Below, in pieces: positions 1 through 64,000 of a stretch of 64,000 bases of DNA. The notes under the pieces were generated by a model that worked only from the letters and a program-made list of their open reading frames with translations, had not been told where the DNA came from and did no database searches. Positions within the stretch are counted from its first letter, which is position 1. Every line of letters starts with the position of its first letter. A program made the translations under genes and the position numbers. Origin of the DNA: Victivallis vadensis (GTDB taxonomy: Bacteria > Verrucomicrobiota > Lentisphaeria > Victivallales > Victivallaceae); NCBI RefSeq assembly GCF_003096415.1, contig NZ_QEKH01000021.1, forward strand, positions 26,163-90,162, read 5' to 3'.

Positions 1-2136
1 GTAGTAATCCTTGCCCGCTTCCATCAGCAGGTTCTGGATCGTGCCGGAGGCGACGCCGCTCTTCGGAGCATTCACCGTGATCGACTTCATCGACTTGAGC
101 TTGCCGTTCGCATCCACGCTGTAGACCGTCAGCTTCACCTTCTGCGAAACTCCGCTCACCGTGAAGGTGTAGCTGCCCGCATTCGTGAACGTCAGCTTCT
201 GGAAGTCGACCGAGTCGCCGTAGCCGACCCACTCGTCCGCCAGAACCAGCGTGGAGCTGAGAGTGCCGTCAGCGTTGCCCGTGATCGGCGTAACGCTCTG
301 GCCCCTGACCTGATCATAGCTGTTGTTCGCGAGGTTGTTCTTCGCATGGTTGAACACATTGCCGTTGACCGTCAGATCGTAATCGGTGCCGACACCCTTC
401 TTCCAGTCCGGCGCTTCCACCGCGACATAGTAATCCTTGCCCGCTTCCATCAGCAGGTTCTGGATCGTGCCGGAGGCGACGCCGCTCTTCGGAGCATTCA
501 CCGTGATCGACTTCATCGACTTGAGCCTGCCGTTCGCATCCACACTGTAGACCGTCAACTTCACCTTCTGCGAAACTCCGCTCACCGTGAAGGTATAGCT
601 GCCCGCATTCGTGAACGTCAACTTCTGGAAGTCTACCGAGTCGCCATAGCCGACCCACTCGTCCGCCAACAGCGGAGTCGTGCTCAGCGTGCCGTCGGCG
701 TTGCCGGTGATCGGCGTGACGCTCTGGCCCTTGACCTGATCATAGCTGTTGTTCGCGAGGTTGTTCTTCGCATGGTTGAACACATTGCCGCTCACATTCA
801 ACTCATAGTCCGTGCCGACGCCCTTCTTCCAATCCGGCGCTTCCACCGCGATATAATAAGTGGTGCCGGCCAGCATCAGAAGATCCTTGATCGTACCGGA
901 AGCGACGCCGCTCTTCGGAGCATTCACCGTGATCGACTTCATCGACTTGAGCTTGCCATTCGCGTCCACGCTGTAGACCGTCAGCTTCGCTTTCTGCGAA
1001 AGCCCGCTCACCGTAAAGGTGTAGCTGCCCGCATCCGTGAACGTCAGTTTCTGCCAGTCCGCCGCATCACCGTAACCGACCCACTCGTCCGCAAGAACCG
1101 GCGTGGAGCCGAGAGTGCCGTCCGCATTGCCCGTGACGGTAAGCACAGGCAGCGCCCGCGCCTGATCGAAGCTGTTGTTCGCCAGACCGTTCTTGTCATG
1201 GTTGAACACCTTGCCGCCGACCGAAACCTCATAATCAATGCTTGCACCCTTCTTGGCGTCGGTGGATTCGACCGCGATATAATAATTGGTGTTCGCCTCA
1301 AGCAGCAGGTCTTTGATCGTGCCGGCGCCGGAATTGACGGTGATCGACTTCAGCGATTTCTGCTTGCCGTTCGCATCCACACTGTAGACCGTCAGCTTCA
1401 CCTTGCCGGAAAGCCCGCTCGTCGTGAAAGTGTAGCTGCCGGCGTGCTGGAACACCAGTTTCTGATAGTCGACCGCGTCGCCGTAACCGACCCACTCCTG
1501 CTCCAGCACCTTGGTGGAGGTCAGCGTGCCGTCGACATTGCCGCCGAGCTTCACGCCCGCCAGCGCTTTGGCCTGATCGATCGTGTTGTTCGCAATGCCG
1601 TTCTTGGCATGATTGAACACGGTTCCATCCACCTTGACGCTGTAATCGGTGTTTTCCCCCTTGTTGCCGCCGGGCGCGCCGACCGCGACGTAGTAGGTTC
1701 CCGCTTCCATCAGGAAGTAGCCGGTGGAACCGGCGGTAGCGGTCCAGGTACCGGTCCTGGCGTCGTATTTCGGCTTCACGGTGATCGATTTGAGCTTCGA
1801 CTTGCCGTCAGCCTTGTAGATGGTCAGCGTCACGCTGTTCGCCAGTCCGCCGTTCGCGCCGCCCGGATTGGAGATCGTGAAGCTGTAGTTGCCGGCCTGC
1901 GAAAGCACCAGTTTGCGGTAGTCGGCGGTGTCGCCGAAGCCGACCCAGTCGGTTTCGACCAGCGTTTCGCTGACCTTGTTTCCCTGCTCGCTGGAAACCG
2001 CATCGACCCGGCAGTGGTAAGCCGCATTGTTCTGCGCCAGCGTCCAGGTGTCGTCCGCGTTGTTCGCATTCAGCTCCTTGTAGTCGACCTCCAGTTCGTA
2101 ATTCATGATCGCATTGGATTTCTTGGAGGTCACTTC
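1..2136 (-). repeat. 426-bp in-frame tandem repeats (142 aa PPC-like domains)
   Basis: The same anchor (codons for YYVAVE or YYIAVE) recurs at about 422, 848, 1274, 1685 and 2136, with spacings of 426, 426, 411 and about 451 bp. The distal copies (1-422 and 422-848) are almost identical at DNA level and the proximal ones have diverged. This gradient suggests recent duplication towards the C-terminus. Copy number could vary by recombination. Confidence 0.9.
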
Positions 2137-5100
2137 GATATAGAAGGTCTGCCCCATTCCCGCCAGCAGGCTCATCGTGAAGCTCTTGGAACCGTTGGCC
2201 ACCGAGTAGTTGCCGACCACTTTGCCGCTGGAATTCAGCACCTTGATCGTGATGCCGCTGCCATTGTTGTACAACGACTTCACATCGCTGACCGAAATCG
2301 TCAGTTCGAATGCGCGGTCGACCCGGAATTTCAGGTAATCGGCGGGATCGCTCATCCCGACGGTCCGATCGGATTCCTTGTTGCTCCAGCCGCTTTCGAT
2401 CAATGTCGCGCTGCCCATCGTATTGCCGGAGTCGCCGCCGCTGGTCACAAGATATTCCTGCGCCTCGCTCCATTCGCTCTGGTTGCCGACATGGTCGACC
2501 GCCGAAACCCGGAACTCATAGCTGCCGTTCCCGAGGTTCAGCATCTGGCTGGTGCCTTCCACGACCATGCTCTGCCACGCATCGTCCCCCTGTCCCGCGA
2601 TCCGGTACTGGAGAACATAATGTTTGACGCCGCCGTCCTTGTCCTTCTCATGGCCGAGATCCAGAGCCGGATTCCAACTGACGATCGGATTGTTCTGCGC
2701 GGGAATGACGTCGAGGCCGATCACACCTTCAAACTTATCCCAGTTCGGAGCCGCAGTATCCACCGTGAGCTTTTCCGTGGAACTTGAAGCGACTTTGCCG
2801 GTCCCGTCGACCGCCGTCACTTTCCAGGTGCATACGCCGTCAGCCCAGAGTTTCACCTCATAACCGAACATATCGGTATTGTCTCCGCTGCTGATCCGAT
2901 ATGTCCTGGTCTCTCCGTTCAGAGTCACCTGAAGCTCATAGTAGCTGAGTCCGAACTGATCGGACGAGCCACTCCAGTTGAACGAAACGTAGCGTCCCTC
3001 CCCCTGAGTCACGGACAGATTCGACGGAGCGGTCGGCGTATCGTAATCCACGATCGCCTCGCCGGTCTCCGGGTCCTTGAACTCAAACGAGGAGATGTTG
3101 CTCCAGAACGCTCCCGTATTGCCCGCGCCGTCCACCGCCCTGACGCGCCAGTAGACGGTCGACATCCCGGAAAGCCGCCCCACGGCATTGCCGACGCCGT
3201 CGCCCAGAACCAGGGTCTTGCCATCCGCCGTGACTTCAAATGTGCGGTTGCTGGTAAAGGACATATCATCCGAGAACTGCACGATATACTTAACGCCCGA
3301 CGGATCGGTGAAAGTATCCTCCCAACTGACCGTAACCGTGGCTCCGGTGATCCGGTTGACCGGTTCCGTCGGAGTCGTGGCGCCGCCGTCACCGCCGCTG
3401 CTGCCGCCGCTGTTGCCGCCGCCGGTCACCTGGTCATCAAGCAATCCGGAAGAACCGCTGCCGATAGCACGTGTGGAAACGGTGCTCACTGTTTCCGTTT
3501 CCCCGCCCTCATCGGGAGTTTCGCTGCTGCCGCCCGAGCGGGTTACGGTAATCTGAGCCTTCCCCAGGCTGATGAACTTGCCTTCCGGCGGCGTCAGGTC
3601 CTCGGAGCCGAACTCCCCTTCGATGACCGGGTCGCTCTGATTGCCGACGTTGTCCACCGCCGTAATCCGGTACTCATACATGCCTCCGGCAATCACTTTG
3701 GAAAGGCTGTACGCAAAGCCGCCCGACGGATTTTTCCGGTCGGCAAGGACAGAGACGCGTTCCGCTGTACTCCACTCCGTCCCCTTGAGCTTATATTCGA
3801 TCACATACTGTTTGACGCCGGACTGCGAATCCTGCGCCTCGCTCCAGTAAAACGAAACATTCAGCTTCACATTATAAGGATCGGAGCGGTCGAACGTGCA
3901 GTCGACCTTGGCTTTTTCCGCATTGTTTTCCAGATCCGGGAAATAGGGCTTTACATCATCCCCGACCCATACCCGAAAAGCATCACCGTTTGAAAAAGCA
4001 CTCTTATTGCCATAAACATCGGTAGCCTGAACACGCCAGTAAACAAACCGCTGGTTGGTCAGCCCGGAAACCGTAACCTCCGTCCCCGTCACAGTCTTGG
4101 AAAAGAACGGCTTGCCGCTTGAGAAATAGGCATTCACCTGCGCATCCGTCAATTCCTCGTCCGACTCAAAATACTGAACAGTGTAATTCTTGATCGCGTA
4201 ACTTTCGTTCTTGCCTTCCTTGGAATTGGTACTGACGGCACTTCCCCACACAAACTTCGCAATCGAAGATGTGATACCGGCGGCGGCATCATCCGGATTC
4301 ACCACGTACGGAGAATTTCCGGTCAGCGTGACCTGCGCCTCGTTTTTCTCCATGACCGGCGCAAAACTGGTTGTCTGACTGGCGCTCCAGGCGGACACCT
4401 CGGTTCCTTTGCCGGTACTGCCCCGGACCTTCCAGACAATATTGTAATTCGAACTGTTGTCCAATCCCTGGATCACATACGAACTGCGGCTTCCGTCAAC
4501 TTTGACTACAATACTTTTCCCGCCGTTGATGCTGTACTCTATTTCGAACTGTTCCGCCCGGGCGGCTCCATTCCAATAAAGGGTCACTGCCCGGTCCTGA
4601 TAGTTGACTTCCGCCCGGGTTTGCCCGGTGAAAGCCGGTGCGGCTTTCATGTCATTGATGACGGCGACGACCTGCTGAGTGGATTGCTCATACACTAAAG
4701 TACCGCGCACCCCATTGGAAAAAGTACATTCGGCACGCCCGTCAACCATACTGACCCGGTACTCTTCCCCCTGATAGACAAACCGGACTTCACGGGACAT
4801 CCAATATGCCCCAACCGGATACGCGCTGCCGTAATCGAACAGTACATACCGGCCCCCTTCAACCGCATTGTTCAGGTTGACGGTAATCGTACTGGCGCTG
4901 GTCAGGGACACATCATTGATGTTTGTGGTAACGATCGCCCCGGATTTAACCGTCTTGTCCAGCATGAACGTAATGTTCATCTTGCCCTGATCGGCGGCAA
5001 GTGTTCCATTCATCGTCGCACCACTGTTGATGACCATGGTGTTTTCGCCGCCGCCCAAATCGACCGCTCCGTTGATTACCGCGCCGTCGGCCAATTCCAC

Positions 5101-6993
5101 TTTGTCCGGATTGTTCGGAGTACGGGTATAAAAAATACCGGTTTGCTCGTTATAGGTGGATTCCACCATGATCGCGATCGGAGCGTCGATCATCCCGGAG
5201 ATCCGCAGGTTGATCGTACCGTAACTCAAAATGCCGCAGTAGGTAGATTTGATGCTGCCGTTGATGTCGAACGCATCACCGGCGGTATTTCCCGAAATTC
5301 CCACACCGTCCTGAGCGACATAGAGGCCGAATGCCGCCACGCTGAGCGAAGATCCCGACAACGTATCGCCGGCCACGCTGATGGACCCGGAAAATGCTTC
5401 GGCCTTCAGCGTATTGACACTGATGCCGAATGCGCTCTGGACATCCCAGGTGGAATTGGTTCCGGCATTCACCGTAATATTGGTGTCAATGGTACCGTTC
5501 ACGGTAAAGGCACCTGCCTTGATACCGTAAGTCATGATCTTGGAGTTATGGACCTTAAACTGGCTGATGTGCCCGACGTTGCCGGAGCTGTCAACATTGA
5601 TGGCGCCGCCGAAATTATTTGAGGCTTCAATCTTTCCGGAAGCATTGATGCCATACGCCTTGAATTCCACATCGGCATCGATCGAACCAGTCCAACTGCC
5701 GAGATTCAACTGATTGTTCTGGAAATAGATCTGGGTCGCGCCATAATAATCGGCGGCTTTCAGATCCGTAACCTCAAGACCGGAAGCGGTAAGCCGGTTA
5801 CCGGAGAACGAAAACGTTCTTTTCTTGCCTCCTGTAAACGAAGCGTTCAGACTGTTGCCGGAAGTTTCCGCCACAATCAGTGCATCTTTTCCGAACCGGC
5901 CCAATTCCAATGTTCCCGCCTTGATGCCGACGGATTCCAGCACGTTGTTGTTCATCGCAATGGAAATATCGGCATCACCATTGGAAACATCTGCGGTAAG
6001 CCGGTTGTTGCTTACTTTCGCTCCGATATTGATATTACGACCGCCAATCGTTCCGACTCCTTCAAGCCCTCCGACCATATTGTCGATCTTCACCGTACCG
6101 CCGGCGGAAATACCGGAAGCTTTGATCGTATTATCGGACATGGAAGTGGAACCGCTCGCCCGTTCTCCCTTGTCATTCGGGTTAAGTTGGGCAACCGTGG
6201 CTTCGAATATGCTGTTGCTGCTGCTTGCGAAGATCGCGCCGGACCACTCGCCGATTCCTCCGGTGATCCCTTCCGTTGTTTCAATACCTGCCGCGCGGAA
6301 TGAGTTGCCGGTCACCGAAGTACTCGCAAATCCCGCGATATGGGTTTTGGTCACGGCATTGACATGCGCGGTAAAGCCGTTGCCAATCACAAGCTGTTTG
6401 GCCTTCAGAGCACTGCTGTTACCCGATTCATTTACACTGGTATTTTTGGCCTCGTATTTATCATTGTTCTTCTGGAAAAGCCCCAACAGTTTGCTGTCAC
6501 TGACCGCATTGATGGTTCCCAACACATCCCCCACCACAGTCATGGTTCCTGCGGCTTCAAACGCCGAAACATTGACATTATCCGTGATGGGCGGGTTGGT
6601 GTCCCAGTAAGAGCGTTCGGTATAGGCTTCATGCCTTGCCGTCACCAGCATATTGGAATCCTGATTTCCATACGCCCCGCTGCCTCCGGTCTGTGCGGCA
6701 AAGATCACTGTACCGTCCTGGCTGAAACGGACTGCGGTGACATCTTTGCGCATCTGGCGTCCCTGGTAGCTGATATTCGGGAGTCCATAGTTGCTGTAAT
6801 CGCCGCCGATGGTGAGCCTTGCATTGTTTTTCGTCAAAGTCAGGCTGGCTTCGTATTTCACCGACATCGCAAAATACTCTTCCCCCTGAACAAGGCCGAA
6901 GTCGGTCACGCCAATTGCATTTCCCAGAATTGTAACATCATTGGGCGTTTGAACTTTCTGATCGATTGGAGTGTAAATATAATCAACGCTCAT
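1..6993 (-). CDS. giant multidomain surface-type protein (C-terminus beyond window)
   Basis: One open frame runs from ATG at 6993 past the left edge, at least 2331 residues. An in-frame stop at 7012-7014 and a GGGG about 9 nt upstream fix the start. Residues 1 to about 770 are rich in Asn/Gly/Thr/Ser with short beta-strand repeats, like the beta-helix passengers of AIDA-like or Pmp-type proteins. About 770-1500 holds roughly six fibronectin III domains (YWRVRAVDGAGN, YEYRITAVDNVGN). From about 1500 on there are 142-residue repeats with DEWVGYGD and TFTVSG, resembling pre-peptidase C-terminal (PPC) beta-sandwich domains. The N-terminus (MSVDYIYTPIDQKVQ) has no signal peptide or membrane segment, so export would need a C-terminal or other signal not in this window. 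The architecture suggests a surface adhesin or glycan binder; this is inference. The head is richer in A/T than the repeats. Confidence 0.85.
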   Translation of the reverse strand, partial: MSVDYIYTPIDQKVQTPNDVTILGNAIGVTDFGLVQGEEYFAMSVKYEASLTLTKNNARLTIGGDYSNYGLPNISYQGRQMRKDVTAVRFSQDGTVIFAAQTGGSGAYGNQDSNMLVTARHEAYTERSYWDTNPPITDNVNVSAFEAAGTMTVVGDVLGTINAVSDSKLLGLFQKNNDKYEAKNTSVNESGNSSALKAKQLVIGNGFTAHVNAVTKTHIAGFASTSVTGNSFRAAGIETTEGITGGIGEWSGAIFASSSNSIFEATVAQLNPNDKGERASGSTSMSDNTIKASGISAGGTVKIDNMVGGLEGVGTIGGRNINIGAKVSNNRLTADVSNGDADISIAMNNNVLESVGIKAGTLELGRFGKDALIVAETSGNSLNASFTGGKKRTFSFSGNRLTASGLEVTDLKAADYYGATQIYFQNNQLNLGSWTGSIDADVEFKAYGINASGKIEASNNFGGAINVDSSGNVGHISQFKVHNSKIMTYGIKAGAFTVNGTIDTNITVNAGTNSTWDVQSAFGISVNTLKAEAFSGSISVAGDTLSGSSLSVAAFGLYVAQDGVGISGNTAGDAFDINGSIKSTYCGILSYGTINLRISGMIDAPIAIMVESTYNEQTGIFYTRTPNNPDKVELADGAVINGAVDLGGGENTMVINSGATMNGTLAADQGKMNITFMLDKTVKSGAIVTTNINDVSLTSASTITVNLNNAVEGGRYVLFDYGSAYPVGAYWMSREVRFVYQGEEYRVSMVDGRAECTFSNGVRGTLVYEQSTQQVVAVINDMKAAPAFTGQTRAEVNYQDRAVTLYWNGAARAEQFEIEYSINGGKSIVVKVDGSRSSYVIQGLDNSSNYNIVWKVRGSTGKGTEVSAWSASQTTSFAPVMEKNEAQVTLTGNSPYVVNPDDAAAGITSSIAKFVWGSAVSTNSKEGKNESYAIKNYTVQYFESDEELTDAQVNAYFSSGKPFFSKTVTGTEVTVSGLTNQRFVYWRVQATDVYGNKSAFSNGDAFRVWVGDDVKPYFPDLENNAEKAKVDCTFDRSDPYNVKLNVSFYWSEAQDSQSGVKQYVIEYKLKGTEWSTAERVSVLADRKNPSGGFAYSLSKVIAGGMYEYRITAVDNVGNQSDPVIEGEFGSEDLTPPEGKFISLGKAQITVTRSGGSSETPDEGGETETVSTVSTRAIGSGSSGLLDDQVTGGGNSGGSSGGDGGATTPTEPVNRITGATVTVSWEDTFTDPSGVKYIVQFSDDMSFTSNRTFEVTADGKTLVLGDGVGNAVGRLSGMSTVYWRVRAVDGAGNTGAFWSNISSFEFKDPETGEAIVDYDTPTAPSNLSVTQGEGRYVSFNWSGSSDQFGLSYYELQVTLNGETRTYRISSGDNTDMFGYEVKLWADGVCTWKVTAVDGTGKVASSSTEKLTVDTAAPNWDKFEGVIGLDVIPAQNNPIVSWNPALDLGHEKDKDGGVKHYVLQYRIAGQGDDAWQSMVVEGTSQMLNLGNGSYEFRVSAVDHVGNQSEWSEAQEYLVTSGGDSGNTMGSATLIESGWSNKESDRTVGMSDPADYLKFRVDRAFELTISVSDVKSLYNNGSGITIKVLNSSGKVVGNYSVANGSKSFTMSLLAGMGQTFYIEVTSKKSNAIMNYELEVDYKELNANNADDTWTLAQNNAAYHCRVDAVSSEQGNKVSETLVETDWVGFGDTADYRKLVLSQAGNYSFTISNPGGANGGLANSVTLTIYKADGKSKLKSITVKPKYDARTGTWTATAGSTGYFLMEAGTYYVAVGAPGGNKGENTDYSVKVDGTVFNHAKNGIANNTIDQAKALAGVKLGGNVDGTLTSTKVLEQEWVGYGDAVDYQKLVFQHAGSYTFTTSGLSGKVKLTVYSVDANGKQKSLKSITVNSGAGTIKDLLLEANTNYYIAVESTDAKKGASIDYEVSVGGKVFNHDKNGLANNSFDQARALPVLTVTGNADGTLGSTPVLADEWVGYGDAADWQKLTFTDAGSYTFTVSGLSQKAKLTVYSVDANGKLKSMKSITVNAPKSGVASGTIKDLLMLAGTTYYIAVEAPDWKKGVGTDYELNVSGNVFNHAKNNLANNSYDQVKGQSVTPITGNADGTLSTTPLLADEWVGYGDSVDFQKLTFTNAGSYTFTVSGVSQKVKLTVYSVDANGRLKSMKSITVNAPKSGVASGTIQNLLMEAGKDYYVAVEAPDWKKGVGTDYDLTVNGNVFNHAKNNLANNSYDQVRGQSVTPITGNADGTLSSTLVLADEWVGYGDSVDFQKLTFTNAGSYTFTVSGVSQKVKLTVYSVDANGKLKSMKSITVNAPKSGVASGTIQNLLMEAGKDYY

Positions 6994-7133
6994 TACAGAA
7001 TTCCCCTGCTTTTACTGCTGTTTCATAAAATAATTTTCGACCATCAACCGACTTGTTTATTTCCGGAAACCTCACTCCTTTTCCCCCATTACCCTCAAAA
7101 AGATCAGTTATTAAAACAGACTACATCAACAAT

Positions 7134-7162
7134 AGAATAATATACCGCTTTGCAAAAGTCAA
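7134..7162 (-). promoter_or_regulatory. sigma70-type promoter of the giant surface protein
   Basis: On the minus strand TTGACT (7157-7162) is followed after exactly 17 nt by TATTCT (7134-7139). It lies about 140 nt upstream of the ATG at 6993 and points at it. Confidence 0.6.
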
Positions 7163-7460
7163 TGCGTTTTAGAATTTTTTTCAGTTTTTTTCCATCACCG
7201 ATTTCGTAAATAAAATTTATAAATACGCAAAAGTAATGAAACAAAATGGTTTTTACTGCAGAAAGACGTTCACACGGCGGCCTTTCTTAGCGGTTCCGAT
7301 AAAAGTTTCAACCTCGTTTTATATTGTGAAAAATGATTTTCCGGTCATCCATCTCCGAATCAGAGACGGTAATGTGTTCCCCGGTCATTCGGTTTGAATT
7401 CGTTTGGTTTTCACCTTATATTATGAAAAATCATTCTTAACAGCAGGCAGGAGTCCGAAT
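7163..7460. other. A/T-rich divergent intergenic region
   Basis: There is no gene between the giant-protein promoter and the MFS gene. Two stretches resemble each other: cctcgttttatattgtgaaa near 7311 and ttcaccttatattatgaaaa near 7410, each preceded or followed by ccggtcat. They may be duplicated promoter or operator DNA for the rightward gene. No clear -35/-10 pair was found for the plus strand. Confidence 0.4.
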
Positions 7461-8714
7461 TTGAAGCTGTCACGCGCCCAGTTGAGCTGGATTCTGTACG
7501 ATATGGCCAATGCGGCTTTCGCGCTGATCGTACGGACTGTCTTCGCTCCGATTTTCTTCAAGAACTACGCGGCGGAAAACCTCGCCCCGGCTGTCGCCAC
7601 CAGTTACTGGGGATTCGTCAGCTCCGCCGCCGGAATCGCCGCCGGGATTCTCGCCCCCTGGCTCGGCACCATCGCCGACGCCAACTCCGGCCGCAAAAAA
7701 TATCTCGGCATTTTCATGAGCGCCGGGATTCTCGCCACCGTCGCGCTCTGCTTCGCCCGGCGCGGCGACGCCAGTCTGGTGCTCTGGCTCTACTTCATCA
7801 GCCTGGTCGCCTATATGGGCGGCAACTCCTTTTACGATTCGCTGCTGGTGGACGTCAGTTCGCGCGGAGGCTTCCACCGCCTCTCCTCAATGGCGTATGC
7901 CTGGGGATACATCGGCGGAATGATTCCGTTCCTGCTCTGCCTCGGACTGCTGATGATCGTCGGGAGCGATTCCATTTTCGGCGTCAAATGTTCCTTTGTG
8001 ATCGCGGCGGCGTGGTGGGGAACGCTGGCGTGGCCGCTCTTCCGCAATGTCCGGGAAAAGCCGCGCGCGTCGCAGCGGATCAATCCATTGGACGGCTTCC
8101 GCCGCCTGATCGCGACCGCGCGCGAAATCGGCAATTACCGCAACGTCGTGATCTTCCTCGCCGCCTATTTCCTCTACATCGACGGCGTCGGCACCATCTT
8201 CATGATGGCCGCTCCGCTCAGTCAGGACATCGGAATTCCGCCCGGCTGGCTGTTCGGCACGATCCTCGCGCTGCAGTTCCTGGGCTTCCCGTTCACGATC
8301 CTGTACGGGCGGCTGGCACGGCGGATTCCGGCCCGGAAGCTGGTCTATCTCGCGATCGGCATCTATGTGCTGATCACCCTGATCGTCGGAATCATCCCGT
8401 CGCTCGGCAGCGCCGACGCGAAGCTGGCCGCATTCCTGATCGCCGCATTCCTGATCGGCACCTCGCAGGGAGGGATCCAGTCGCTGAGCCGGTCGCTCTT
8501 CAGCGAACTGATCCCGCGTGAACGGGCATCGGAATTTTTCGGTTTCTACAACATCTTCGGCAAATTCACCACCGTGCTCGGTCCGATCCTGATCGGCGTG
8601 GCGGTCTGGCTCTTCGGCCGTTCGGAATACGGGATCACGCTGCTGGCGGTTCCGTTCCTCGCCGGAGCATGGCTGCTCAGCCGCGTCGCCGTCCCCTCCG
8701 AAAGGAGAAGCTGA
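7461..8714 (+). CDS. MFS transporter, UMF1/Atg22-like
   Basis: A 417-residue inner-membrane protein with about 12 hydrophobic segments. The N-terminus KLSRAQLSWILYDMANAAFA matches the W-x-LYD-x-A-N-x-AF signature of the UMF1/Atg22-like branch of the major facilitator superfamily. The loop ADANSGRKKYLG fits the MFS loop 2-3 motif. Substrate is unknown; some relatives export amino acids. I chose the TTG at 7461 because AGGAG (7449-7453) sits 7 nt upstream; the frame stays open to a TTG at 7404, but nothing supports starting there. The stop overlaps the next start (TGATG), so it is translationally coupled to the DppB-like permease. Confidence 0.8.
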   Translation: MKLSRAQLSWILYDMANAAFALIVRTVFAPIFFKNYAAENLAPAVATSYWGFVSSAAGIAAGILAPWLGTIADANSGRKKYLGIFMSAGILATVALCFARRGDASLVLWLYFISLVAYMGGNSFYDSLLVDVSSRGGFHRLSSMAYAWGYIGGMIPFLLCLGLLMIVGSDSIFGVKCSFVIAAAWWGTLAWPLFRNVREKPRASQRINPLDGFRRLIATAREIGNYRNVVIFLAAYFLYIDGVGTIFMMAAPLSQDIGIPPGWLFGTILALQFLGFPFTILYGRLARRIPARKLVYLAIGIYVLITLIVGIIPSLGSADAKLAAFLIAAFLIGTSQGGIQSLSRSLFSELIPRERASEFFGFYNIFGKFTTVLGPILIGVAVWLFGRSEYGITLLAVPFLAGAWLLSRVAVPSERRS

Positions 8715-9730
8715 TGGTTCAATACCTGATCAGGCGGCTGCTGCTGGCGGCCTTCACGCTGCTGATGATCCTGCTGGTCAGCTATGTGCTGCTGCGGCTT
8801 GCGCCGGGAGATCCGACCCGGAGCAGTATGTTCGGCAGCGATTCGGCCGGAGCCGCTGTGGACAGTTCCAAAGGGACTCCCACCCCCAACCGCGCCATGC
8901 GCGAAAAGCTGAATCTGGACAAGCCCATCCTGACCGGCTTCGCCCTGTGGCTGCGCGATGTGACGCTGAAGGGAGACTTCGGCACCTCTGCCTCGGTCGA
9001 TCCCGGGCGTCCCGTCACGACCGTCATCCTCGAACGGCTCCCGGTGACCGTCACGCTGAACTTCTGGGCCGTCGCGCTGACCTACCTGATCGCCATCCCG
9101 CTCGGCGTATTCACCGCGATACGCGCCGGAAGCTGGTTCGACCAGATCACCGCTTTCGGGCTGTTCGTGCTCTACTCGCTGCCGGTGATGTGGGTCGGCC
9201 TGATGCTGCAGGCGATGCTGTGCGAAGGCGGACACTGGGAGCTTTTCCCGCTGAAAGGGCTGGTGCCCGCCCATGCGGACGAGCTTTCCACCTGGCATCT
9301 GCAATGGGAAATCATCCGCCACTACACGCTGCCGGTCTTCTGTCTCGCCTACGGCGGACTCGCCGGATTGTCGCGCTACGCCCGGAACGGAATGCTCGAA
9401 GTGATCCATTCCGACTACATCCGCACCGCCCGCGCCAAAGGGCTTTCCGAACACACCGTGATCTGGACCCACGCCTTCCGGAACGCCCTGATCACCCTGA
9501 TCACACTCTTCAGCGGCCTGCTCCCCTCGCTGGTCGCCGGAAGCATCCTTGTGGAATACATCTTCAACATTCCCGGAATGGGTTCGCTGTCGCTGCTCGC
9601 GCTGTCGAGCCGGGACTATCCGCTGCAGATGGCGCTTTTCGCCTTTGCCGGAGCACTGACGCTCGCCGGCGTCCTGATCGCCGACCTGCTCTACCTCGCC
9701 GCCGATCCCCGCATCAAGCTCACCAGATAG
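8714..9730 (+). CDS. DppB/OppB-type ABC transporter permease, orphan
   Basis: 338 residues, full length for the family. It starts MVQYLIRRLLLAAFTLLMIL, the usual first membrane segment, and carries RYARNGMLEVIHSDYIRTARAKGLSE, the EAA-loop region of peptide/nickel permeases that contacts the ATPase. It ends normally (DPRIKLTR). In complete systems this gene is followed by dppC and the dppD/dppF ATPases and accompanied by a binding protein; here none is present and a hairpin-rich stretch follows the stop. It overlaps the MFS stop by one base. It either works with partners encoded elsewhere or is the remnant of an interrupted operon. Confidence 0.85.
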   Translation: MVQYLIRRLLLAAFTLLMILLVSYVLLRLAPGDPTRSSMFGSDSAGAAVDSSKGTPTPNRAMREKLNLDKPILTGFALWLRDVTLKGDFGTSASVDPGRPVTTVILERLPVTVTLNFWAVALTYLIAIPLGVFTAIRAGSWFDQITAFGLFVLYSLPVMWVGLMLQAMLCEGGHWELFPLKGLVPAHADELSTWHLQWEIIRHYTLPVFCLAYGGLAGLSRYARNGMLEVIHSDYIRTARAKGLSEHTVIWTHAFRNALITLITLFSGLLPSLVAGSILVEYIFNIPGMGSLSLLALSSRDYPLQMALFAFAGALTLAGVLIADLLYLAADPRIKLTR

Positions 9731-10098
9731 CCTTGCCTCCGGCTGCTCGGGGCGCTTCGCCCAGTTACCGAAGCCGACGTTCGGCACCGACCGGCAAGGT
9801 GCCGGTGCCGGGTACGGTTTCGAGCTTTTTGCTGCGCAAAAATCTCAAAACCGGGGTTATTAATAATGGGTTGTGCAAGGTCTATCGGCAGTACTCGCCT
9901 CCGGGTGCTACCCGGTCGGGTTGCAAGGGCGAAGCGCCTTGCCCGTCGGAGACACTCCGTGGGCGAAACGCCCAGCTCAGGTGCCTGATTGAAAATCAGG
10001 CCGTGAGCCCACGGCGGTCTGCTGCCCGTCAGGGCAAGCAGACCCGCCTGCCGCGAAGGCGGCATGGCTTTCCACACGCGAATCGCCTCTGAAGCCGA
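9731..10098. repeat. dense array of stem-loops with dispersed GCAAGGTGCCG box
   Basis: No gene. At least eight consecutive hairpins can be drawn. Examples are GGGCG/CGCCC near 9750, CCGGCA/TGCCGG at 9792-9806, an imperfect 17-bp stem around TTTTTGC-tgc-GCAAAAA near 9830, CCGGGT-gct-ACCCGG near 9900, TGGGCG-aaa-CGCCCA near 9970, GCCTGAT/ATCAGGC near 9990 and GGTCTGCT/AGCAGACC near 10020. An outer stem CCGTGGG/CCCACGG encloses two of them, giving a branched fold. The box at 9792-9816 recurs at several loci in this window. Confidence 0.6.
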
Positions 10099-10099
10099 C

Positions 10100-10136
10100 A
10101 AAAAATCCCCGGAACGGCACTCGCGCCATCCCGGGG
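10100..10136 (-). terminator. Rho-independent terminator of the 14924-10156 operon
   Basis: On the minus strand CCCCGG (10131-10136) pairs with CCGGGG (10107-10112), with an inner GGC/GCC hairpin, followed by six T. It lies about 20 nt after the glycosidase stop. Confidence 0.85.
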
Positions 10137-10155
10137 AGGTCTGCTTATTCCCGAG

Positions 10156-13100
10156 TTACTCGAACAGCACAAACGGGAACCGGTCCGGATTCTTGTTCTC
10201 TCCGATTCCCGGAGCGATGTGCATCCAGCCGTCGCGTCCTTCGCCGTCATTGTCGTTCACCAGCAGATTGAACCGGATGCCCTGCTTCAGCAAGGCGGAA
10301 TCAGCGCCGACCGCGCTCTCCGGGATCGTCAGGTCGTAACAGGTTTCCGTCCCCTTGCGGGTGGTGACCAGCTTCAGTTTTCCGGCGGCGGCAGCACCGT
10401 CGAAACCGTCCGGAGCCTGGAACGGCATGATCTCGGATTTGCCGGAATTGAGATGCGAGAGGCCGAACTCCCAGTAACCGCGCTGGCCGGGCAGCTGGAA
10501 CGCAAACTGGATATTGTCGCCCTTCCAGACCTCAAACCCGCTGTAGGGCTGGTGATGCTTGTCGTCCGTGACCTTCACGAGCATGTGCATCGCACCGTCG
10601 GCTTCGCCGAGGTAGATTTTCGCGCTCAGATCGTCCGCGTTGCGCCAGACGCGGTGGGACATCGCCGGGTCAGCGGCGGTCAGCGAAACCACCTGCCCGC
10701 GCTTGTCCAACGTGAAATCCGGCTTACGGTCGAAATTCTTCCCGGCCGGAACCGCAACTGCGGTATTCACCGGAACCGTCATCGAACCGGCCCACGGCGT
10801 GCCGGCCAGCCGGTAGCCGACCGTCAGCTCCTTGCGGGAACCGTATTCGGGAGCCAGTGTGGAAGCGACCTCCGCGGCGAATTCCACCACCGCATTTTTC
10901 CCGGCGGCTACTTCGACTTCGCGCACTGTTTCCGCCGCCGTCAGCCCTTCCGGCAGGCCCGAAAGCTCCAGCCGGAATTTGCAGTCATGCTTCAGCGGGT
11001 TGAACACATTCAGCGAGAAGCGGAACGTCCGTCCCGGCACCGCCACACCACCGGCGGCGAGTTCGAGCAGCGTCCCGGCCGGTTCCGCACTCTGCGCTCC
11101 GGCGAGTTTCAGGGTATAGGGCAGCGCGGTCACCTCCAGCAGCGCCATGCCGTCAAGCAGCGCGACCGGGGTTTCATTGCCCATCAGGTCGATCGCGGCG
11201 GCGCTCTTCGCGTCGGTCTTCACCGCCAGCGTCATCGCGGAACCGAAACCGGATTCATCCCAGGCCGGAATCAGGATATCCCGGCCGTCCGCGAACACGA
11301 AGCCCCAGCGGTTGGTGCCCAGCTCCAGCTGCTTCACATAGTTCATCTCGCGGTACAGCCCGGCGAGCATGTTGTAGACCGAATAGACCGGCTTCGGCTG
11401 GAAGTCGTTGGTCAGCATGCCGTAGTTATGCTCGCCCTCCAGCGGGTCGAAACCGTCGTTGCGCAGGTCGTACCAGGTGTAGCCGATCGCGCCGCGACTC
11501 CACGCATACAGCAGCTTCTTGAACAGCGTCAGCGCCTGGTTGCGTTCCGAACCGTTCATCGAGTTGATCGCGGTTTCATTGGCGTACCACGACGCCGTGG
11601 TTCCGGTCTCTTTGCGCATCGGCACGAAGATGCCGTCGACCAGTTGCGCGAACTGGGCGAAAGAGCCGTGTTCGTGGTAGGCGTGCACGTCAAAGCTGCC
11701 CTTGGCCAGATTCAGATAGTCGCGGTGGAAGGTCGGGCTTTTCTTGCCGGGGTGGTCGGACAAAGTCGCGAAGCCGCCGGTCATCACGACCGATTCCGGC
11801 GCAACCTTTTTGACCTCCTCATAGGTGGCCTTCTGCAGCGCGACATATTCGTCGAGCGACATTTTGTTGAAGCCGGAGAGATCCGGTTCGTTCCAGACCT
11901 CCCAGTACCGGATCCGGCCCCGGTAACGCTCCGCCATCGTGCGGACATAGGTGCGCCATGCGTCAAGGTCAGGAGCGCAGCGGTTCCAGTCGAGCCAGTT
12001 TCTGGACTGCTGCGCCTCAAGCGGAGCGGCCCATTTCGCGGTAAAGGCGAACAACGCCTGATGCTCGATACCGAGCGCGCTGTAGAGGTTCACCAGGAAA
12101 TCCATCCGTTCCCAGTTCCAGACGTCGCGCTCCGGCTGGAGGCTGCCCCATTCGACGCTGTCGCGGATCACCTTCGCTCCGCAGGTCGCGGCGGCTTCCG
12201 CCTCCAGCAATTGTTCCATGATGCTCCAGCGGCCCGAATGGGTGCAGATGCTGAACAGAAACCCCGGAGCCAGCCCCGGAGTCGGCCCGGCAGGACGCAG
12301 GTAAGCGAAGCTGCGCACCGTGCGGTTGGAAGCCTCCGCGTTCCGCACCGTCGCCTCCACATCCCAGTGGCCCAGCAGGTCAGGCCGGAATTTCGGGGAA
12401 AGGCTCCGGCTCTCGCCCGGCTTGAGCGCGGCGCGGAAGCTCTCCCGGGCTGTCTTGCCGCTGAAATGGCGGAACGTCACGTCGATCGCGAACTCCCCGG
12501 CTTCGCCGGCCGTATTGGTGAAATTCAGCATCAGCGCATTTTCCATGCCGGTTTTCAGCACGCCGATGCCGTTGCCGGTCTGCACTTCAAAATCGACCGC
12601 CTCCGCCAGCGGCTGCGCCACCGACATGCGGCTGCCGGTCAGCACGACCGAACCGGGCGCACTGCCGGAATTGACCAGCGCCAGCCGTTCGACCCGGATC
12701 GGCAGCCGGACGTTTTTCATAAGTTCGGCAAGGTTGAAATTCAACACGTTCTTTCCGTTCTTCAACGCCAGTTCCGGCGACCGCAGCTCTTTGCCGGCCG
12801 CGTCGCGGAACACCCAGTACGCCTTCACCTGCCCGGCATTGAGCTGCGCGTCGAGCTGAATCCGGGTCGGGCGGGAGTTGAAGAACACCAGTTCCCCTTT
12901 CCGCTCCGCGATCGCCGTCTCTCCCCTGATATCGCCGACCGACAGCCCGTTTTCACCGAGGCTGAGTGTCCCGGTCCCCCAGTTCTTGCGGAATGCGTTC
13001 GCCAGGTCGAACGAATACAGCGTGCGAGTCGCATTCTGCGCCGCCCCGCCGGAAACCTCCGCGGTCAGCGACAGCAAATAGAACTTCGCCGAAGTTCCCG

Positions 13101-14088
13101 CCGGAGCGTAATCGACGCCGAAACCGCGCACCTTCCCCGGCTGGTCGAACTGATGGTCGGCATTGCCGCCCCAGCTGTTCTTCCATTCGCCCGGCGTGAC
13201 GGTCCAGCTCGCGTCGATCACTCCGCCCGCCGTGAAACTCAGCGCCTTGGAGTACTGGAAAATCTCATTGGAGGCGTCGCCCAGCCGCAGCCCGATGTTC
13301 CGGACCGGACACCCTGCCGGAGCGTAGAATTTCGCGTTCACCGTGACCTTGTTGAACTCCGGCAGCGCCAGCGGCCGATTGAACAATACTTCGATATATC
13401 TGGATTTCGACGGGTCCCAGCTTACTTCGATGCCCCGGCCATTCCCGTCCGGCACCGCCACATACGGCAACTCGACAGCATTCCGGTCGCCCGGCACGAA
13501 TTTCTTCGCCCCGGCATTCACCGCCAGCCGGAGCGGGGCCGCACTGCCGCCGTCTTCCGTTTCGGCGTCCACCGACACCAGCGTCAATTCCGTCGGAGCG
13601 GCGTTCCGGTCGTAATCGATGCTGAACGCATTCAGCCGCACCGGCTGGTCGAGCACCTTGTCGGCGTTCATGCCCCAGCTTTCAAATTTTTCAGCCGGAT
13701 TCACCTTCCAGAGGACTTCCAGAGTGCCGTCGGCGTTTTTGCTCACCGGCGCGGTGTACTGAAAGGTCTCCCCTTTGGCGTCCAGCAATCGCAGCCCCAT
13801 CCGCCCCACCGGAGAACCGGCGGGGGCCCGGAATTTCATGCCGACCCGGGCATTGGCGAAACGCGGCAGCGTGACCGGCTTTTGAAAAGCCAGTTCAACA
13901 TAGGGAGAGGCTTTTGGCTCCCACGCAAACGTCAGGGAGCCATTCTCCGTCGCAAACGGCTTCGGTTCGAGGCCCGGCGCATTGCGGACCACGCCCGCGT
14001 CGAACGCGACCGGCGCTCCGGCCAATGCCGCCGACGCGAACAGAACCGCGCCGACGCCCCCCATCTGGAGATGTTTTCCTGCTTTCAT
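10156..14088 (-). CDS. secreted clan GH-A glycosidase, GH39-like, with CBM9-like tail
   Basis: 1310 residues, exported by a signal peptide (MKAGKHLQMGGVGAVLFASAAL). The ATG at 14088 is preferred because AAAGGA lies 6 nt upstream. Two similar beta-sandwich modules occupy about residues 25-350 (MGLRLLDAKGETFQY and IGLRLGDASNEIFQY), probably carbohydrate-binding. A TIM-barrel follows from about 610 to 950: YWEVWNEPDL near residue 732 gives the acid/base Glu and WYANETAI near 838 the likely nucleophile, as in GH39/GH5-type retaining enzymes. About 1115-1310 (WKGDNIQFAF) resembles family 9 carbohydrate-binding modules. It follows the prepilin-like gene by 20 nt, so the two form one operon. The substrate is not readable; a beta-linked plant or host glycan is likely. 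Confidence 0.8.
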   Translation of the reverse strand: MKAGKHLQMGGVGAVLFASAALAGAPVAFDAGVVRNAPGLEPKPFATENGSLTFAWEPKASPYVELAFQKPVTLPRFANARVGMKFRAPAGSPVGRMGLRLLDAKGETFQYTAPVSKNADGTLEVLWKVNPAEKFESWGMNADKVLDQPVRLNAFSIDYDRNAAPTELTLVSVDAETEDGGSAAPLRLAVNAGAKKFVPGDRNAVELPYVAVPDGNGRGIEVSWDPSKSRYIEVLFNRPLALPEFNKVTVNAKFYAPAGCPVRNIGLRLGDASNEIFQYSKALSFTAGGVIDASWTVTPGEWKNSWGGNADHQFDQPGKVRGFGVDYAPAGTSAKFYLLSLTAEVSGGAAQNATRTLYSFDLANAFRKNWGTGTLSLGENGLSVGDIRGETAIAERKGELVFFNSRPTRIQLDAQLNAGQVKAYWVFRDAAGKELRSPELALKNGKNVLNFNLAELMKNVRLPIRVERLALVNSGSAPGSVVLTGSRMSVAQPLAEAVDFEVQTGNGIGVLKTGMENALMLNFTNTAGEAGEFAIDVTFRHFSGKTARESFRAALKPGESRSLSPKFRPDLLGHWDVEATVRNAEASNRTVRSFAYLRPAGPTPGLAPGFLFSICTHSGRWSIMEQLLEAEAAATCGAKVIRDSVEWGSLQPERDVWNWERMDFLVNLYSALGIEHQALFAFTAKWAAPLEAQQSRNWLDWNRCAPDLDAWRTYVRTMAERYRGRIRYWEVWNEPDLSGFNKMSLDEYVALQKATYEEVKKVAPESVVMTGGFATLSDHPGKKSPTFHRDYLNLAKGSFDVHAYHEHGSFAQFAQLVDGIFVPMRKETGTTASWYANETAINSMNGSERNQALTLFKKLLYAWSRGAIGYTWYDLRNDGFDPLEGEHNYGMLTNDFQPKPVYSVYNMLAGLYREMNYVKQLELGTNRWGFVFADGRDILIPAWDESGFGSAMTLAVKTDAKSAAAIDLMGNETPVALLDGMALLEVTALPYTLKLAGAQSAEPAGTLLELAAGGVAVPGRTFRFSLNVFNPLKHDCKFRLELSGLPEGLTAAETVREVEVAAGKNAVVEFAAEVASTLAPEYGSRKELTVGYRLAGTPWAGSMTVPVNTAVAVPAGKNFDRKPDFTLDKRGQVVSLTAADPAMSHRVWRNADDLSAKIYLGEADGAMHMLVKVTDDKHHQPYSGFEVWKGDNIQFAFQLPGQRGYWEFGLSHLNSGKSEIMPFQAPDGFDGAAAAGKLKLVTTRKGTETCYDLTIPESAVGADSALLKQGIRFNLLVNDNDGEGRDGWMHIAPGIGENKNPDRFPFVLFE

Positions 14089-14108
14089 CGGAATCCTTTC
14101 TTTATTTC

Positions 14109-14924
14109 TCAAAGTCCATAAGGCGCACGCGCCAGATGCCAGTTCACTTCATCGCGCTTCACTGAATCGACGTGGCCATCGAACCACATCACCGGTTTCA
14201 TGCCGCCATGCCGGAACGAAGTGCCGAACGCATCCATCGCCCCGGTGCCGCGGTTCGCGCTGTTGAAAATATCGCCTCCCTGAATCATCGGCGTATTGTT
14301 GTCACTTGAATTGTTTTCAAAACCAAGCTCGGAGACAAACAGCAATTCAGACGGCGTGGGACGGGACACTGCAGCGCTCGGACTCCGCCGGCACCTGGAT
14401 TCTGGCATTGAATAGAGGCCATTGCAGTCCTTTATATTCTTTCCCAGCGGAGCCACCAGATTGGTCATGTCAAAACTGGTATAAGGTTTGCAGAACGTAC
14501 TCATGGAATAGCAATAGAAGTTAAGTCCGGGAATCGTAGCCATTGAGGCACAGCGAAAGATGCCGGTGTTGCGCAGCTCCGACCATTCATCCCAATTCTT
14601 CGGCTTCTTGTTGATCGAAAGATAAGGCATCACCTTGTAGTGCCAGATATCCAGATTCAAATTCTCCTCATTGTACTGCGGCCAGGCGGCCGGGTAATAT
14701 TTATAATCCCCGGCATACAGCGACAGGCCGGTGAAAATCTGCTTCAGGTTATTGGTGCATTTGGATTTCTTGGCGACCTCGCGCGCCTTGTTCAGCGCCG
14801 GCAGCAGCATCGCCGCCAGAATCGCGATAATCGCAATCACCACAAGAAGTTCAATAAGTGTGAACCTCAACCCATTCTGCCGCATAATGTGCAGTATGTT
14901 GCGTTTATTCTGCTTGTTTTTCAT
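14109..14924 (-). CDS. prepilin-like (pseudopilin) protein, H-x9-DG type
   Basis: 271 residues. After a positively charged leader comes [20 protein letters not shown], the prepilin peptidase/N-methylation signature with Glu at +5, then [21 protein letters not shown]. The tail has [13 protein letters not shown], the H-x9-DG motif of the DUF1559-like family common in Planctomycetes and Lentisphaerae. It should be inserted in the inner membrane and cleaved by a PilD-type peptidase. It is the first gene of an operon with the glycosidase at 10156-14088. No pilus or type II secretion machinery is encoded in this window. Confidence 0.85.
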
Positions 14925-14989
14925 ATTTCAGCCCTTTCTGTTCCATATTTTTAATGTTGGTTCCCTCAAGGCGGCAAACATATTGCACA

Positions 14990-15049
14990 TTATACAAAAT
15001 CATCTACATATATTATAATATTTAGCGGCATATATTCTTTTAATTTCAT
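14990..15049 (-). CDS. possible 19-residue peptide behind a perfect Shine-Dalgarno
   Basis: Between the regulator stop (15094) and the prepilin start (14924) the minus strand has AGGAGG (15055-15060), 5 nt, then ATG and a short frame encoding MKLKEYMPLNIIIYVDDFV. The frame is A/T-rich. It may be a leader peptide, a remnant of a gene start, or chance. No homologue is recognised. Confidence 0.25.
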   Translation of the reverse strand: MKLKEYMPLNIIIYVDDFV

Positions 15050-15093
15050 AACTTCCTCCTGTAAGTTGAAACATTACCGAAAACCATTGATTT

Positions 15094-16152
15094 CTAAACA
15101 ACCTGCCGGACCGGAAGCTGCCGGACCGTTTTGCGGACGGCCATCACCGGCGGCACATTCACCTGCGTCCTGAATCCCTCGTGATGGCCGAGAATATGAT
15201 ACGCCATCGTCGCCACCTCCTGCGCGATCTGACTGCGCGGGGTGTCCACCGTGGTCAACCGTTCGATTCCCGGCACTTTGACATTGCCGCATCCGAGGAT
15301 GCTCAATGTCTCCGGGACCTCAATCCCCAACGCCTCGAACTCCCGGAGCGCGACCAGCGCGCCGTAATCGGAGATCGCGAACATCGCGGTAAAATCGAAC
15401 TCCCCGTCGGCGAACCGCCTCGCAAACTCCCGGATCTTCGCTTCCGGGCGGTCGCCGGAACGCATACCGCAATCCAGCAGCGTCACCTTGCAACCGCTGG
15501 CGGACGCCGCGAAATTAAAACTTCCCACCACGGTTTCCGAGGTCAGCACATGCGGTTCGCAATACAGAAATCCCAGACGGTCATGGCCGTTTTCGGTCAG
15601 GTGGCGTACCGCGAGCATCCCCACCGCATTATTGTCGCCGCACACATAACGGATGCCTTCCAGCGGCACCGCGTTGCTGCACAGAATCACCGGAGCCACC
15701 GACTGGGTCAGCATCATCACCTGTTCGGGCCGGAGCCGGTCGATCGAAGCGGCGTCCAGCACAATCAGGTCGGCGCTGTATTCGTTGAGATGGGCGAAAA
15801 TGTCCACCCGGTAGTCGTACCGGCACACCTCCAGCTCCATCGGGAACTGCCGGACCGCCTCTATGAGCATATCCCGGTTGCGGTCCAAATAGGCGCTCTC
15901 CCAGTTCGGCTGGAGCATCAGCACGTGAAAGCAGGCCTGCCGCTCGCGCCGGACGAACGAGCCGCGGCCGACGAAAGACTCGACCAGCCCTTTCTCCTTC
16001 AGGCGCCTCACCGCCGCCGTGACCGTGACCAGGCTCAGGCCGTATTCCGCCATCAGCTGCCGGACGGTCGGAAACGCCTCCTGATCCCGCATGCGCATCA
16101 CCCGCTGGTGCAGTTGCCGGTACAGCCAGTCGCTCTTATTTTCACTTTCCAT
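15094..16152 (-). CDS. GntR-type regulator with LacI-like sensor domain
   Basis: 352 residues. The first about 75 are a winged helix of the GntR class (FPTVRQLMAEYGLSLVTVTAAVRRLKEKGLVESFVGRG). The rest is a periplasmic-binding-protein fold of the LacI/GalR kind (VAPVILCSNAVP, DNNAVGMLAVRHLTENGHDRLGFLYCEP), as in B. subtilis AraR, which binds a sugar. ATG at 16152 has GGAG upstream; the TTG just before it is less likely. It sits directly upstream of the prepilin-glycosidase operon, on the same strand, and probably controls it. Two inverted repeats upstream (16168-16250) suggest autoregulation. Confidence 0.8.
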   Translation of the reverse strand: MESENKSDWLYRQLHQRVMRMRDQEAFPTVRQLMAEYGLSLVTVTAAVRRLKEKGLVESFVGRGSFVRRERQACFHVLMLQPNWESAYLDRNRDMLIEAVRQFPMELEVCRYDYRVDIFAHLNEYSADLIVLDAASIDRLRPEQVMMLTQSVAPVILCSNAVPLEGIRYVCGDNNAVGMLAVRHLTENGHDRLGFLYCEPHVLTSETVVGSFNFAASASGCKVTLLDCGMRSGDRPEAKIREFARRFADGEFDFTAMFAISDYGALVALREFEALGIEVPETLSILGCGNVKVPGIERLTTVDTPRSQIAQEVATMAYHILGHHEGFRTQVNVPPVMAVRKTVRQLPVRQVV

Positions 16153-16167
16153 CAAACCGCTCCGTTT

Positions 16168-16250
16168 GAATGTATTTGCGATAGATACATTCGTTTCAAA
16201 TAAAAAACGCGAAATCCGCGCCGCATGATTGTATTTACCATGAATACATT
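16168..16250 (-). promoter_or_regulatory. two palindromic operator candidates upstream of GntR gene
   Basis: GAATGTAT (16168-16175) and ATACATTC (16185-16192) form one inverted repeat with a 9-nt centre. TGTATT (16230-16235) and AATACA (16243-16248) form a second. Both share TGTAT/ATACA half-sites. The remaining gap to the apbE stop (16250-16381) is A/T-rich, with a small CTCCG/CGGAG hairpin and no gene. Confidence 0.5.
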
Positions 16251-16381
16251 TTAATTATACCAAAAAAGATTTAAAAAAGCAAGAGGGGGACAGGAAAAAA
16301 ATCAAAAAAAATGCCCCAAAATGCTGTTTCTCCGGATTTCGGAGCAACGGGCGCTTCCGGCAAGAGATTCACCGCCGTTTT

Positions 16382-17371
16382 TTACGGAGCCGTGGAAAAG
16401 ATCACCTGAACGCCCGGGAACTCCCGTTCGGCGCGCTCTCCCAGCTCCTCGCCCTCCAGAAATACACTGGTCGAAAGCCAGTCGGCCAGCATTGCGGAGG
16501 GTGCGATCACCGTCACCGAATAGTCCGCCTGCGTCGGCAACCCGGTTTTGGGATTCATGATATGCCCATACCGCTGCTTGCCGATCGTCACATAGCGCTC
16601 ATAATCGCCGGAGGTCGAAACGGAGGCGTTTCGCAGTTCCAGCGGTTCGGGCAGAAGCTCATCCCGATTTTTCGGGTTGCGGATGCCGACCCGGTAGAAC
16701 GGCTTGCCCGGCGGCGGCTCCGGCAGCAGCCGCAGGTTGCCGCCGAGGTCGATCACGCCGCGCCGGATGCCCGCCTGCAGCGCAGCTTCAGCGGCCTGGT
16801 CGACCGCGTATCCCTTGGCGATGCCGCCGAGGTCGAACGCCATGCCCGGCACCGTGAATTTCACTGTCTGCTTTTCATCGTCAAAGACCACTTTATCGAG
16901 CCCGACGCGTTTTTTCGCTTCGGCGATCTCCGCTTCGGAGGGCAGCGAGTCGCCGCGCCTGCGGTAGAAGCCCCACAGATCCATCAGCGGCTTGGCGGTG
17001 ATGTCGAATGCGCCGCCGCTGAATTCATACGCCTGCCGCGCTTCGCTGAGCAGCACCCAAAGTTCGTCCGAACAACCGAACGGAGCCTCCGCCGCACTGC
17101 GGTTGAGCTTGGCAAGCTCACTCTCAGGATCGTACAAATTACAGGCCCGAACCACGCGGTCAAATTCGGCGCGGCCGTTTTTCGCGGCCAGCTCCGCTTT
17201 TTCCGGCGCTCCCCAGAAGGTGAAAGCCGCCCCCGTTCCCATCGTCGGGAACGAGTGCTCCAGCTTCTTCAGGCCGGCCCGCTGTACGGCAAAGGCCGAC
17301 GCGAAACCGGCCGCAACCAACACCAGCAGGAGGGCTCCCGCCAGACCGAACCGGGTACGCGCCGTCATCAT
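16382..17371 (-). CDS. apbE: FAD:protein FMN transferase, ApbE
   Basis: 329 residues with an N-terminal export or anchor segment (FGLAGALLLVLVAAGFASAFA). ApbE attaches FMN from FAD to a Thr of target proteins such as Rnf/Nqr subunits outside the inner membrane. Family landmarks are HSFPTMGTGAAF, the flavin-site stretch MAFDLGGIAKGYAVDQ, GVIDLGGNLRLL, SGDYERYVTIGKQRYGHIMN and PKTGLP. It starts 1 nt after the ileS stop (tandem ATG at 17371/17368), so it is translationally coupled to ileS. No flavinylated target is encoded in this window. Confidence 0.9.
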   Translation of the reverse strand: MMTARTRFGLAGALLLVLVAAGFASAFAVQRAGLKKLEHSFPTMGTGAAFTFWGAPEKAELAAKNGRAEFDRVVRACNLYDPESELAKLNRSAAEAPFGCSDELWVLLSEARQAYEFSGGAFDITAKPLMDLWGFYRRRGDSLPSEAEIAEAKKRVGLDKVVFDDEKQTVKFTVPGMAFDLGGIAKGYAVDQAAEAALQAGIRRGVIDLGGNLRLLPEPPPGKPFYRVGIRNPKNRDELLPEPLELRNASVSTSGDYERYVTIGKQRYGHIMNPKTGLPTQADYSVTVIAPSAMLADWLSTSVFLEGEELGERAEREFPGVQVIFSTAP

Positions 17372-17372
17372 G

Positions 17373-20300
17373 CTACGCCTTCACCACCGACACGAAGCAG
17401 GCGGCGCCGTTCACATCCAGCTCCTGCTCATTGTCGCCGGTTCCGGCGGCCAGTTCGACCGCAAGGGTTTCGTCGGAGATATAGCTGTGGAAGTTCCGCA
17501 CCGCGGCCTCCCATTCAGCCGGGACACGGTACTTCACCGCGATCCGGTCCGTGACCTCGAACATCAGCTCCTTGCGGATATTCTGGATCCTGCTGACCAG
17601 CTCGCGGGCGAATCCTTCCTGCTCCAGCTCCGGTGTCAGCTCGGTCGCCAGCGCGATGGTCACGCCGTTTTCGCTGGAGGCGACCAGACCGGCCTTCTCC
17701 TCGCGCTGGATGATCAGGTCGTCCGCGCCGATTTCAGCGGTCGAACCGTCGGGCAGCGTGACCGACGCGCTTTTTCCCGCCAGAATTTCACCGATTTCGC
17801 GGCCGGAAAACGCGGCGATCACCGCGGCGGCGGCCTTCATGTTCTTGCCGAGGCGGCTGCCGAGCGCCTTGAAATTCGCCTTGCAGCTGCGGTGGACCAA
17901 CGCCTCCTCGTCATCGCTGAATTCGACGTTCTTCACGTTCAATTCCTCGGCGATGATCCATGCGGTGTCCTCCAGCATCCGGCGCGCTTCGGCGTTCGCG
18001 GCGACCAGCACGGCGCGGGCCAGCGGCTGACGCACTTTCAGGTTGTGGGCGGTACGCAGGAAACGGCCCTGCGAAACCGCGCTCATGGTCAGCGCCATCT
18101 GCCGTTCCAGATATTCATCGCGGCAGTCGGCCGGTTCAGGATAGTCGCACAGATGGACCGACTCCGGCATTTCCTCCGTGCGCAGCGCCCGGTAGATCGC
18201 CTCGGTCGTGAACGGGATGAACGGCGCGGCGGTCTTCGCGAAGGTCAGCAGCACATAGTGCAGCGTCGCGTAAGCTTCCTGCTTGTCGGCGTCGTCGCTG
18301 GACTTCCAGAAACGGCGGCGGCTGCGCCGGATGTACCAGTTGGTCAGGTCGTCGATGAAGCGGCTGAACCGGTTCGCGGCCTTCTGCAGGTTGTATGCAT
18401 CGAGTTCGCCGCGGATTTCCTCGACCATCTGCGACGCGGAGGAGAGAATCCAGCGGTCCAGCACGTTCGACGCGTGCGCCGGCGGCTTCACTTCGCCCCT
18501 GCCCGGATTGTAGTGATCCACATTCGCGTAGGTGGTGAAGAACGCCAGCGCGTTCCACATCGGGATCATGATGCCGCGCAGCACCTCCTTGACGCCCGCC
18601 TCGGAGAACTTCAGGTCCTCGGCGCGCACCACCTGGCTGCCGAGCATGAAGAGCCGCACCGCGTCCGCGCCGTAGGTGTTGACCACCACCATCGGGTCGG
18701 GATAGTTGCGCAGCCGCTTGGACATCTTCTGGCCGTTTTCCGCCAGCACCAGCCCGTTGACCACCACGTTCTTGAACGGGGGCCGGTCGAACAGCGCGGT
18801 CGCCAGCACCACCAGCGTGTAGAACCAGCCGCGGGTCTGGTCGAGCCCCTCGGCGATGAAGTCCGCCGGGAAGTTCTCCTCGAAATGCCGTTTGTTTTCA
18901 AACGGATAGTGCTGCTGGGCATACGGCATCGAACCGGATTCAAACCAGCAGTCAAACACCTCAGGCACCCGTTTCAGCGGCGACTTGCCGGTCGGGGAGG
19001 GGATTTCGATCTTGTCCATGAAATGCTTGTGCAGGTCGTCGATCTTTCTGCCGGTCAGCTGCTCCAGCTCTCCGGCGCTGCCGACCACGATCACCTCGCC
19101 CTCGTCGTTACGCCAGATCGGCAGCGGCGTGCCCCAGTAGCGGTTGCGGCTGATCGCCCAGTCGCGGGCGTTTTCGAGCCACTTGCCGAACCGGCCGTCG
19201 CGCAGGTGCGCCGGAACCCAGTTGATCGACTGGTTGTTTTCGACCATCTTCTCCTTGATCGCCTCGACCTTCACGAACCAGGTGGAGATCGCGCGGTAGA
19301 TCAGCGGGCCGTCGTCACGCCAGCAGTGCGGATAGCTGTGCTTGATCTGGCCGCGGTGAACCAGTTTGCCCTCATCCTTCAGCCGCTGCATGATATCCTT
19401 GTCCACCGACTTGACCGGGCGGCCCTGATAGTCGGGAACTTCGGCGGTGAAGCGGCATTCGCCGTCGATCGGACAGACCTCCGGAAGTCCTGCCGCCTTG
19501 CAGACCGCGTTGTCGTCCTCGCCGAAGCCCGGAGCGGTATGCACGATGCCGGTGCCGTCCTCGGTGCTGACGAAACCGGCGGAAAGCACCTGAAACGCCC
19601 CCTGCTCCGCCAGGTTTTCAAAGTACGGGAAGAGCGGCTCATAGCGGCGGCCGACCAGTTCGGCCCCCTTGCCCTGCCAGACCACCTCCGGCGCCTCCTT
19701 GTAATAGGCGCCGACGCGGGCGGCAGCCATGATGTAGAAGTCGCCGCCGTCCTTGATCTTCACATAGTCGATGTCGGGGCCGACGGTCAGCGCGAGGTTC
19801 GACGGCAGCGTCCACGGCGTGGTCGTCCACGCGAGGAAGTAGGTATTCTCCTCCCCCTTCACCTTGAAGCGGATCGTGATCGCCGGGTCCACCACATCCT
19901 TGTACCCCTGGTTGGCCTCGAAGTTGGAGAGCGGCGTCGCGCAGCGCGGGCAGTACGGCAGGATTTTATACCCCTCGTAAACCAGCCCCTGATCCCACAG
20001 GTTCTTGAACACCCACCAGATCGACTCCATGAAGCTGCGGTCCATCGTGCGGTAGCCGTTGCGGAAATCCACCCAGCGCCCCATCCGGTTCACGATCTTC
20101 TCCCACTCGGAGGTGTAGCGCAGCACGATCGAACGGCACGCCTCGTTGAACTTATCGATACCGTAGGCCTCGATATCGCGCTTGCTGGAGAGATTCAGCT
20201 GCTTTTCCATCTCGTTCTCGACCGGCAGCCCGTGGCAGTCCCAGCCGAAGCGGCGCTCGACGTACTTGCCGCGCATGGTCTGGTAGCGGGGCACCACGTC

Positions 20301-20498
20301 CTTGATGGTGCCGGCCAGCAAATGGCCGTAGTGGGGCAGGCCGGTCGCAAACGGGGGGCCGTCGTAGAACACGAATTCGTCGCCGCCCCTGCGCTGCTCC
20401 AGCGATTTTTCAAAGATGCCGGACTCCTGCCAGAATTTCAGGATTTCGGTTTCCAGCTCCGGAAAGGTAACCTGGTTGGAGATGTTTTGAAACGCCAT
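17373..20498 (-). CDS. ileS: isoleucyl-tRNA synthetase, type 2 (eukaryote-like)
   Basis: 1041 residues. Class I synthetase charging tRNA-Ile in the cytoplasm. The HIGH box is PHYGHLLAG within YDGPPFATGLPHYGHLLAG and the KMSKR loop is GQKMSKRLRNYPDP. The CP1 editing insert lies between about residues 190 and 400, followed by the anticodon-binding helical domain and a C-terminal extension. Sequence style around the HIGH motif and RRFGWDCHGLPVE is that of the IleRS2 type, which in other bacteria is insensitive to mupirocin; that property is inferred only. GGAGAAG lies just before the ATG. It follows the symporter stop by about 20 nt and precedes apbE by 1 nt. Confidence 0.95.
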   Translation of the reverse strand: MAFQNISNQVTFPELETEILKFWQESGIFEKSLEQRRGGDEFVFYDGPPFATGLPHYGHLLAGTIKDVVPRYQTMRGKYVERRFGWDCHGLPVENEMEKQLNLSSKRDIEAYGIDKFNEACRSIVLRYTSEWEKIVNRMGRWVDFRNGYRTMDRSFMESIWWVFKNLWDQGLVYEGYKILPYCPRCATPLSNFEANQGYKDVVDPAITIRFKVKGEENTYFLAWTTTPWTLPSNLALTVGPDIDYVKIKDGGDFYIMAAARVGAYYKEAPEVVWQGKGAELVGRRYEPLFPYFENLAEQGAFQVLSAGFVSTEDGTGIVHTAPGFGEDDNAVCKAAGLPEVCPIDGECRFTAEVPDYQGRPVKSVDKDIMQRLKDEGKLVHRGQIKHSYPHCWRDDGPLIYRAISTWFVKVEAIKEKMVENNQSINWVPAHLRDGRFGKWLENARDWAISRNRYWGTPLPIWRNDEGEVIVVGSAGELEQLTGRKIDDLHKHFMDKIEIPSPTGKSPLKRVPEVFDCWFESGSMPYAQQHYPFENKRHFEENFPADFIAEGLDQTRGWFYTLVVLATALFDRPPFKNVVVNGLVLAENGQKMSKRLRNYPDPMVVVNTYGADAVRLFMLGSQVVRAEDLKFSEAGVKEVLRGIMIPMWNALAFFTTYANVDHYNPGRGEVKPPAHASNVLDRWILSSASQMVEEIRGELDAYNLQKAANRFSRFIDDLTNWYIRRSRRRFWKSSDDADKQEAYATLHYVLLTFAKTAAPFIPFTTEAIYRALRTEEMPESVHLCDYPEPADCRDEYLERQMALTMSAVSQGRFLRTAHNLKVRQPLARAVLVAANAEARRMLEDTAWIIAEELNVKNVEFSDDEEALVHRSCKANFKALGSRLGKNMKAAAAVIAAFSGREIGEILAGKSASVTLPDGSTAEIGADDLIIQREEKAGLVASSENGVTIALATELTPELEQEGFARELVSRIQNIRKELMFEVTDRIAVKYRVPAEWEAAVRNFHSYISDETLAVELAAGTGDNEQELDVNGAACFVSVVKA

Positions 20499-20519
20499 AT
20501 TCTTCTCCGTATCGTTATA

Positions 20520-22190
20520 TTATTTGAAACAATGGTTCAGGTGCTGTTCGGGCAGCTTCGCGGTCAGGCGGCTGACGACCAGCAGCGCCGCCAGCGACAG
20601 CGGCAGCGAATAGACGAACGTGTCCACATAGGGCCACGGAAACGTGCCGATCAGCTCGGACTTTCCGAACAGCGCCCGGCAAAGCCCCAGCGCCGCCGAC
20701 TCCTTGCGGTGCAGGAAAAAGAGCCCGAAAAGGCTCACGCCGACGCCGACCGAAATGCTCGCCCAGACTCCCGCCCGCGTCGTGCCGCGCCAGTAGAGTG
20801 CCGCCGCGTAGGAGGGCAGGAACGACGCCGCGCAGACGCCGAAAAAGATCGCGGTGCCGCGCGCGATGATGCCCGGCGGCAGCACGATCCCGAGAATCAC
20901 GCTGACCGCGATGCCGAACACCACCCCGAGCCGGGTGATCAGCGTACTGTCCCCCTGCTTCTTCGTCAGGTTGCGGAACAGGTCGTGGCCGATCGCCGAA
21001 CCGGTCACATGGAACAGCGAACTCAGCGTCGACATCGCCGCCGACAGCAGCGTCAGCGAGAACAAATACAGGATCACCGGCGGCAGCGCCTCGCGGATGA
21101 ACATCGGGATGATCAAATCGGGGTTGCCGCCCGCCGCCTCGATCGAAAGTTTCCCCTGAATCCCGTCCGCAATGCCGTGGCCGGTGTAGTAAAAGAATAC
21201 ATTCGAGAGCGCCCCGACCATATAGGCCGAACCGACCGTGAACAGGATGAACACCGAGCCGATCAGCACCGCCCGGTTCAGTTCCCGGCTGCTTTTAACC
21301 GTCATGAAGCGCACCGCCAGCTGCGGCTGCGCCAGCGCGCCGATGCCGACGCCGAGCATCAGGCTCGACACCAGCGTCCACCACCAGACCGAGTTGAAGC
21401 GCGGCATGCAGGTCCATCCCTGATGGCCGAGCGCCGCCTCCTGCGGCAGCCGCTCCGCCACCAGCGGGGCCATGTCGGTCAGCGCCTGATGGGCGGTGGT
21501 GATCCCGCCGAGCTTCCAGTAACACATCACCAGCAGCGAAAGCATTCCGACGATCATCACGGTCCCCATCAGCGCGTCGACATACATCACACCTTTAAGC
21601 CCGCCGAAAACCACGTAGAACGCGACCACCACCGCGAACACCCCGAGCGCCCAGCCGTAATCGACCATCATCACCTCCTGCAGGAAACGGGCGCCGCCGA
21701 TCAGCACCACGCTCGAATAGAGCGGCATGAACAGGAAAATGATCAGTGCGAGAAATATTTTCAGCCCGCGGGACTGAAACCGGTTTCCCATGAACTCCGG
21801 GAAGGTGTGGGCGTCCAGCGCCAGCCCCATGCGGCGGGTGCGGCGCCCGAAAAAGATGAAAGCGCCTACGATGCCGATCGCGATGTTCATGAAAACCAGC
21901 CACATCAGCCCCATGCCGAACTGCCCGGCGATCCCGCCGAAGCCGACCAGCGCCGAGGTGCTGATGAACGCCGCGCCGTAGCTCATCGCCATCACGAAGG
22001 GGTTGACCGAACGCCCGGCCAGCAGATAATCCTGACTGCCTCTGGTCTTGCGGAACCCCCGGTAGCCGAGATAGCCGATGCCCAGCATGTAAATTGCGAT
22101 CAGCGCCCCCAGCACGAGTGTATTCATGCCGCTGTCCGGATTCGCATGAACCGCGGCGGCTGCGGGAGAGAGCATCGATAACAGTTCCAT
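20520..22190 (-). CDS. sodium:solute symporter (SSS family)
   Basis: 556 residues with about 13-14 membrane segments, for sodium-coupled uptake of a small solute that cannot be named. Family landmarks are the N-terminal SQDYLLAGRSVNPFVMAMSYGAAFISTSALVGFGG and a later LSAAMSTLSSLFHVTGSAIGHDL, equivalent to the sodium-site segment. ATG at 22190 has AAGGA at 22197-22201 and is preferred over an upstream TTG. It lies 15 nt after the small membrane protein at 22206-22391, which has the look of its accessory subunit, and upstream of ileS. Confidence 0.88.
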   Translation of the reverse strand: MELLSMLSPAAAAVHANPDSGMNTLVLGALIAIYMLGIGYLGYRGFRKTRGSQDYLLAGRSVNPFVMAMSYGAAFISTSALVGFGGIAGQFGMGLMWLVFMNIAIGIVGAFIFFGRRTRRMGLALDAHTFPEFMGNRFQSRGLKIFLALIIFLFMPLYSSVVLIGGARFLQEVMMVDYGWALGVFAVVVAFYVVFGGLKGVMYVDALMGTVMIVGMLSLLVMCYWKLGGITTAHQALTDMAPLVAERLPQEAALGHQGWTCMPRFNSVWWWTLVSSLMLGVGIGALAQPQLAVRFMTVKSSRELNRAVLIGSVFILFTVGSAYMVGALSNVFFYYTGHGIADGIQGKLSIEAAGGNPDLIIPMFIREALPPVILYLFSLTLLSAAMSTLSSLFHVTGSAIGHDLFRNLTKKQGDSTLITRLGVVFGIAVSVILGIVLPPGIIARGTAIFFGVCAASFLPSYAAALYWRGTTRAGVWASISVGVGVSLFGLFFLHRKESAALGLCRALFGKSELIGTFPWPYVDTFVYSLPLSLAALLVVSRLTAKLPEQHLNHCFK

Positions 22191-22205
22191 TATCGTTCCT
22201 TGCAA

Positions 22206-22391
22206 TTACCGATTGTGTTTCTTCTTTTTCCGGCGTCTCCGGGCGGCGGCGCGCCTGCGCTTCCGGCGCCGCACTTCCCCGTCGGAATCTCCGGAATTCC
22301 AGTTGACCGCGCCGTAGATCACGCCGATCACGGTAATGCCGATACAGGCGATCAGCGCCGCGGCGGTCTGTCCGTCACCGAGTCCAAGCAT
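22206..22391 (-). CDS. symporter small accessory protein
   Basis: 61 residues: MLGLGDGQTAAALIACIGI leads into a single membrane helix ending IYGAVNWN, then a short acidic linker and a long Arg/Lys tail. The MLGLGD...YG-x-NWN pattern is the one of small proteins encoded just upstream of SSS-family symporters in many anaerobes. The basic tail is unusually long and should lie in the cytoplasm, possibly near lipid head groups. GGAGGAAAGGGA precedes the ATG. The next gene is the symporter, 15 nt downstream. Confidence 0.75.
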   Translation of the reverse strand: MLGLGDGQTAAALIACIGITVIGVIYGAVNWNSGDSDGEVRRRKRRRAAARRRRKKKKHNR

Positions 22392-22412
22392 AGTTCAGTC
22401 CCTTTCCTCCCG

Positions 22413-22449
22413 GAAAAAACGAAAAGCGGACGAGAAAGACCTCGTCCGC
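22413..22449 (-). terminator. Rho-independent terminator after rpmB
   Basis: Minus strand GCGGACGAG pairs with CTCGTCCGC (9 bp, 6-nt loop), followed by TTTTCGTTTTTT. It separates rpmB from the symporter operon, although no promoter was recognised between the two. Confidence 0.88.
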
Positions 22450-22478
22450 CAATCCAACTTCCGAATCTCCGGCGCAGC

Positions 22479-22706
22479 TTACGCCTTGGTGAAGTTGCCG
22501 GTACGAATGCAGCGAACGCACATCTTGACCGTCTTGACCGTGCCGCCTTCGTTAATTCGAACATTCTGGAGGTTCGCTTCGAACGTACGCTTCACGTTCT
22601 TCACCACGTGCATACCGATGCCGCCGGCCTTCTTGGCCAAACCCTTGCGGGTGATGCAGCCGCCGTGGGCCTTGCCCTTGCCGCACATTTCACAAAACTT
22701 GCTCAT
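22479..22706 (-). CDS. rpmB: 50S ribosomal protein L28
   Basis: 75 residues, the length of L28 with zinc-ribbon cysteines. CEMCGKG near residue 5 and CVRCIRTGNF near the end supply two CxxC pairs expected to bind zinc. It starts MSKFCEMCGKGKAHG and carries KRTFEANLQNVRI, typical of L28. It follows the tRNA-Lys gene by about 80 nt on the same strand and has its own terminator. Confidence 0.95.
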   Translation of the reverse strand: MSKFCEMCGKGKAHGGCITRKGLAKKAGGIGMHVVKNVKRTFEANLQNVRINEGGTVKTVKMCVRCIRTGNFTKA

Positions 22707-22785
22707 TTTGTCCCTCGTTTCTCCCGATGCAGCGCCGCTGAACCGGAGACTTTATGTTAAACTCAACCAAATATGTCTGAAAAAA

Positions 22786-22861
22786 TGGTGAGATGACCGG
22801 GACTCGAACCCGGGACCACCGCCTTAAAAGGGCGATGCTCTACCGACTGAGCTATCATCCC
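22786..22861 (-). tRNA. tRNA-Lys (anticodon TTT)
   Basis: On the minus strand a 76-nt cloverleaf includes an encoded CCA. The acceptor GGGATGA pairs with TCATCTC with one G-U, the D-loop is AGCTCAGTCGGTAGAGC, the anticodon loop is CTTTTAA, and the T-arm is CCGGGTTCGAGTCCCGG. Confidence 0.95.
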
Positions 22862-22992
22862 ACCTGATAAAACCTGATGACAACGAGTTATTAAAATAAT
22901 GCCGATTCCGCATTTTTCAAATCAAAAAGCAGCCATTTTTACAAAAAAAACGGGTTTTAAACCAAAACGAAAAAAATTTCACCCTCGCCCCC

Positions 22993-23020
22993 TTGACTTT
23001 AATCAAGTTAGATATATAGT
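22993..23020 (+). promoter_or_regulatory. putative promoter of the OYE-family gene
   Basis: TTGACT (22993-22998), 16 nt, TATAGT (23015-23020). It leaves a leader of about 165 nt before the ATG at 23193. Apart from this site, the 22862-23192 gap is A/T-rich and shows no gene. Confidence 0.45.
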
Positions 23021-23192
23021 GAATATCAGAAAGCAGGTCAATCTCGGAACAATTTAAGCATCGGGCTCTCTTTTGAGCTTATTGTACATTTGTCTACGCG
23101 AGAATATAAAGCCTGCTTTCTTTTTTGTATCCGCCTCCGACGGCCCTCCGGCCGGTACGGCCCCCTTGAGTTATGAAGAGGAGAGAGGTCTT

Positions 23193-24275
23193 ATGTCTGA
23201 ATCACTGTTTGCGCCGGTCACGATCAACCGGCTCGTGCTGCCGAACCGCTTCGTCCGCTCCGCCACCCATGAAGGGCTGTGCGGCGAGGACGGCCTGTAC
23301 ACTCCCGTGCTGACCGAAAAGCTCACGGAACTCGCCCGGGGCGGCATCGGGCTGATCATCTCCGGCCACGCCTTCGTCTCCCCCGGAGGCCGGGCCGGAC
23401 GCAACCAGGCCGCCGCCGGAAGGGACGAATGCGTCGTCCCGTGGGAACACGCGCTCGAACAGATTCACGCCGCAGGCGGCAGAATCGCGCTGCAGCTCGC
23501 CCACGCCGGCGGGCTCGCCGCCGACGCCGAAACCGCCGCAGGGCCGTCGCCGTTTGCAGCCGGAACCCAACGCCCGCCATGCCGCGAGCTGACATTATCC
23601 AGCATCGCGGAACTGGTCGATCTTTTCACCTCCGCCGCCGTCCGCGCCCATGAAGCCGGATTCGACGCCGTCGAGGTCCACGCCGCTCACGGCTATTTGC
23701 TCAGTCAGTTCCTCTCCCCGGTCTATAACAAACGTACCGACCGGTACGGCGGCGAGCTCGCCAACCGTGCCCGGCTGCTCTATGAAATCGTCTCCTCCAT
23801 CCGCAACGCCGTCGGCGGCGACTTTCCAATCCTGGTCAAGATCAATTCCGACGACTTCGCCGACGGCGGCTTCACCGCCGCCGAATGCGGCAGCGTGTGC
23901 GAAGAACTTCAGGAACGCGGCGTGGACGCGATCGAACTCTCCGGCGGCATCCCCGCCTCCCGTCCCGGCTTCGGCAGCCTCCGAAACGCCGGAGAACCTC
24001 CCTATTATCGCGAAATCGCCCGCAAAATCCGCAACCGGATCGACATTCCGGTCATTCTCGTCGGCGGCTTCACCCGGTTTGAAACCTGCAACGCGGCGCT
24101 CCACGACGGCTGCGCCGACCTGATCGCCCTGTCACGCCCCCTGATCCGCGAACCCGAACTGATCGAACGCTGGCGCTCCGGCGACCTCCGCCCGGCGGCC
24201 TGCGTCCGGTGCAACGGCTGCTTCCGCCCGATTCTCGTCGGACGCGGCTTCCGCTGCCCCGTCGCCACCCGGTAA
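23193..24275 (+). CDS. Old Yellow Enzyme family NADH:flavin oxidoreductase
   Basis: 360 residues, a single TIM-barrel binding FMN, without the C-terminal FAD/NAD domains of the long enoate reductases. Landmarks are LFAPVTINRLVLPNRFVRSATHE at the start, ALQLAHAGG, FDAVEVHAAHGYLLSQFLSP with the substrate/FMN histidine, KRTDRYGGELANR, and the FMN phosphate loop ILVGGFTRFE. The end CVRCNGCF holds cysteines also found in 2,4-dienoyl-CoA reductase-like members. The ATG at 23193 follows GAGAGAGG. Substrate unknown; it probably reduces an activated C=C bond. It stands alone between the tRNA locus and a repeat cluster. Confidence 0.88.
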   Translation: MSESLFAPVTINRLVLPNRFVRSATHEGLCGEDGLYTPVLTEKLTELARGGIGLIISGHAFVSPGGRAGRNQAAAGRDECVVPWEHALEQIHAAGGRIALQLAHAGGLAADAETAAGPSPFAAGTQRPPCRELTLSSIAELVDLFTSAAVRAHEAGFDAVEVHAAHGYLLSQFLSPVYNKRTDRYGGELANRARLLYEIVSSIRNAVGGDFPILVKINSDDFADGGFTAAECGSVCEELQERGVDAIELSGGIPASRPGFGSLRNAGEPPYYREIARKIRNRIDIPVILVGGFTRFETCNAALHDGCADLIALSRPLIREPELIERWRSGDLRPAACVRCNGCFRPILVGRGFRCPVATR

Positions 24276-24320
24276 CGGGAGATGCCTCCTGCGGTCCGGT
24301 GCGTTGCCCCGGAACCCCAC

Positions 24321-24720
24321 CGGCGGCAAGGTGCCGCGGCCGGGTGCGCACGCCAATGCCCCAACGGGGGGCGTGCGGTGGCTGGTACAGGCGAGCTTTG
24401 GTTGGTCTCCATTACCATTTATGCGGCGCACAACAAGCGCGGTCAGCGCCACGGCGGCAAGGTGCCGCGGCCGGGTGCGCACGCCAATGCCCCAACGGGG
24501 GGCGTGCGGGCCGCCGGTACAGGCAAAGTATTGGTTGGTTCTCCATGGCCATTTATACGGCGCACAACAAGCGCGGTCAGCGCCGCGGCGGCAAGGTGCC
24601 GCGGCCGGGTGCGCACGCCAATACCCCAACGGGGGGCGTGCGGGCTGCCGGTACAGGCAGGCCTTGGTCGGTCGGCAAAGCCATTTACGAGGCGCACAAA
24701 TAAGGCCACATCGCCGTTTA
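24321..24720 (+). repeat. three tandem 131-134 bp GC-rich repeats
   Basis: Units start at 24321, 24452 and 24586 with CGGCGGCAAGGTGCCG. Each contains a long hairpin (CGCACGCC/GGCGTGCG with inner CCCC/GGGG), then a GGTACAGGC stretch and GCGGCGCACAACAAGCGCGG. The last unit ends where the candidate RNA at 24722 begins with the same GGCGCACAACAAGCGCGG box. Partial copies occur at 50431-50560. No convincing protein is encoded. Confidence 0.75.
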
Positions 24721-24721
24721 C

Positions 24722-25156
24722 GCGGCGCACAACAAGCGCGGTTAGCGCCGCGAACGAATGTGAGGGAATTACTTGCCTTTGGCAAGTAACGAGGAACGGT
24801 AGTGACGAAGCCGAACGTAGAGAGCGAAGCCCCTCCGGCGTAGTGAGCGCAGCGAACGTTGAGGAGTTGGCCGCCGCAGGCGGACAAGTAAGCGGCGAAG
24901 CCGCGCCCGCGAGCGGAAGTGCATCACAAGTCCACGTGAGTCTAAGTCCGGACGGGGAGGTCCGGAGGGCGCAACCGGGCCCTCCGGAGCCATCCGCAGG
25001 CCGGAGGTGCGGTGCTTACTACCCTCCGGGCAGCCCCGCCTGTTCTTGCGCTCAAAAGTTGTTACCCTCCGGGCACCTTGCCTGTTCTTGATGCAATGCA
25101 AAGCCGAGTATAAAACTCACGTGCGACTTGAAAACGGAGATGAATCTCCGTACTCC
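24722..25156 (+). ncRNA. candidate structured RNA element, copy A
   Basis: About 435 nt with consecutive hairpins shared with copy B at 50591-50977. They are GCGGCGC/GCGCCGC (24722/24745), TTACTTGCC/GGCAAGTAA (24769/24781), CCGCC/GGCGG (24871/24879), GCGGC/GCCGC (24892/24900), TCCGGAGGGC/GCCCTCCGGA (24961/24979), CCGCA/TGCGG, and ACGGAGAT/ATCTCCGT (25134/25144). Stems 2 and 3 differ in sequence from copy B yet remain fully paired. An open frame crosses it, but the stem changes alter amino acids while preserving pairing. The strand is inferred from a G-U pair in copy B. From 25157 to the terminator at 25224 there are only short repeats of a CAAAGACGCTT motif. Confidence 0.55.
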
Positions 25157-25223
25157 AAAGACGCTTCGCGTCGCAGGAGCAAGCCCAAAGACAGCACACT
25201 CCAAAGACGCTTTGTATCCACCA

Positions 25224-25262
25224 TAATAAAAAAAGACCGGCTCCAAACGGAACCGGTCTTTT
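25224..25262 (-). terminator. bidirectional Rho-independent terminator after rplQ
   Basis: AAAAGACCGG (25231-25240) pairs with CCGGTCTTTT (25253-25262). The stem extends inward through GGTTCC/GGAGCC with one G-U, and on the minus strand it is followed by seven T. It ends the ribosomal operon and could also stop plus-strand transcripts from the candidate RNA. Confidence 0.88.
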
Positions 25263-25281
25263 CATAACAAGCAAAAACAGC

Positions 25282-25779
25282 TTACTCAGCCTTCGGGGCT
25301 TCTTCAGCCTTGGCCTCGACCGCCGGAGCTTCTTCGGCCTTCACTTCAGCCTTCGGGGCTTCTTCGGCTTTGGCTTTCTTCGGGGCAACCTTGGCTTCCT
25401 TCTTCGGGGCTTCCTCGACGGCGGCGACTTCCACCAGCTGGAGGATGCACATTTCCGCGGCGTCGCCACGACGCTTGCCGAGCTTCAGGATGCGGGTATA
25501 ACCGCCGTTGCGGCCTTCATATCCCGGAGCGATTTCATCAAACAACTTCTTCACCGCACCCTTGTCGCGCAGTTTGGAAACCGCGAGACGGCGACGATGC
25601 AGATCGCCTTTTTTGCCGATGGTGATCAGACGCTCGGCGAAACTGCGGGCGGCTTTGGCCTTGACGACGGTGGTCTGGATCGAGCCGTGCTCGAAGAGGC
25701 TGCTGACCATATTCGCGAGCATCGAACGACGATGCGCGCTGGACCGACCGACCTTGAAAGTGTCTACTCTGTGACGCAT
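25282..25779 (-). CDS. rplQ: 50S ribosomal protein L17 with acidic/basic tail
   Basis: 165 residues. The first about 115 match L17 (MRHRVDTFKVGRSSAHRRSM, SSLFEHGSIQTT, YTRILKLGKRRGDAAEM). The remaining 50 are a low-complexity tail made of repeated EEAPK, AEEAP and VEAKAEEAP blocks, absent in E. coli L17 (127 residues). The tail is probably disordered and surface exposed. It begins 2 nt after the rpoA stop and is the last gene of the operon. Confidence 0.95.
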   Translation of the reverse strand: MRHRVDTFKVGRSSAHRRSMLANMVSSLFEHGSIQTTVVKAKAARSFAERLITIGKKGDLHRRRLAVSKLRDKGAVKKLFDEIAPGYEGRNGGYTRILKLGKRRGDAAEMCILQLVEVAAVEEAPKKEAKVAPKKAKAEEAPKAEVKAEEAPAVEAKAEEAPKAE

Positions 25780-25781
25780 AA

Positions 25782-26798
25782 TTACTTAGTCTCCTCGACT
25801 TCGGAACGGACCCGCACCGATTCCGCTTCGAGAGCGGCCATCAGACGGTCACTGAAGCTCATGCCAAGCTCCAACCCGAGTTTTTCAATTTTTTCCTTGA
25901 TTTCATCCAGCGACTTCTTGCCGAAGTTCCGATATTTGAGCATCCGGCTCTCCGTCTTGGTGCAGAGCTCGCCGATCAGCTTGATGTTGGCGCTGTTGAG
26001 GCAGTTCATCGCCCGGACCGAAAGATCCAGAATTTCGACGTCGTGCGACAGGAGCTTGAACATCTTGGTCTCTTCTTCAGTCAGGACCACATCCTTCTCC
26101 ACCACCTGATTGCCCATGAAAGGCTGCAGATGGTCACGGAGAATCCGGGCGGCCTCTTCCAGCGCATTCTGCGGGGAGATGCGGCCGTCGGTCCAGATCT
26201 CGAGTTCGAGACTGTCCATTTCGGTCTCTTCGCCCACGCGGGCGGCGCCGACCTGGTAGTTGACACGGGTCACGGGGCTGAACAGGCAGTCCACCGGGAT
26301 CGTGCCGATCGAACGCGGCGCGGTGTTCTTTTCAGCCGGGAGATATCCCTTGCCTTTGATCACTTCGATTTCCGCGCGAAACGGCAGGGATTTATCCAGC
26401 GTGCAGATCACCTGATCGGGATTCAGCACTTCGACCGTACTGTCGCAGACGATATCCGCCGCGGTGACCTTGCCTGCCTTGTCCTTGCGAATTTCCAGCG
26501 TTTTCGGACCCTCGGCGTGCAGATTCAGCCGCACGCACTTGAGGTTGAGGACGATTTCAGTCACATCCTCGACCACATTGTCCAACGAGTCAAACTCGTG
26601 TTTCGCGCCGTCAATTCGAACCGAACAAATAGCCGCGCCTTCCAACGAAGACAACAACACCCGGCGCAGCGAATTGCCCAGCGTATGACCGAAGCCGCTC
26701 TGAAACGGAGCCGCGATGAATTTCGCATAGGTTTCGGTCACGGTCGCATCGTCAACGACGATCGACTTGGGCATCGGAAAACCGATTGCAGCAGTCAT
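25782..26798 (-). CDS. rpoA: RNA polymerase alpha subunit
   Basis: 338 residues, normal length. The N-terminal dimerisation domain contains PFQSGFGHTLGNSLRRVLLSSLEGAA. The C-terminal domain has LDLSVRAMNCLNSANIKLIGELC and the helix-hairpin-helix RNFGKKSLDEIKEKI that contacts UP-element DNA. GGAGG precedes the ATG. It lies between rpsK and rplQ with no rpsD, an order also found in Bacillus and Chlamydia. Confidence 0.97.
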   Translation of the reverse strand: MTAAIGFPMPKSIVVDDATVTETYAKFIAAPFQSGFGHTLGNSLRRVLLSSLEGAAICSVRIDGAKHEFDSLDNVVEDVTEIVLNLKCVRLNLHAEGPKTLEIRKDKAGKVTAADIVCDSTVEVLNPDQVICTLDKSLPFRAEIEVIKGKGYLPAEKNTAPRSIGTIPVDCLFSPVTRVNYQVGAARVGEETEMDSLELEIWTDGRISPQNALEEAARILRDHLQPFMGNQVVEKDVVLTEEETKMFKLLSHDVEILDLSVRAMNCLNSANIKLIGELCTKTESRMLKYRNFGKKSLDEIKEKIEKLGLELGMSFSDRLMAALEAESVRVRSEVEETK

Positions 26799-26958
26799 AT
26801 TTATCCTCCAAATTGATTATGCTTTTCAGCACTCTTTCAACATAAGCTCTCCGGAAAACTTCCGGCTTCTTAAGCGGCGGCCGTTCGATTCTTCACGCGG
26901 CCGATCCGCACTTCAAATCCTGGCCGGTACGCCGGAAGCTCCACCCGAATTGGTCGGG

Positions 26959-27405
26959 TCAGACCCGGCGGCGCTTCGGAGGACGGCAGCCGTTATGCGG
27001 AACCGGGGTGATATCCTTGATCGTGCTGATTTCCATCCCGGCGGCGGCGATGCCGCGGACCGCGGATTCACGACCGGCGCCCGGCCCCTTGATCCGGACT
27101 TCCACTTCCTTCATGCCGACCAGCTGCGCCTTCTTGGCGGCGTCGCCGGCGATCACCTGAGCCGCATACGCGGTGCTCTTGCGCGATCCCTTGAAACCGT
27201 TCTTGCCGCCGGTCGACCAACAGATCACGTTGCCGTGCAAATCAGTGAAAGTCACTTTGGTGTTGTTGAACGTGGCCAGCACATAAGCGATGCCGGACGG
27301 AACGTAACGCCCGGTCTTGCCGCGCTGCTTGACGACGGGTGCCGCAGCAGCCGCGCCTTCAGCCGGAACCTCGGCGACTTCGGTATTCTTAACTTCTTCT
27401 GCCAT
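26959..27405 (-). CDS. rpsK: 30S ribosomal protein S11
   Basis: 148 residues. Core S11 is clear from [26 protein letters not shown], through [16 protein letters not shown] and [13 protein letters not shown], to [19 protein letters not shown] 25-residue Ala/Glu-rich extension precedes the conserved part. The 160-bp gap to rpoA holds no gene. Part of the alpha operon. Confidence 0.96.
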
Positions 27406-27503
27406 AATATTTCAATTCCTGATTAACCAATTATCAAACTCGATTCGTCCCGTTTCAGGCCGCCGCGGAATCCTCCGCATGCCTGAAATCCGCGGCCAGG
27501 CTC

Positions 27504-27899
27504 TTACGCCTTGGCCAGACGCCGCTGGGTTTTGTCGCGGATCGCGCCGATCGTAACCTTCTTGCCTTTGCGGGTACGGGCATTGGTCTTGGTGCGCTGG
27601 CCGCGAACCGGCAGGCTGCGGCGATGGCGGATGCCGCGATAGCAGTTGATCTGCTGCAGGCGGCGGATGTCAGCCGCCAGGGTACGGCGCAGGTCGCCCT
27701 CGACAAGGAGGTCGTCCTGAAGAATTTTGGTGATCGCACCGATCTGGTCCGGAGTAAGGTCCTTGGCTTTCAGGTCAGGATCGATACCGACTTTCTGAAT
27801 GATTTCCAGCGCTTTGGCCGGGCCGACGCCGTAAAGATAACGCAGCGAAAATTCGACGCGCTTGTTGCCCGGAATGTCAACACCAATAATACGAGGCAT
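27504..27899 (-). CDS. rpsM: 30S ribosomal protein S13
   Basis: 131 residues with the S13 landmarks MPRIIGVDIPGNKRV, LRYLYGVGPAKALEI, CYRGIRHRRSLPVRGQRTKTNARTRKG. AGGAAA lies before the ATG. It binds the head of the 30S subunit and contacts S19 and 23S rRNA. It follows rpmJ by about 40 nt. Confidence 0.97.
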   Translation of the reverse strand: MPRIIGVDIPGNKRVEFSLRYLYGVGPAKALEIIQKVGIDPDLKAKDLTPDQIGAITKILQDDLLVEGDLRRTLAADIRRLQQINCYRGIRHRRSLPVRGQRTKTNARTRKGKKVTIGAIRDKTQRRLAKA

Positions 27900-27940
27900 A
27901 TCTTGTTTCCTATTTCGTTAAAAATTGCCGTTCAGCCGTT

Positions 27941-28057
27941 TCAGCCCTGACGCTGCTTGTGGCGCGCGTCGCGGGAACAAATGACCCGGATCGTGCCGTT
28001 GCGTTTGACGATCTGGCAAAATTCGCATCTGCGTTTTACCGATGCTCTGACTTTCAT
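27941..28057 (-). CDS. rpmJ: 50S ribosomal protein L36
   Basis: A 38-residue frame starts [20 protein letters not shown] and ends [12 protein letters not shown] before a TGA at 27941-27943. It has the CxxC zinc pair and the downstream Cys and His of zinc-binding L36. AGGTGAGG lies upstream of the ATG. It is the first gene of the alpha operon here. Confidence 0.95.
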
Positions 28058-28257
28058 AACTTACCTCACCTTGCTTTTTCGAAGCCGTTTTCCACAGAAG
28101 CACAAAAACCCAAATCAAGCGTCGATCATCCCTTTCGCAACAATCTGCGAAATCCAATGGACCCAAAGCAACTCCTGATTTGAGACATTTGCGAGTCACG
28201 CCGTCACGAGCGGTGGAAAGGCGATATGAAGACGCTCCCGCATAATTTTGATTTAAT

Positions 28258-28285
28258 AAAATATCACAATTATTCCAGATATCAA
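28258..28285 (-). promoter_or_regulatory. promoter of the rpmJ-rpsM-rpsK-rpoA-rplQ operon
   Basis: Minus strand TTGATA (28280-28285), 16 nt, TATTTT (28258-28263). It implies a leader of about 195 nt before rpmJ. The gap 28058-28412 otherwise shows no gene; a hairpin ATGCCG-gca-CGGCAT lies near 28328. Confidence 0.5.
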
Positions 28286-28412
28286 GCAGCCATGCTTTTT
28301 TTTCACGATTTTTTCACCCGCAATGCCGTGCCGGCATCAGTTTATTGCCGCGGGAATCCATAGTTTCACATAAATATATGTTTGCGCCGGAGCATTTGCA
28401 AATTGAATCGCG

Positions 28413-29936
28413 TCACTGAACTTTACCGGACCTTTTCAAGGCACCTCCCGCCTGGCGATCCCACACAGTCAGGCCGTCGGTCGCTTTCCGGTTCGGCCAC
28501 AACAGCGACAGCGGCCAGGCCACCACGGCGAGAACCGCATTGACGAGGATCGTCGCCCAATAGGAGTGAACCGGCAGCTCGATCACCCCGAATTCATGCA
28601 GCAGCATCGCGAAATTGACCAACAGCGCCACGGCCAGCCCGGCCAGCAGTGCCTTCTCTCCGACGCGAACGGTGAAGAAGCCCAGCATATAGATGCTCAG
28701 CAGCCCGCCGCCGAGCAGCGACCCGAGAACAATCGTCAGGTCGTTGATGCTCTCCTTCGGAATATAGTGGATCAGCACCGCGCCGCCGATCATCCACGCC
28801 GAAACCAGCATCGACAGCCGCTTGGCGAACCGCAGTTCACGGCGGTCGCCGCCGCTCCGGCCGAACCGGCGGTAGAAGTCCACTGTCGCGACCGTCGCAA
28901 TGCTGTTGATCGAGCTGGACAACGAACTCATCGCCGCCGCGAAGCAGGCCGCGATGATGCTGCCCGCGATAAACGGCGGAATATGCGTGAAGATAAAATG
29001 CGGCAGCACCTGATCGTTCTCCAATCCCGCGATCGGCTCCCGGCCGAACACCTGATAATAGGCGTAAAGGCATGCGCCGAGGAAGAAAAAGCTCCCCCAT
29101 GTCGGCAGGCTCATTCCGACACACAGCAGCGTCGCCTTGCGCGCTTCGCGGGTGGATTTCGCGGCGATGTAGCGCTGGATCACATTCTGGTTGCCGGAGT
29201 ATTCGGTCGTAAAACCGACGATTCCGAGCAGCAGCACCACCAGAAAAGTCCGGTCGTTCAACGCCAGGCTCATCGGCCCCAGGCTGAACTTGCCGTCCGC
29301 GAGGCCGATTTCGAAAATCTGCCGGAAGCCGCCGGGCAGTTTGCAGGCGATCAGCACAAAACAAAGGATGCCGCCGCCGAGCAGCAGGATCGTCTGCACC
29401 ACATCGGTCCAGATCACCGCCTCGAAGCCGCCGAATGAAGTGTAAAGCGCCACCACAATGCCGGTGATCAGGATGATCGCGAAGATGTTCCAGCCGGTCA
29501 TCGCGGCGGCGGGCAGCGCCATCAGATAGAGGATGGTTGCCAGCCGCACGAATTGCAGGATGATGAAGCTGCCCGCCGCATAACAGCGCACGACGGCGCC
29601 GTACCGCGCTTCCAGATATTCGAAGGCGCTGGTCATCTTTCCCCGCCGGAAGAACGGGATAAAGAAACAGCAGGCCAGCACCGCGGCCGCCACAATGCCG
29701 AACGACTGCACGAACTGGCGGAAATCCAGCGCGAACGACGCAGCCGGCAGCGCCAGGAAGGTCACGGAGCTGATCGAGGTGCCGAGCATCGACAGCCCGA
29801 CCGCCCACCCCGGAAAGGAGCGGTTGCCGAGGAAATACTCCTCGGTGCTCTTGTTTTTTCTCGCGAAATAGATTCCCATCGCTGCCATCGCGGCGAAGTA
29901 GAGCACGATCGCTGCAAGATCACCGAACCGGCACAT
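28413..29936 (-). CDS. sodium:solute symporter (SSS family)
   Basis: 507 residues, about 13 membrane segments. The N-terminus RKNKSTEEYFLGNRSFPGWAVGLSMLGTSISSVTFLALP is the SSS motif for the first discontinuous helix, and AAMSSLSSSINSIATVATVDFYRRF is the sodium-site helix. This looks like the sugar or sialic-acid SSS branch, but the substrate is inferred only from context. It lies 81 nt downstream of the FG-GAP protein and seems to close an operon prepilin, FG-GAP protein, symporter, so it may import what that module releases. No small accessory gene accompanies it, unlike the symporter at 20520. Confidence 0.87.
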   Translation of the reverse strand: MCRFGDLAAIVLYFAAMAAMGIYFARKNKSTEEYFLGNRSFPGWAVGLSMLGTSISSVTFLALPAASFALDFRQFVQSFGIVAAAVLACCFFIPFFRRGKMTSAFEYLEARYGAVVRCYAAGSFIILQFVRLATILYLMALPAAAMTGWNIFAIILITGIVVALYTSFGGFEAVIWTDVVQTILLLGGGILCFVLIACKLPGGFRQIFEIGLADGKFSLGPMSLALNDRTFLVVLLLGIVGFTTEYSGNQNVIQRYIAAKSTREARKATLLCVGMSLPTWGSFFFLGACLYAYYQVFGREPIAGLENDQVLPHFIFTHIPPFIAGSIIAACFAAAMSSLSSSINSIATVATVDFYRRFGRSGGDRRELRFAKRLSMLVSAWMIGGAVLIHYIPKESINDLTIVLGSLLGGGLLSIYMLGFFTVRVGEKALLAGLAVALLVNFAMLLHEFGVIELPVHSYWATILVNAVLAVVAWPLSLLWPNRKATDGLTVWDRQAGGALKRSGKVQ

Positions 29937-30017
29937 GGTTCAGCACTCCTTTCTGCCGTACCGGAACAGCAGATCGGAACCGGTATGATCCAATTATGGC
30001 TGCCATCGTCATAAGGT

Positions 30018-32537
30018 TCAGTCTTTCAGTTGATCGCGTTTGAAATAATACACCTTGCCGTCTTCGGCTCCGACCAATAGATCGGGCCTGCCGTCGCCGT
30101 CGAGGTCGGCGGGGCACGGCGTCGCATTGTGCACGCCGAAATTCAGCAGCGCGCCGTCGGCTCCGGCCAGCGGCTCCGGCCGTTCGAATACCGGCGCGGC
30201 GTTGTTGCCGGTGTTGCGCAGGAAGAACACCGTCGCCTTGGTCGGTATTTTCCGGCCCATGATGAAGGCGTTGCAGCCGTTCGGGGAACCGGCGAGAATA
30301 TCCCAGCGGCCGTCGCCGTCCCAGTCGGCGACGGTCATCGCGGTACGCCCCCACTGCCCGGAGACGCCGCACATCCGCAGCACGCCGCCGTCGCGGTAGC
30401 GCAGTTTTTCCACCCGTTTGAAATCGACGCCGCCCGCAGCCGCCGGAATTCCGACCGCCGCATCGCCGTCCCAGTCGACCAGCAGCAGCGCGGCGCGCGG
30501 TTCGCCGCCGTAGCCGAACTCCCGGCCGATCACGGCGGGACGACTCCGCCACGCGGCGCGAAACGGCCGCCCGTTCAAGGTGAATTCCCGTGCTTCCCCG
30601 AGAGCGGCCGGAGCCGCCGCCACCCGGTAGAGCCTGAGCCTGCCTTCGATATCGCCGGTCAGCAGTTCTTGGCGGCCGTCGCCGTCCCAGTCGCCGGCGG
30701 TGACTTTCAGATATCCCCACCGCTTTTCATTCGGCCCCTGAATCGATCCGGAATAACCGGCCTGCACATGCAGCTCCTTCCCGGCGGACGTGAACCGCAC
30801 CGGTGCGCCGTACACCAGCGGATCCGCCGTCCCCGGCCAGAAAGTCAGGAAACCGGATGCATCCGCCAGCAGCAGGTCGGGTCTGCCGTCGCCGTCGAGG
30901 TCGGTCCGCCACGGCGACACCAGCGTCTCCCCGGCGAGGCTGCCGCCGCGCATCACCGCACAGCCCGCTTCCCGGAAATCGCCGGCCCGGCCGCCGCGCA
31001 TCACCGCAATTTTGCCCGGGTTGCCGTCGGCCAGAAGTTCCGGCCTGCCGTCGCCGTCGAGATCGACGACGTTCAGCTTCAATGCGAAATAGGTCTCCGC
31101 CATTTCCGGCCCGGCGGCGAGAAACGGAATCGGCTCCGCCATCACCGGTTCCCCATCCTGAAACGAAAACCGGAAGGCCAGCAGCTCGTCCACCGAACCG
31201 GTGTGCAGCAGGAAACGGCCGCCGTCCGAATCGCGCCACAATGCCAGCGCCCGTTCGGATTCCCCGGATTTCCAGGTGAACGGCACGCCCGGCTTGCGGA
31301 ACCAGACCGGCCGGAACGCGGCGAACTCCGCCCGTCCCCTGCCGACGCTGCCCCCCCTGGCCCACAACAGCTCGGTGACGCGCTCGCGCCCCAGCCAGCG
31401 GCCGCGCACATCGTATCCCTTGTCCCTGCCGAGATAGCGGGTTTCGCGCCCGGTCCACGGCTTTTCGCCGAGCGGCCACGGCCCTTCGGCCGGTTCATGG
31501 CACTTCGCGGCAATCAGGTCCGTGACGCCGTCGCCGTCAAGATCGCCGAAAAAGAAGCCGCTTTCTCCCGCGCCGTCGAGCGCCTGCCGGAGTGTCTTTC
31601 CGCCGATGCGGACTTCGACCGGGTCCGAAAATTCCGGTTTGCCGGGCTTGCCGCGATTCTCCAGCAGGATCAGTGCCTGCGGCCCGAACAATGAATTGGT
31701 CCCCCTGGCCCAGAGCCGGAACGCCCCGCCGGGCAACAGCTCCGCCTGAAAGTGGCTTCCGGGCAGTTCGCTCACCGTGGTTCCGGCGTCGTAGACCGGC
31801 AGTCCTTCCGGCGACAATCCGAGGAAACGGTAGACCGCCAGCCGGAAACCGTACATATTCGGATAACCGTGCAGCAGCAGGTCGCGCGGCTCCGCCGAAA
31901 ACCACGGCACCGCCGCCGCAATCACATGCAGCTGGTCGATAAAGGGATGCAGCGCCTCTTTTTCGCACTGCAGCGCCGGATATCCATGATCCAACGGCAG
32001 GTTCACCGGCAGCGCCGCCCCCGGCACTCCGGCCGGAACCACTCCCGCCCGCCAGTTCAGGTTCGCCACCTTTCCCGCCAGCGGCCGGCGTTCCTTCAGG
32101 TCGCTTCCGGTCCGCAACTGTTTCCAGGAGCCGAACGGCCTGCCCGGTTCCAGCCGCGCGGTCAGGCGGTTGTTCACCCACAGCCGCAAAACACGGCCGT
32201 CGCAGTCCAGCCGGACCGCTACCGGTGTTCCGGGGTCGATCACCGCGCCGCCGGTGACGGACGGCTCCGGCTTGAAGCCCGGCAGCGCCAGCTGGATGCG
32301 TTTGCGGTCCAGCCGCAGGATCAGGGCGTGGCGGTCCGTGCCGCCGGAGAGACGCAGCAGGGTCATCGGCGAACGGTCGTCCCACAGGCCCCGTCCCCCA
32401 TCCGGATAACGCTCCACCTCAAGGTCGAAGGTCAGCGTCCACGCGGAGCCTGCCGTTACCAGCTCCCGCCACTCCGTTTCCGCGCCGCGGAGCGCCGCAA
32501 CCGCCAGAACCGCCAGAAAAAGCAGAACGCACCTCAT
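30018..32537 (-). CDS. secreted FG-GAP/VCBS repeat protein
   Basis: 839 residues with signal peptide [20 protein letters not shown]. At least six calcium-binding FG-GAP/VCBS-type repeats read DLDGDGVTDLIA, DLDGDGRPELLA, DLDGDGRPDLLL, DWDGDGRQELLT, DWDGDGRWDILA and DLDGDGRPDLLV. These usually build a beta-propeller. The N-terminal about 200 residues are a separate beta-rich domain that may bind glycan. I see no catalytic motif. The ATG overlaps the prepilin stop by one base (TGATG), so the two are made together. It may be an extracellular lectin, lyase or adhesin. Confidence 0.8.
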   Translation of the reverse strand: MRCVLLFLAVLAVAALRGAETEWRELVTAGSAWTLTFDLEVERYPDGGRGLWDDRSPMTLLRLSGGTDRHALILRLDRKRIQLALPGFKPEPSVTGGAVIDPGTPVAVRLDCDGRVLRLWVNNRLTARLEPGRPFGSWKQLRTGSDLKERRPLAGKVANLNWRAGVVPAGVPGAALPVNLPLDHGYPALQCEKEALHPFIDQLHVIAAAVPWFSAEPRDLLLHGYPNMYGFRLAVYRFLGLSPEGLPVYDAGTTVSELPGSHFQAELLPGGAFRLWARGTNSLFGPQALILLENRGKPGKPEFSDPVEVRIGGKTLRQALDGAGESGFFFGDLDGDGVTDLIAAKCHEPAEGPWPLGEKPWTGRETRYLGRDKGYDVRGRWLGRERVTELLWARGGSVGRGRAEFAAFRPVWFRKPGVPFTWKSGESERALALWRDSDGGRFLLHTGSVDELLAFRFSFQDGEPVMAEPIPFLAAGPEMAETYFALKLNVVDLDGDGRPELLADGNPGKIAVMRGGRAGDFREAGCAVMRGGSLAGETLVSPWRTDLDGDGRPDLLLADASGFLTFWPGTADPLVYGAPVRFTSAGKELHVQAGYSGSIQGPNEKRWGYLKVTAGDWDGDGRQELLTGDIEGRLRLYRVAAAPAALGEAREFTLNGRPFRAAWRSRPAVIGREFGYGGEPRAALLLVDWDGDAAVGIPAAAGGVDFKRVEKLRYRDGGVLRMCGVSGQWGRTAMTVADWDGDGRWDILAGSPNGCNAFIMGRKIPTKATVFFLRNTGNNAAPVFERPEPLAGADGALLNFGVHNATPCPADLDGDGRPDLLVGAEDGKVYYFKRDQLKD

Positions 32538-33775
32538 CACTTCACCCACAGCTTTCCGGCCCGGCCGGCGGCCTCATAGCCGTTGACCATCGCCTCATGC
32601 TGGTCCTCCCCGTTGATCAGCAGGCCGAACCAGCCGCTGGTAACCTCCGTCCAGCGGGCGAACCTCGCGCTGCCGTCCGCGAACGCATAGTTGCGGCCGC
32701 CATGCGGACGCTCCGAGATCAGGTTGCCGTTGCCGATCCGCATCCACGCCACCCACAGCTCCTCCGTGCTCAAGCTGTTGTAGTCCAGCGCGCCGCTCTT
32801 CGCGAAATAGGGACGCATATCCGATGAACCGGTCAGCGCGTACCGGTCGAAGTAAGCCACCAGCCGGTTCGGGGAAGGCCGCAGCCGGTGCAGCGGCACC
32901 GAGGCGACCACGCCGTTGGCCAGATAACCGATTTCGTTGTCCTCGTCCGGCGCGGAAGAACCGCTGTCGCGGGTGATCAGCGCACTGCATTTGAACAAAG
33001 ACTTGTTTTTCGTATAATAATCATACAACGCGCCGACCCACGATTGGCGCCGGCTCGGGTTGGTGAAGCCCTGCTGTACATTATAGGAAGAGTAGTGGTT
33101 CGTCGCATTCTGGCTGCGTCCCGGCATCTGGAACGGAAACTGCCCTTTGAAATCAACCCCATACATCGTCCCGAACTGCGAAATCTGCCGCAGGTTTCCA
33201 AGACAGCTGACCGCCTTGGCCCGGTCGCGCGCCTTGTTCAAGGCAGGCAGCAGCATCGCCGCCAGTATCGCTATGATTGCGATCACAATTAGCAGCTCAA
33301 TAAGAGTGAACAGCCTTACATGGCCGGATGCGGGGGGCGTGTCCGCCTCGTGCCGCGCCCCCTGCGTCCGGCAAGGTGCCGGTGCCGGGTACGGGACGGT
33401 CGACAGGCGGAACGGCGATCGCTCGGCGGGGAAGGAAGATTCGCAATAACGTGACGGTATCTTCCCGCTTTTCTGCGGAAAGATACCGTCACGTTTTTGC
33501 TCCGACTTGCCGCTTGCAGAGCATTGGCGGAAGTGTGAGAGCTTGCCGGAAATATGTGAGAGGTTGGGGAGGTCTGGTACGGGGAGAGACGCGGCGCTGG
33601 TCGCCGCTTTCTCTCCCCCGAACCCCTCTCTTTTGCGCAGAGCGGGAGCGGAAGAGAGAACGTGGGGCCGGGGGAGCGGAACGGGAGTGAAGGGCTGAAG
33701 AACAGATGGGGAACCGTCGTGTATTCGGCAAGCTTGCATTACGGACAGTGCAGTTAAGGTAAAAATGTGTTTCAT
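32537..33775 (-). CDS. prepilin-like protein with ~150-residue leader
   Basis: 412 residues. The prepilin signature [20 protein letters not shown] lies only at about residue 155, and the H-x9-DG-type tail [18 protein letters not shown] is present. The ATG at 33775 has a perfect AGGAGG in its upstream region, and no in-frame ATG, GTG or TTG was seen close to the signature. The leader begins MKHIFTLT, itself like a prepilin start, then runs through repeat DNA that includes the dispersed GCAAGGTGCCG box and a perfect 16-bp hairpin. It looks like a repeat insertion kept in frame. Whether the leader is made and removed is unknown. Overlaps the FG-GAP gene. Confidence 0.75.
33310..33751 (-). repeat. 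repeat-derived DNA inside the prepilin leader
   Basis: Contains the box CCGGCAAGGTGCCGGTGCCG at 33368-33387 on the plus strand. It also has a hairpin whose 16-bp arms at 33448-33463 and 33480-33495 are perfect, extended by CCGC/GCGG. It shares 24-25 nt with the array at 9792. The whole stretch stays open in the prepilin frame. Confidence 0.55.
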
Positions 33776-33857
33776 TGGTTCCTCCTTGTGTTGGCAATCC
33801 GGTCCATTTTTCCGTTACACTGAATATTATGGTCATAAATGCAGGAAAAAACAAGCC

Positions 33858-33886
33858 TTGACAATATCACTTTTTGATGATATTAT
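33858..33886 (+). promoter_or_regulatory. consensus sigma70 promoter of the AraC-type gene
   Basis: TTGACA (33858-33863), 17 nt, TATTAT (33881-33886), 36 nt before the GTG start. An inverted repeat ATATCA/TGATgATAT overlaps the spacer. On the opposite strand TTGTTT and CATAAT with 17-nt spacing may drive the divergent prepilin operon. Confidence 0.7.
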
Positions 33887-33922
33887 ATCACAATCCTATT
33901 TAAGTGAAATGGAGGCCTACCG

Positions 33923-34708
33923 GTGAATTCCGACGCAGTTGTTTATTTTGCAGACAGATACGACAGCGAGAAGCCGACTTCCGTACATTCCCACAATGGC
34001 ACGGAAATCATCCTCGTGGTGCATGGCGAGTGCGTGAATGTGCTTCCGGGAAAGGAACAGCATGCGAAAGCCGGTTCGGTGATCGTGGTTCCGGCGGGCA
34101 TGTCGCACCGGCAGCTCAATTCCGGGCGCGTAACGACCGTCTATGTGATTTTCGAGGCGCAGCAGGAGTGTTTCGACTGCTCCGCCCGCATCCTCGACGT
34201 GAAGGGCGACCGCTATGCGCCCGGCTGGTTCGAGCAGATCGTATCGCTGAAAACCGCCCGGCTGGACCGCGAGGCGGACCGGCTGCTCGGCGTGCTGCTC
34301 AGCTACCTGACCGGCCGTGAAAACCGGCTGCAGCGGGAGGGGGGGCGTTCCCCGGCCGCCGCGCGGGCGATGGCGTACCTTGAGGAGAACTACAACCGGA
34401 ACATTTCAGTGGCGGAGGTCGCGAACGCCTGCGGCGTCAGTCCAAGCCATCTGCATTTGCTGTTCCGGCGTGAATTTTCGGAAAGTCCGCTGGCGAGCCT
34501 GAACCGCATCCGGATGAACCGCGCCCGGCAGCTGTTGCTGAACTGTTATCTTTCGATCGGCGAAATCGGCTTCCAATGCGGTTTCAACCAGCCGCACTAC
34601 TTCTGCCGCGCGTTCCGCAAAATACACGGCTGCACGCCCGGCGAGTACCGCGTGGCGCTGAATCGCGACCACGACAAGAAAGTTCTTTCCGGCGATGTTC
34701 CCCGGTAA
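33923..34708 (+). CDS. AraC-family regulator with cupin sensor
   Basis: 261 residues. Residues about 10-90 form a cupin-like sensor (VHSHNGTEIILVVHGECV, VIVVPAGMSHRQL). The C-terminal two helix-turn-helix motifs are ISVAEVANACGVSPSHLHLLFRREF and SIGEIGFQCGFNQPHYFCRAFRKIHGCTPGEYR, typical of AraC/XylS activators. The start is GTG at 33923 because GGAGG (33911-33915) lies 7 nt upstream. It is divergent from the prepilin/FG-GAP/symporter operon across a shared control region and probably regulates it in response to a sugar. Confidence 0.88.
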   Translation: MNSDAVVYFADRYDSEKPTSVHSHNGTEIILVVHGECVNVLPGKEQHAKAGSVIVVPAGMSHRQLNSGRVTTVYVIFEAQQECFDCSARILDVKGDRYAPGWFEQIVSLKTARLDREADRLLGVLLSYLTGRENRLQREGGRSPAAARAMAYLEENYNRNISVAEVANACGVSPSHLHLLFRREFSESPLASLNRIRMNRARQLLLNCYLSIGEIGFQCGFNQPHYFCRAFRKIHGCTPGEYRVALNRDHDKKVLSGDVPR

Positions 34709-34727
34709 AGCGTCACAGGGAGCGGCC

Positions 34728-34765
34728 GATATCCGTTTGCCGATTCGGATAAAATCGGTTTTTCC
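34728..34765 (+). terminator. Rho-independent terminator after the AraC-type gene
   Basis: CCGAT/ATCGG (34728 and 34756) with inner ATCCG/CGGAT, then TTTTT at 34761. It begins 20 nt after the stop. Confidence 0.75.
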
Positions 34766-34843
34766 CGCTGAAACGGTTGCAATCAGAAGCGTTCGGCTGT
34801 AAATTAAAAAGGATCACTTTCAACACATTTTCGAGGGCTATCT

Positions 34844-36298
34844 ATGGGCGGCTTTTTCGGCGTCGTCGCGGATCACGACTGTGTATGCGACATTTTTTAT
34901 GGAACTGATTATCACTCCCACCTGGGAACCAAACGCGGCGGCCTGGCCGTCTGTGATCCCGAAAACGGCATCACCCGCCGGATCCACGATATCACCAACG
35001 CCCAATTCCGCTCCAAGTTCGACGACGACATCGACAAATTCGCCGGGAACTCCGGTATCGGCATCATCAGCGACTACGAGGACCAGCCCCTGATCATCTC
35101 CAGCCGGTTCGGCAATTACGCGATCGTCACGGTTGGGAAAATCAACAACATCGAGGAACTGGCCGAGGATGCGTTCAACCGCGGTTTCTCGCACTTTTCC
35201 GAATCCAGCTGCGGCGAACTGAATCCGACCGAAATCGTCGCCATGCTGATCGGCCGCAAGCCGACCATCGTCGAGGGAATCGAATACGCCCAGAAAGTGA
35301 TCGACGGCTCCTGTTCGATCCTGATCCTGATCGACAACAAAATTTACGCGGCCCGCGACCGTTACGGCCGCACTCCGGTGATTCTCGGGGAAAAGCCCGG
35401 CGCTTTCGCGGTCACAATGGAGACCACCGCCTTCCCGAACCTCGATTATAAGCTGAAATACGAGCTCGGCCCCGGTGAAATCGTCGAAATCACCGAAAAA
35501 GAGGTGATTCAGAAGCGCGCTCCCGGCGACACCATGAAGCTCTGTACCTTCTTCTGGGTCTACTACGGCTATCCGTCGAGCTGCTACGAGGGCATCAGCG
35601 CCGAAAGCGCCCGTTACCGCAACGGCGAATCCATGGCGGCGGCCGATGCGGATATCCTCGACGGAATCGATTCGATCTGCGGCATCCCGGATTCCGGCAT
35701 CGCCCATGCGATCGGCTATTCCAACGCCTGCCACAAGCCGTATCGCCGCAGCTTCGTCAAATACACGCCGACCTGGCCGCGCAGCTTCATGCCGCAGAAT
35801 CAGGCGGTCCGCGACCTGGTGGCCCGGATGAAGCTGATTCCGGTACAGACCGAAATCGAAGGCAAACGGATGCTGTTCTGCGACGACTCGATCGTGCGCG
35901 GCACGCAGCTCAAGGACACGGTCGTGCGACTCTATGAGCGGGGAGCGAAATCGGTGCATATGCGTTCGGCCTGCCCTCCGCTGGCTTTCGGCTGCAAGTT
36001 CCTGAATTTCTCGCGTTCCCGCAGTGAACTCGATCTGGCGGCGCGGCGGGCAATCGCCAAGCTGGAAACCCGGGAGCTGACGGACGACGTGATCCGGGAA
36101 TATCTGGAATACGGCACCGACAAATACAACGCGATGGTCGAGGAAGTGCGCAAGGAGCTGCGGCTGAATTCTCTGAAATACCAGAGCCTTGAAAAGCTGA
36201 TCGAGGCGATCGGCGTGGAACCGTCGAAGGTGTGCACATACTGCTGGACGGGACGGGATGTGGAGGACGAAGCTCCCCAAATCGACCTCAAAAAATAA
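34844..36298 (+). CDS. PurF-like amidophosphoribosyltransferase lacking Cys nucleophile
   Basis: 484 residues. The fold is glutamine PRPP amidotransferase: an N-terminal class II amidotransferase domain (residues about 1-230, FYGTDYHSHLGTKRGGLA, ARDRYGRTPV) and a type I phosphoribosyltransferase domain with the PRPP loop FCDDSIVRGTQLKD. True PurF needs a Cys at the mature N-terminus; here the aligned stretch is MGGFFGV, so the Cys is replaced by Gly. It probably cannot hydrolyse glutamine and may use ammonia or another amine, or be regulatory. A C-terminal CTYC pair remains. A string of hairpins and speE follow. Similar Cys-less copies occur in other anaerobes, from memory and unverified. Confidence 0.8.
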   Translation: MGGFFGVVADHDCVCDIFYGTDYHSHLGTKRGGLAVCDPENGITRRIHDITNAQFRSKFDDDIDKFAGNSGIGIISDYEDQPLIISSRFGNYAIVTVGKINNIEELAEDAFNRGFSHFSESSCGELNPTEIVAMLIGRKPTIVEGIEYAQKVIDGSCSILILIDNKIYAARDRYGRTPVILGEKPGAFAVTMETTAFPNLDYKLKYELGPGEIVEITEKEVIQKRAPGDTMKLCTFFWVYYGYPSSCYEGISAESARYRNGESMAAADADILDGIDSICGIPDSGIAHAIGYSNACHKPYRRSFVKYTPTWPRSFMPQNQAVRDLVARMKLIPVQTEIEGKRMLFCDDSIVRGTQLKDTVVRLYERGAKSVHMRSACPPLAFGCKFLNFSRSRSELDLAARRAIAKLETRELTDDVIREYLEYGTDKYNAMVEEVRKELRLNSLKYQSLEKLIEAIGVEPSKVCTYCWTGRDVEDEAPQIDLKK

Positions 36299-36400
36299 AA
36301 AAATCTAAAAAATCCGCCGAAGGCGGCTTACGCCGCCGGCAGCTTGCCGGTGGCGACGGCGGCTCTGCCGCCTGTCCTTTTTGTTTTTTTGCTTTTTTAA
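36299..36400. other. hairpin string between purF-like gene and speE
   Basis: Three adjacent stems, GCCG-aag-CGGC, CCGGCA-gct-TGCCGG and GGCGGC-tct-GCCGCC, are followed by a T-rich run (CTTTTTGTTTTTTTGC). The end looks like a terminator, so purF-like and speE may be separate units. Confidence 0.45.
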
Positions 36401-36419
36401 CTTTTTTGAGGAGAAGAGT

Positions 36420-37253
36420 ATGTGGGTAACTGAAGCCATGAACGGATTCGGCATGACCGTCGAGGTCGAAGCCGAACTCTGCCGCCGTCAATCCAAGTTC
36501 CAGAAGATCGAACTCTATCAGACCGGCAAGCTCGGCAAGCTGCTGTTGCTCGACGGCATCATCCAGCTGACCGATTTCGACGAATTCGCCTATCACGAAA
36601 TGCTCGCGAACCTGCCGATGTTCGCCCATGAAAATCCCCGCCGCGCCCTGGTGATCGGCGGCGGCGACGGTGGCATCCTGCGCGAGCTCGGCAAGCACCC
36701 CGGACTCGAAGTGATGGATATCTGCGAAATCGATGAGGAAGTGATCAAGGTCGCCCGCGAATTTCTTCCTGAAATCTCCTGCGGCTATGACGATCCCCGC
36801 GTGAAAATCCATATCGCCGACGGCTCCGAATTCGTGAAGGACAAACCCGGCTATTACGACGTGATCATCGTCGACTCCACCGATCCGGGCGGTCCGGGCA
36901 CCCCGCTTTTCGGCGAGACGTTCTACCGGGACATGAAAAAGGCGCTCCGCCCCGGCGGCGTGATCGCGACCCAGGCGGAATCCCCCTATCTGCTGCCCGA
37001 CATCGTCGCGCGGCTGAACCGGGTTTCCCGCAGCATCTTCCGCTCGGTCGGCTACGCGTCGATCATGGTGCCGACCTATCCGACCGGCATGATCGGCGCC
37101 TGCGTCGCCAGCGACCGCGACGACGTAACCGTGCCGGCCCGCCCGGTACCGCCGGAACTTCAGAAGAGGCTGCGTTACTATAACGCCGCCATCCACCACG
37201 CCGCATTCCAAGTGCCGACCTTCGTCAGCCGCCTGTTCGAACAGAACCGGTGA
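36420..37253 (+). CDS. speE: spermidine synthase
   Basis: 277 residues, typical length. Transfers aminopropyl from decarboxylated S-adenosylmethionine to putrescine. It has the short N-terminal beta-domain (LYQTGKLGKLLLLDGIIQLT), FAYHEMLANLP, the nucleotide loop ALVIGGGDGGILRELGKH and the catalytic VDSTDPGGPG. The ATG at 36420 follows GAGGAGAAGAG. No adenosylmethionine decarboxylase is encoded here. The repeat element starts 30 nt downstream. Confidence 0.93.
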   Translation: MWVTEAMNGFGMTVEVEAELCRRQSKFQKIELYQTGKLGKLLLLDGIIQLTDFDEFAYHEMLANLPMFAHENPRRALVIGGGDGGILRELGKHPGLEVMDICEIDEEVIKVAREFLPEISCGYDDPRVKIHIADGSEFVKDKPGYYDVIIVDSTDPGGPGTPLFGETFYRDMKKALRPGGVIATQAESPYLLPDIVARLNRVSRSIFRSVGYASIMVPTYPTGMIGACVASDRDDVTVPARPVPPELQKRLRYYNAAIHHAAFQVPTFVSRLFEQNR

Positions 37254-37283
37254 ACCTCCCCTTCCGCAAGTAGCGGGATATCC

Positions 37284-38089
37284 GGGATTTCGCTCCTTTC
37301 GGAGCGACCAAGGCGCTTCGCCCTTGGAACCCGACCGGCAAGGTGCCGGCGCCGAATACTTCAGAGCCGGGAAAGGCGAAACGCCTTTCCCTCCGGATAG
37401 GGGAGGCTCTACTGTGGACAGGCAGGCGAGTACCTGAGCGGCACACCGCTCCGGTCGGCGGCCGCGTCGGCTTTTTTGCCGACGCCGGGCACTCCCTACG
37501 CCTGCTGCCGCCGGAGGTCACGCGCGGAACCTCCAGATGCTGACCGGGTAATAGACAGATACCCTGATGGAGGCTGATAAGAGTTTATCTGCCGATATAT
37601 GCAAAGCGAGGTCAGGCAACAATGCAGTTACCACCCCACAGGCAAGCACCTTGGAATACGAGCCTTACTGAACCTTGCCTGTATTATGAGGATAGGCAAG
37701 GCGAGAGCAGGCAACAATGCAGTTGCCAACCCACAGGCAAGCATCTTGGAATACGGGCCTTACTGAACCTTGCCTGTATTATGAGGATAGGCGGAGTTCA
37801 GCCTCCATGAGGGTAACTTCACATCATCCGGTCAGCATCTGGAGGTTCCGCGCGTGACCTCCGGCGGCAGCTTACCGCAGGGAGTGCCTGAAGCCCGCAA
37901 AAAAGCGGGCTTTGTGCCGACCGGAGCGGTGTGCCGCTCCTGTACAACCATGCCTGTCTCCATCAGGGCTCCCCCACCCGGAGGGAAAGCCGGAACGGTT
38001 TTCCCGGCTCTAAGTATTCGGCACCGGCACCTTGCCGGTCGGGTTCCAAGGGCGAAGCGCCTTGGTCGCTCCGAAAGGAGCGAAATCCC
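37284..38089. repeat. giant imperfect inverted repeat with tandem hairpins in its loop
   Basis: Arms 37284-37547 and 37828-38089 (about 263 bp each) are reverse complements; the outer 75 bp match with one change. Pairing resumes further in (37558-37578 with 37797-37818). The loop holds two direct 95-bp repeats (37614 and 37709), each with ACAGGCAAG/CTTGCCTGT. Each arm carries its own small hairpins, and these differ compensatorily: GTCGGC/GCCGAC in the left arm is AGCCCGC/GCGGGCT in the right. Both arms contain the dispersed GCAAGGTGCCG box (37335 plus, 38020 minus). The 1,056 bp from 37254 to 38309 encode no recognisable protein. Confidence 0.85.
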
Positions 38090-38188
38090 CTATTCAGGAA
38101 ACTTGTACACGGTGTAATTTCTGGATTTTTAAAATCATCTCAAGGGGCGGGGGATTATCCCCAATCCGGAATAGAAATGGCCTGTGAT

Positions 38189-38222
38189 GCCTCTGGAAAC
38201 AGAGGCGTTTTTCTTTTTCTTC
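38189..38222 (+). terminator. strong Rho-independent terminator with GAAA loop
   Basis: GCCTCTG-GAAA-CAGAGGC (38189-38206) then GTTTTTCTTTTTCTT. It lies over 930 nt beyond the speE stop and 100 nt beyond the inverted repeat, so it either ends a very long speE tail or a transcript of the repeat. Confidence 0.85.
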
Positions 38223-38247
38223 CGTAGCGAAAAGGCCCGGAGGTTCT

Positions 38248-38275
38248 TGTAATTTTCTCCCGGAGTGGTATACTT
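38248..38275 (+). promoter_or_regulatory. promoter of the S41 peptidase gene
   Basis: TTGTAA (38248-38253), 16 nt, TATACT (38270-38275), 34 nt before the ATG. Confidence 0.6.
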
Positions 38276-38309
38276 AGAGTATCAGAGAGAAATCGCGGGA
38301 GGTCCGGAA

Positions 38310-40169
38310 ATGAAACGCGCCGTAATATCGATTCTGCTGGGAGTGCTTGTCTCCGCCGCATTCTGCGCCCCGATTCCGGCGGAGCGGGCCGCCGAGGCGC
38401 TGCTGACCGCTTTCTTCACTGGGGATGAAGCCGGAGTCGCGCGGAACAGCTCCCCGCAGGGACTCCGAAAATTTTCCGGCCATGACCGCGAGGAGCTGAT
38501 CCGGGAGGCGGCGCGCTTCGGCGTGTTCCGCGGCATCCTCTCCAGCCAGGAACTCGGGGAGGACCGCGTCGAGGTCCGCTGCCGCTTCTCCGACCACCCG
38601 GTCCGCTTTCTCGTATCGTGCGCTCCCGACGGCAGGGTGAACGGCTTCGCGGTGTTGCCGGACATCGACATTCCCCGCCTGACCAGAGCGCAGATGCTGG
38701 CCGACTTCGATTACCTCACCGCGATGCTGGAGAAAATCTGCCCGCTGTTCACCGTGAACCGAAAAGTCTACGATGTGGACATCCCGGGAACACTGGCCGC
38801 CCATCGCAGCCGGATCACCGGCGACGAATCCCCCGAAGCCTTCTACCGGCTGATCCAGGACGCCCTGCAGGCCTGCCGCGGCAACCACCTCTGGGTCACT
38901 GCCGCCCTGACGGAGCTCCCTCCCGCACTGCACGACTTCCTGTCGGTCTACCGCGGTTTTGTGGACCCGGCGGCGCTTGAAACGACCGCCGCCGTCACCA
39001 TCCGCGAGGGCGGACGCCGTCCCGCCGGTCCCGACCTGGGGCTGATCTACTGCGAAGGGGCGTACTATACGAAATTCGATTTCACGCTGCACGGCGTCAC
39101 TTATCCGCGCGGCATGAAGCTGCTGTCGATCGACGGCATCTCCCCGGAGCTGTTTCTGGCCGAACAAAACGACCATCTGGACAATTTCGACGCCGCCCGG
39201 AAAACCTTTTACGACAGCGGCGAAATCCCTTTCTACACCCGTTCCGGGCGCTGGGGAAAAATGCCGCTGGTGTTCCGGTTCGAACGGCCTGACGGCGCGA
39301 CGGTGACCTTCCCGCTCGCCTCCGGCGACAAACTCATCTGGAAGGGGCCGCTGCGGCAGCCGTGGCATATTCCGAGGCTGGTCGAATACCTGCCGGGGCC
39401 GGAAATCCTGTATATCCGGATTCCGGCGATGCGGGAAGAGGATATTCCATTCTACCGGACACAAATTCTCGAAAAGAGCAGAAATCGGAAAATCCGGGCC
39501 GTCGTGCTCGACGTGCGCAACAATCCCGGCGGCAGCGACGCGGTCTGGAATGAAATCCTCGCGCTGCTGATTCCGGGCCCGTGGAGCTACTCCACCACCT
39601 TCGCGCTGAAGGATTCGCCGGAGATGCGGCGTTTCCTGCAGCAGCACCGCGAATTCTACCGCCGGAACCGCCGCAGCTACGACATGCCCGGCCTGAACGA
39701 GTTCCGGCAGGTCGCGGTCCCCTATCTGGACAACGAAAAATTCCTCGCCGCGACCTTCACCAAGCAGCTGCCCGGCAACCGGGCGGTGCTGCCGGAACGG
39801 GTGCCGGTCTACGTGATCGCGCACAACATCTACTCCTCCGCCGGAAACCTGACGGCGGTTGCGAAGCAGCTCGATTTCGTGACCAGCGTCGGACTGGACA
39901 ACCCGAAAAGCCTCGGCAGGGGGATCGATCCGTTCTTCTTTTCGCTGCCGAATTCCAAACTGGTCGTTTCGGTTGAGCCGGCGCTCGACCTGACCGGTTG
40001 CCGCCGGGCCGCCGACACGCTGCATACCGGGGTTGAACAGAAAGTCGACCTGACGCCGGCGGAGTACGTCGAGTACTGGAACTCCAACCCCGGCCGCAAC
40101 CCGGTCTCCTATCTGCTGCACCGCGATCCTTTCATGCAGAAAATCCTGCAATTGCAGCATAACCGCTGA
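38310..40169 (+). CDS. secreted S41-family serine peptidase
   Basis: 619 residues with signal peptide MKRAVISILLGVLVSAAFCA. The ATG at 38310 follows GGGAGG. The C-terminal half is the S41 (tail-specific/C-terminal processing) fold: ILYIRIPAM, KIRAVVLDVRNNPGGSDAVW, and IYSSAGNL near residue 508 carrying the likely nucleophile Ser. No PDZ domain is evident. The N-terminal part (about 25-140) is a separate domain of unknown role. It has its own promoter and no clear operon partner, so the target is unknown. Confidence 0.8.
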   Translation: MKRAVISILLGVLVSAAFCAPIPAERAAEALLTAFFTGDEAGVARNSSPQGLRKFSGHDREELIREAARFGVFRGILSSQELGEDRVEVRCRFSDHPVRFLVSCAPDGRVNGFAVLPDIDIPRLTRAQMLADFDYLTAMLEKICPLFTVNRKVYDVDIPGTLAAHRSRITGDESPEAFYRLIQDALQACRGNHLWVTAALTELPPALHDFLSVYRGFVDPAALETTAAVTIREGGRRPAGPDLGLIYCEGAYYTKFDFTLHGVTYPRGMKLLSIDGISPELFLAEQNDHLDNFDAARKTFYDSGEIPFYTRSGRWGKMPLVFRFERPDGATVTFPLASGDKLIWKGPLRQPWHIPRLVEYLPGPEILYIRIPAMREEDIPFYRTQILEKSRNRKIRAVVLDVRNNPGGSDAVWNEILALLIPGPWSYSTTFALKDSPEMRRFLQQHREFYRRNRRSYDMPGLNEFRQVAVPYLDNEKFLAATFTKQLPGNRAVLPERVPVYVIAHNIYSSAGNLTAVAKQLDFVTSVGLDNPKSLGRGIDPFFFSLPNSKLVVSVEPALDLTGCRRAADTLHTGVEQKVDLTPAEYVEYWNSNPGRNPVSYLLHRDPFMQKILQLQHNR

Positions 40170-40243
40170 GAGCGGCTGCGGGTTCCCGGCAGATCAAGCC
40201 CGAGCCGTCCCGCAAAATATTCCGCATTTTTCCGGAAGGGGAC

Positions 40244-40290
40244 TTGACATCGGCGGCGTTTCTTTGTATAATATAATATGTATCATACAA
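40244..40290 (+). promoter_or_regulatory. consensus promoter plus palindromic operator
   Basis: TTGACA (40244-40249), 17 nt, TATAAT (40267-40272). Just downstream TGTATCATACA (40279-40289) is a perfect palindrome nested in TTGTAT/ATACAA (40264-40290). The overlap with the transcription start implies repression, most simply by the GntR/LacI-type protein encoded next. Confidence 0.75.
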
Positions 40291-40320
40291 GAAACGAACC
40301 TTTTTTCCAAAGGAGAAGCG

Positions 40321-41418
40321 ATGAGCGATACGCCGAAATACGAGCAATTCAGCCGCTTCCTGCACCAGCAGATCCTGTCGGGCGTCTACCGGCCCGGCGA
40401 AAAACTGCCCTCCGAGCGCGACCTCGGCAAGCAGTACCGGATCGCTCACATGACCGTCAACAAGGCGGTCAACGGCCTCGTCAGCGCCGGAGTGCTGGAG
40501 CGGCACGGATCGCGCGGCACTTTCGTCGCCGCCGCTTCGGCTGAAACGCAGCGTCAGGTCTGCCTGCTTTTGCTCGACCGCCAGCCGGAGCAGTTCCAGA
40601 GCGGCGCGCTCGAAATGCAGGTTTACTCCGGCATCACCGCGCAGGCGGCCAGGACGGGCATCGTCGTGATCCTCGCGGAAACCGCGGCCGCGCCGGAAAT
40701 GATCGACACGCTGCTGCAACAGCGCGGCAACGACCTGCGCGGCATCCTCTTCTGCGGCATGACCCACGAAGAAAAGATGCTCAACCTGGTTGAACGCTAC
40801 CGCTCTTTGAAATTCATCCTGCTCAATTACCAGCTTCCCGAAGACCTCGGCTACTTCGACAACCTCTTCAAGGTCTACAACGCCGACGCCGAGGGCGGGG
40901 CCATGGCGGCGGAAGAGCTTTACCGCCGGGGACACCGTGAATTCGCGGTCCTCTCCTGCGAACTGCACTGCCGCAACTACGCCCGCCGTACCGACGGGTT
41001 CCGCCGGAAGCTGGTCGAACTCGGGGTTTCCAACAGCCGCATCCACTTCCGCTACCTCGACCCGTTCCGCGACATCTGCACCGAGGCGGTTCCGCAGGCC
41101 GAAGCCCTGACCCGCGAGCTGCTCGCTTCGCACCCCGGCGCGACCGCGTTTTTCGCCGTCAACGACTACTTCGCCTCCGGCATCGCCACGGAGCTGGCCC
41201 GCACCGCGGACAGTTCACGATATGACATCATCGGCTACGACAACATCCTTCCGGTACTCTCGCAGTTGGGGGGCTTCTCCACGGTCGCGATCGATTTCGA
41301 GGCCATCGGCCGCCGCGCGGTCGAACTGCTGACGGACGACCGCCCTGAAAAAATCATCCGGATCGCGCCGCGCCTTTTCACCCGCACCGGAAAGGAATCC
41401 GGCCGGATTACGGCATAA
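40321..41418 (+). CDS. GntR-type regulator with LacI-like sensor domain
   Basis: 365 residues. The N-terminal GntR winged helix reads [53 protein letters not shown] LacI/GalR-type sugar-binding domain follows (AGRSY-like [39 protein letters not shown]). The ATG at 40321 has AAAGGAG upstream. It is followed after 58 nt by a prepilin and two glycosidase genes on the same strand and is probably their repressor as well as its own. Confidence 0.87.
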
Positions 41419-41476
41419 CCCGTGCAGAAAGTTCCCAATCAGTCATCACTCAATCAATATAAGGAGCTTCCGATCT

Positions 41477-42223
41477 ATGAAAACAGTTTCCGGCATCCCC
41501 GCATTCCCCGTTTTTCATCGTGTTCCCGAACGCGCACGGACCAAATCCCCGCATTCGGCGGCATCCGTCTTTCATTTTACTTTGATTGAGTTGCTCGTAG
41601 TAATCGCCATTATCGCGATTCTGGCGGGGATGCTGCTGCCGGCGCTGAACAAGGCGCGCGAAACGGCCCGGTCGGGCAAATGCACCAACAACCTGAAACA
41701 GCTCGGACTGGCCGGGGCGATGTACGGCAATGACTACAAAGTGCTTCCCGGCGCCTACTACCAGAAGAACGCGGCGACCGCGATCACGCACTGGAAGCTG
41801 ATGCAGGAGCAGAATTACCTGCAGCCCTCCAATCTGTTCACCTGTCCGGCGTGGAAACCGATGAGCTATGACGTGGACAACGAGTACGCCGATTACTACA
41901 CCTACGGCGTGGTCTCCTACGAGTGGTGGAGCAATCCCTTCTACACCGTCAGGCCGGACAACCCGATCATTCCGGAAAACCAGCGCCGCTCCCCCGCCGC
42001 CTATCTGATCTACGTCGACAGCATTTCGCGCGTCGATTTTCAGCAGAACGTGCTGGTCTACGCCTATCCGAACGGCGGCATGACCAACAACCTGACCCGC
42101 CACACCCATTCCGGGCGGGCCAACGGCGCGTTCCTCGACGGGCACGCCGCCGGCAACTCCCCTGCCGAGCTGAAGGACAAATACGGCTTTGAACAGACGT
42201 TCGGCGGACAGGAGGGAATATGA
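41477..42223 (+). CDS. prepilin-like protein, H-x9-DG type
   Basis: 248 residues. A 35-residue leader precedes [20 protein letters not shown], then [20 protein letters not shown]. The tail has [16 protein letters not shown], the H-x9-DG motif. AAGGAG lies before the ATG. Its stop overlaps the next start as ATGA, so this protein and the following glycosidase are translationally coupled. The leader is longer than the usual 6-15 residues. Confidence 0.87.
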
Positions 42224-43797
42224 AGCCGCCCTTGATCGACGACCGGATCACCCGGGCGTTTTACCTGCGCGCCCGGCGGGAGCTGGCGGAAAATTTCGGA
42301 CTTCAATGCGATATCGACCTCGGGACCCCTTTTCTGAACGCGCTGTTCTGGGGATCGCTGAAATCCCTTGCCGACCGGGTCGATCCGAGCGGTTTCTGCC
42401 AGACCAGTTTCGGGGAGGAGGGCAACATCAAGTGCTACGGCACCAGCCATTATCCCCGCGACGCGGCGGAGGCCGCCGGCGTGCTCGCATCGGTCGGCCT
42501 GACGGATTTGGGCCTGCGCATCCTGCGGTTCAGCCTTGAACACATCCCGGCGGGGCAGTACTATCTGCCGCACGTCTACCGCCGCGACGGTTCCAGCCGG
42601 GCCAACACGGTTCAGGTCGACACTCCCGGCCATCTGGCCCGGGCGCTGGAACGCTGCGTCCGGCAGGGCGGTCCCGTCCCCGAAGCGGAACCGCTCTACC
42701 GCCAATTGCGCGAAGTCTGCCGCGCCGCCTGGCGTCACCACTATCACCCGGAGTTCCGGCTGCTCGACGCCGGCAACTACAACGAGCAGGGGTTCGACGG
42801 CAGCAGCGAACTGCTGCTGGATCTCTTCACCAACACGGCCATGCACAGCGGGCTGGCGGCGCTGGGGCGCGTTGCCGCCGCTTTCGGCGACGAAAACTCC
42901 GCCGGAGAATTTGCGGAACAGGCCGGACTGCTGGCCGCCGGGATCGAGCAGCGCCTTTTCGACCCGGAACGCGGCTTTTACCGGAGCGGCTATTCGCTGG
43001 ACCGGCGCGGATTCATGCCGGAAGAGAACTGGATCATCCTGTACTGCCGCCGCTGGTACGAGGGCCGGCCGGAGGCGTGGGAACGCGCCTATGCCGAATT
43101 GCTCTCCGACACCGCGATCCGCTGGGACGATCACACGCTCGTCACCGGCGAAACTCCGGGGCGGCGCTTCATGCTGCTCGGGAAGTTCTTCGCCCAGCAG
43201 CTCGGTTACTTCGCCGGGACCGGGCGCGAAGCCGAACTCCGGGACGGCCTTTGCTTCCTTGAGGAGAGTGTCCGCCGCCCGTTCAACCTCTACCCGGAGT
43301 GGTGGTTCCACCACCGCCCGGAGAAACTCTCCGGCTACATCCGGGATTTTCTCGCCGACCATCGCGAGCTCTGGTGCGCCTATGCGGAGGATCCCGCCGG
43401 AGATTACACCGTCGACAGCGGCAACTGCGAACAGACCGCCGTTTTCCTCCAGCACATGCTTGACGATATCCTCGGCGTCCGCTTCCGGCACGGAAGGCTC
43501 CAACTCCGCCCGGCGCTCGTTCACGGCGGCGGCTGTTCCGCCCTGCCGGTCGAATGCGGCAAAGCCCTCTCATTCCACTATGAAAACAACCGGCTTGAAG
43601 TCGAAACCGGCCTGTGCCGGGAGTTTGAACTCGGCCTGCCGGCTGCCGCCGGGCTGCCGTACATCGTCACCGTCAACGGAATCCCCGCGGAAGCGCGGCG
43701 CGAATCCGGGCAGCAGCTCGACACCCTGTTTGTCACCTGTCCGCCTGCGGCGGGCCGCATCCAGATCACCGTACACCCGGAAGGAGACCGAGTATGA
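42220..43797 (+). CDS. putative (alpha/alpha)6 six-hairpin glycosidase
   Basis: 525 residues. No family could be fixed. Features are those of six-hairpin glycosidases: repeated helical pairs and aromatic/acidic motifs [31 protein letters not shown] and [10 protein letters not shown], with a short beta-sandwich tail (about 420-525, [16 protein letters not shown]) as in GH63/GH65/GH78-like enzymes. It has no signal peptide, so it probably acts in the cytoplasm on imported oligosaccharide. Both ends overlap neighbours by ATGA, tying it to the prepilin upstream and the GH42-like enzyme downstream. Confidence 0.6.
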
Positions 43798-46415
43798 GAC
43801 CGCTGTTTTCCACCACCGCACTGCTGCTGGCGTTTTGCCTGTTCCCGGCGGCGGCCGCCGAACTGCTCCGCCATCAGCCCGCCGAACCGGAATATTTCCC
43901 GCCGCGCAATGAGGCGATTCCGGTTCCGACATTCCGTCACAACGGCGGCCCCCTGACCGTCGCGCTGGACTATCTGCCCGCTCTGCGCCACACCTGGCTG
44001 CTGCTCGACGGCAACCTCCTGCTGATCCGGGATGCCTCCGGCAATGAGGTGCTGAAGCTCGACCTGGTCCGCCGCGGCCGTTTCCAGCTGAAGTACGGCA
44101 AGGCAACGCAAATCTCCCTGCCGCTGCTCGATGAGATCGACCGTTTCCCGCTGCGCCTTGTCCTCGACGGAGGCGGCGCGCGGCTTGAAATGGAACAACG
44201 CATGTGGACGCAGCTTCCCGGCCCGGCGCTGCCGCCGGGAGAGTATTCGATCACGCTCGCCCGACCGGAGAACGGGATTCCCGGGGCTTTCGGCCGCTAC
44301 CGGGAGCTGACCGTCTCCGACACGGCCTCTCCCCCGGCGCGGCAGCCGGACTACCCGGAGCGCAGCGCGCAGTTCGCCCGGCTCGCCGAAGCCGACCGCC
44401 GCCTCCTTGCCGATCCCGCATACGACCTCAATCCAGCAGTCGCTCCGGCAGCCTTCGACCGCGACAATGCCGGACGAGCCGCCATCCGCATCGCACTGGA
44501 TTCGCTGTGGAAACGGCTTCACATCGGGCAGACGGCCAATTTCGACGCCTATCTCGCCGATCTCGAAGTCGAAGCCGCCCGGCTTGCCGCTCCGCACGTT
44601 CCGGCACCGGCGATTCCGCTGACGCGGGACCGTTCCGCCGGTTTCCTGACGCCCGGCGACCGTGATTTCCACTTCGGCGTCATCGGCTGGGAACTGGGAA
44701 ATTACGCGCCGGAGCTGGCGCTGCTCGGCTGCGATCTGGTCTCCGACTCGGTCTGGCCCGCCCAGCTCATCACCCCGGAGGGCGGCTTCAACGAGGAGCA
44801 CTATCGCAGCCGCACCCTGCCGTCACTGCGGCGGCTCGCGCATTACGGAATCGCGGTTGATATGCTCGTCGCTCCCTACACGCCGCCGTTCCTGCTGCAA
44901 AAGCACCCGGAATGGAGCGGCTCCTATGCGGAAAAGCGGCTCGCCGGGCATGGCTTTCTGAGCGCTTCGATCATCCACCCCGACTACCGCGCCCTCTGCC
45001 GGGCCTATCTCGGCCACCTGATCCCCCGCCTCGACCGGGAGCGGAACGTGGCAGCGATCTGCCTCGATAATGAGCCGGGCTATGAGGATTACACGCCCGC
45101 GATGCAGGCGCGTTTCCGCGACTTCCTCCGGGAACGCTATTCCGGCATCGGGGAACTGAACCGTTCGTGGGGAAGCGCCTATCCCGATTACGACGCGATC
45201 GCGCTGACCCGGCGGGAAGCGCTGGACCGGGAGAAGAAAAACCGCTTTTACGACTGGTTTCTCTTTACTTCCGGCGTCGGCACCGCCCATTTGCGCTTCC
45301 TCCACGACGACGTCAAACGCCACACGCAACTGCCGACCCACGTGAAGGTCCTGCCGTGGGAGTTCGGCCACACCTGGGTGAAACGCGATTCAAAAGAGCG
45401 CAAAGAGACCGAACTGGCCGACGGGATCGACCGCTTCGCGATCGCCGGGTTCACCGATCTTCTCGGCACAGATTCGTATGCCGACAAATACTCCGCCGAG
45501 GGAGAGTACGCCGCCAACACCATGTACCAGTCGCTCTATTACGATCTGGTCTCCGGCTACGACCGCCGCAAGGCGCTTTTCGACAGCGAGTGGCACATCG
45601 CCGCGATCGACGCGCGGACGCCCCCGGAATATATTGAAATGGTCATGCAGCAGAATGTGATGCACGGCCTCCGCGCAGGCACGGTCTGGGTGATGAATCC
45701 TTGTGTGGACGCCTTCGACATCTCCGGCGATGTGCCGCTGCTGATCCGCTATATGCAGACCGCCGCAACCATCCGGAAATTCGCCGGAGCCTACCGGGCG
45801 CTGGCGGAGCGCCCCCGGCCGGTCGCGCTGCTGTACAGCCCGAAAAGCCGCCGGCTGTTCGACGACCGTGCGGTCCACCCGCTTCAGCGCCTCCATGAAG
45901 CCTCGCTTTTCACCGGCCTCGGCATCCGGCTGCTCGACGAACGGCAGCTGCTTGCGGGCGATCTCGACGGCATCCGCGCGATCATCTCCGTCGACTGCCT
46001 CGCCCCGGAGGCGGGAACCGCCGAGGCGCTGCGGAACTTCCGCCGTAACGGCGGAACATTCGCCCGGATCGGCGAATTCGGCGGAGGCCCCGTCCCCGGA
46101 GAACTCCGTTACGAGACGACTGCCGATCAGAAGCAATTGCAGAAAATCCTGCTCGACGTTGCCGACCGCGCCGGTGTTTCACCGGCGATCCGGGTCGGCA
46201 AGCCCGACGGCTCTCCGGTTCCCGGCGTGGAGTTTCACTCCGTCCGGCAACAGTCCGGAAGCGAGCTGCTCTACGTAACCAATTACAGCACGAAGCCGCA
46301 GGAGCTGACGCTTCACGGAGTCCGGCGATTCCGCAACCTGCACACCGGCGAAACCGGCGGCAGCCGCCTTACCCTCCCGGTGCAGGGGACGCTTCTCGCT
46401 GCTGTCGAAAGGTGA
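43794..46415 (+). CDS. secreted GH42-like beta-galactosidase
   Basis: 873 residues with signal peptide [22 protein letters not shown]. After a beta-rich N-terminal domain the GH42-type barrel starts near residue 285. LDNEPGYEDYTPAMQARFRDFLRERY with ELNRSWGSAYPDYDAI is the classical GH42 stretch, with acid/base Glu near 426; ALFDSEWH near 599 supplies the nucleophile Glu. A glutamine-amidotransferase-like trimer domain (ALLYSPKSRR, IRAIISVDCLAP) follows, as in family 42. It likely releases beta-linked galactose from outside the cytoplasm. The stop lies only 4 bp from the convergent regulator stop, with no terminator between them. Confidence 0.78.
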   Translation: MRPLFSTTALLLAFCLFPAAAAELLRHQPAEPEYFPPRNEAIPVPTFRHNGGPLTVALDYLPALRHTWLLLDGNLLLIRDASGNEVLKLDLVRRGRFQLKYGKATQISLPLLDEIDRFPLRLVLDGGGARLEMEQRMWTQLPGPALPPGEYSITLARPENGIPGAFGRYRELTVSDTASPPARQPDYPERSAQFARLAEADRRLLADPAYDLNPAVAPAAFDRDNAGRAAIRIALDSLWKRLHIGQTANFDAYLADLEVEAARLAAPHVPAPAIPLTRDRSAGFLTPGDRDFHFGVIGWELGNYAPELALLGCDLVSDSVWPAQLITPEGGFNEEHYRSRTLPSLRRLAHYGIAVDMLVAPYTPPFLLQKHPEWSGSYAEKRLAGHGFLSASIIHPDYRALCRAYLGHLIPRLDRERNVAAICLDNEPGYEDYTPAMQARFRDFLRERYSGIGELNRSWGSAYPDYDAIALTRREALDREKKNRFYDWFLFTSGVGTAHLRFLHDDVKRHTQLPTHVKVLPWEFGHTWVKRDSKERKETELADGIDRFAIAGFTDLLGTDSYADKYSAEGEYAANTMYQSLYYDLVSGYDRRKALFDSEWHIAAIDARTPPEYIEMVMQQNVMHGLRAGTVWVMNPCVDAFDISGDVPLLIRYMQTAATIRKFAGAYRALAERPRPVALLYSPKSRRLFDDRAVHPLQRLHEASLFTGLGIRLLDERQLLAGDLDGIRAIISVDCLAPEAGTAEALRNFRRNGGTFARIGEFGGGPVPGELRYETTADQKQLQKILLDVADRAGVSPAIRVGKPDGSPVPGVEFHSVRQQSGSELLYVTNYSTKPQELTLHGVRRFRNLHTGETGGSRLTLPVQGTLLAAVER

Positions 46416-46419
46416 CGGA

Positions 46420-47511
46420 TCACACCAGCTCGGCCACCGATTTGCGGTTCACGATCCGGCAGGGAAGGAACTCCTGGTGGCGCACCGAGTCGCCGCCGAA
46501 CCGTTTCTCATACAGCAGCCGGACCGCGCGCTTGCCGACTTCGGTGAATGGCTGCCGCACCGAGGAAAGCAGGAGGGTCCGGGCCATGAAGGAGTCGTCG
46601 AAGCCGAACACCGACACATCGCGCGGCACCAGCTTCCCGAGTTTGCGCAGTTCGTCGATCGCATTCGCGGCGATCGCGTCGTGGATGCAGATGATCGCGG
46701 TCGGCGGTTCGGGCAGTTTCATCAGCTGCCGGAGCCGTTCGCGCCCCTGTTCCTCCAGCGGCACGTCCCGGATGGTCAGGTGGTATTCCGGTTCCGCCGG
46801 CAGCCCGTCCAGCCGCAATTGGTCGAGGATTCCGGCCAGCCGCTGGTCCGACGAGAACACGCCGTCGAACACCCGGATGCTGCCGATCCGGCGATGACCC
46901 GCCTGCACCAGCTGCCGGACCACGTTGCGCATCACGCCATAGTTGTCGCTGCCGACGAAATCCCCCCGGATCATCCCGTCGCGCACCAGCGGACTGCCGA
47001 TCACCACCCAGTTCAGGCCCGCCGCCTCGAACGCATCCAGCACCGGATTGTTGACCTCATGGTAGTTCCGGCAGATCTCGGGGGCAAACAGCACATTGCG
47101 GCAGCCGCGGCGGCACAGCCGCTCGATGAACTCCGCCGCCTTCTCCATGTGGCCGTTCAAATTGCAGTAGATCAGGTCGATGCCGTATTCAAACGCCTGC
47201 AGCTCGGCGCCGCGCAACTGCAGATTGCCCGACAAATTGCCGGAGGTGTTCGATTCGAGGTACGCGATCAGTCCGCTGCGGAAAGAGTCGCCGCCCGGAC
47301 CGGAAGCCACGAAACAGCCGACATTGGCGCGCCGTTCGATCTCACCGGCGCGCGCCAGCTCATCGAGCGCGCCGCGCACCGTGCAACGCGACACCCCCAG
47401 AATCCGGGTCAGCTCCGATTCGGTCGGAATCCGCACGCCCGGAAGCCATTCGCCGGTTTCGATCCGGCGGCGGACCGCATCGACCGCCTGTTGCCGTCGC
47501 GAAGGCGCCAT
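46420..47511 (-). CDS. GntR-type regulator with LacI-like sensor domain
   Basis: 363 residues. The GntR winged helix includes WLPGVRIPTESELTRILGVSRCTVRGALDELARAGEIERR. The LacI-type domain includes NWVVIGSPLVRDG, RRIGSIRVFDG and TAIICIHDAIAANAI. The start is ATG at 47511 within TGATG, overlapping the mannosidase stop, with GGAGGGG just upstream; an earlier in-frame start would lie inside the mannosidase. It is the second gene of the mannosidase operon and probably its repressor, binding the palindrome at 50314-50331. Confidence 0.87.
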   Translation of the reverse strand: MAPSRRQQAVDAVRRRIETGEWLPGVRIPTESELTRILGVSRCTVRGALDELARAGEIERRANVGCFVASGPGGDSFRSGLIAYLESNTSGNLSGNLQLRGAELQAFEYGIDLIYCNLNGHMEKAAEFIERLCRRGCRNVLFAPEICRNYHEVNNPVLDAFEAAGLNWVVIGSPLVRDGMIRGDFVGSDNYGVMRNVVRQLVQAGHRRIGSIRVFDGVFSSDQRLAGILDQLRLDGLPAEPEYHLTIRDVPLEEQGRERLRQLMKLPEPPTAIICIHDAIAANAIDELRKLGKLVPRDVSVFGFDDSFMARTLLLSSVRQPFTEVGKRAVRLLYEKRFGGDSVRHQEFLPCRIVNRKSVAELV

Positions 47512-50201
47512 CACCCCTCCCGCACCAGACGCAGCGTCCGGATCGCCGCCGCAGGCAGCGTCAGCCGGAGCGGGTTGCCGCACAGCGGTTCTCCGTCGGA
47601 AGTTTCGTCCAGCCGGACCTGGCAGGCCCGCAGGCCCGCAGGCAGCTGCACCGAAACTTCGCTTTCCCGCCGCTCCGGGTTGTAGATGCGCAGAATATCG
47701 CCGTTGCCGTCCTCCGCCTTTTTGAGGGCGGAAAATACCGCGTCGCCGTTCAATTCAATGCCGGCAGCCTGAAGCGGCAGCCGCTGCTTCTCCGGCGGCA
47801 GATCGCGGAAGAACAGTTCGCGTACCGCGCTGCACTGGTCGCACGGCCGACCGCCGGTCAATTTATGCGGATCGACCGAATCGAAGGCGGCGAAAGCCGG
47901 GGCGAGGTACGCCTGAAGTTCCCGCTCCAGCTCCGCCGGAGCCGCTTCGCCGGGACGCAGCGCGAACCGGAAGACGTGGTCCCCGATCAATTTGCCTTCG
48001 GGCGCGCACCACTCCACGCCGGAACGGACCCACCGTCCCGCCTCGTCGTAGCGGACCGCATTCACATTGCCGGTCGAACGCAGCAGCGTCAGCGCGATCC
48101 GGCCGTCGGCCAGATGCTCGTACTCATGCAGCCCCTCGTTCAGGCAGCTGAACTGCCGCTTTCCCTCCCGGATCGTGATCACGCCGGAGTCGGGCTGGTC
48201 CGCGTTGTGGCGCCCCTCCTGCCGGAGCAGCTCGTCGCGGGTGCGCTGTTCGAAACCGAACGGCACCGACGCCAGAGTGACCGGCGACACGATTCCGGGA
48301 CGGAACACCGCCCGCAGCCTGTGGGAGCCGGAGCGGTTTTCGATCCGGGTTTCGACCGCGACATGGCGGGAAAACTCATCGAGGATGTACTCGACGGCCA
48401 GCCGGTTCGGAACCGTCTCCGCCGTCGGGCGGCACAGTTCAAAATCGTAATCGCGCGGCAGCTCGAATTCATAGTCGACCCGCACGCCCTGCCGCAATCC
48501 CCGCCGGAAGCCGACGACATGTATCCGCGAAATCGCGCCCAGCTCCCGGATGCTTCCGCCTTCGACCGGCAGGAAGTTGTAGGAGTGCCCGGCATCGCCC
48601 TCGTCGGTGAACGAAACCAGGTCCGGGAATATTTCACCGGAATCTTTGTCAAGGAGTTCGGTCCGCCCCGATGCGTCGACCGTGAAGCGCACGAACGCAT
48701 TCTCCAGCACCGTTCCGGCTGCGGCGTCGGCCACCTCCAGCGGCGCGCCCTCTCTGTACCCCAGCCGCAGGACCCGGAAGCCGCACGGCGGCAACGCTTC
48801 GGCGGCAATCTCAAGCTCGACCCGCAGTGCCGGAATCTGTCCGGGCAGGTTGATCGCCGAGTAATTGGTCTGGAACCGCCGTTCCATCGAACGGACCGCG
48901 AACCGCACCGGTTCGCCGGCGGGACCGGTAAGCCGGATCGACGCCGGGTTTTCGTCCAGCGGCAGAAACACCTCCGCCGTCATCACCTCCGAACGGGAAT
49001 GAGGCAGCGGGTTGAACAACGCGAGCAGATACTCCGCCGGATTCAATCCCTTCCGGTCGAGCCGCGCCCAGAACTGCCGGACGCCGCGGTCGGTCAGGTC
49101 TTTCACCAGATCGCCAATCCGGGCGAAGCGGTTGGCGTTGTCCTGATGGACCCGGTCGGTGCTGCATCCGCAGATCGAATCGTGCGGATGGTTGCGCAGC
49201 AGCGATTTCCACAGATAGCGGAAATAGTCGCGGTCGTACAGGGCGTCGCCGCCGAGCTGTTCGAGCAGGATGTACAGCGGCTCGAGACGCAGTTCGATCA
49301 GCGCTTCGAAGTGCGCGTTCTGCCGTTTCAGCGGCAGCCGGGCCGACAGCGTCCCCTGCAGAACGTTGCCGGAAGCGCCGTAGCGCAGTTCGCCGGTTTC
49401 ACGGTGCAGCGCGATGCCATGCTCCGCCGCGAACGTCCGCACCGCTTCCAGATAACCGCAGAGGGTGGACTGGCGGATCACATCCGGCGCGATCCGGCGG
49501 TTCAGCTCCTCCAGAACCGGCAGCAGGTTCTCCTGCGCCTCCAGATGGTCGACGCCGTTCATCAGCAGCCGGTGCGGTGTGACCGCCTCGGATTCCTGCG
49601 CCGCCTCCACTTCGCGGAAAAAGAGCAGCGCCAGTTCCGGGTCTTCCGGAAAACGCTGCGCATTGTTGTACCAGCGGCTCATAAAGGAGGCCAGCACCGC
49701 CGAACCGTCGGGCGAACACCATTCAAACTCATTGGGCTGCGCTTCCCCCTCCCGCCGGTAGCCGCGCCCGAATACGCAGTTGTCGATGCCGAAGCCGCGG
49801 AAAACCTGCGGCAATTGTCCGATCAATCCGAACTGGTCGGGCGTATAGCCGCACCGGGCGCACGCTCCGAACTCCTCCGCCAACGCGGTTCCCGCCAGCA
49901 GATTCCGCACGGTGGCCTCGCCGCCGGTCAGGAAGAAGTCGTTCTGCACATACCACGGCCCGACTTTCAGGTTGCCCGAGCGGATATACCGCTCCAGTTC
50001 CGCGCGGCGGTATGGCCGGACTTCCAGATAATCCTCCAGACAGACGGTCTGCGCATCCAGCTCGAACACATACTCCGGATACTCCCGGTAGATCTCCAGC
50101 AGGTGATCAATCAGGTCGACCAGCCGGTGGCGGAACACCTCGAACGGCTGGTACCACTCCCGGTCCCAGTGCGTATGTGAAATCACGTGAAACTGCTTCA
50201 T
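47511..50201 (-). CDS. GH38 alpha-mannosidase (MngB-like)
   Basis: 896 residues, cytoplasmic (no signal peptide). Retaining, metal-dependent alpha-mannosidase. HVISHTHWDREWYQ (residues 5-18) supplies zinc ligands. GYTPDQFGLIGQLPQ carries the nucleophile Asp122, and RNHPHDSICGCSTDRVHQDN is the GH38 helical-domain motif with further zinc-site residues. The C-terminal about 500 residues are the beta-domains of family 38. ATG at 50201 is chosen over one at 50219 because AAAGG sits 8 nt upstream. It precedes its regulator in a two-gene operon. Confidence 0.92.
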   Translation of the reverse strand: MKQFHVISHTHWDREWYQPFEVFRHRLVDLIDHLLEIYREYPEYVFELDAQTVCLEDYLEVRPYRRAELERYIRSGNLKVGPWYVQNDFFLTGGEATVRNLLAGTALAEEFGACARCGYTPDQFGLIGQLPQVFRGFGIDNCVFGRGYRREGEAQPNEFEWCSPDGSAVLASFMSRWYNNAQRFPEDPELALLFFREVEAAQESEAVTPHRLLMNGVDHLEAQENLLPVLEELNRRIAPDVIRQSTLCGYLEAVRTFAAEHGIALHRETGELRYGASGNVLQGTLSARLPLKRQNAHFEALIELRLEPLYILLEQLGGDALYDRDYFRYLWKSLLRNHPHDSICGCSTDRVHQDNANRFARIGDLVKDLTDRGVRQFWARLDRKGLNPAEYLLALFNPLPHSRSEVMTAEVFLPLDENPASIRLTGPAGEPVRFAVRSMERRFQTNYSAINLPGQIPALRVELEIAAEALPPCGFRVLRLGYREGAPLEVADAAAGTVLENAFVRFTVDASGRTELLDKDSGEIFPDLVSFTDEGDAGHSYNFLPVEGGSIRELGAISRIHVVGFRRGLRQGVRVDYEFELPRDYDFELCRPTAETVPNRLAVEYILDEFSRHVAVETRIENRSGSHRLRAVFRPGIVSPVTLASVPFGFEQRTRDELLRQEGRHNADQPDSGVITIREGKRQFSCLNEGLHEYEHLADGRIALTLLRSTGNVNAVRYDEAGRWVRSGVEWCAPEGKLIGDHVFRFALRPGEAAPAELERELQAYLAPAFAAFDSVDPHKLTGGRPCDQCSAVRELFFRDLPPEKQRLPLQAAGIELNGDAVFSALKKAEDGNGDILRIYNPERRESEVSVQLPAGLRACQVRLDETSDGEPLCGNPLRLTLPAAAIRTLRLVREG

Positions 50202-50245
50202 ATCCGGATACCTTTCCATGACGGTTGCTGATTTTTCCTGTTATA

Positions 50246-50274
50246 ATTATACCGGATTGCCTGATCAAAAGCAA
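50246..50274 (-). promoter_or_regulatory. promoter of the mannosidase-regulator operon
   Basis: Minus strand TTGCTT (50269-50274), 17 nt, TATAAT (50246-50251), about 45 nt upstream of the ATG at 50201. Confidence 0.7.
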
Positions 50275-50313
50275 GGATTGTTTGAACAAATCAAATGATA
50301 TTCCATGCAATAT

Positions 50314-50331
50314 TCATACAATTTTGTATGA
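50314..50331. promoter_or_regulatory. palindromic operator candidate, mannosidase operon
   Basis: TCATACAA-tt-TTGTATGA is a perfect inverted repeat about 40 nt upstream of the -35. Its ATACA/TGTAT half-sites match those near the other two GntR/LacI-type genes. Confidence 0.55.
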
Positions 50332-50430
50332 TAGCTCTCTCAAAAAATTTTGCTTTTGCATGATTCCCCGTTGACATTCGCTACGGTTCCGCGCATAATT
50401 AATAACAGAAAAAGCCTGCGTAATTATGTG

Positions 50431-50560
50431 CGGCAGGGTGCCGCTGCCGGGCACGCACGCCAATGCCCCTTCGGGGGGGACGCGCGGCGTCTGGCGGCAA
50501 GGTGCCGCTGCCGGGTGCGCGCTCCACACCCTTCGGGGTCGCGCGGCGTCTGGCACAAGC
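50431..50560 (+). repeat. partial copies of the GCAAGGTGCCG repeat family
   Basis: Two degenerate units begin with CGGCAGGGTGCCGCTGCCGG (50431) and CGGCAAGGTGCCGCTGCCGG (50495). Each is followed by a CCCC/GGGG or CACCC/GGGGT hairpin and GCGCGGCGTCTGG. They stand directly before candidate RNA copy B, as the tandem units do before copy A. Confidence 0.7.
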
Positions 50561-50590
50561 AAGCGAAGGTTGGTCTCCATAACCACTTAC

Positions 50591-50977
50591 GCGGCGCACA
50601 ATAAGCGCGGTCAGCGCCGCGAACGAATGTGAGGGAATTATTTTGCGGCAGCAAAATAACGAGGAACGATAGTGACGAAGCCGAACGTAGAGAGCGAAGC
50701 CCCCCTGGCGTAGTGAGCGCAGCGAACGTTGAAGGGTTGGCGGGCGCAGCCCGACAAGTAAGCGGCAAAGCCGCGCCCGCGAGTGGGAATGCTTCGCAAG
50801 TCAACGGGAGTCCCGAGGCGAGCGGGGAGGTCCGGAGGGCGAGTGGCCCTCCGGAGCCATCCGCATAAGACATAACGACCAGTTTGTGAACTGTAATGAT
50901 GCGGAAAGGCAGACTAAACTTATGAGTAAGTACATGATCACGTGCGACTGGAAAGCGGAGATGAATCTCTGCACTCC
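50591..50977 (+). ncRNA. candidate structured RNA element, copy B
   Basis: About 387 nt aligned end to end with copy A. Stems are GCGGCGC/GCGCCGC (50591/50614), TTATTTTGC/GCAAAATAA (50638/50651), CGGGC/GCCCG (50741/50749), GCGGC/GCCGC (50762/50770), TCCGGAGGGC/GCCCTCCGGA (50831/50846), CCGCA/TGCGG enclosing an insert with CAGTT/AACTG, and GCGGAGA/TCTCTGC (50955/50966). The second and third stems differ from copy A by paired changes. The last has a G-U pair on the plus strand that would be A-C on the minus, so the plus strand is the likely RNA. Confidence 0.55.
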
Positions 50978-51082
50978 AAGGTTGATATCGGACGGCATTG
51001 GGCCGGACAAGTAAACATCGCCTTTGAGTTGTTGCCGGTAACGCCCTGAAATAAAAAGTGAGTTGCGGACAAAGGATAAAAT

Positions 51083-51277
51083 ATGTATAACATGATAAAG
51101 GATAAGCAGATGCAATATAAAAATCCAGCAACTTCTCTTAACATACCCGGCATTATGCGTCAGAGTTTTACCCTTATTGAGCTGCTCATTGTAATAGCGA
51201 TCATCGCTATTGTGGTAACCTCAAAAGCTGGATTTTTTTTGCAATTTTCTGCAATTTTTGCTTTCAAGGCTCTATGA
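51083..51277 (+). pseudogene. truncated prepilin-like gene
   Basis: The frame opens behind AAAGGA with MYNMIKDKQ and reaches [19 protein letters not shown], a normal prepilin signature. It then switches to unrelated VVTSKAGFFLQF and stops after 64 residues. The expected [13 protein letters not shown] and H-x9-DG tail are gone. The break coincides with the start of A/T-rich foreign-looking DNA near 51213. Confidence 0.8.
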
Positions 51278-51958
51278 GGAACGATAGATTACAATAGAAA
51301 TATGGTCTACGGTATACATATTTCTTAACACTCAAGGTAGCATAACTATACCGAGATGTCAAATATTTTATGGACATCTTTCTGTTACCGTCGTACCTTT
51401 TTCTATATCTGCCGATAACTTCCAAGGACTAGTTGGTAAAAACGATACCGAAACACTTTTACCGTTCGCCTTATTTCTTCTCCTCCTTGCCTTGCTCTTC
51501 TAAAGTAGAATCTTTTGTCTGGTATCCGTTACAGTTCCTCTGTTAAAATTGATATACAGGGCATTTACCAACGTAATAGCCATCATGACGTGGAAACGAG
51601 TTCACCTGTTCGGCCAATGGCAACGTGTCAAAGACGTGTATTTTTCAAATCTGCTATGGAACTGACAGGAATAATTTCTCGACATGGGAGAGGGCACTCT
51701 TGTTCTGGAGCCTTGAGCATCTCAGTCGTGAAGGAACTCGGAAGAGGCTGGAATATTTCTTCTACTTGGATAGTTACAAGGTCAAATGGTACTCCTGCAG
51801 TTTTGAACAAAACCAGAAAAGAAGTTTCCATTTCTGGCATGAAGCTCGAAATTTGGGCGTGAAGACTCAAGGATACTTTTATTTTAATCACTTGCATTTT
51901 TTCGTATGCGGCAGTATTGTGAGAACAGTAAAACGCCCAACTTTCGGAGGATGCTTTC
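51278..51958. other. A/T-rich decayed island
   Basis: Composition is clearly poorer in G/C than the flanks. Several frames stay open for 100-200 codons, but none resembles a known family or carries a good start, and the frames overlap each other. A transposase or integrase was looked for and not seen. It is probably decayed inserted DNA. Confidence 0.5.
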
Positions 51959-52240
51959 ATGAGGCTTTATACCAAAGAGCATTTGTGGCTGGATTTCGAA
52001 GATGGCATTGTGGTTCTGGGATTGACTTCATATGCAATTTCCCAATTGGGAGAAATTACATTTCTGACACAATATATCACCAAGAGGAGGAATTTTCAAG
52101 GGCAAACGACTCAAAAGTCGTTAATTATAAAGCGTTTAACGCATTACGCAGAACACATTATAAACAATCACTACGAGAGGAAATCATGGTTGACCGTTTT
52201 TGTCAATATACTACCTCCTGCTGATTTAGGAAGCCATTAA
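51959..52240 (+). pseudogene. GcvH-like (glycine cleavage H protein) remnant
   Basis: ATG at 51959 has GGAGG upstream. The first about 33 residues, MRLYTKEHLWLDFEDGIVVL and LGLTSYAISQLGEITFL, match the N-terminus of H protein (YTKEHEW...VGIT-YAQ-LG-I-F). After that the sequence loses the lipoyl-lysine region (ESVK). A different frame briefly resumes with SPRGGIFKGK, as expected after a frameshift. The protein cannot carry lipoate, so it is called a relic. No gcvT or gcvP is nearby. Confidence 0.55.
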
Positions 52241-52526
52241 AATACCAGCCTTTTATTTTGCATAAAGGAAACGCAGATGTAACGTCATCGCGATTACAAT
52301 TCTGACTGCAAACCTGATCCGGTGGATGCTGGAGCCGGGGTGGCCTTTATCGCGGCCAATTCCAACTCCGATTTTCATCTTGAGAATGTCGGGATTTATC
52401 CATGAGTACAGGGTGGCCGCATAAAGCCGTCCGGTTCCGCAAGCCCTGAAGTAGGAGCCAAGCGGTCCGCGCCGGTCAATCCCTGCGCTCGCTGATTCCG
52501 GCTCCGTGCTCAACCGCAGAGGCCGC
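52241..52526 (+). other. short relic frame, function unknown
   Basis: The plus strand has an open stretch reading CKPDPVDAGAGVAFIAANSN and ending NVGIYP before a TGA at 52403-52405, G/C-richer than the island before it. It has no start and looks like the tail of a lost gene. Nothing else is seen before the AraC-type stop at 52527. Confidence 0.3.
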
Positions 52527-53378
52527 TCACCCCAGCATATTGTTGTTCCTGAAATCTTTGGGTGTCTGTCCGGTATATTTTTTGAACAGCCGGTAAAAAA
52601 AGAACTCGTTGTCGTATCCGACCCGGGCGCTGATCTGCTTGACGGTCAGGTCGCTGCCCAGCAGCAATGCTTTTGCCCGCTCGATGCGATGGTTGCAGAT
52701 ATACTGCTTGGGAGTGACCCCGAACGTGCGGTGAAAATCCGCGGAAAAATCGTTGTAGTTCATTCCGGCGATCACCGCCAGCCCGGTTACAATCAGATTC
52801 TTCTCCAGATTCCGGTCGATGTATTCGAGTACGGTGGAGTAACGTCCGATATTCATCACCTGTTCGTAGTCGTTCTTCGGCATCGCGGCCAGAAAAGGGG
52901 TCAGGAGACGACGCAGGATGATGTCGGCTCCGATCAACGCTTCCACACCGTCGTCGGTCTCCGCGCAGTGCAGCAGTTCTCTCATCAGCGCTTCCGTGTC
53001 CGGAGGCGCCTTCAATCCGATCAACCGCCGGAAGTAATTCACATTCTCCAGCCGGGCCGAACGGAAATGCAGCCAGTAATGGGTGAACTTACCGGTCGTG
53101 GAGTAGCGGAACGGATGGTCCACCGGAATCAGATACACCATTCCCGGCTCCAGCAGATAGCTGCCGTCCGCAAAAATCAACCTCACATTGCCGTCCACCA
53201 CATAGTAGAAGCGGAAATACGGATCGGCCTGGAATGGATGATAGGCATCGAGATCGTCCTTCGCCGCCATTCCGCTCACCAGCACATTCAAGTCGAGATG
53301 GTTGACCAATTCCCGCTCCGGACTGTCGGCAAAGAAAAACGCGATCTCATCCTTGACCTGATGCCTCAGCTCTTTCAT
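52527..53378 (-). CDS. AraC-family regulator
   Basis: 283 residues. The N-terminal about 100 residues are a cupin-like sensor (FRFYYVVDGNVRLIFADGSY, GMVYLIPVDHPFRYST). The C-terminal double helix-turn-helix reads LIVTGLAVIAGMNYNDFSADFHRTFGVTPKQYI and LTVKQISARVGYDNEFFFYRLFKKYTGQTPKDFR. GGGGGA precedes the ATG. It is divergent from the GH29 fucosidase gene with a 114-bp shared control region and is most likely its activator. Confidence 0.9.
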   Translation of the reverse strand: MKELRHQVKDEIAFFFADSPERELVNHLDLNVLVSGMAAKDDLDAYHPFQADPYFRFYYVVDGNVRLIFADGSYLLEPGMVYLIPVDHPFRYSTTGKFTHYWLHFRSARLENVNYFRRLIGLKAPPDTEALMRELLHCAETDDGVEALIGADIILRRLLTPFLAAMPKNDYEQVMNIGRYSTVLEYIDRNLEKNLIVTGLAVIAGMNYNDFSADFHRTFGVTPKQYICNHRIERAKALLLGSDLTVKQISARVGYDNEFFFYRLFKKYTGQTPKDFRNNNMLG

Positions 53379-53405
53379 GGAAATCCCCCGCTGAATTTAG
53401 AAAAG

Positions 53406-53460
53406 TGCATATAATACCGGATACAAATGCATTGACATAATGCCAATTCTATTATATAAT
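53406..53460 (+). promoter_or_regulatory. operator-like repeat and consensus promoter of the fucosidase operon
   Basis: TTGACA (53432-53437), 17 nt, TATAAT (53455-53460) is a full sigma70 consensus. TGCAT/ATGCA arms (53406-53410 and 53427-53431) abut the -35 and could bind the divergent AraC-type protein. Confidence 0.75.
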
Positions 53461-53492
53461 AAGAACAGGAAAATATCAAGGAGAGAATTTCG

Positions 53493-55250
53493 GTGAATTA
53501 CAATAATATAAAGAATTTCAGCCGCGCCCGGTTCGGAATGTTTCTCCACTGGGGGCTCTATTCGGTTCCGGCCGGACGCTGGAAGGGCGAGCGGATGGAT
53601 TACATCGGGGAGTGGATTCAATCCCGTTTCCGCATCCCCAACACCGAATACGCGGCGCTGGCGGAACAATTCAATCCGACGCGGTTCGACGCCGACGAAT
53701 GGGTGAAATCCGCAAAAGCGGCGGGCATGACCTACCTCGTGTTCACCGCGAAGCATCACGACGGATTCGCCATGTACCACAGCCGGGTAAGTCCGTACAA
53801 CATCGTCGATGCGACGCCGTTCGGACGGGACGTACTGCGGGAGTTGGCACATGCCTGCGAACGGTATGGGATGAAACTGGGAATCTACTACTCCCACTGC
53901 CTGGACTGGCACGAGGCCGACGGCGCGGACCCGGGACCGGACTCCCCCAAAAACTTCGGCATGTCCTGGGGCAACGATTGGGATTATCCGGATTGGTCCG
54001 GGAAAAACTTCTCCCGCTATTTCGAAAACAAGGCGCTCCCCCAGGTGGAGGAGCTGCTGACCGACTACGGTCCGGTTTTCCTGATGTGGTTCGACTGCCC
54101 GCTGGGGATCAGCGAGGCGCAGGGCAAAAAACTGCGCAAGCTGGTCAAGTCGCTCCAGCCGGATTGTCTCATCAACGGCCGGATCGGACACGGCATGGGC
54201 GATTTCGGCAGTCTCGGCGACAATCAGTCCCCCGCCGGAAAGTCACGGATTCCGCTGGAATCGGCCCATACGCTCAACCATACCTGGGGATACAAAAAAG
54301 ACGACCACAACTGGAGCAACGCCGGGCACCTGATCGACGGACTGCTCTCCTGCAACGAGAAAGATGTCAATTACCTGCTGAACATCGGCCCCCGCCCCGA
54401 CGGCAGACTGCCCGAGGCGTCGCTCGACATTCTCGGGGAAGTCGCGGAATGGCGGAACCGCAACGGCGTCAGGATCGAAGGGACCGGCCCCAACCCGTTT
54501 CCCCAGGCTTTTCCGTGGGGATACTGCACGTTGTCCGGCAGCACGCTCCAGTTTTTTGTGAAGGAGCATCGGAAGGAAATCGAGATTTCCGGACTACGCA
54601 ACGAGGTGAAGGCGTGCAATCTGCCGTTCGAACGGAACGGGACGCTTCTTCGCATCGCACTCCCGGCCGAACGCGGCGACGACCTGCCGCTGGTCGTCAA
54701 GGTAAAAACCACCGGGAAACCCGAGATTGACCGAACGCTGACGCTTCAGGACGGCGTTCTGATCCTGTCCCCGGCAAGCGGGGAGATCGTTCACGGGAAC
54801 GCTGCGGCAACCGCTTCCGGGGAAACGATACTCGGCGCGGCGGCGGAGGTGCTGACGGAAAAGCCGGAATGTTCGCTGAACGACGGCGGAGCCCTGACCC
54901 AGTGGAACCACCCCGGCGACGGAGTCAGCTGGGACATCCGGATTCCGGAAGCCGGGTCTTACGAGTTTCAGGTTGTGACCGAGAACCGTTGTCACAGCGC
55001 CCCCTGGACCGGCGGCCGCCGCGTGCGGCTGGAATTCGCCGGACAACGCCTGGAATGTGAACTCCGGGAAGATGAAAAACTCACCTCCCGCTGCTACGCC
55101 CGGGCCATCTCCAAGATCGGGACGTTGACTCTTTCCGGCTCTGCCAGCGGAATTCTTCGACTTTCCAATCTGAGCACCAACAAAACGGAGGCCGCAAACA
55201 TGAATCTGACCACTGTGAGAATTCAACAACAGACCAGGAGAACAAAATGA
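53493..55250 (+). CDS. GH29 alpha-L-fucosidase
   Basis: 585 residues. Retaining alpha-L-fucosidase: [32 protein letters not shown] and [10 protein letters not shown] with nucleophile Asp201 are family 29 landmarks; [16 protein letters not shown] closes the barrel. Residues about 340-560 add beta-sandwich domains. There is no signal peptide, so it is either cytoplasmic or exported by an unusual route. GTG at 53493 is chosen from the AAGGAGAG upstream. The stop overlaps the next ATG (ATGA), coupling it to the prepilin gene. The final 20 residues look like an extension created by that overlap. Confidence 0.93.
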
Positions 55251-55957
55251 AAAAAACAGAAAACAAAAACAACTGTTTCACGCTCATCGAACTGCTCGTG
55301 GTAATCGCGATCATCGCGATTCTGGCGGGCATGCTGCTCCCGGCATTGAGTAAGTCGCGGGAGAGGGCGAAAGCGATTACCTGCACCTCAAACATGAAGC
55401 AGGTCTTCACAGGACTTTCCATGTATGTGAACGACTACAACGGTTGGCTGCCGCGGACTAATTGGCACTGCGCGTATGCTACATCTATTGTGGGCTATCT
55501 GGGGATCTCCAGCGGTGTTGAATGGGGAGGTGCTCCGTATTACAAACAGCCGAAGACAGTTCTGCACTGCCCGGCGGCGGACACGTCGATCACCGGTTCC
55601 GTTACGTATTACGGACCGTCGTATTCCCCGACGATGAAATGGCCAGTTTCTTATGCAGGGGGAAAAGAGAACGGATGCTGGATTTACCTTGACGACTGGG
55701 ATTTGACCAAGCCGTCGCAGAAACTGGACAAGATCCTAAGTGGATCGGCCATTCTGGTGGACATGAATTGGACGCTGAATGAAACAGGCTTCGCCGGTGT
55801 TCAAGTTTTTGTCGGGGATTATACCCTGTCCTCCCCGAACGCGCCCGGATTCAAGCACAATCTCGGGAGCAATTTCCTATTTACGGACGGTCATGTTGCC
55901 CTAGTTCGGTATCGCAACGGCGCGAACTGTCTCGACAACGACTACAAAATGCTTTGA
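55247..55957 (+). CDS. prepilin-like protein, H-x9-DG type
   Basis: 236 residues. [10 protein letters not shown] precedes [19 protein letters not shown] and [20 protein letters not shown]; the tail [19 protein letters not shown] is the H-x9-DG motif. AGGAGA lies just before the ATG, which overlaps the GH29 stop. It sits between the fucosidase and, after a relic, a large clan-A glycosidase. Confidence 0.88.
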
Positions 55958-55982
55958 TACACTGAAAATCAATCCGTCATAT

Positions 55983-56372
55983 TTGAGGTGCCCAATGGCA
56001 GTCTGCAAAAATTCTTGTTCCTTCCCAATTTTGACCTGCCAGGTCATTGCGGAAGCGGACTGCCATATCATCCACGAAAACAAGGTGTCAGAACCCACCC
56101 GAACCCTGTTCCTCGCCGATTCGCGGAGCAACTGGTTTTATTCCGATTTACGGGTACGTGTTCCCAACACTACCGTTTTCACCTCCAGGCCGTTTTTGCT
56201 TGCTCACCAAAACCGGAGCAATGCGGCTTTTTTCGACGGGCATTGTGAGAATCTTTCCAAAGACAAGATCAAAAAAAGTTTTCTCCCGATTCCCCATTCG
56301 CCTATTGACCGGGAGAGTATTCCAAAAGAAAAAAAGATAAGAAGCCCATACCGAGATTTGTCAGAAAAATAG
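55983..56372 (+). pseudogene. C-terminal fragment of a prepilin-like gene
   Basis: A frame of about 129 codons has no prepilin signature but contains RTLFLADSRSNWFYSD and HQNRSNAAFFDGHCENLS, the end of an H-x9-DG prepilin. The region fills the 55958-56390 gap. A possible ATG at 55995 lacks a good ribosome site. It could be the tail of a second prepilin gene deleted or recombined with its neighbour. Confidence 0.6.
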
Positions 56373-56390
56373 TTTCCAGAAAGGATCAAA

Positions 56391-59300
56391 ATGAGAGTTA
56401 AACAATTATTCTCAGGACTTGCGGCGGCAGTTGCCGTCTCGCTGTCAGCGGCCGAATGCCTCACCAGCAATTCCCTGAATTGGACCTCTTTCGCCAATCA
56501 ATGCAATGGAAGTGCGGTGAAAACCGCGGACGGCGGCTACGAGATGTCAAAAGCGTCCGGCGGTGACGCCGTTTATCTCTACAACAAGGATAGTTATCCG
56601 GTCGAGCAGGGCAAAACTTACCGGGTGTCGATAAAACTCGGACAGTGCGACTCCAGACTGAAGCCGGAAGTAATGATCACTTTCCCCGGAAACCAAGACA
56701 GAAAACCCGCGTCGTATTCCGTTCTGTTCAAAAACAACGCGGCGGAGGCATATTTTACCGCGCAGCCCGGAGACAAGGGAATCCGGATTCACCTGATCGC
56801 CAAGGGGAACGGCAAAGCGAAAGTGGATTCCGTACTTGTGACCGAAGCCAAGACCCTCCCGTCCCCCCGCACCGAAGTTGCATCTGATAACGGCAACCTG
56901 TTGGATAACGATCTTCTGGACTGGACCTATCTGGCCAACAAATGCAAAGGCGTCGCGAAAAAGAATGCAAATGGAAGTTACGAAGTAACAAAGGAATCCG
57001 GGGGCGACGCCCTTTACTTTTACAATAAGAACAACTATCCGGTCAAGCCGGGTAAAACCTACCGGGTTTCCATAAAACTGGCGCGATATGACGCTACCCT
57101 GAATTCCATACTGATGATCAGCTTTCCCGACAACAAGGGCAGGAATCCAGCTTCGTATACCGCTCTGCTCAGAAACGGCGAGGCGGAGACAATTTTTACC
57201 GCCCAACCCGGAGATCAGGGAATCCGGATTCATCTGGTAGTCGACGAAGACGGAACAGCGGAAGTTGCTTCGGTTGTGCTGAAAGAGTTGGTCCCGCTCT
57301 CTTCCTCGCCGGTCGATATATCCAACGCTGTCAACATGGGGTTTAAAGACGAGATTGCCAATGACAGGAAAGGCGGCTGGACAGATCAGGGATCCGATAA
57401 TGACCTTCGTATTTTCAAACCGGGGAAGAGGAGTTTTTCCGGTGTGATGTTCGATATCCTTGATGAGACAAAGAACAACGGTAAAGCCTGCATCGCTCTG
57501 GCCGGAAAAGCACAGGAGTGGTTGCCGGAGTCTGTTTCGGTTAAGGCCGATGGCGCGTGGACAAGTCTTTTTCTTTTGCATGCGCTTGCGTGGGGCGAGT
57601 CAGCCCCGGGCGGGATTACCGTTGCATATAAAGACGGCAGCAAGCAGGAGATTCCCGTTACCTCGGCGGATGTAGGAAATTGGTGGGGGCCTTGTGCCGG
57701 GACAAATTCCGTTGTCGCGTGGAGCGCGGATAACAACGCGGCGTATGTCGGGCTTTATCTCACGCAATATAAAATTCAGGACAAGCCGTTGGCTTCCATA
57801 ACGCTTCACAGCAATTGCGGGCCGGTCTGGCTGATCGCAGGGCTCTCGCTGGCAAAAGGCGATTATCTTATCCCGAAAAATGTTGAAACGGTTATTTTTG
57901 AAAACAAAGAGTGGAAACGACTGGAGCTGAAACAGGATATTCAAAAGGGAAGCGTGCTGGATTTTTCCGCTCTCCAGGATGCTCCTGCCGGAAAGTACGG
58001 GCGTGTAATTGTAAACGAGAGCGGAAAATTCGCTTTTGAAACAACCCCGCAGAAGGCGGAGCGGTTTTATGGCACGAACCTGAACGGGATCATCTATATT
58101 GATAAAACATGGTGCAAGCGGATAGCGGAACGTCTTGCCATGTCCGGCTATAATTCCGTCAGAATTCATCATTATGACGGCGACCTCCTAAAAAAAGACA
58201 GAAAAGGGATTGTGTTCGACCCTGAAAAAGTTGATCTGTTTGACTATTTTATTTTCTGTCTTAAGGAGAAAGGGATTTACGTGACGATTGATCTTTATGT
58301 CAGCCGTCAGCTTGTTCCCGGTGAACTTTCCGATCTTCCCGAATTCTCCGGACTGGACGGATACAAGGGGCTTGTGTTTCTTCTTCCGTCGGCGATGGAT
58401 AATTGGAAAGATTTTACCCGGCAGTTTCTCACTCATGTCAATCCGTATACGAAGCTGGCGCTCAAGGATGATCCGGTTTTGATAACGCTTTCATTGATCA
58501 ATGAAGATACCATTTTTGACATGTCCCAAAACCAGCGCACGTCGGCGCTTTTCCGCAAACGTTATGATTCGTGGCTTCAGAAGAAGGGGATTTCTCCTGA
58601 CAAGGCGGACAATTCCACATGGAACGAATTTCTTTCCGAACTTTACAGCAGGGGATTTCGTGAGATGAAAACGTTTGTCCGTTCCCTTGGCTGTAAAACG
58701 CCGATCACTGACCAGAATATGGCCCAGAATATCCCTTTGACTCTTTTGCGGTCGCAATACGATTATGTTGATATCCATGCATACTGGGATCATCCCCGCA
58801 TGGAGGAATGGGCGCTTCCGTTTGGAATTGCGGGGAAAAGCTTTATCACGACCGGGCCCGACTGGTTGGTTACGGTTATGTCCGGCCGTATCCTGGGTAA
58901 GCCATTTGTCATTACGGAATTCGATTTCGCTTCACCGAATCCTTTCCGTGCCGAGTCCGGTCCGCTGATGGGAGCCTACGCCTCCCTGCAGGATTGGGAC
59001 GCGCTTTACCGGTTTGCCTACGCGCATCACACTTCTCATATCTTAGGAAATGGTCACATTCACGTCAATGCCTGTTGGGATATCTCCGTTGATCCGGTCA
59101 AAGCGCTTTCCGACCGAATCGGAATTCTTCTTTTTCAGCGCGGAGACGTTTCGCCCGCCCGCAAGTGCATTCCTACCATTGTCTGCAATGACCTTGCCGG
59201 AAACGAGGTAAACCGACCTGATGGATGGGATATAAAACAACTGGCGTTTGTCTGTAAAATAGGCATGGCCATTGTTGACAAAAAATGCCAATTTGTGAGC

Positions 59301-59951
59301 CCGGACGTTTTTCCGAAAGATGCGATTGCCGTCAATTGCATTCAATCGGCGATGTCCGCACATGGGTGGGGTCGCCCTAATCTTTCCGCCGATAACGCTT
59401 CACCGTCCGGAATTTTGAAAAACTGTCTTCCGCAAAACATTGCGGAAGGGCTTGAACACGGATTATTGATCAGTACAACCAATGAATTGGAGCGGAATAG
59501 AATTGCCGGCACGTTCAAAGCGATAACCCCCCGGAGCGAAACGTTGATTGTTCCCGCAGGAACGGCGCTTTCCGGAAAACGTTTTTCTGTTGAAGGCAAT
59601 ACCGAATGGGCTGTTTTCTGTGCCGCATCCGTTGACGGGAAGTCATTGGCAGAAAGCCGGCGGATTCTTGTGCTGCATCTCACAAACGGTCTGTATTCAG
59701 GGACGAAGTTTGCAAATTCCCAAATGACGCGGCTGCTTGATTGGGGGCATTATCCCTGTCTTGTCCGGACCGGCAGCGCCTTGCTTACTCTCCGGGGCGC
59801 ATACACGGGATATAAACTGTATGGAGTGGATCTTTCCGGAAAACGCATAAAGGAAATCCCATTAAAATGTACGGATGCGGCCCTCTCCTTCATTGCCTCA
59901 ATCTCATCCGGACCCGACACGATTCTGGCATATGAACTAGTCAAGGAATAA
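56391..59951 (+). CDS. secreted clan GH-A (GH5-like) glycosidase with tandem CBM-like domains
   Basis: 1186 residues with signal peptide MRVKQLFSGLAAAVAVSLSA. Two homologous jelly-roll modules, about 20-150 and 165-300 (SGGDAVYLYNKDSYPVEQGK and SGGDALYFYNKNNYPVKPGK), are carbohydrate-binding in style. A third beta-domain (about 310-520) follows. The barrel (about 560-900) has SGYNSVRIHHYDGD, INEDTIF near 704 for the acid/base Glu and FVITEFDFASP near 842 for the nucleophile. A beta-domain closes it. AAAGGA precedes the ATG. Codons are richer in A/T than in the neighbouring glycosidase genes, a sign of possible transfer. Confidence 0.78.
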   Translation: MRVKQLFSGLAAAVAVSLSAAECLTSNSLNWTSFANQCNGSAVKTADGGYEMSKASGGDAVYLYNKDSYPVEQGKTYRVSIKLGQCDSRLKPEVMITFPGNQDRKPASYSVLFKNNAAEAYFTAQPGDKGIRIHLIAKGNGKAKVDSVLVTEAKTLPSPRTEVASDNGNLLDNDLLDWTYLANKCKGVAKKNANGSYEVTKESGGDALYFYNKNNYPVKPGKTYRVSIKLARYDATLNSILMISFPDNKGRNPASYTALLRNGEAETIFTAQPGDQGIRIHLVVDEDGTAEVASVVLKELVPLSSSPVDISNAVNMGFKDEIANDRKGGWTDQGSDNDLRIFKPGKRSFSGVMFDILDETKNNGKACIALAGKAQEWLPESVSVKADGAWTSLFLLHALAWGESAPGGITVAYKDGSKQEIPVTSADVGNWWGPCAGTNSVVAWSADNNAAYVGLYLTQYKIQDKPLASITLHSNCGPVWLIAGLSLAKGDYLIPKNVETVIFENKEWKRLELKQDIQKGSVLDFSALQDAPAGKYGRVIVNESGKFAFETTPQKAERFYGTNLNGIIYIDKTWCKRIAERLAMSGYNSVRIHHYDGDLLKKDRKGIVFDPEKVDLFDYFIFCLKEKGIYVTIDLYVSRQLVPGELSDLPEFSGLDGYKGLVFLLPSAMDNWKDFTRQFLTHVNPYTKLALKDDPVLITLSLINEDTIFDMSQNQRTSALFRKRYDSWLQKKGISPDKADNSTWNEFLSELYSRGFREMKTFVRSLGCKTPITDQNMAQNIPLTLLRSQYDYVDIHAYWDHPRMEEWALPFGIAGKSFITTGPDWLVTVMSGRILGKPFVITEFDFASPNPFRAESGPLMGAYASLQDWDALYRFAYAHHTSHILGNGHIHVNACWDISVDPVKALSDRIGILLFQRGDVSPARKCIPTIVCNDLAGNEVNRPDGWDIKQLAFVCKIGMAIVDKKCQFVSPDVFPKDAIAVNCIQSAMSAHGWGRPNLSADNASPSGILKNCLPQNIAEGLEHGLLISTTNELERNRIAGTFKAITPRSETLIVPAGTALSGKRFSVEGNTEWAVFCAASVDGKSLAESRRILVLHLTNGLYSGTKFANSQMTRLLDWGHYPCLVRTGSALLTLRGAYTGYKLYGVDLSGKRIKEIPLKCTDAALSFIASISSGPDTILAYELVKE

Positions 59952-60005
59952 AGTCACCTGAAATTCTGATGCGTTTTCAAGCAGCCGACACCGATCGGAA
60001 AAGGC

Positions 60006-60038
60006 TTCCCGCCCCGAAGAAGATATTCCGGGCGGGAA
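60006..60038 (+). terminator. possible terminator hairpin after the GH5-like gene
   Basis: TTCCCGCCC/GGGCGGGAA (9 bp, 15-nt loop) lies 55 nt after the stop but lacks a T-run. The gap 59952-60237 shows nothing else. Confidence 0.4.
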
Positions 60039-60237
60039 AGCAATCCAATTATTGCTGTCCGCAGAATCGGGAAAGTCTGATTCTCTGGGACTGATCGGAA
60101 TTTTGATTCTCAGCATTGAGGATAAGACAGACTGAAAATGATTCAAAAATCAAGAAAACGGCTGAAATCCGCCCGAACAATAAGGATGCGAAGATTCCAG
60201 TAATCTTCTCTCAAATTCAAGAAAGAGTGAGTGTATT

Positions 60238-60909
60238 ATGAAGATTCAGAATGGCCAGCGGCTGGTGTTTATCGGAGACTCAGTAACGGATATGGGACGT
60301 ACACGCAATGGCGACGCCCCTTCGGAAGGCCTGTTCGAGCCGCTCGGCAAAGGATATCCCCATATCGTTTCGGGGCTGCTCAACGCGGTGTATCCGGAAC
60401 GGCGAGTCCGCATCACCAATGTGGCTAACGGCGGCAACAACGTACGCGACCTCAAAGCCCGCTGGCAGCGCGATGTGATCGACCTTGCCCCGGACTGGCT
60501 TTCCATTCTGATCGGCTTCAACGATGTCTGGCGGCAATTCGATTCTCCACAGTTTCCCGAACAGGCCGTTCCGCCGGAAGAATACGAAAACACCCTCCGG
60601 GAGCTGGTCGTATCAACCCAGCCCCGGCTGTCCGGCGGGCTGGTCCTGATGGCCCCGTATTTCATCGAACCGAATTCTTCCGATGCCATGCGCAAACGCA
60701 TGGACGAATACGGCGCGGCCTGCGCAAAAATCGCAGCGGAAACCGGTGTGCTGTTCGTCGATCTGCAGGCGGTGTTCGATAAGGTGCTGAAGCATTGCTA
60801 TTCCTGTTATATTTCCTGGGACCGGGTGCATCCGAATGTCTATGGTTCGACCATCATCGCGCGCGCATTCCTGCGAGCGGTAGAATTCGACTACAATCAC
60901 GAACTGTAA
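60238..60909 (+). CDS. SGNH/GDSL-type esterase
   Basis: 223 residues, cytoplasmic by sequence. All four blocks are present: block I LVFIGDSVTDMG with nucleophile Ser15, the Gly/Asn of ANGGNNVRDL, LIGFNDVWR, and the Asp-His pair in SWDRVHPNVYG. This type often removes acetyl groups from sugars. A weak AAGAAAGAG lies before the ATG. It is followed after 19 nt by the GH38 mannosidase, so the pair may deacetylate and then trim a mannosylated glycan. Confidence 0.88.
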   Translation: MKIQNGQRLVFIGDSVTDMGRTRNGDAPSEGLFEPLGKGYPHIVSGLLNAVYPERRVRITNVANGGNNVRDLKARWQRDVIDLAPDWLSILIGFNDVWRQFDSPQFPEQAVPPEEYENTLRELVVSTQPRLSGGLVLMAPYFIEPNSSDAMRKRMDEYGAACAKIAAETGVLFVDLQAVFDKVLKHCYSCYISWDRVHPNVYGSTIIARAFLRAVEFDYNHEL

Positions 60910-60928
60910 AAAAACAGGAGAGTTTCAT

Positions 60929-63220
60929 ATGGCGGCAAAACAAATCTATGCGATCGGGAACTCCCATCTGGACCCGATCTGGCTGTGGCCCCGCGCCTCG
61001 GGAAGAAGCAGTATGCTCAACACGGTCCGTTCGGTGGTGAAGCTGATGGAGAAGTTCCCGGACTTCAAGTTCAGTTGCTCCTCCGCGGACCTCTACCGCT
61101 GGTGCGAGGAGCGTGACCCCGGGCTTTTCCGCCGGGTCGTCGAACTGGTCCGCGAGGGGCGGTGGGAGCCGGTCGGCGGCTGGGAGGTCCAGTCCGACGC
61201 GGTGATCACCCGGCTGCCGATCCTTTTGAAGCAGGCCGAGATCGGGCAGGAATATTTCCGCACCCGGTTCGGCGCGGCGGCGTCGATCGCCTATAATGTT
61301 GACACGTTCGGCCACACCGCCATGCTGCCGGCGATCCTCCGCCAGCATGATTTCACGGCCTATGTCTACGGACGCGGGCAGGAGCATTTGCCTTCGGTCT
61401 TCCGCTGGATCGCCGCCGATGGCTCCGAAGTCGTAGCTCACCATGCCCGTGACGGTTACGGCACCCCGCAGGCAATGAGTCGGGAACAGTTCTTCGACCG
61501 CATCCGTGATCACCATGAACACGGCGACGAGTTTCAGACCTTCTTCTACGGCATCGGCGACCATGGCGGCGGCGTCTACGCCAGGCATCTGGAATGGCTG
61601 AACGAGGCGCGGCAGGAATTCCCGATCCGCTTCGCGACGCTCGCGGAGTTCTTCGCCGACCTGAAAGAGCGGAAGGTCGAACTGCCCGAATTTCGCGGCG
61701 AGATCGCACCGGCGGCGCGCGGCATTTACTCGGCTTGCCGTCCAGTGAAGGAGGCGGCGGCGCGCACCGTCCGCCATCTGCTCAAAGCCGAACGGCTCGG
61801 AGCTCCCGCCGAAACGCTGGCAAGGCCGTGGCGCGAAGCGGCGTTCGCCCATTTTCACGACATCATGCCCGGTTCCTCCATCCGCAAAGCGCTGGCGGAG
61901 GATGTGACTTCGCTGCTCGGCGCGGCGGACTTCGCCGCCACCGAATACATGGATGAGGAGCTGGCTGCGTCGGAGAGCGCGGCCGACCTCAATTTCATCA
62001 CCGAAGGGGGATTTCAGGTGTGGTCTCCCCATCCGTTCCCGGTGGTTGCGCCGGTCGCGATGGATGCGTTCAGCGACCCCAACGCAGTCGGGGAGCCCTT
62101 CTCCTCGCTGATCGACCGCGACGGCAATTGTTATCCGCTGCAACTGCTGCCGGGGACCACCAGCTACGGGCCCTGTCTTTCGCCGTGGGGACGGCTGACC
62201 GCGGTGTTGTCGCTGGGCGCCTCTCAGGAACAATTCTACGCATTCAGCCGCCGCAAGGCGGAACCGCTGGAGAATCTGGGGTTTGCGAAGCAGCGCGAAC
62301 TCCTCGCCAGGCTCCGCTTCCCGGTGCTGCCCGACCGCAACGGCGTGTGGGGGTTCACGATGACCCCTTACGGCGTCGCGTCGGAATACGCGGAATGCAC
62401 CGGCATCCACGAGTTCGCCGATGGTCCGGTCTGCAGCATTCTCGCGGCGACCTATCGCTATCGGGAGTCGTCCGTCCATCTGGAGCTGACCGCCTATCGC
62501 GGCATCGCCGAGGTGGGGGTGCGCCTCGCGGTCAACTGGCACGAGCGTTTTACCTGTCTCAAGCTCGGGATTCAACTCGCCGCCCAGCCCGATTTCCTGC
62601 TCACCGGCAACGCCGGGGGAATCACCGAACGCTACCGCTGGAGTTGCGACTATGCGCTTCGCAATGTAAACGGAGCGTGGATGCGTACTCCTGCGGACTC
62701 GCCCGAGTACGCATTCACCGATTTCTGTCAGCTCCATTCGGGGAGCGAGGCGGTCACGGTCTATGCGCCCGACCTCTACAGCTGCAACCTCTCCGACGGA
62801 ATGCTCGGCGTAACGCTTCTGCGCCCCTCGCGTTATGCGGACTTTGTGAGCTTTCCATCATTCGAACGGGAAGGGTGGATGGATCTTGGCTTCTCTTACT
62901 TTTCACTCTGGATCGACAGCGATCCGGCGGTCGTCCCGGAAATGCTGCCGCGCCGCGCGTCGGTGCGGCTGCTGACCCCCGAGGTGCGCGAGATCACCGG
63001 CCACGCGCCGTCGGAGTTTGCGAACCCTCATGCGCGCCCCCCTCTGCCCGAACTGTCCGGCGAATTGGTCGCCGAGAGCTTTTCTCAAGAAGGAACGACC
63101 GTCTGGAACCCCTCCGGAGAACCGGCGCATTGTCGCTATGCGAACGAGGAGATTGTTCTCAAGCCCCATGAGATCCGCATGATTTCATCCGGAAATATCG
63201 GCAAACCTCAGGGTAATTAG
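60929..63220 (+). CDS. GH38 alpha-mannosidase
   Basis: 763 residues, no signal peptide. YAIGNSHLDPIWLWP (residues 7-21) carries zinc ligands His13 and Asp15. SIAYNVDTFGHTAMLPAIL carries nucleophile Asp125, and AFAHFHDIMPGSSIRKAL is the helical-domain motif. The C-terminal half is beta-rich as in family 38. It belongs to a different branch from the 47511 enzyme (HLDPIWLW against HTHWDREWY). AGGAG lies upstream of the ATG. It is followed by the damaged lyxose/mannose isomerase gene. Confidence 0.9.
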   Translation: MAAKQIYAIGNSHLDPIWLWPRASGRSSMLNTVRSVVKLMEKFPDFKFSCSSADLYRWCEERDPGLFRRVVELVREGRWEPVGGWEVQSDAVITRLPILLKQAEIGQEYFRTRFGAAASIAYNVDTFGHTAMLPAILRQHDFTAYVYGRGQEHLPSVFRWIAADGSEVVAHHARDGYGTPQAMSREQFFDRIRDHHEHGDEFQTFFYGIGDHGGGVYARHLEWLNEARQEFPIRFATLAEFFADLKERKVELPEFRGEIAPAARGIYSACRPVKEAAARTVRHLLKAERLGAPAETLARPWREAAFAHFHDIMPGSSIRKALAEDVTSLLGAADFAATEYMDEELAASESAADLNFITEGGFQVWSPHPFPVVAPVAMDAFSDPNAVGEPFSSLIDRDGNCYPLQLLPGTTSYGPCLSPWGRLTAVLSLGASQEQFYAFSRRKAEPLENLGFAKQRELLARLRFPVLPDRNGVWGFTMTPYGVASEYAECTGIHEFADGPVCSILAATYRYRESSVHLELTAYRGIAEVGVRLAVNWHERFTCLKLGIQLAAQPDFLLTGNAGGITERYRWSCDYALRNVNGAWMRTPADSPEYAFTDFCQLHSGSEAVTVYAPDLYSCNLSDGMLGVTLLRPSRYADFVSFPSFEREGWMDLGFSYFSLWIDSDPAVVPEMLPRRASVRLLTPEVREITGHAPSEFANPHARPPLPELSGELVAESFSQEGTTVWNPSGEPAHCRYANEEIVLKPHEIRMISSGNIGKPQGN

Positions 63221-63268
63221 ACCGAAAGCAATGAATCGCGTAATCCGATCATAGAAAGACAATTTTTC

Positions 63269-63953
63269 ATGAAACGTTCGGAATTGAATGGCTGGATCGA
63301 CGAGGCCCTGGCTTTTTCGACTCGTTCCATTTTCTTGTGCCCGCGTGGGCGCGCTGGTCCCCCGGCCAGTGGAACCGGGCCGGCGGCGTCCCCGATGAAA
63401 TCCGCGATTGCCAGCTTGGGTGGGACATCACCACCTTCGGGAGCGGCGACTTCAAAAAGATGGGGCTGATCCTGCTCACCACCCGGAACGGACTGCTCGT
63501 CTCCGCCCCCGGAAAAAATTATCCGAAACCCTACGCCGAAAAGATCATGATGGTCCGCGACGGGCAGGTCACTCCGCGCCACTTCCACATGCAGAAGCAG
63601 GAGGATATCATCAACCGCGGCGGAGGCAACCTGGTGATCGAACTCTGGCCGGCCGATCCGGCAAAGAAGCGGCTTCTGGACATGGAGTTCACCGTCCCGG
63701 TGGACGCTTTCCCGCGCAAACTTCAGCCGGGGGGCAAGGTGGTGCTCTCCCCCGGAGAAAGCGTTTGCCTCAGCCCCTGCCAGCCCATCTCTTCTACGGT
63801 GACGGCGACGTGATGGTCGGCGAAGTCTCGCGGGTCAACGACGACTTCACGGACAACTGTTTCGTTGACGGCATGCCCCGCTTCGATCAGATTGAGGAGG
63901 ACGAACCCGCCCGCTATCTGCTCGGCATCGACTACAGGCCGAAGATAAAATAA
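63269..63953 (+). pseudogene. D-lyxose/mannose isomerase broken by two frameshifts
   Basis: Three frames together give a D-lyxose ketol-isomerase, a cupin enzyme that also converts mannose to fructose. Frame 1 gives MKRSELNGWIDEALAF. Frame 2 runs from VPAWARWSPGQWN through LGWDITTFGSGDF, YAEKIMMV, PRHFHMQKQEDIINRGGGN (metal His and Glu) to PGESVCLSPCQP. Frame 3 runs LFYGDGDVMVGEVS to IEEDEPARYLL. Adding one T near 63312-63316 and one C near 63783-63785 would restore a single frame of about 228 codons. Both losses lie in short homopolymers, so sequencing error is possible. Only 47 bp of non-coding sequence remain to the window end. Confidence 0.85.
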
Positions 63954-64000
63954 AGCTCCTCAACCCAAGGGTCAATACTGTTCATTTAGCAACCTGAAAG

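Follow-up and report, generated by a model that had tools for sequence, protein, structure and literature searches.

The window analysed here, a stretch of 64,000 nucleotides from Victivallis vadensis, contains a complete giant palindromic repeat of 806 bp (37284–38089) between a spermidine synthase gene (36423–37253, + strand) and an S41 peptidase gene (38310–40169, + strand). An initial annotation had described an imperfect palindrome of about 800 bp, an inverted repeat around two 95-bp direct repeats, and we confirmed both features at these coordinates. It had put the arms at about 263 bp with a near-perfect outer 75 bp; the outermost 78 nt (37284–37361/38012–38089) are indeed 99% complementary, but the arms run slightly longer, to a total length of ~292–294 bp. 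Inverted repeats (I1–I5) and an alignment of arms delimit a left arm (37284–37577, + strand) and a right arm (37798–38089, − strand) that is its inverted copy. Inward of the outermost stretch, complementarity is 81% (37363–37405/37969–38011), 78% (37400–37459/37916–37975), 81% (37470–37500/37876–37906) and 89% (37504–37577/37798–37871).

The left arm is a chain of hairpins in the order A-B-C-E-F-G-H, and the right arm differs from it in the alleles at C, E, F and H. On the left (+ strand), hairpin A (37291–37306) has the allele CGCTCC-TTTC-GGAGCG and hairpin B (37308–37327) the allele CCAAGG..CCTTGG, which is GCAGGG..CCCTGC in other copies. Hairpin C (37334–37350, ACCGGCAAGGTGCCGG) does not vary among the giant copies in this genome; hairpin E (37369–37391) has the allele GGGAAAGGCG..CGCCTTTCCC, with a CCG/CGG allele on the right arm; and hairpin G (37436–37451, GAGCGG-CACA-CCGCTC) is nearly constant by arm alignment and pairing counts. 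The two arm hairpins originally quoted are both present, as alleles of H in sequence and arm alignment (both + strand): GTCGGC-T6-GCCGAC on the left (37466–37483) and AGCCCGC-A6-GCGGGCT on the right (37892–37911). The terminal inverted repeats have constant ends (GGGATTTCG...CGAAATCCC). Each arm starts with A-B-C, a three-hairpin repeat found across the order; in the R1 model the left monomer (37284–37353, + strand) scores 82.6 bits (E 1.4e-19), with covariation, and the right monomer (38020–38089, − strand) 84.4 bits (E 4.7e-20).

Between the arms lies an asymmetric core (37578–37797), most of which is filled by two 95-nt direct repeats on the + strand (core units, 37597–37691 and 37692–37786) that are 92% identical. 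An outer flank module, termed '0' (ATTACACCGTGTACAAGTTTCCTGAAT, read inward), adjoins the element here on the right side only (38092–38118, − strand); in five other copies it stands on both sides. We detected no promoter-like site inside the window's element, and found two terminator-like matches, one inside it (37453–37472) and one outside (38186–38209), with shuffles averaging 1.6. Across the copies there is no evident long open frame; the longest span 95–181 codons and vary in strand and frame. Folded in silico as RNA, as had been suggested at the outset, the whole element reaches −605 kcal/mol, far below shuffles at −325 kcal/mol (sd 4.9), a trivial result that arises because of the palindrome itself.

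A species-specific family and its order-wide monomer

A DNA search of the V. vadensis genome returned, among the matches listed, the same architecture at ~35 unrelated loci. From 39 stretches we delimited 35 elements of 655–961 bp, namely the window's, another 33 in which both ends are present, and L040, without its outer right end. Three more copies are incomplete: two (C51, C64) are truncated by the end of a contig, and C4:193288 is a half element. The window's element is 88–90% identical to the other two-unit copies. Two core units occur in six copies, the window's included, and a single unit in most. Among the variants, the centre of L043 (905 bp) is partly duplicated, while L037, L050 and L056 carry a hairpin-rich cassette of ~130 bp in place of part of hairpin H, in L056 in both arms. 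The large element was absent from 60 relatives, in seven of which the end module alone matches, and none was found in eight congeners. The family of large palindromic repeats is both real and species-specific.

The end pattern GGGATTTCGCYNY occurs 133 times, and its reversed control not once. Besides the giants, the same ends bound palindromes of 30–63 bp, and none among the matches listed falls between 63 and 655 bp. When the short palindromes were modelled as a prefix of the left arm joined to a suffix of the right, 8 of 15 showed junction microhomology of 4–7 bp; 9% of random junctions reach at least 4 bp. They look like scars left by deletion of the centre of larger, collapsed elements, and most of the remaining ones, which do not fit the model, have probably undergone further mutations. 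Read in reverse, an insertion with a duplication of 6–7 bp could give the same junctions.

The outer A-B-C part of the arm (65–70 nt) is also found alone, both in V. vadensis and in other genera. In 14 diverse sequences, 93% of the cells in its three-hairpin structure are paired; covariation scores 0.291 and double changes number 26, against 0.092 and 8.8 after shuffling. The A-B-C covariance model matches 23 of 61 genomes (V. vadensis and 60 relatives), with at least 86 matches in V. vadensis (G000), 84 in G053, 79 in G014, 74 in G058 and 69 in G007; among 145 genomes sampled over the phylum it matches 15, all of Victivallales. Inverted monomer pairs ~200 bp long occur in G058, G053 and G046, and such pairs are found in another family of the order. 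The giant element is an inverted dimer of an elongated A-B-C monomer and an extreme form of this general design. The initial annotation, which saw two inverted copies of a structured element and suggested a search for monomers, was right on this point: the unit stands alone in its own genome and in 22 relatives.

Monomers appear in several other settings. In G058 (C11:19955–20553, L184), inverted monomer pairs recur in tandem every 407 bp, and within the window two inverted monomer matches, weaker than the giant's, lie in a hairpin-rich array after a gene end (9733–9959). Others form part of the reading frame of pseudopilin-like genes (L058, L059, L127, L209, L210, L211, L212, L217), lying in a long N-terminal leader that as a whole is a multicopy cassette; a weak monomer copy of this kind lies at 33337–33386 of the window. 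Elsewhere a solo A-B-C is followed by another hairpin, for example GAAATTGTTTTTCGC..GCGAAAAACAATTTC (L208, L213, L216, L129, and also L061 and L068 from other genera), an arrangement that is perhaps the ancestral monomer. Some solo monomers adjoin terminator-like stems. The congener G005 has a different mosaic repeat with the same B-C hairpins, in places tandem (L060, L067, L070, L190), with hairpin words such as GCGCCCCTTTCGGGGCGCGGTC.

Reassortment and pairing of the arm hairpins

Alignment of the copies and of 69 arms revealed a fixed hairpin order in which most hairpins have two to four alternative, internally paired alleles, such as CCAAGG/CCTTGG or GCAGGG/CCCTGC at B, GGCG/CGCC or ACCG/CGGT at E, and four alleles at H; those of hairpin A vary in length among copies. 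From the column statistics of the arm alignment we derived linkage and arm concordance. Between variable arm sites, r2 is 0.64 at 1–3 nt, 0.07 at 21–40 nt and 0.02 at 41–80 nt. Alleles reassort almost freely among copies and arms, and linkage is gone by ~40 nt. A slight rise of r2 at 81–150 columns would correspond to the two sides of hairpin H, which the 130-bp cassette sets far apart in the alignment. The two arms of an element carry concordant alleles more often than chance predicts at A and B (kappa 0.34–0.62; 0.46–0.62 for B) but not at F or H. Rare variants common to both arms of one element number 12, with 1.6 expected, and an arm's own partner is its nearest arm in only 3 of 34 elements. 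These three observations therefore indicate some exchange within elements and much between them.

Local pairing is retained in 76–100% of arms, depending on the hairpin: A is fully paired in 66 of 69 arms, B in 67 of 69, C in 69 of 69, E in 52 of 68, G in 67 of 68 and H in 61 of 66. Dealing the 3' halves among arms lowered pairing from 0.90 to 0.72 at E and from 0.97 to 0.82 at H. Either selection on structure or template-switch repair can produce such kept pairing (PMC8794818), and the paired alleles could equally reflect selection on RNA or on DNA structure. Template-switch correction of quasipalindromes predicts multi-base compensatory stem changes without intermediates (PMC8794818), the type of change seen here in hairpins B, E and H, although it is a process rather than an element and leaves dispersal unexplained. 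The paired changes had been taken at first as a sign of selection or turnover at the level of single elements. Turnover is borne out by the reassortment of hairpin alleles among ~35 copies; selection is not established, because template-switch correction can make paired changes without it (PMC8794818).

Spread, tolerance and alternative explanations

The giant element is probably a non-coding, non-autonomous selfish repeat of REPIN/BIME/MITE-like character, an inverted dimer of a hairpin-chain monomer that is tolerated at the 3' ends of genes. We infer its dispersal from copy number and restriction to one species. The repeat may have spread as DNA, either with the help of a trans-acting machine or through recombination; alleles would be shuffled among copies by homologous recombination or gene conversion, and template switching inside hairpins during replication would keep each of them paired. 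Slippage between short repeats would collapse the centre of the palindrome to scars of 30–63 bp, and a host benefit, if any, would be secondary, for example as a barrier to convergent transcription.

Great length is perhaps tolerated here, as the hairpin nuclease SbcCD is apparently missing. In V. vadensis no SbcD, a part of that nuclease, scores above the curated cutoff (25 bits versus 77.65), whereas five of eight congeners have one (G001, G002, G003, G005, G008). Since in E. coli SbcCD cuts a long palindrome as it is replicated (PMC3315005), this absence may explain tolerance of such lengths. Loss of SbcD as a general cause of the monomer was rejected, the monomer being present in 2 of 11 genomes with SbcD and 21 of 50 without (p 0.18, not significant). 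As a mover we considered and rejected a RAYT/Y1 transposase, of the family known to mobilise the best-characterised repeats of this kind: V. vadensis has no Y1_Tnp (PF01797) gene in a search whose controls were positive, and Y1 occurs in 13 of 23 genomes with the monomer and 22 of 38 without it. A broader scheme, in which hairpin-chain mobile elements across the order move without a Y1 transposase and evolve by reassorting hairpin cassettes, with giant palindromes arising here through SbcD loss, is possible and we propose it tentatively, with more doubt than belief.

The genes neighbouring each copy were oriented with a purpose-written codon-usage gene finder. Twenty-four of 33 classifiable copies lie between convergent genes, an arrangement shown by 3 of 33 pairs of adjacent genes in the window (Fisher p 2e-7), and the distance from copy to stop codon is often below 30 bp on both sides; the window's copy, between two + strand genes, is an exception. 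This placement, often 0–30 bp from both stops, would suit a functional bidirectional 3'-end element (a terminator, or a barrier to RNase or to transcription collision) that is selected and merely multicopy, as would the retention of hairpins in nearly all arms and the position of L027 within 27-bp inverted flanks resembling the halves of a bidirectional terminator. We nevertheless regard such a function as unlikely. Intrinsic terminators need a U tract after the hairpin, and U tracts appear to be absent after the element's hairpins except for one match at shuffle level; the window's copy has a separate terminator-like site downstream (38186–38209). Certain copies are also found between genes that run in the same direction or even diverge, and convergent gaps are at the same time the least harmful insertion sites. 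Orthologous genes of congeners manage without the element, which is absent downstream of their lysS, serS and speE orthologues.

Somewhat less likely again is a plain MITE, whose long terminal inverted repeats would be acted on in trans by the conventional transposase of an insertion sequence. The copies are dispersed, their terminal inverted repeats have constant ends (GGGATTTCG), and short relatives with internal deletions exist, a feature also of described MITE families (PMC10969869). Against this, the flanks of the copies, read by eye, showed no target-site duplication, a feature that the initial annotation had proposed to look for, and lengths of 655–961 bp exceed the 50–500 bp given for MITEs (PMC10969869). 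The alleles of the terminal hairpin A are of unequal length among copies, and the surroundings of the inverted monomer pairs that were read showed no autonomous partner, Y1_Tnp being the transposase family searched. A plasmid search gave no match, nor did pattern scans of viral and GTDB sequences, which are exact-match only and may omit the species' own genome. At the lysS, serS and speE loci no exact empty site was found in the genus; synteny is lost there. Halves of a further small palindrome, the '0' module (ACGCCGTGTGCAAGTTTCYTGAACC), stand at the two ends of some copies. Inverted target flanks were rejected as a general rule: apart from L027 and L039, they occur only in copies with this module at both ends. 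Within 30 nt of the junction, perfect stems are about as frequent as in shuffles (4 of 53; 2.9 expected).

Across 28 copies, conservation of the one-unit core reaches 91%. This is the main fact for which the reading as a selfish repeat offers no explanation other than recent common origin; a purely selfish spacer does not need a conserved asymmetric core unless the copies are young. Together with the extreme folding energy and the existence of one- and two-unit forms, the conservation might instead point to a multicopy large structured RNA whose asymmetric core is functional and whose arms serve as scaffold, a reading we find improbable. Only 2 of 50–55 core pairs have any double change on either strand, an Rfam search up to E 5 gave no match within the element, which contains no promoter-like site, and no counterpart of the core was found in the relatives searched; the folding energy, as noted above, follows trivially from the palindrome. 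The description of each 95-bp repeat as a hairpin holds only weakly: prediction gives the conserved core a 10-bp stem, with few compensatory changes.

Chance or misassembly, an artefact first raised in the initial annotation and favoured by two copies at contig ends (C51, C64), where palindromes would break assemblies, is excluded: ~35 independent copies, each within unique flanks at its own locus, share one architecture but differ in their combination of alleles. Besides, the arms are not identical and related monomers occur in 23 of 61 genomes.

Some 35 palindromes with arms near 290 bp are kept in a bacterium without SbcD above the curated cutoff. The ~70 homologous arms in one genome constitute a natural experiment in dispersed-repeat recombination, hairpin maintenance by template switching and palindrome collapse, and the mover, if found, would represent a new route for REPIN-like repeats.

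Relation to known repeat systems

ERIC/IRU, RUP, Correia and Rickettsia palindromic elements (RPEs) are single palindromes of roughly 100–150 bp, and RPEs sit in frame inside protein genes. Like the repeat described here they are imperfect palindromes dispersed in one lineage, and the A-B-C monomers resemble RPEs in also occurring in frame within protein genes. They differ in being single and smaller; sequence was compared through the Rfam, plasmid and pattern searches.

REPs measure 20–40 bp (PMC3733652) and REPIN doublets ~70–110 bp (PMC3116915). Like REPINs, the giant element consists of two inverted copies of a hairpin-bearing repeat around a spacer, is scattered through extragenic regions and is accompanied by singlets (PMC3116915). 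Its unit, however, is 65–70 bp or longer, its dimer 655–961 bp with at least six hairpins per arm, and there is no Y1/RAYT gene here and no association with one across 61 genomes. We therefore rejected membership of the REPINs, the inverted hairpin pair being present but RAYT absent and the size wrong. BIMEs are likewise mosaics of palindromic units in alternating orientation, in which hybrid modified units retain the palindrome (PMC2817692). The giant element is a mosaic of alternating orientation and extragenic too, but its units are not REPs linked to RAYTs. In contrast to an array of one or two REP types, it has a fixed order of at least six distinct hairpins, most with alternative alleles, mirrored around a unique core.

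Prokaryotic MITEs such as QMITE and Chunjie are non-coding and multicopy, with terminal inverted repeats and shortened derivatives (PMC10969869), and the giant element likewise has terminal inverted repeats without coding capacity. It is larger, and neither a target-site duplication nor a parental insertion sequence was found. The early suggestion of a MITE-like dimer accordingly fits in behaviour, while no transposase source came to light and, with neither duplication nor parent, the element is not a demonstrated MITE. In behaviour the repeat is closest to REPINs/BIMEs and MITEs.
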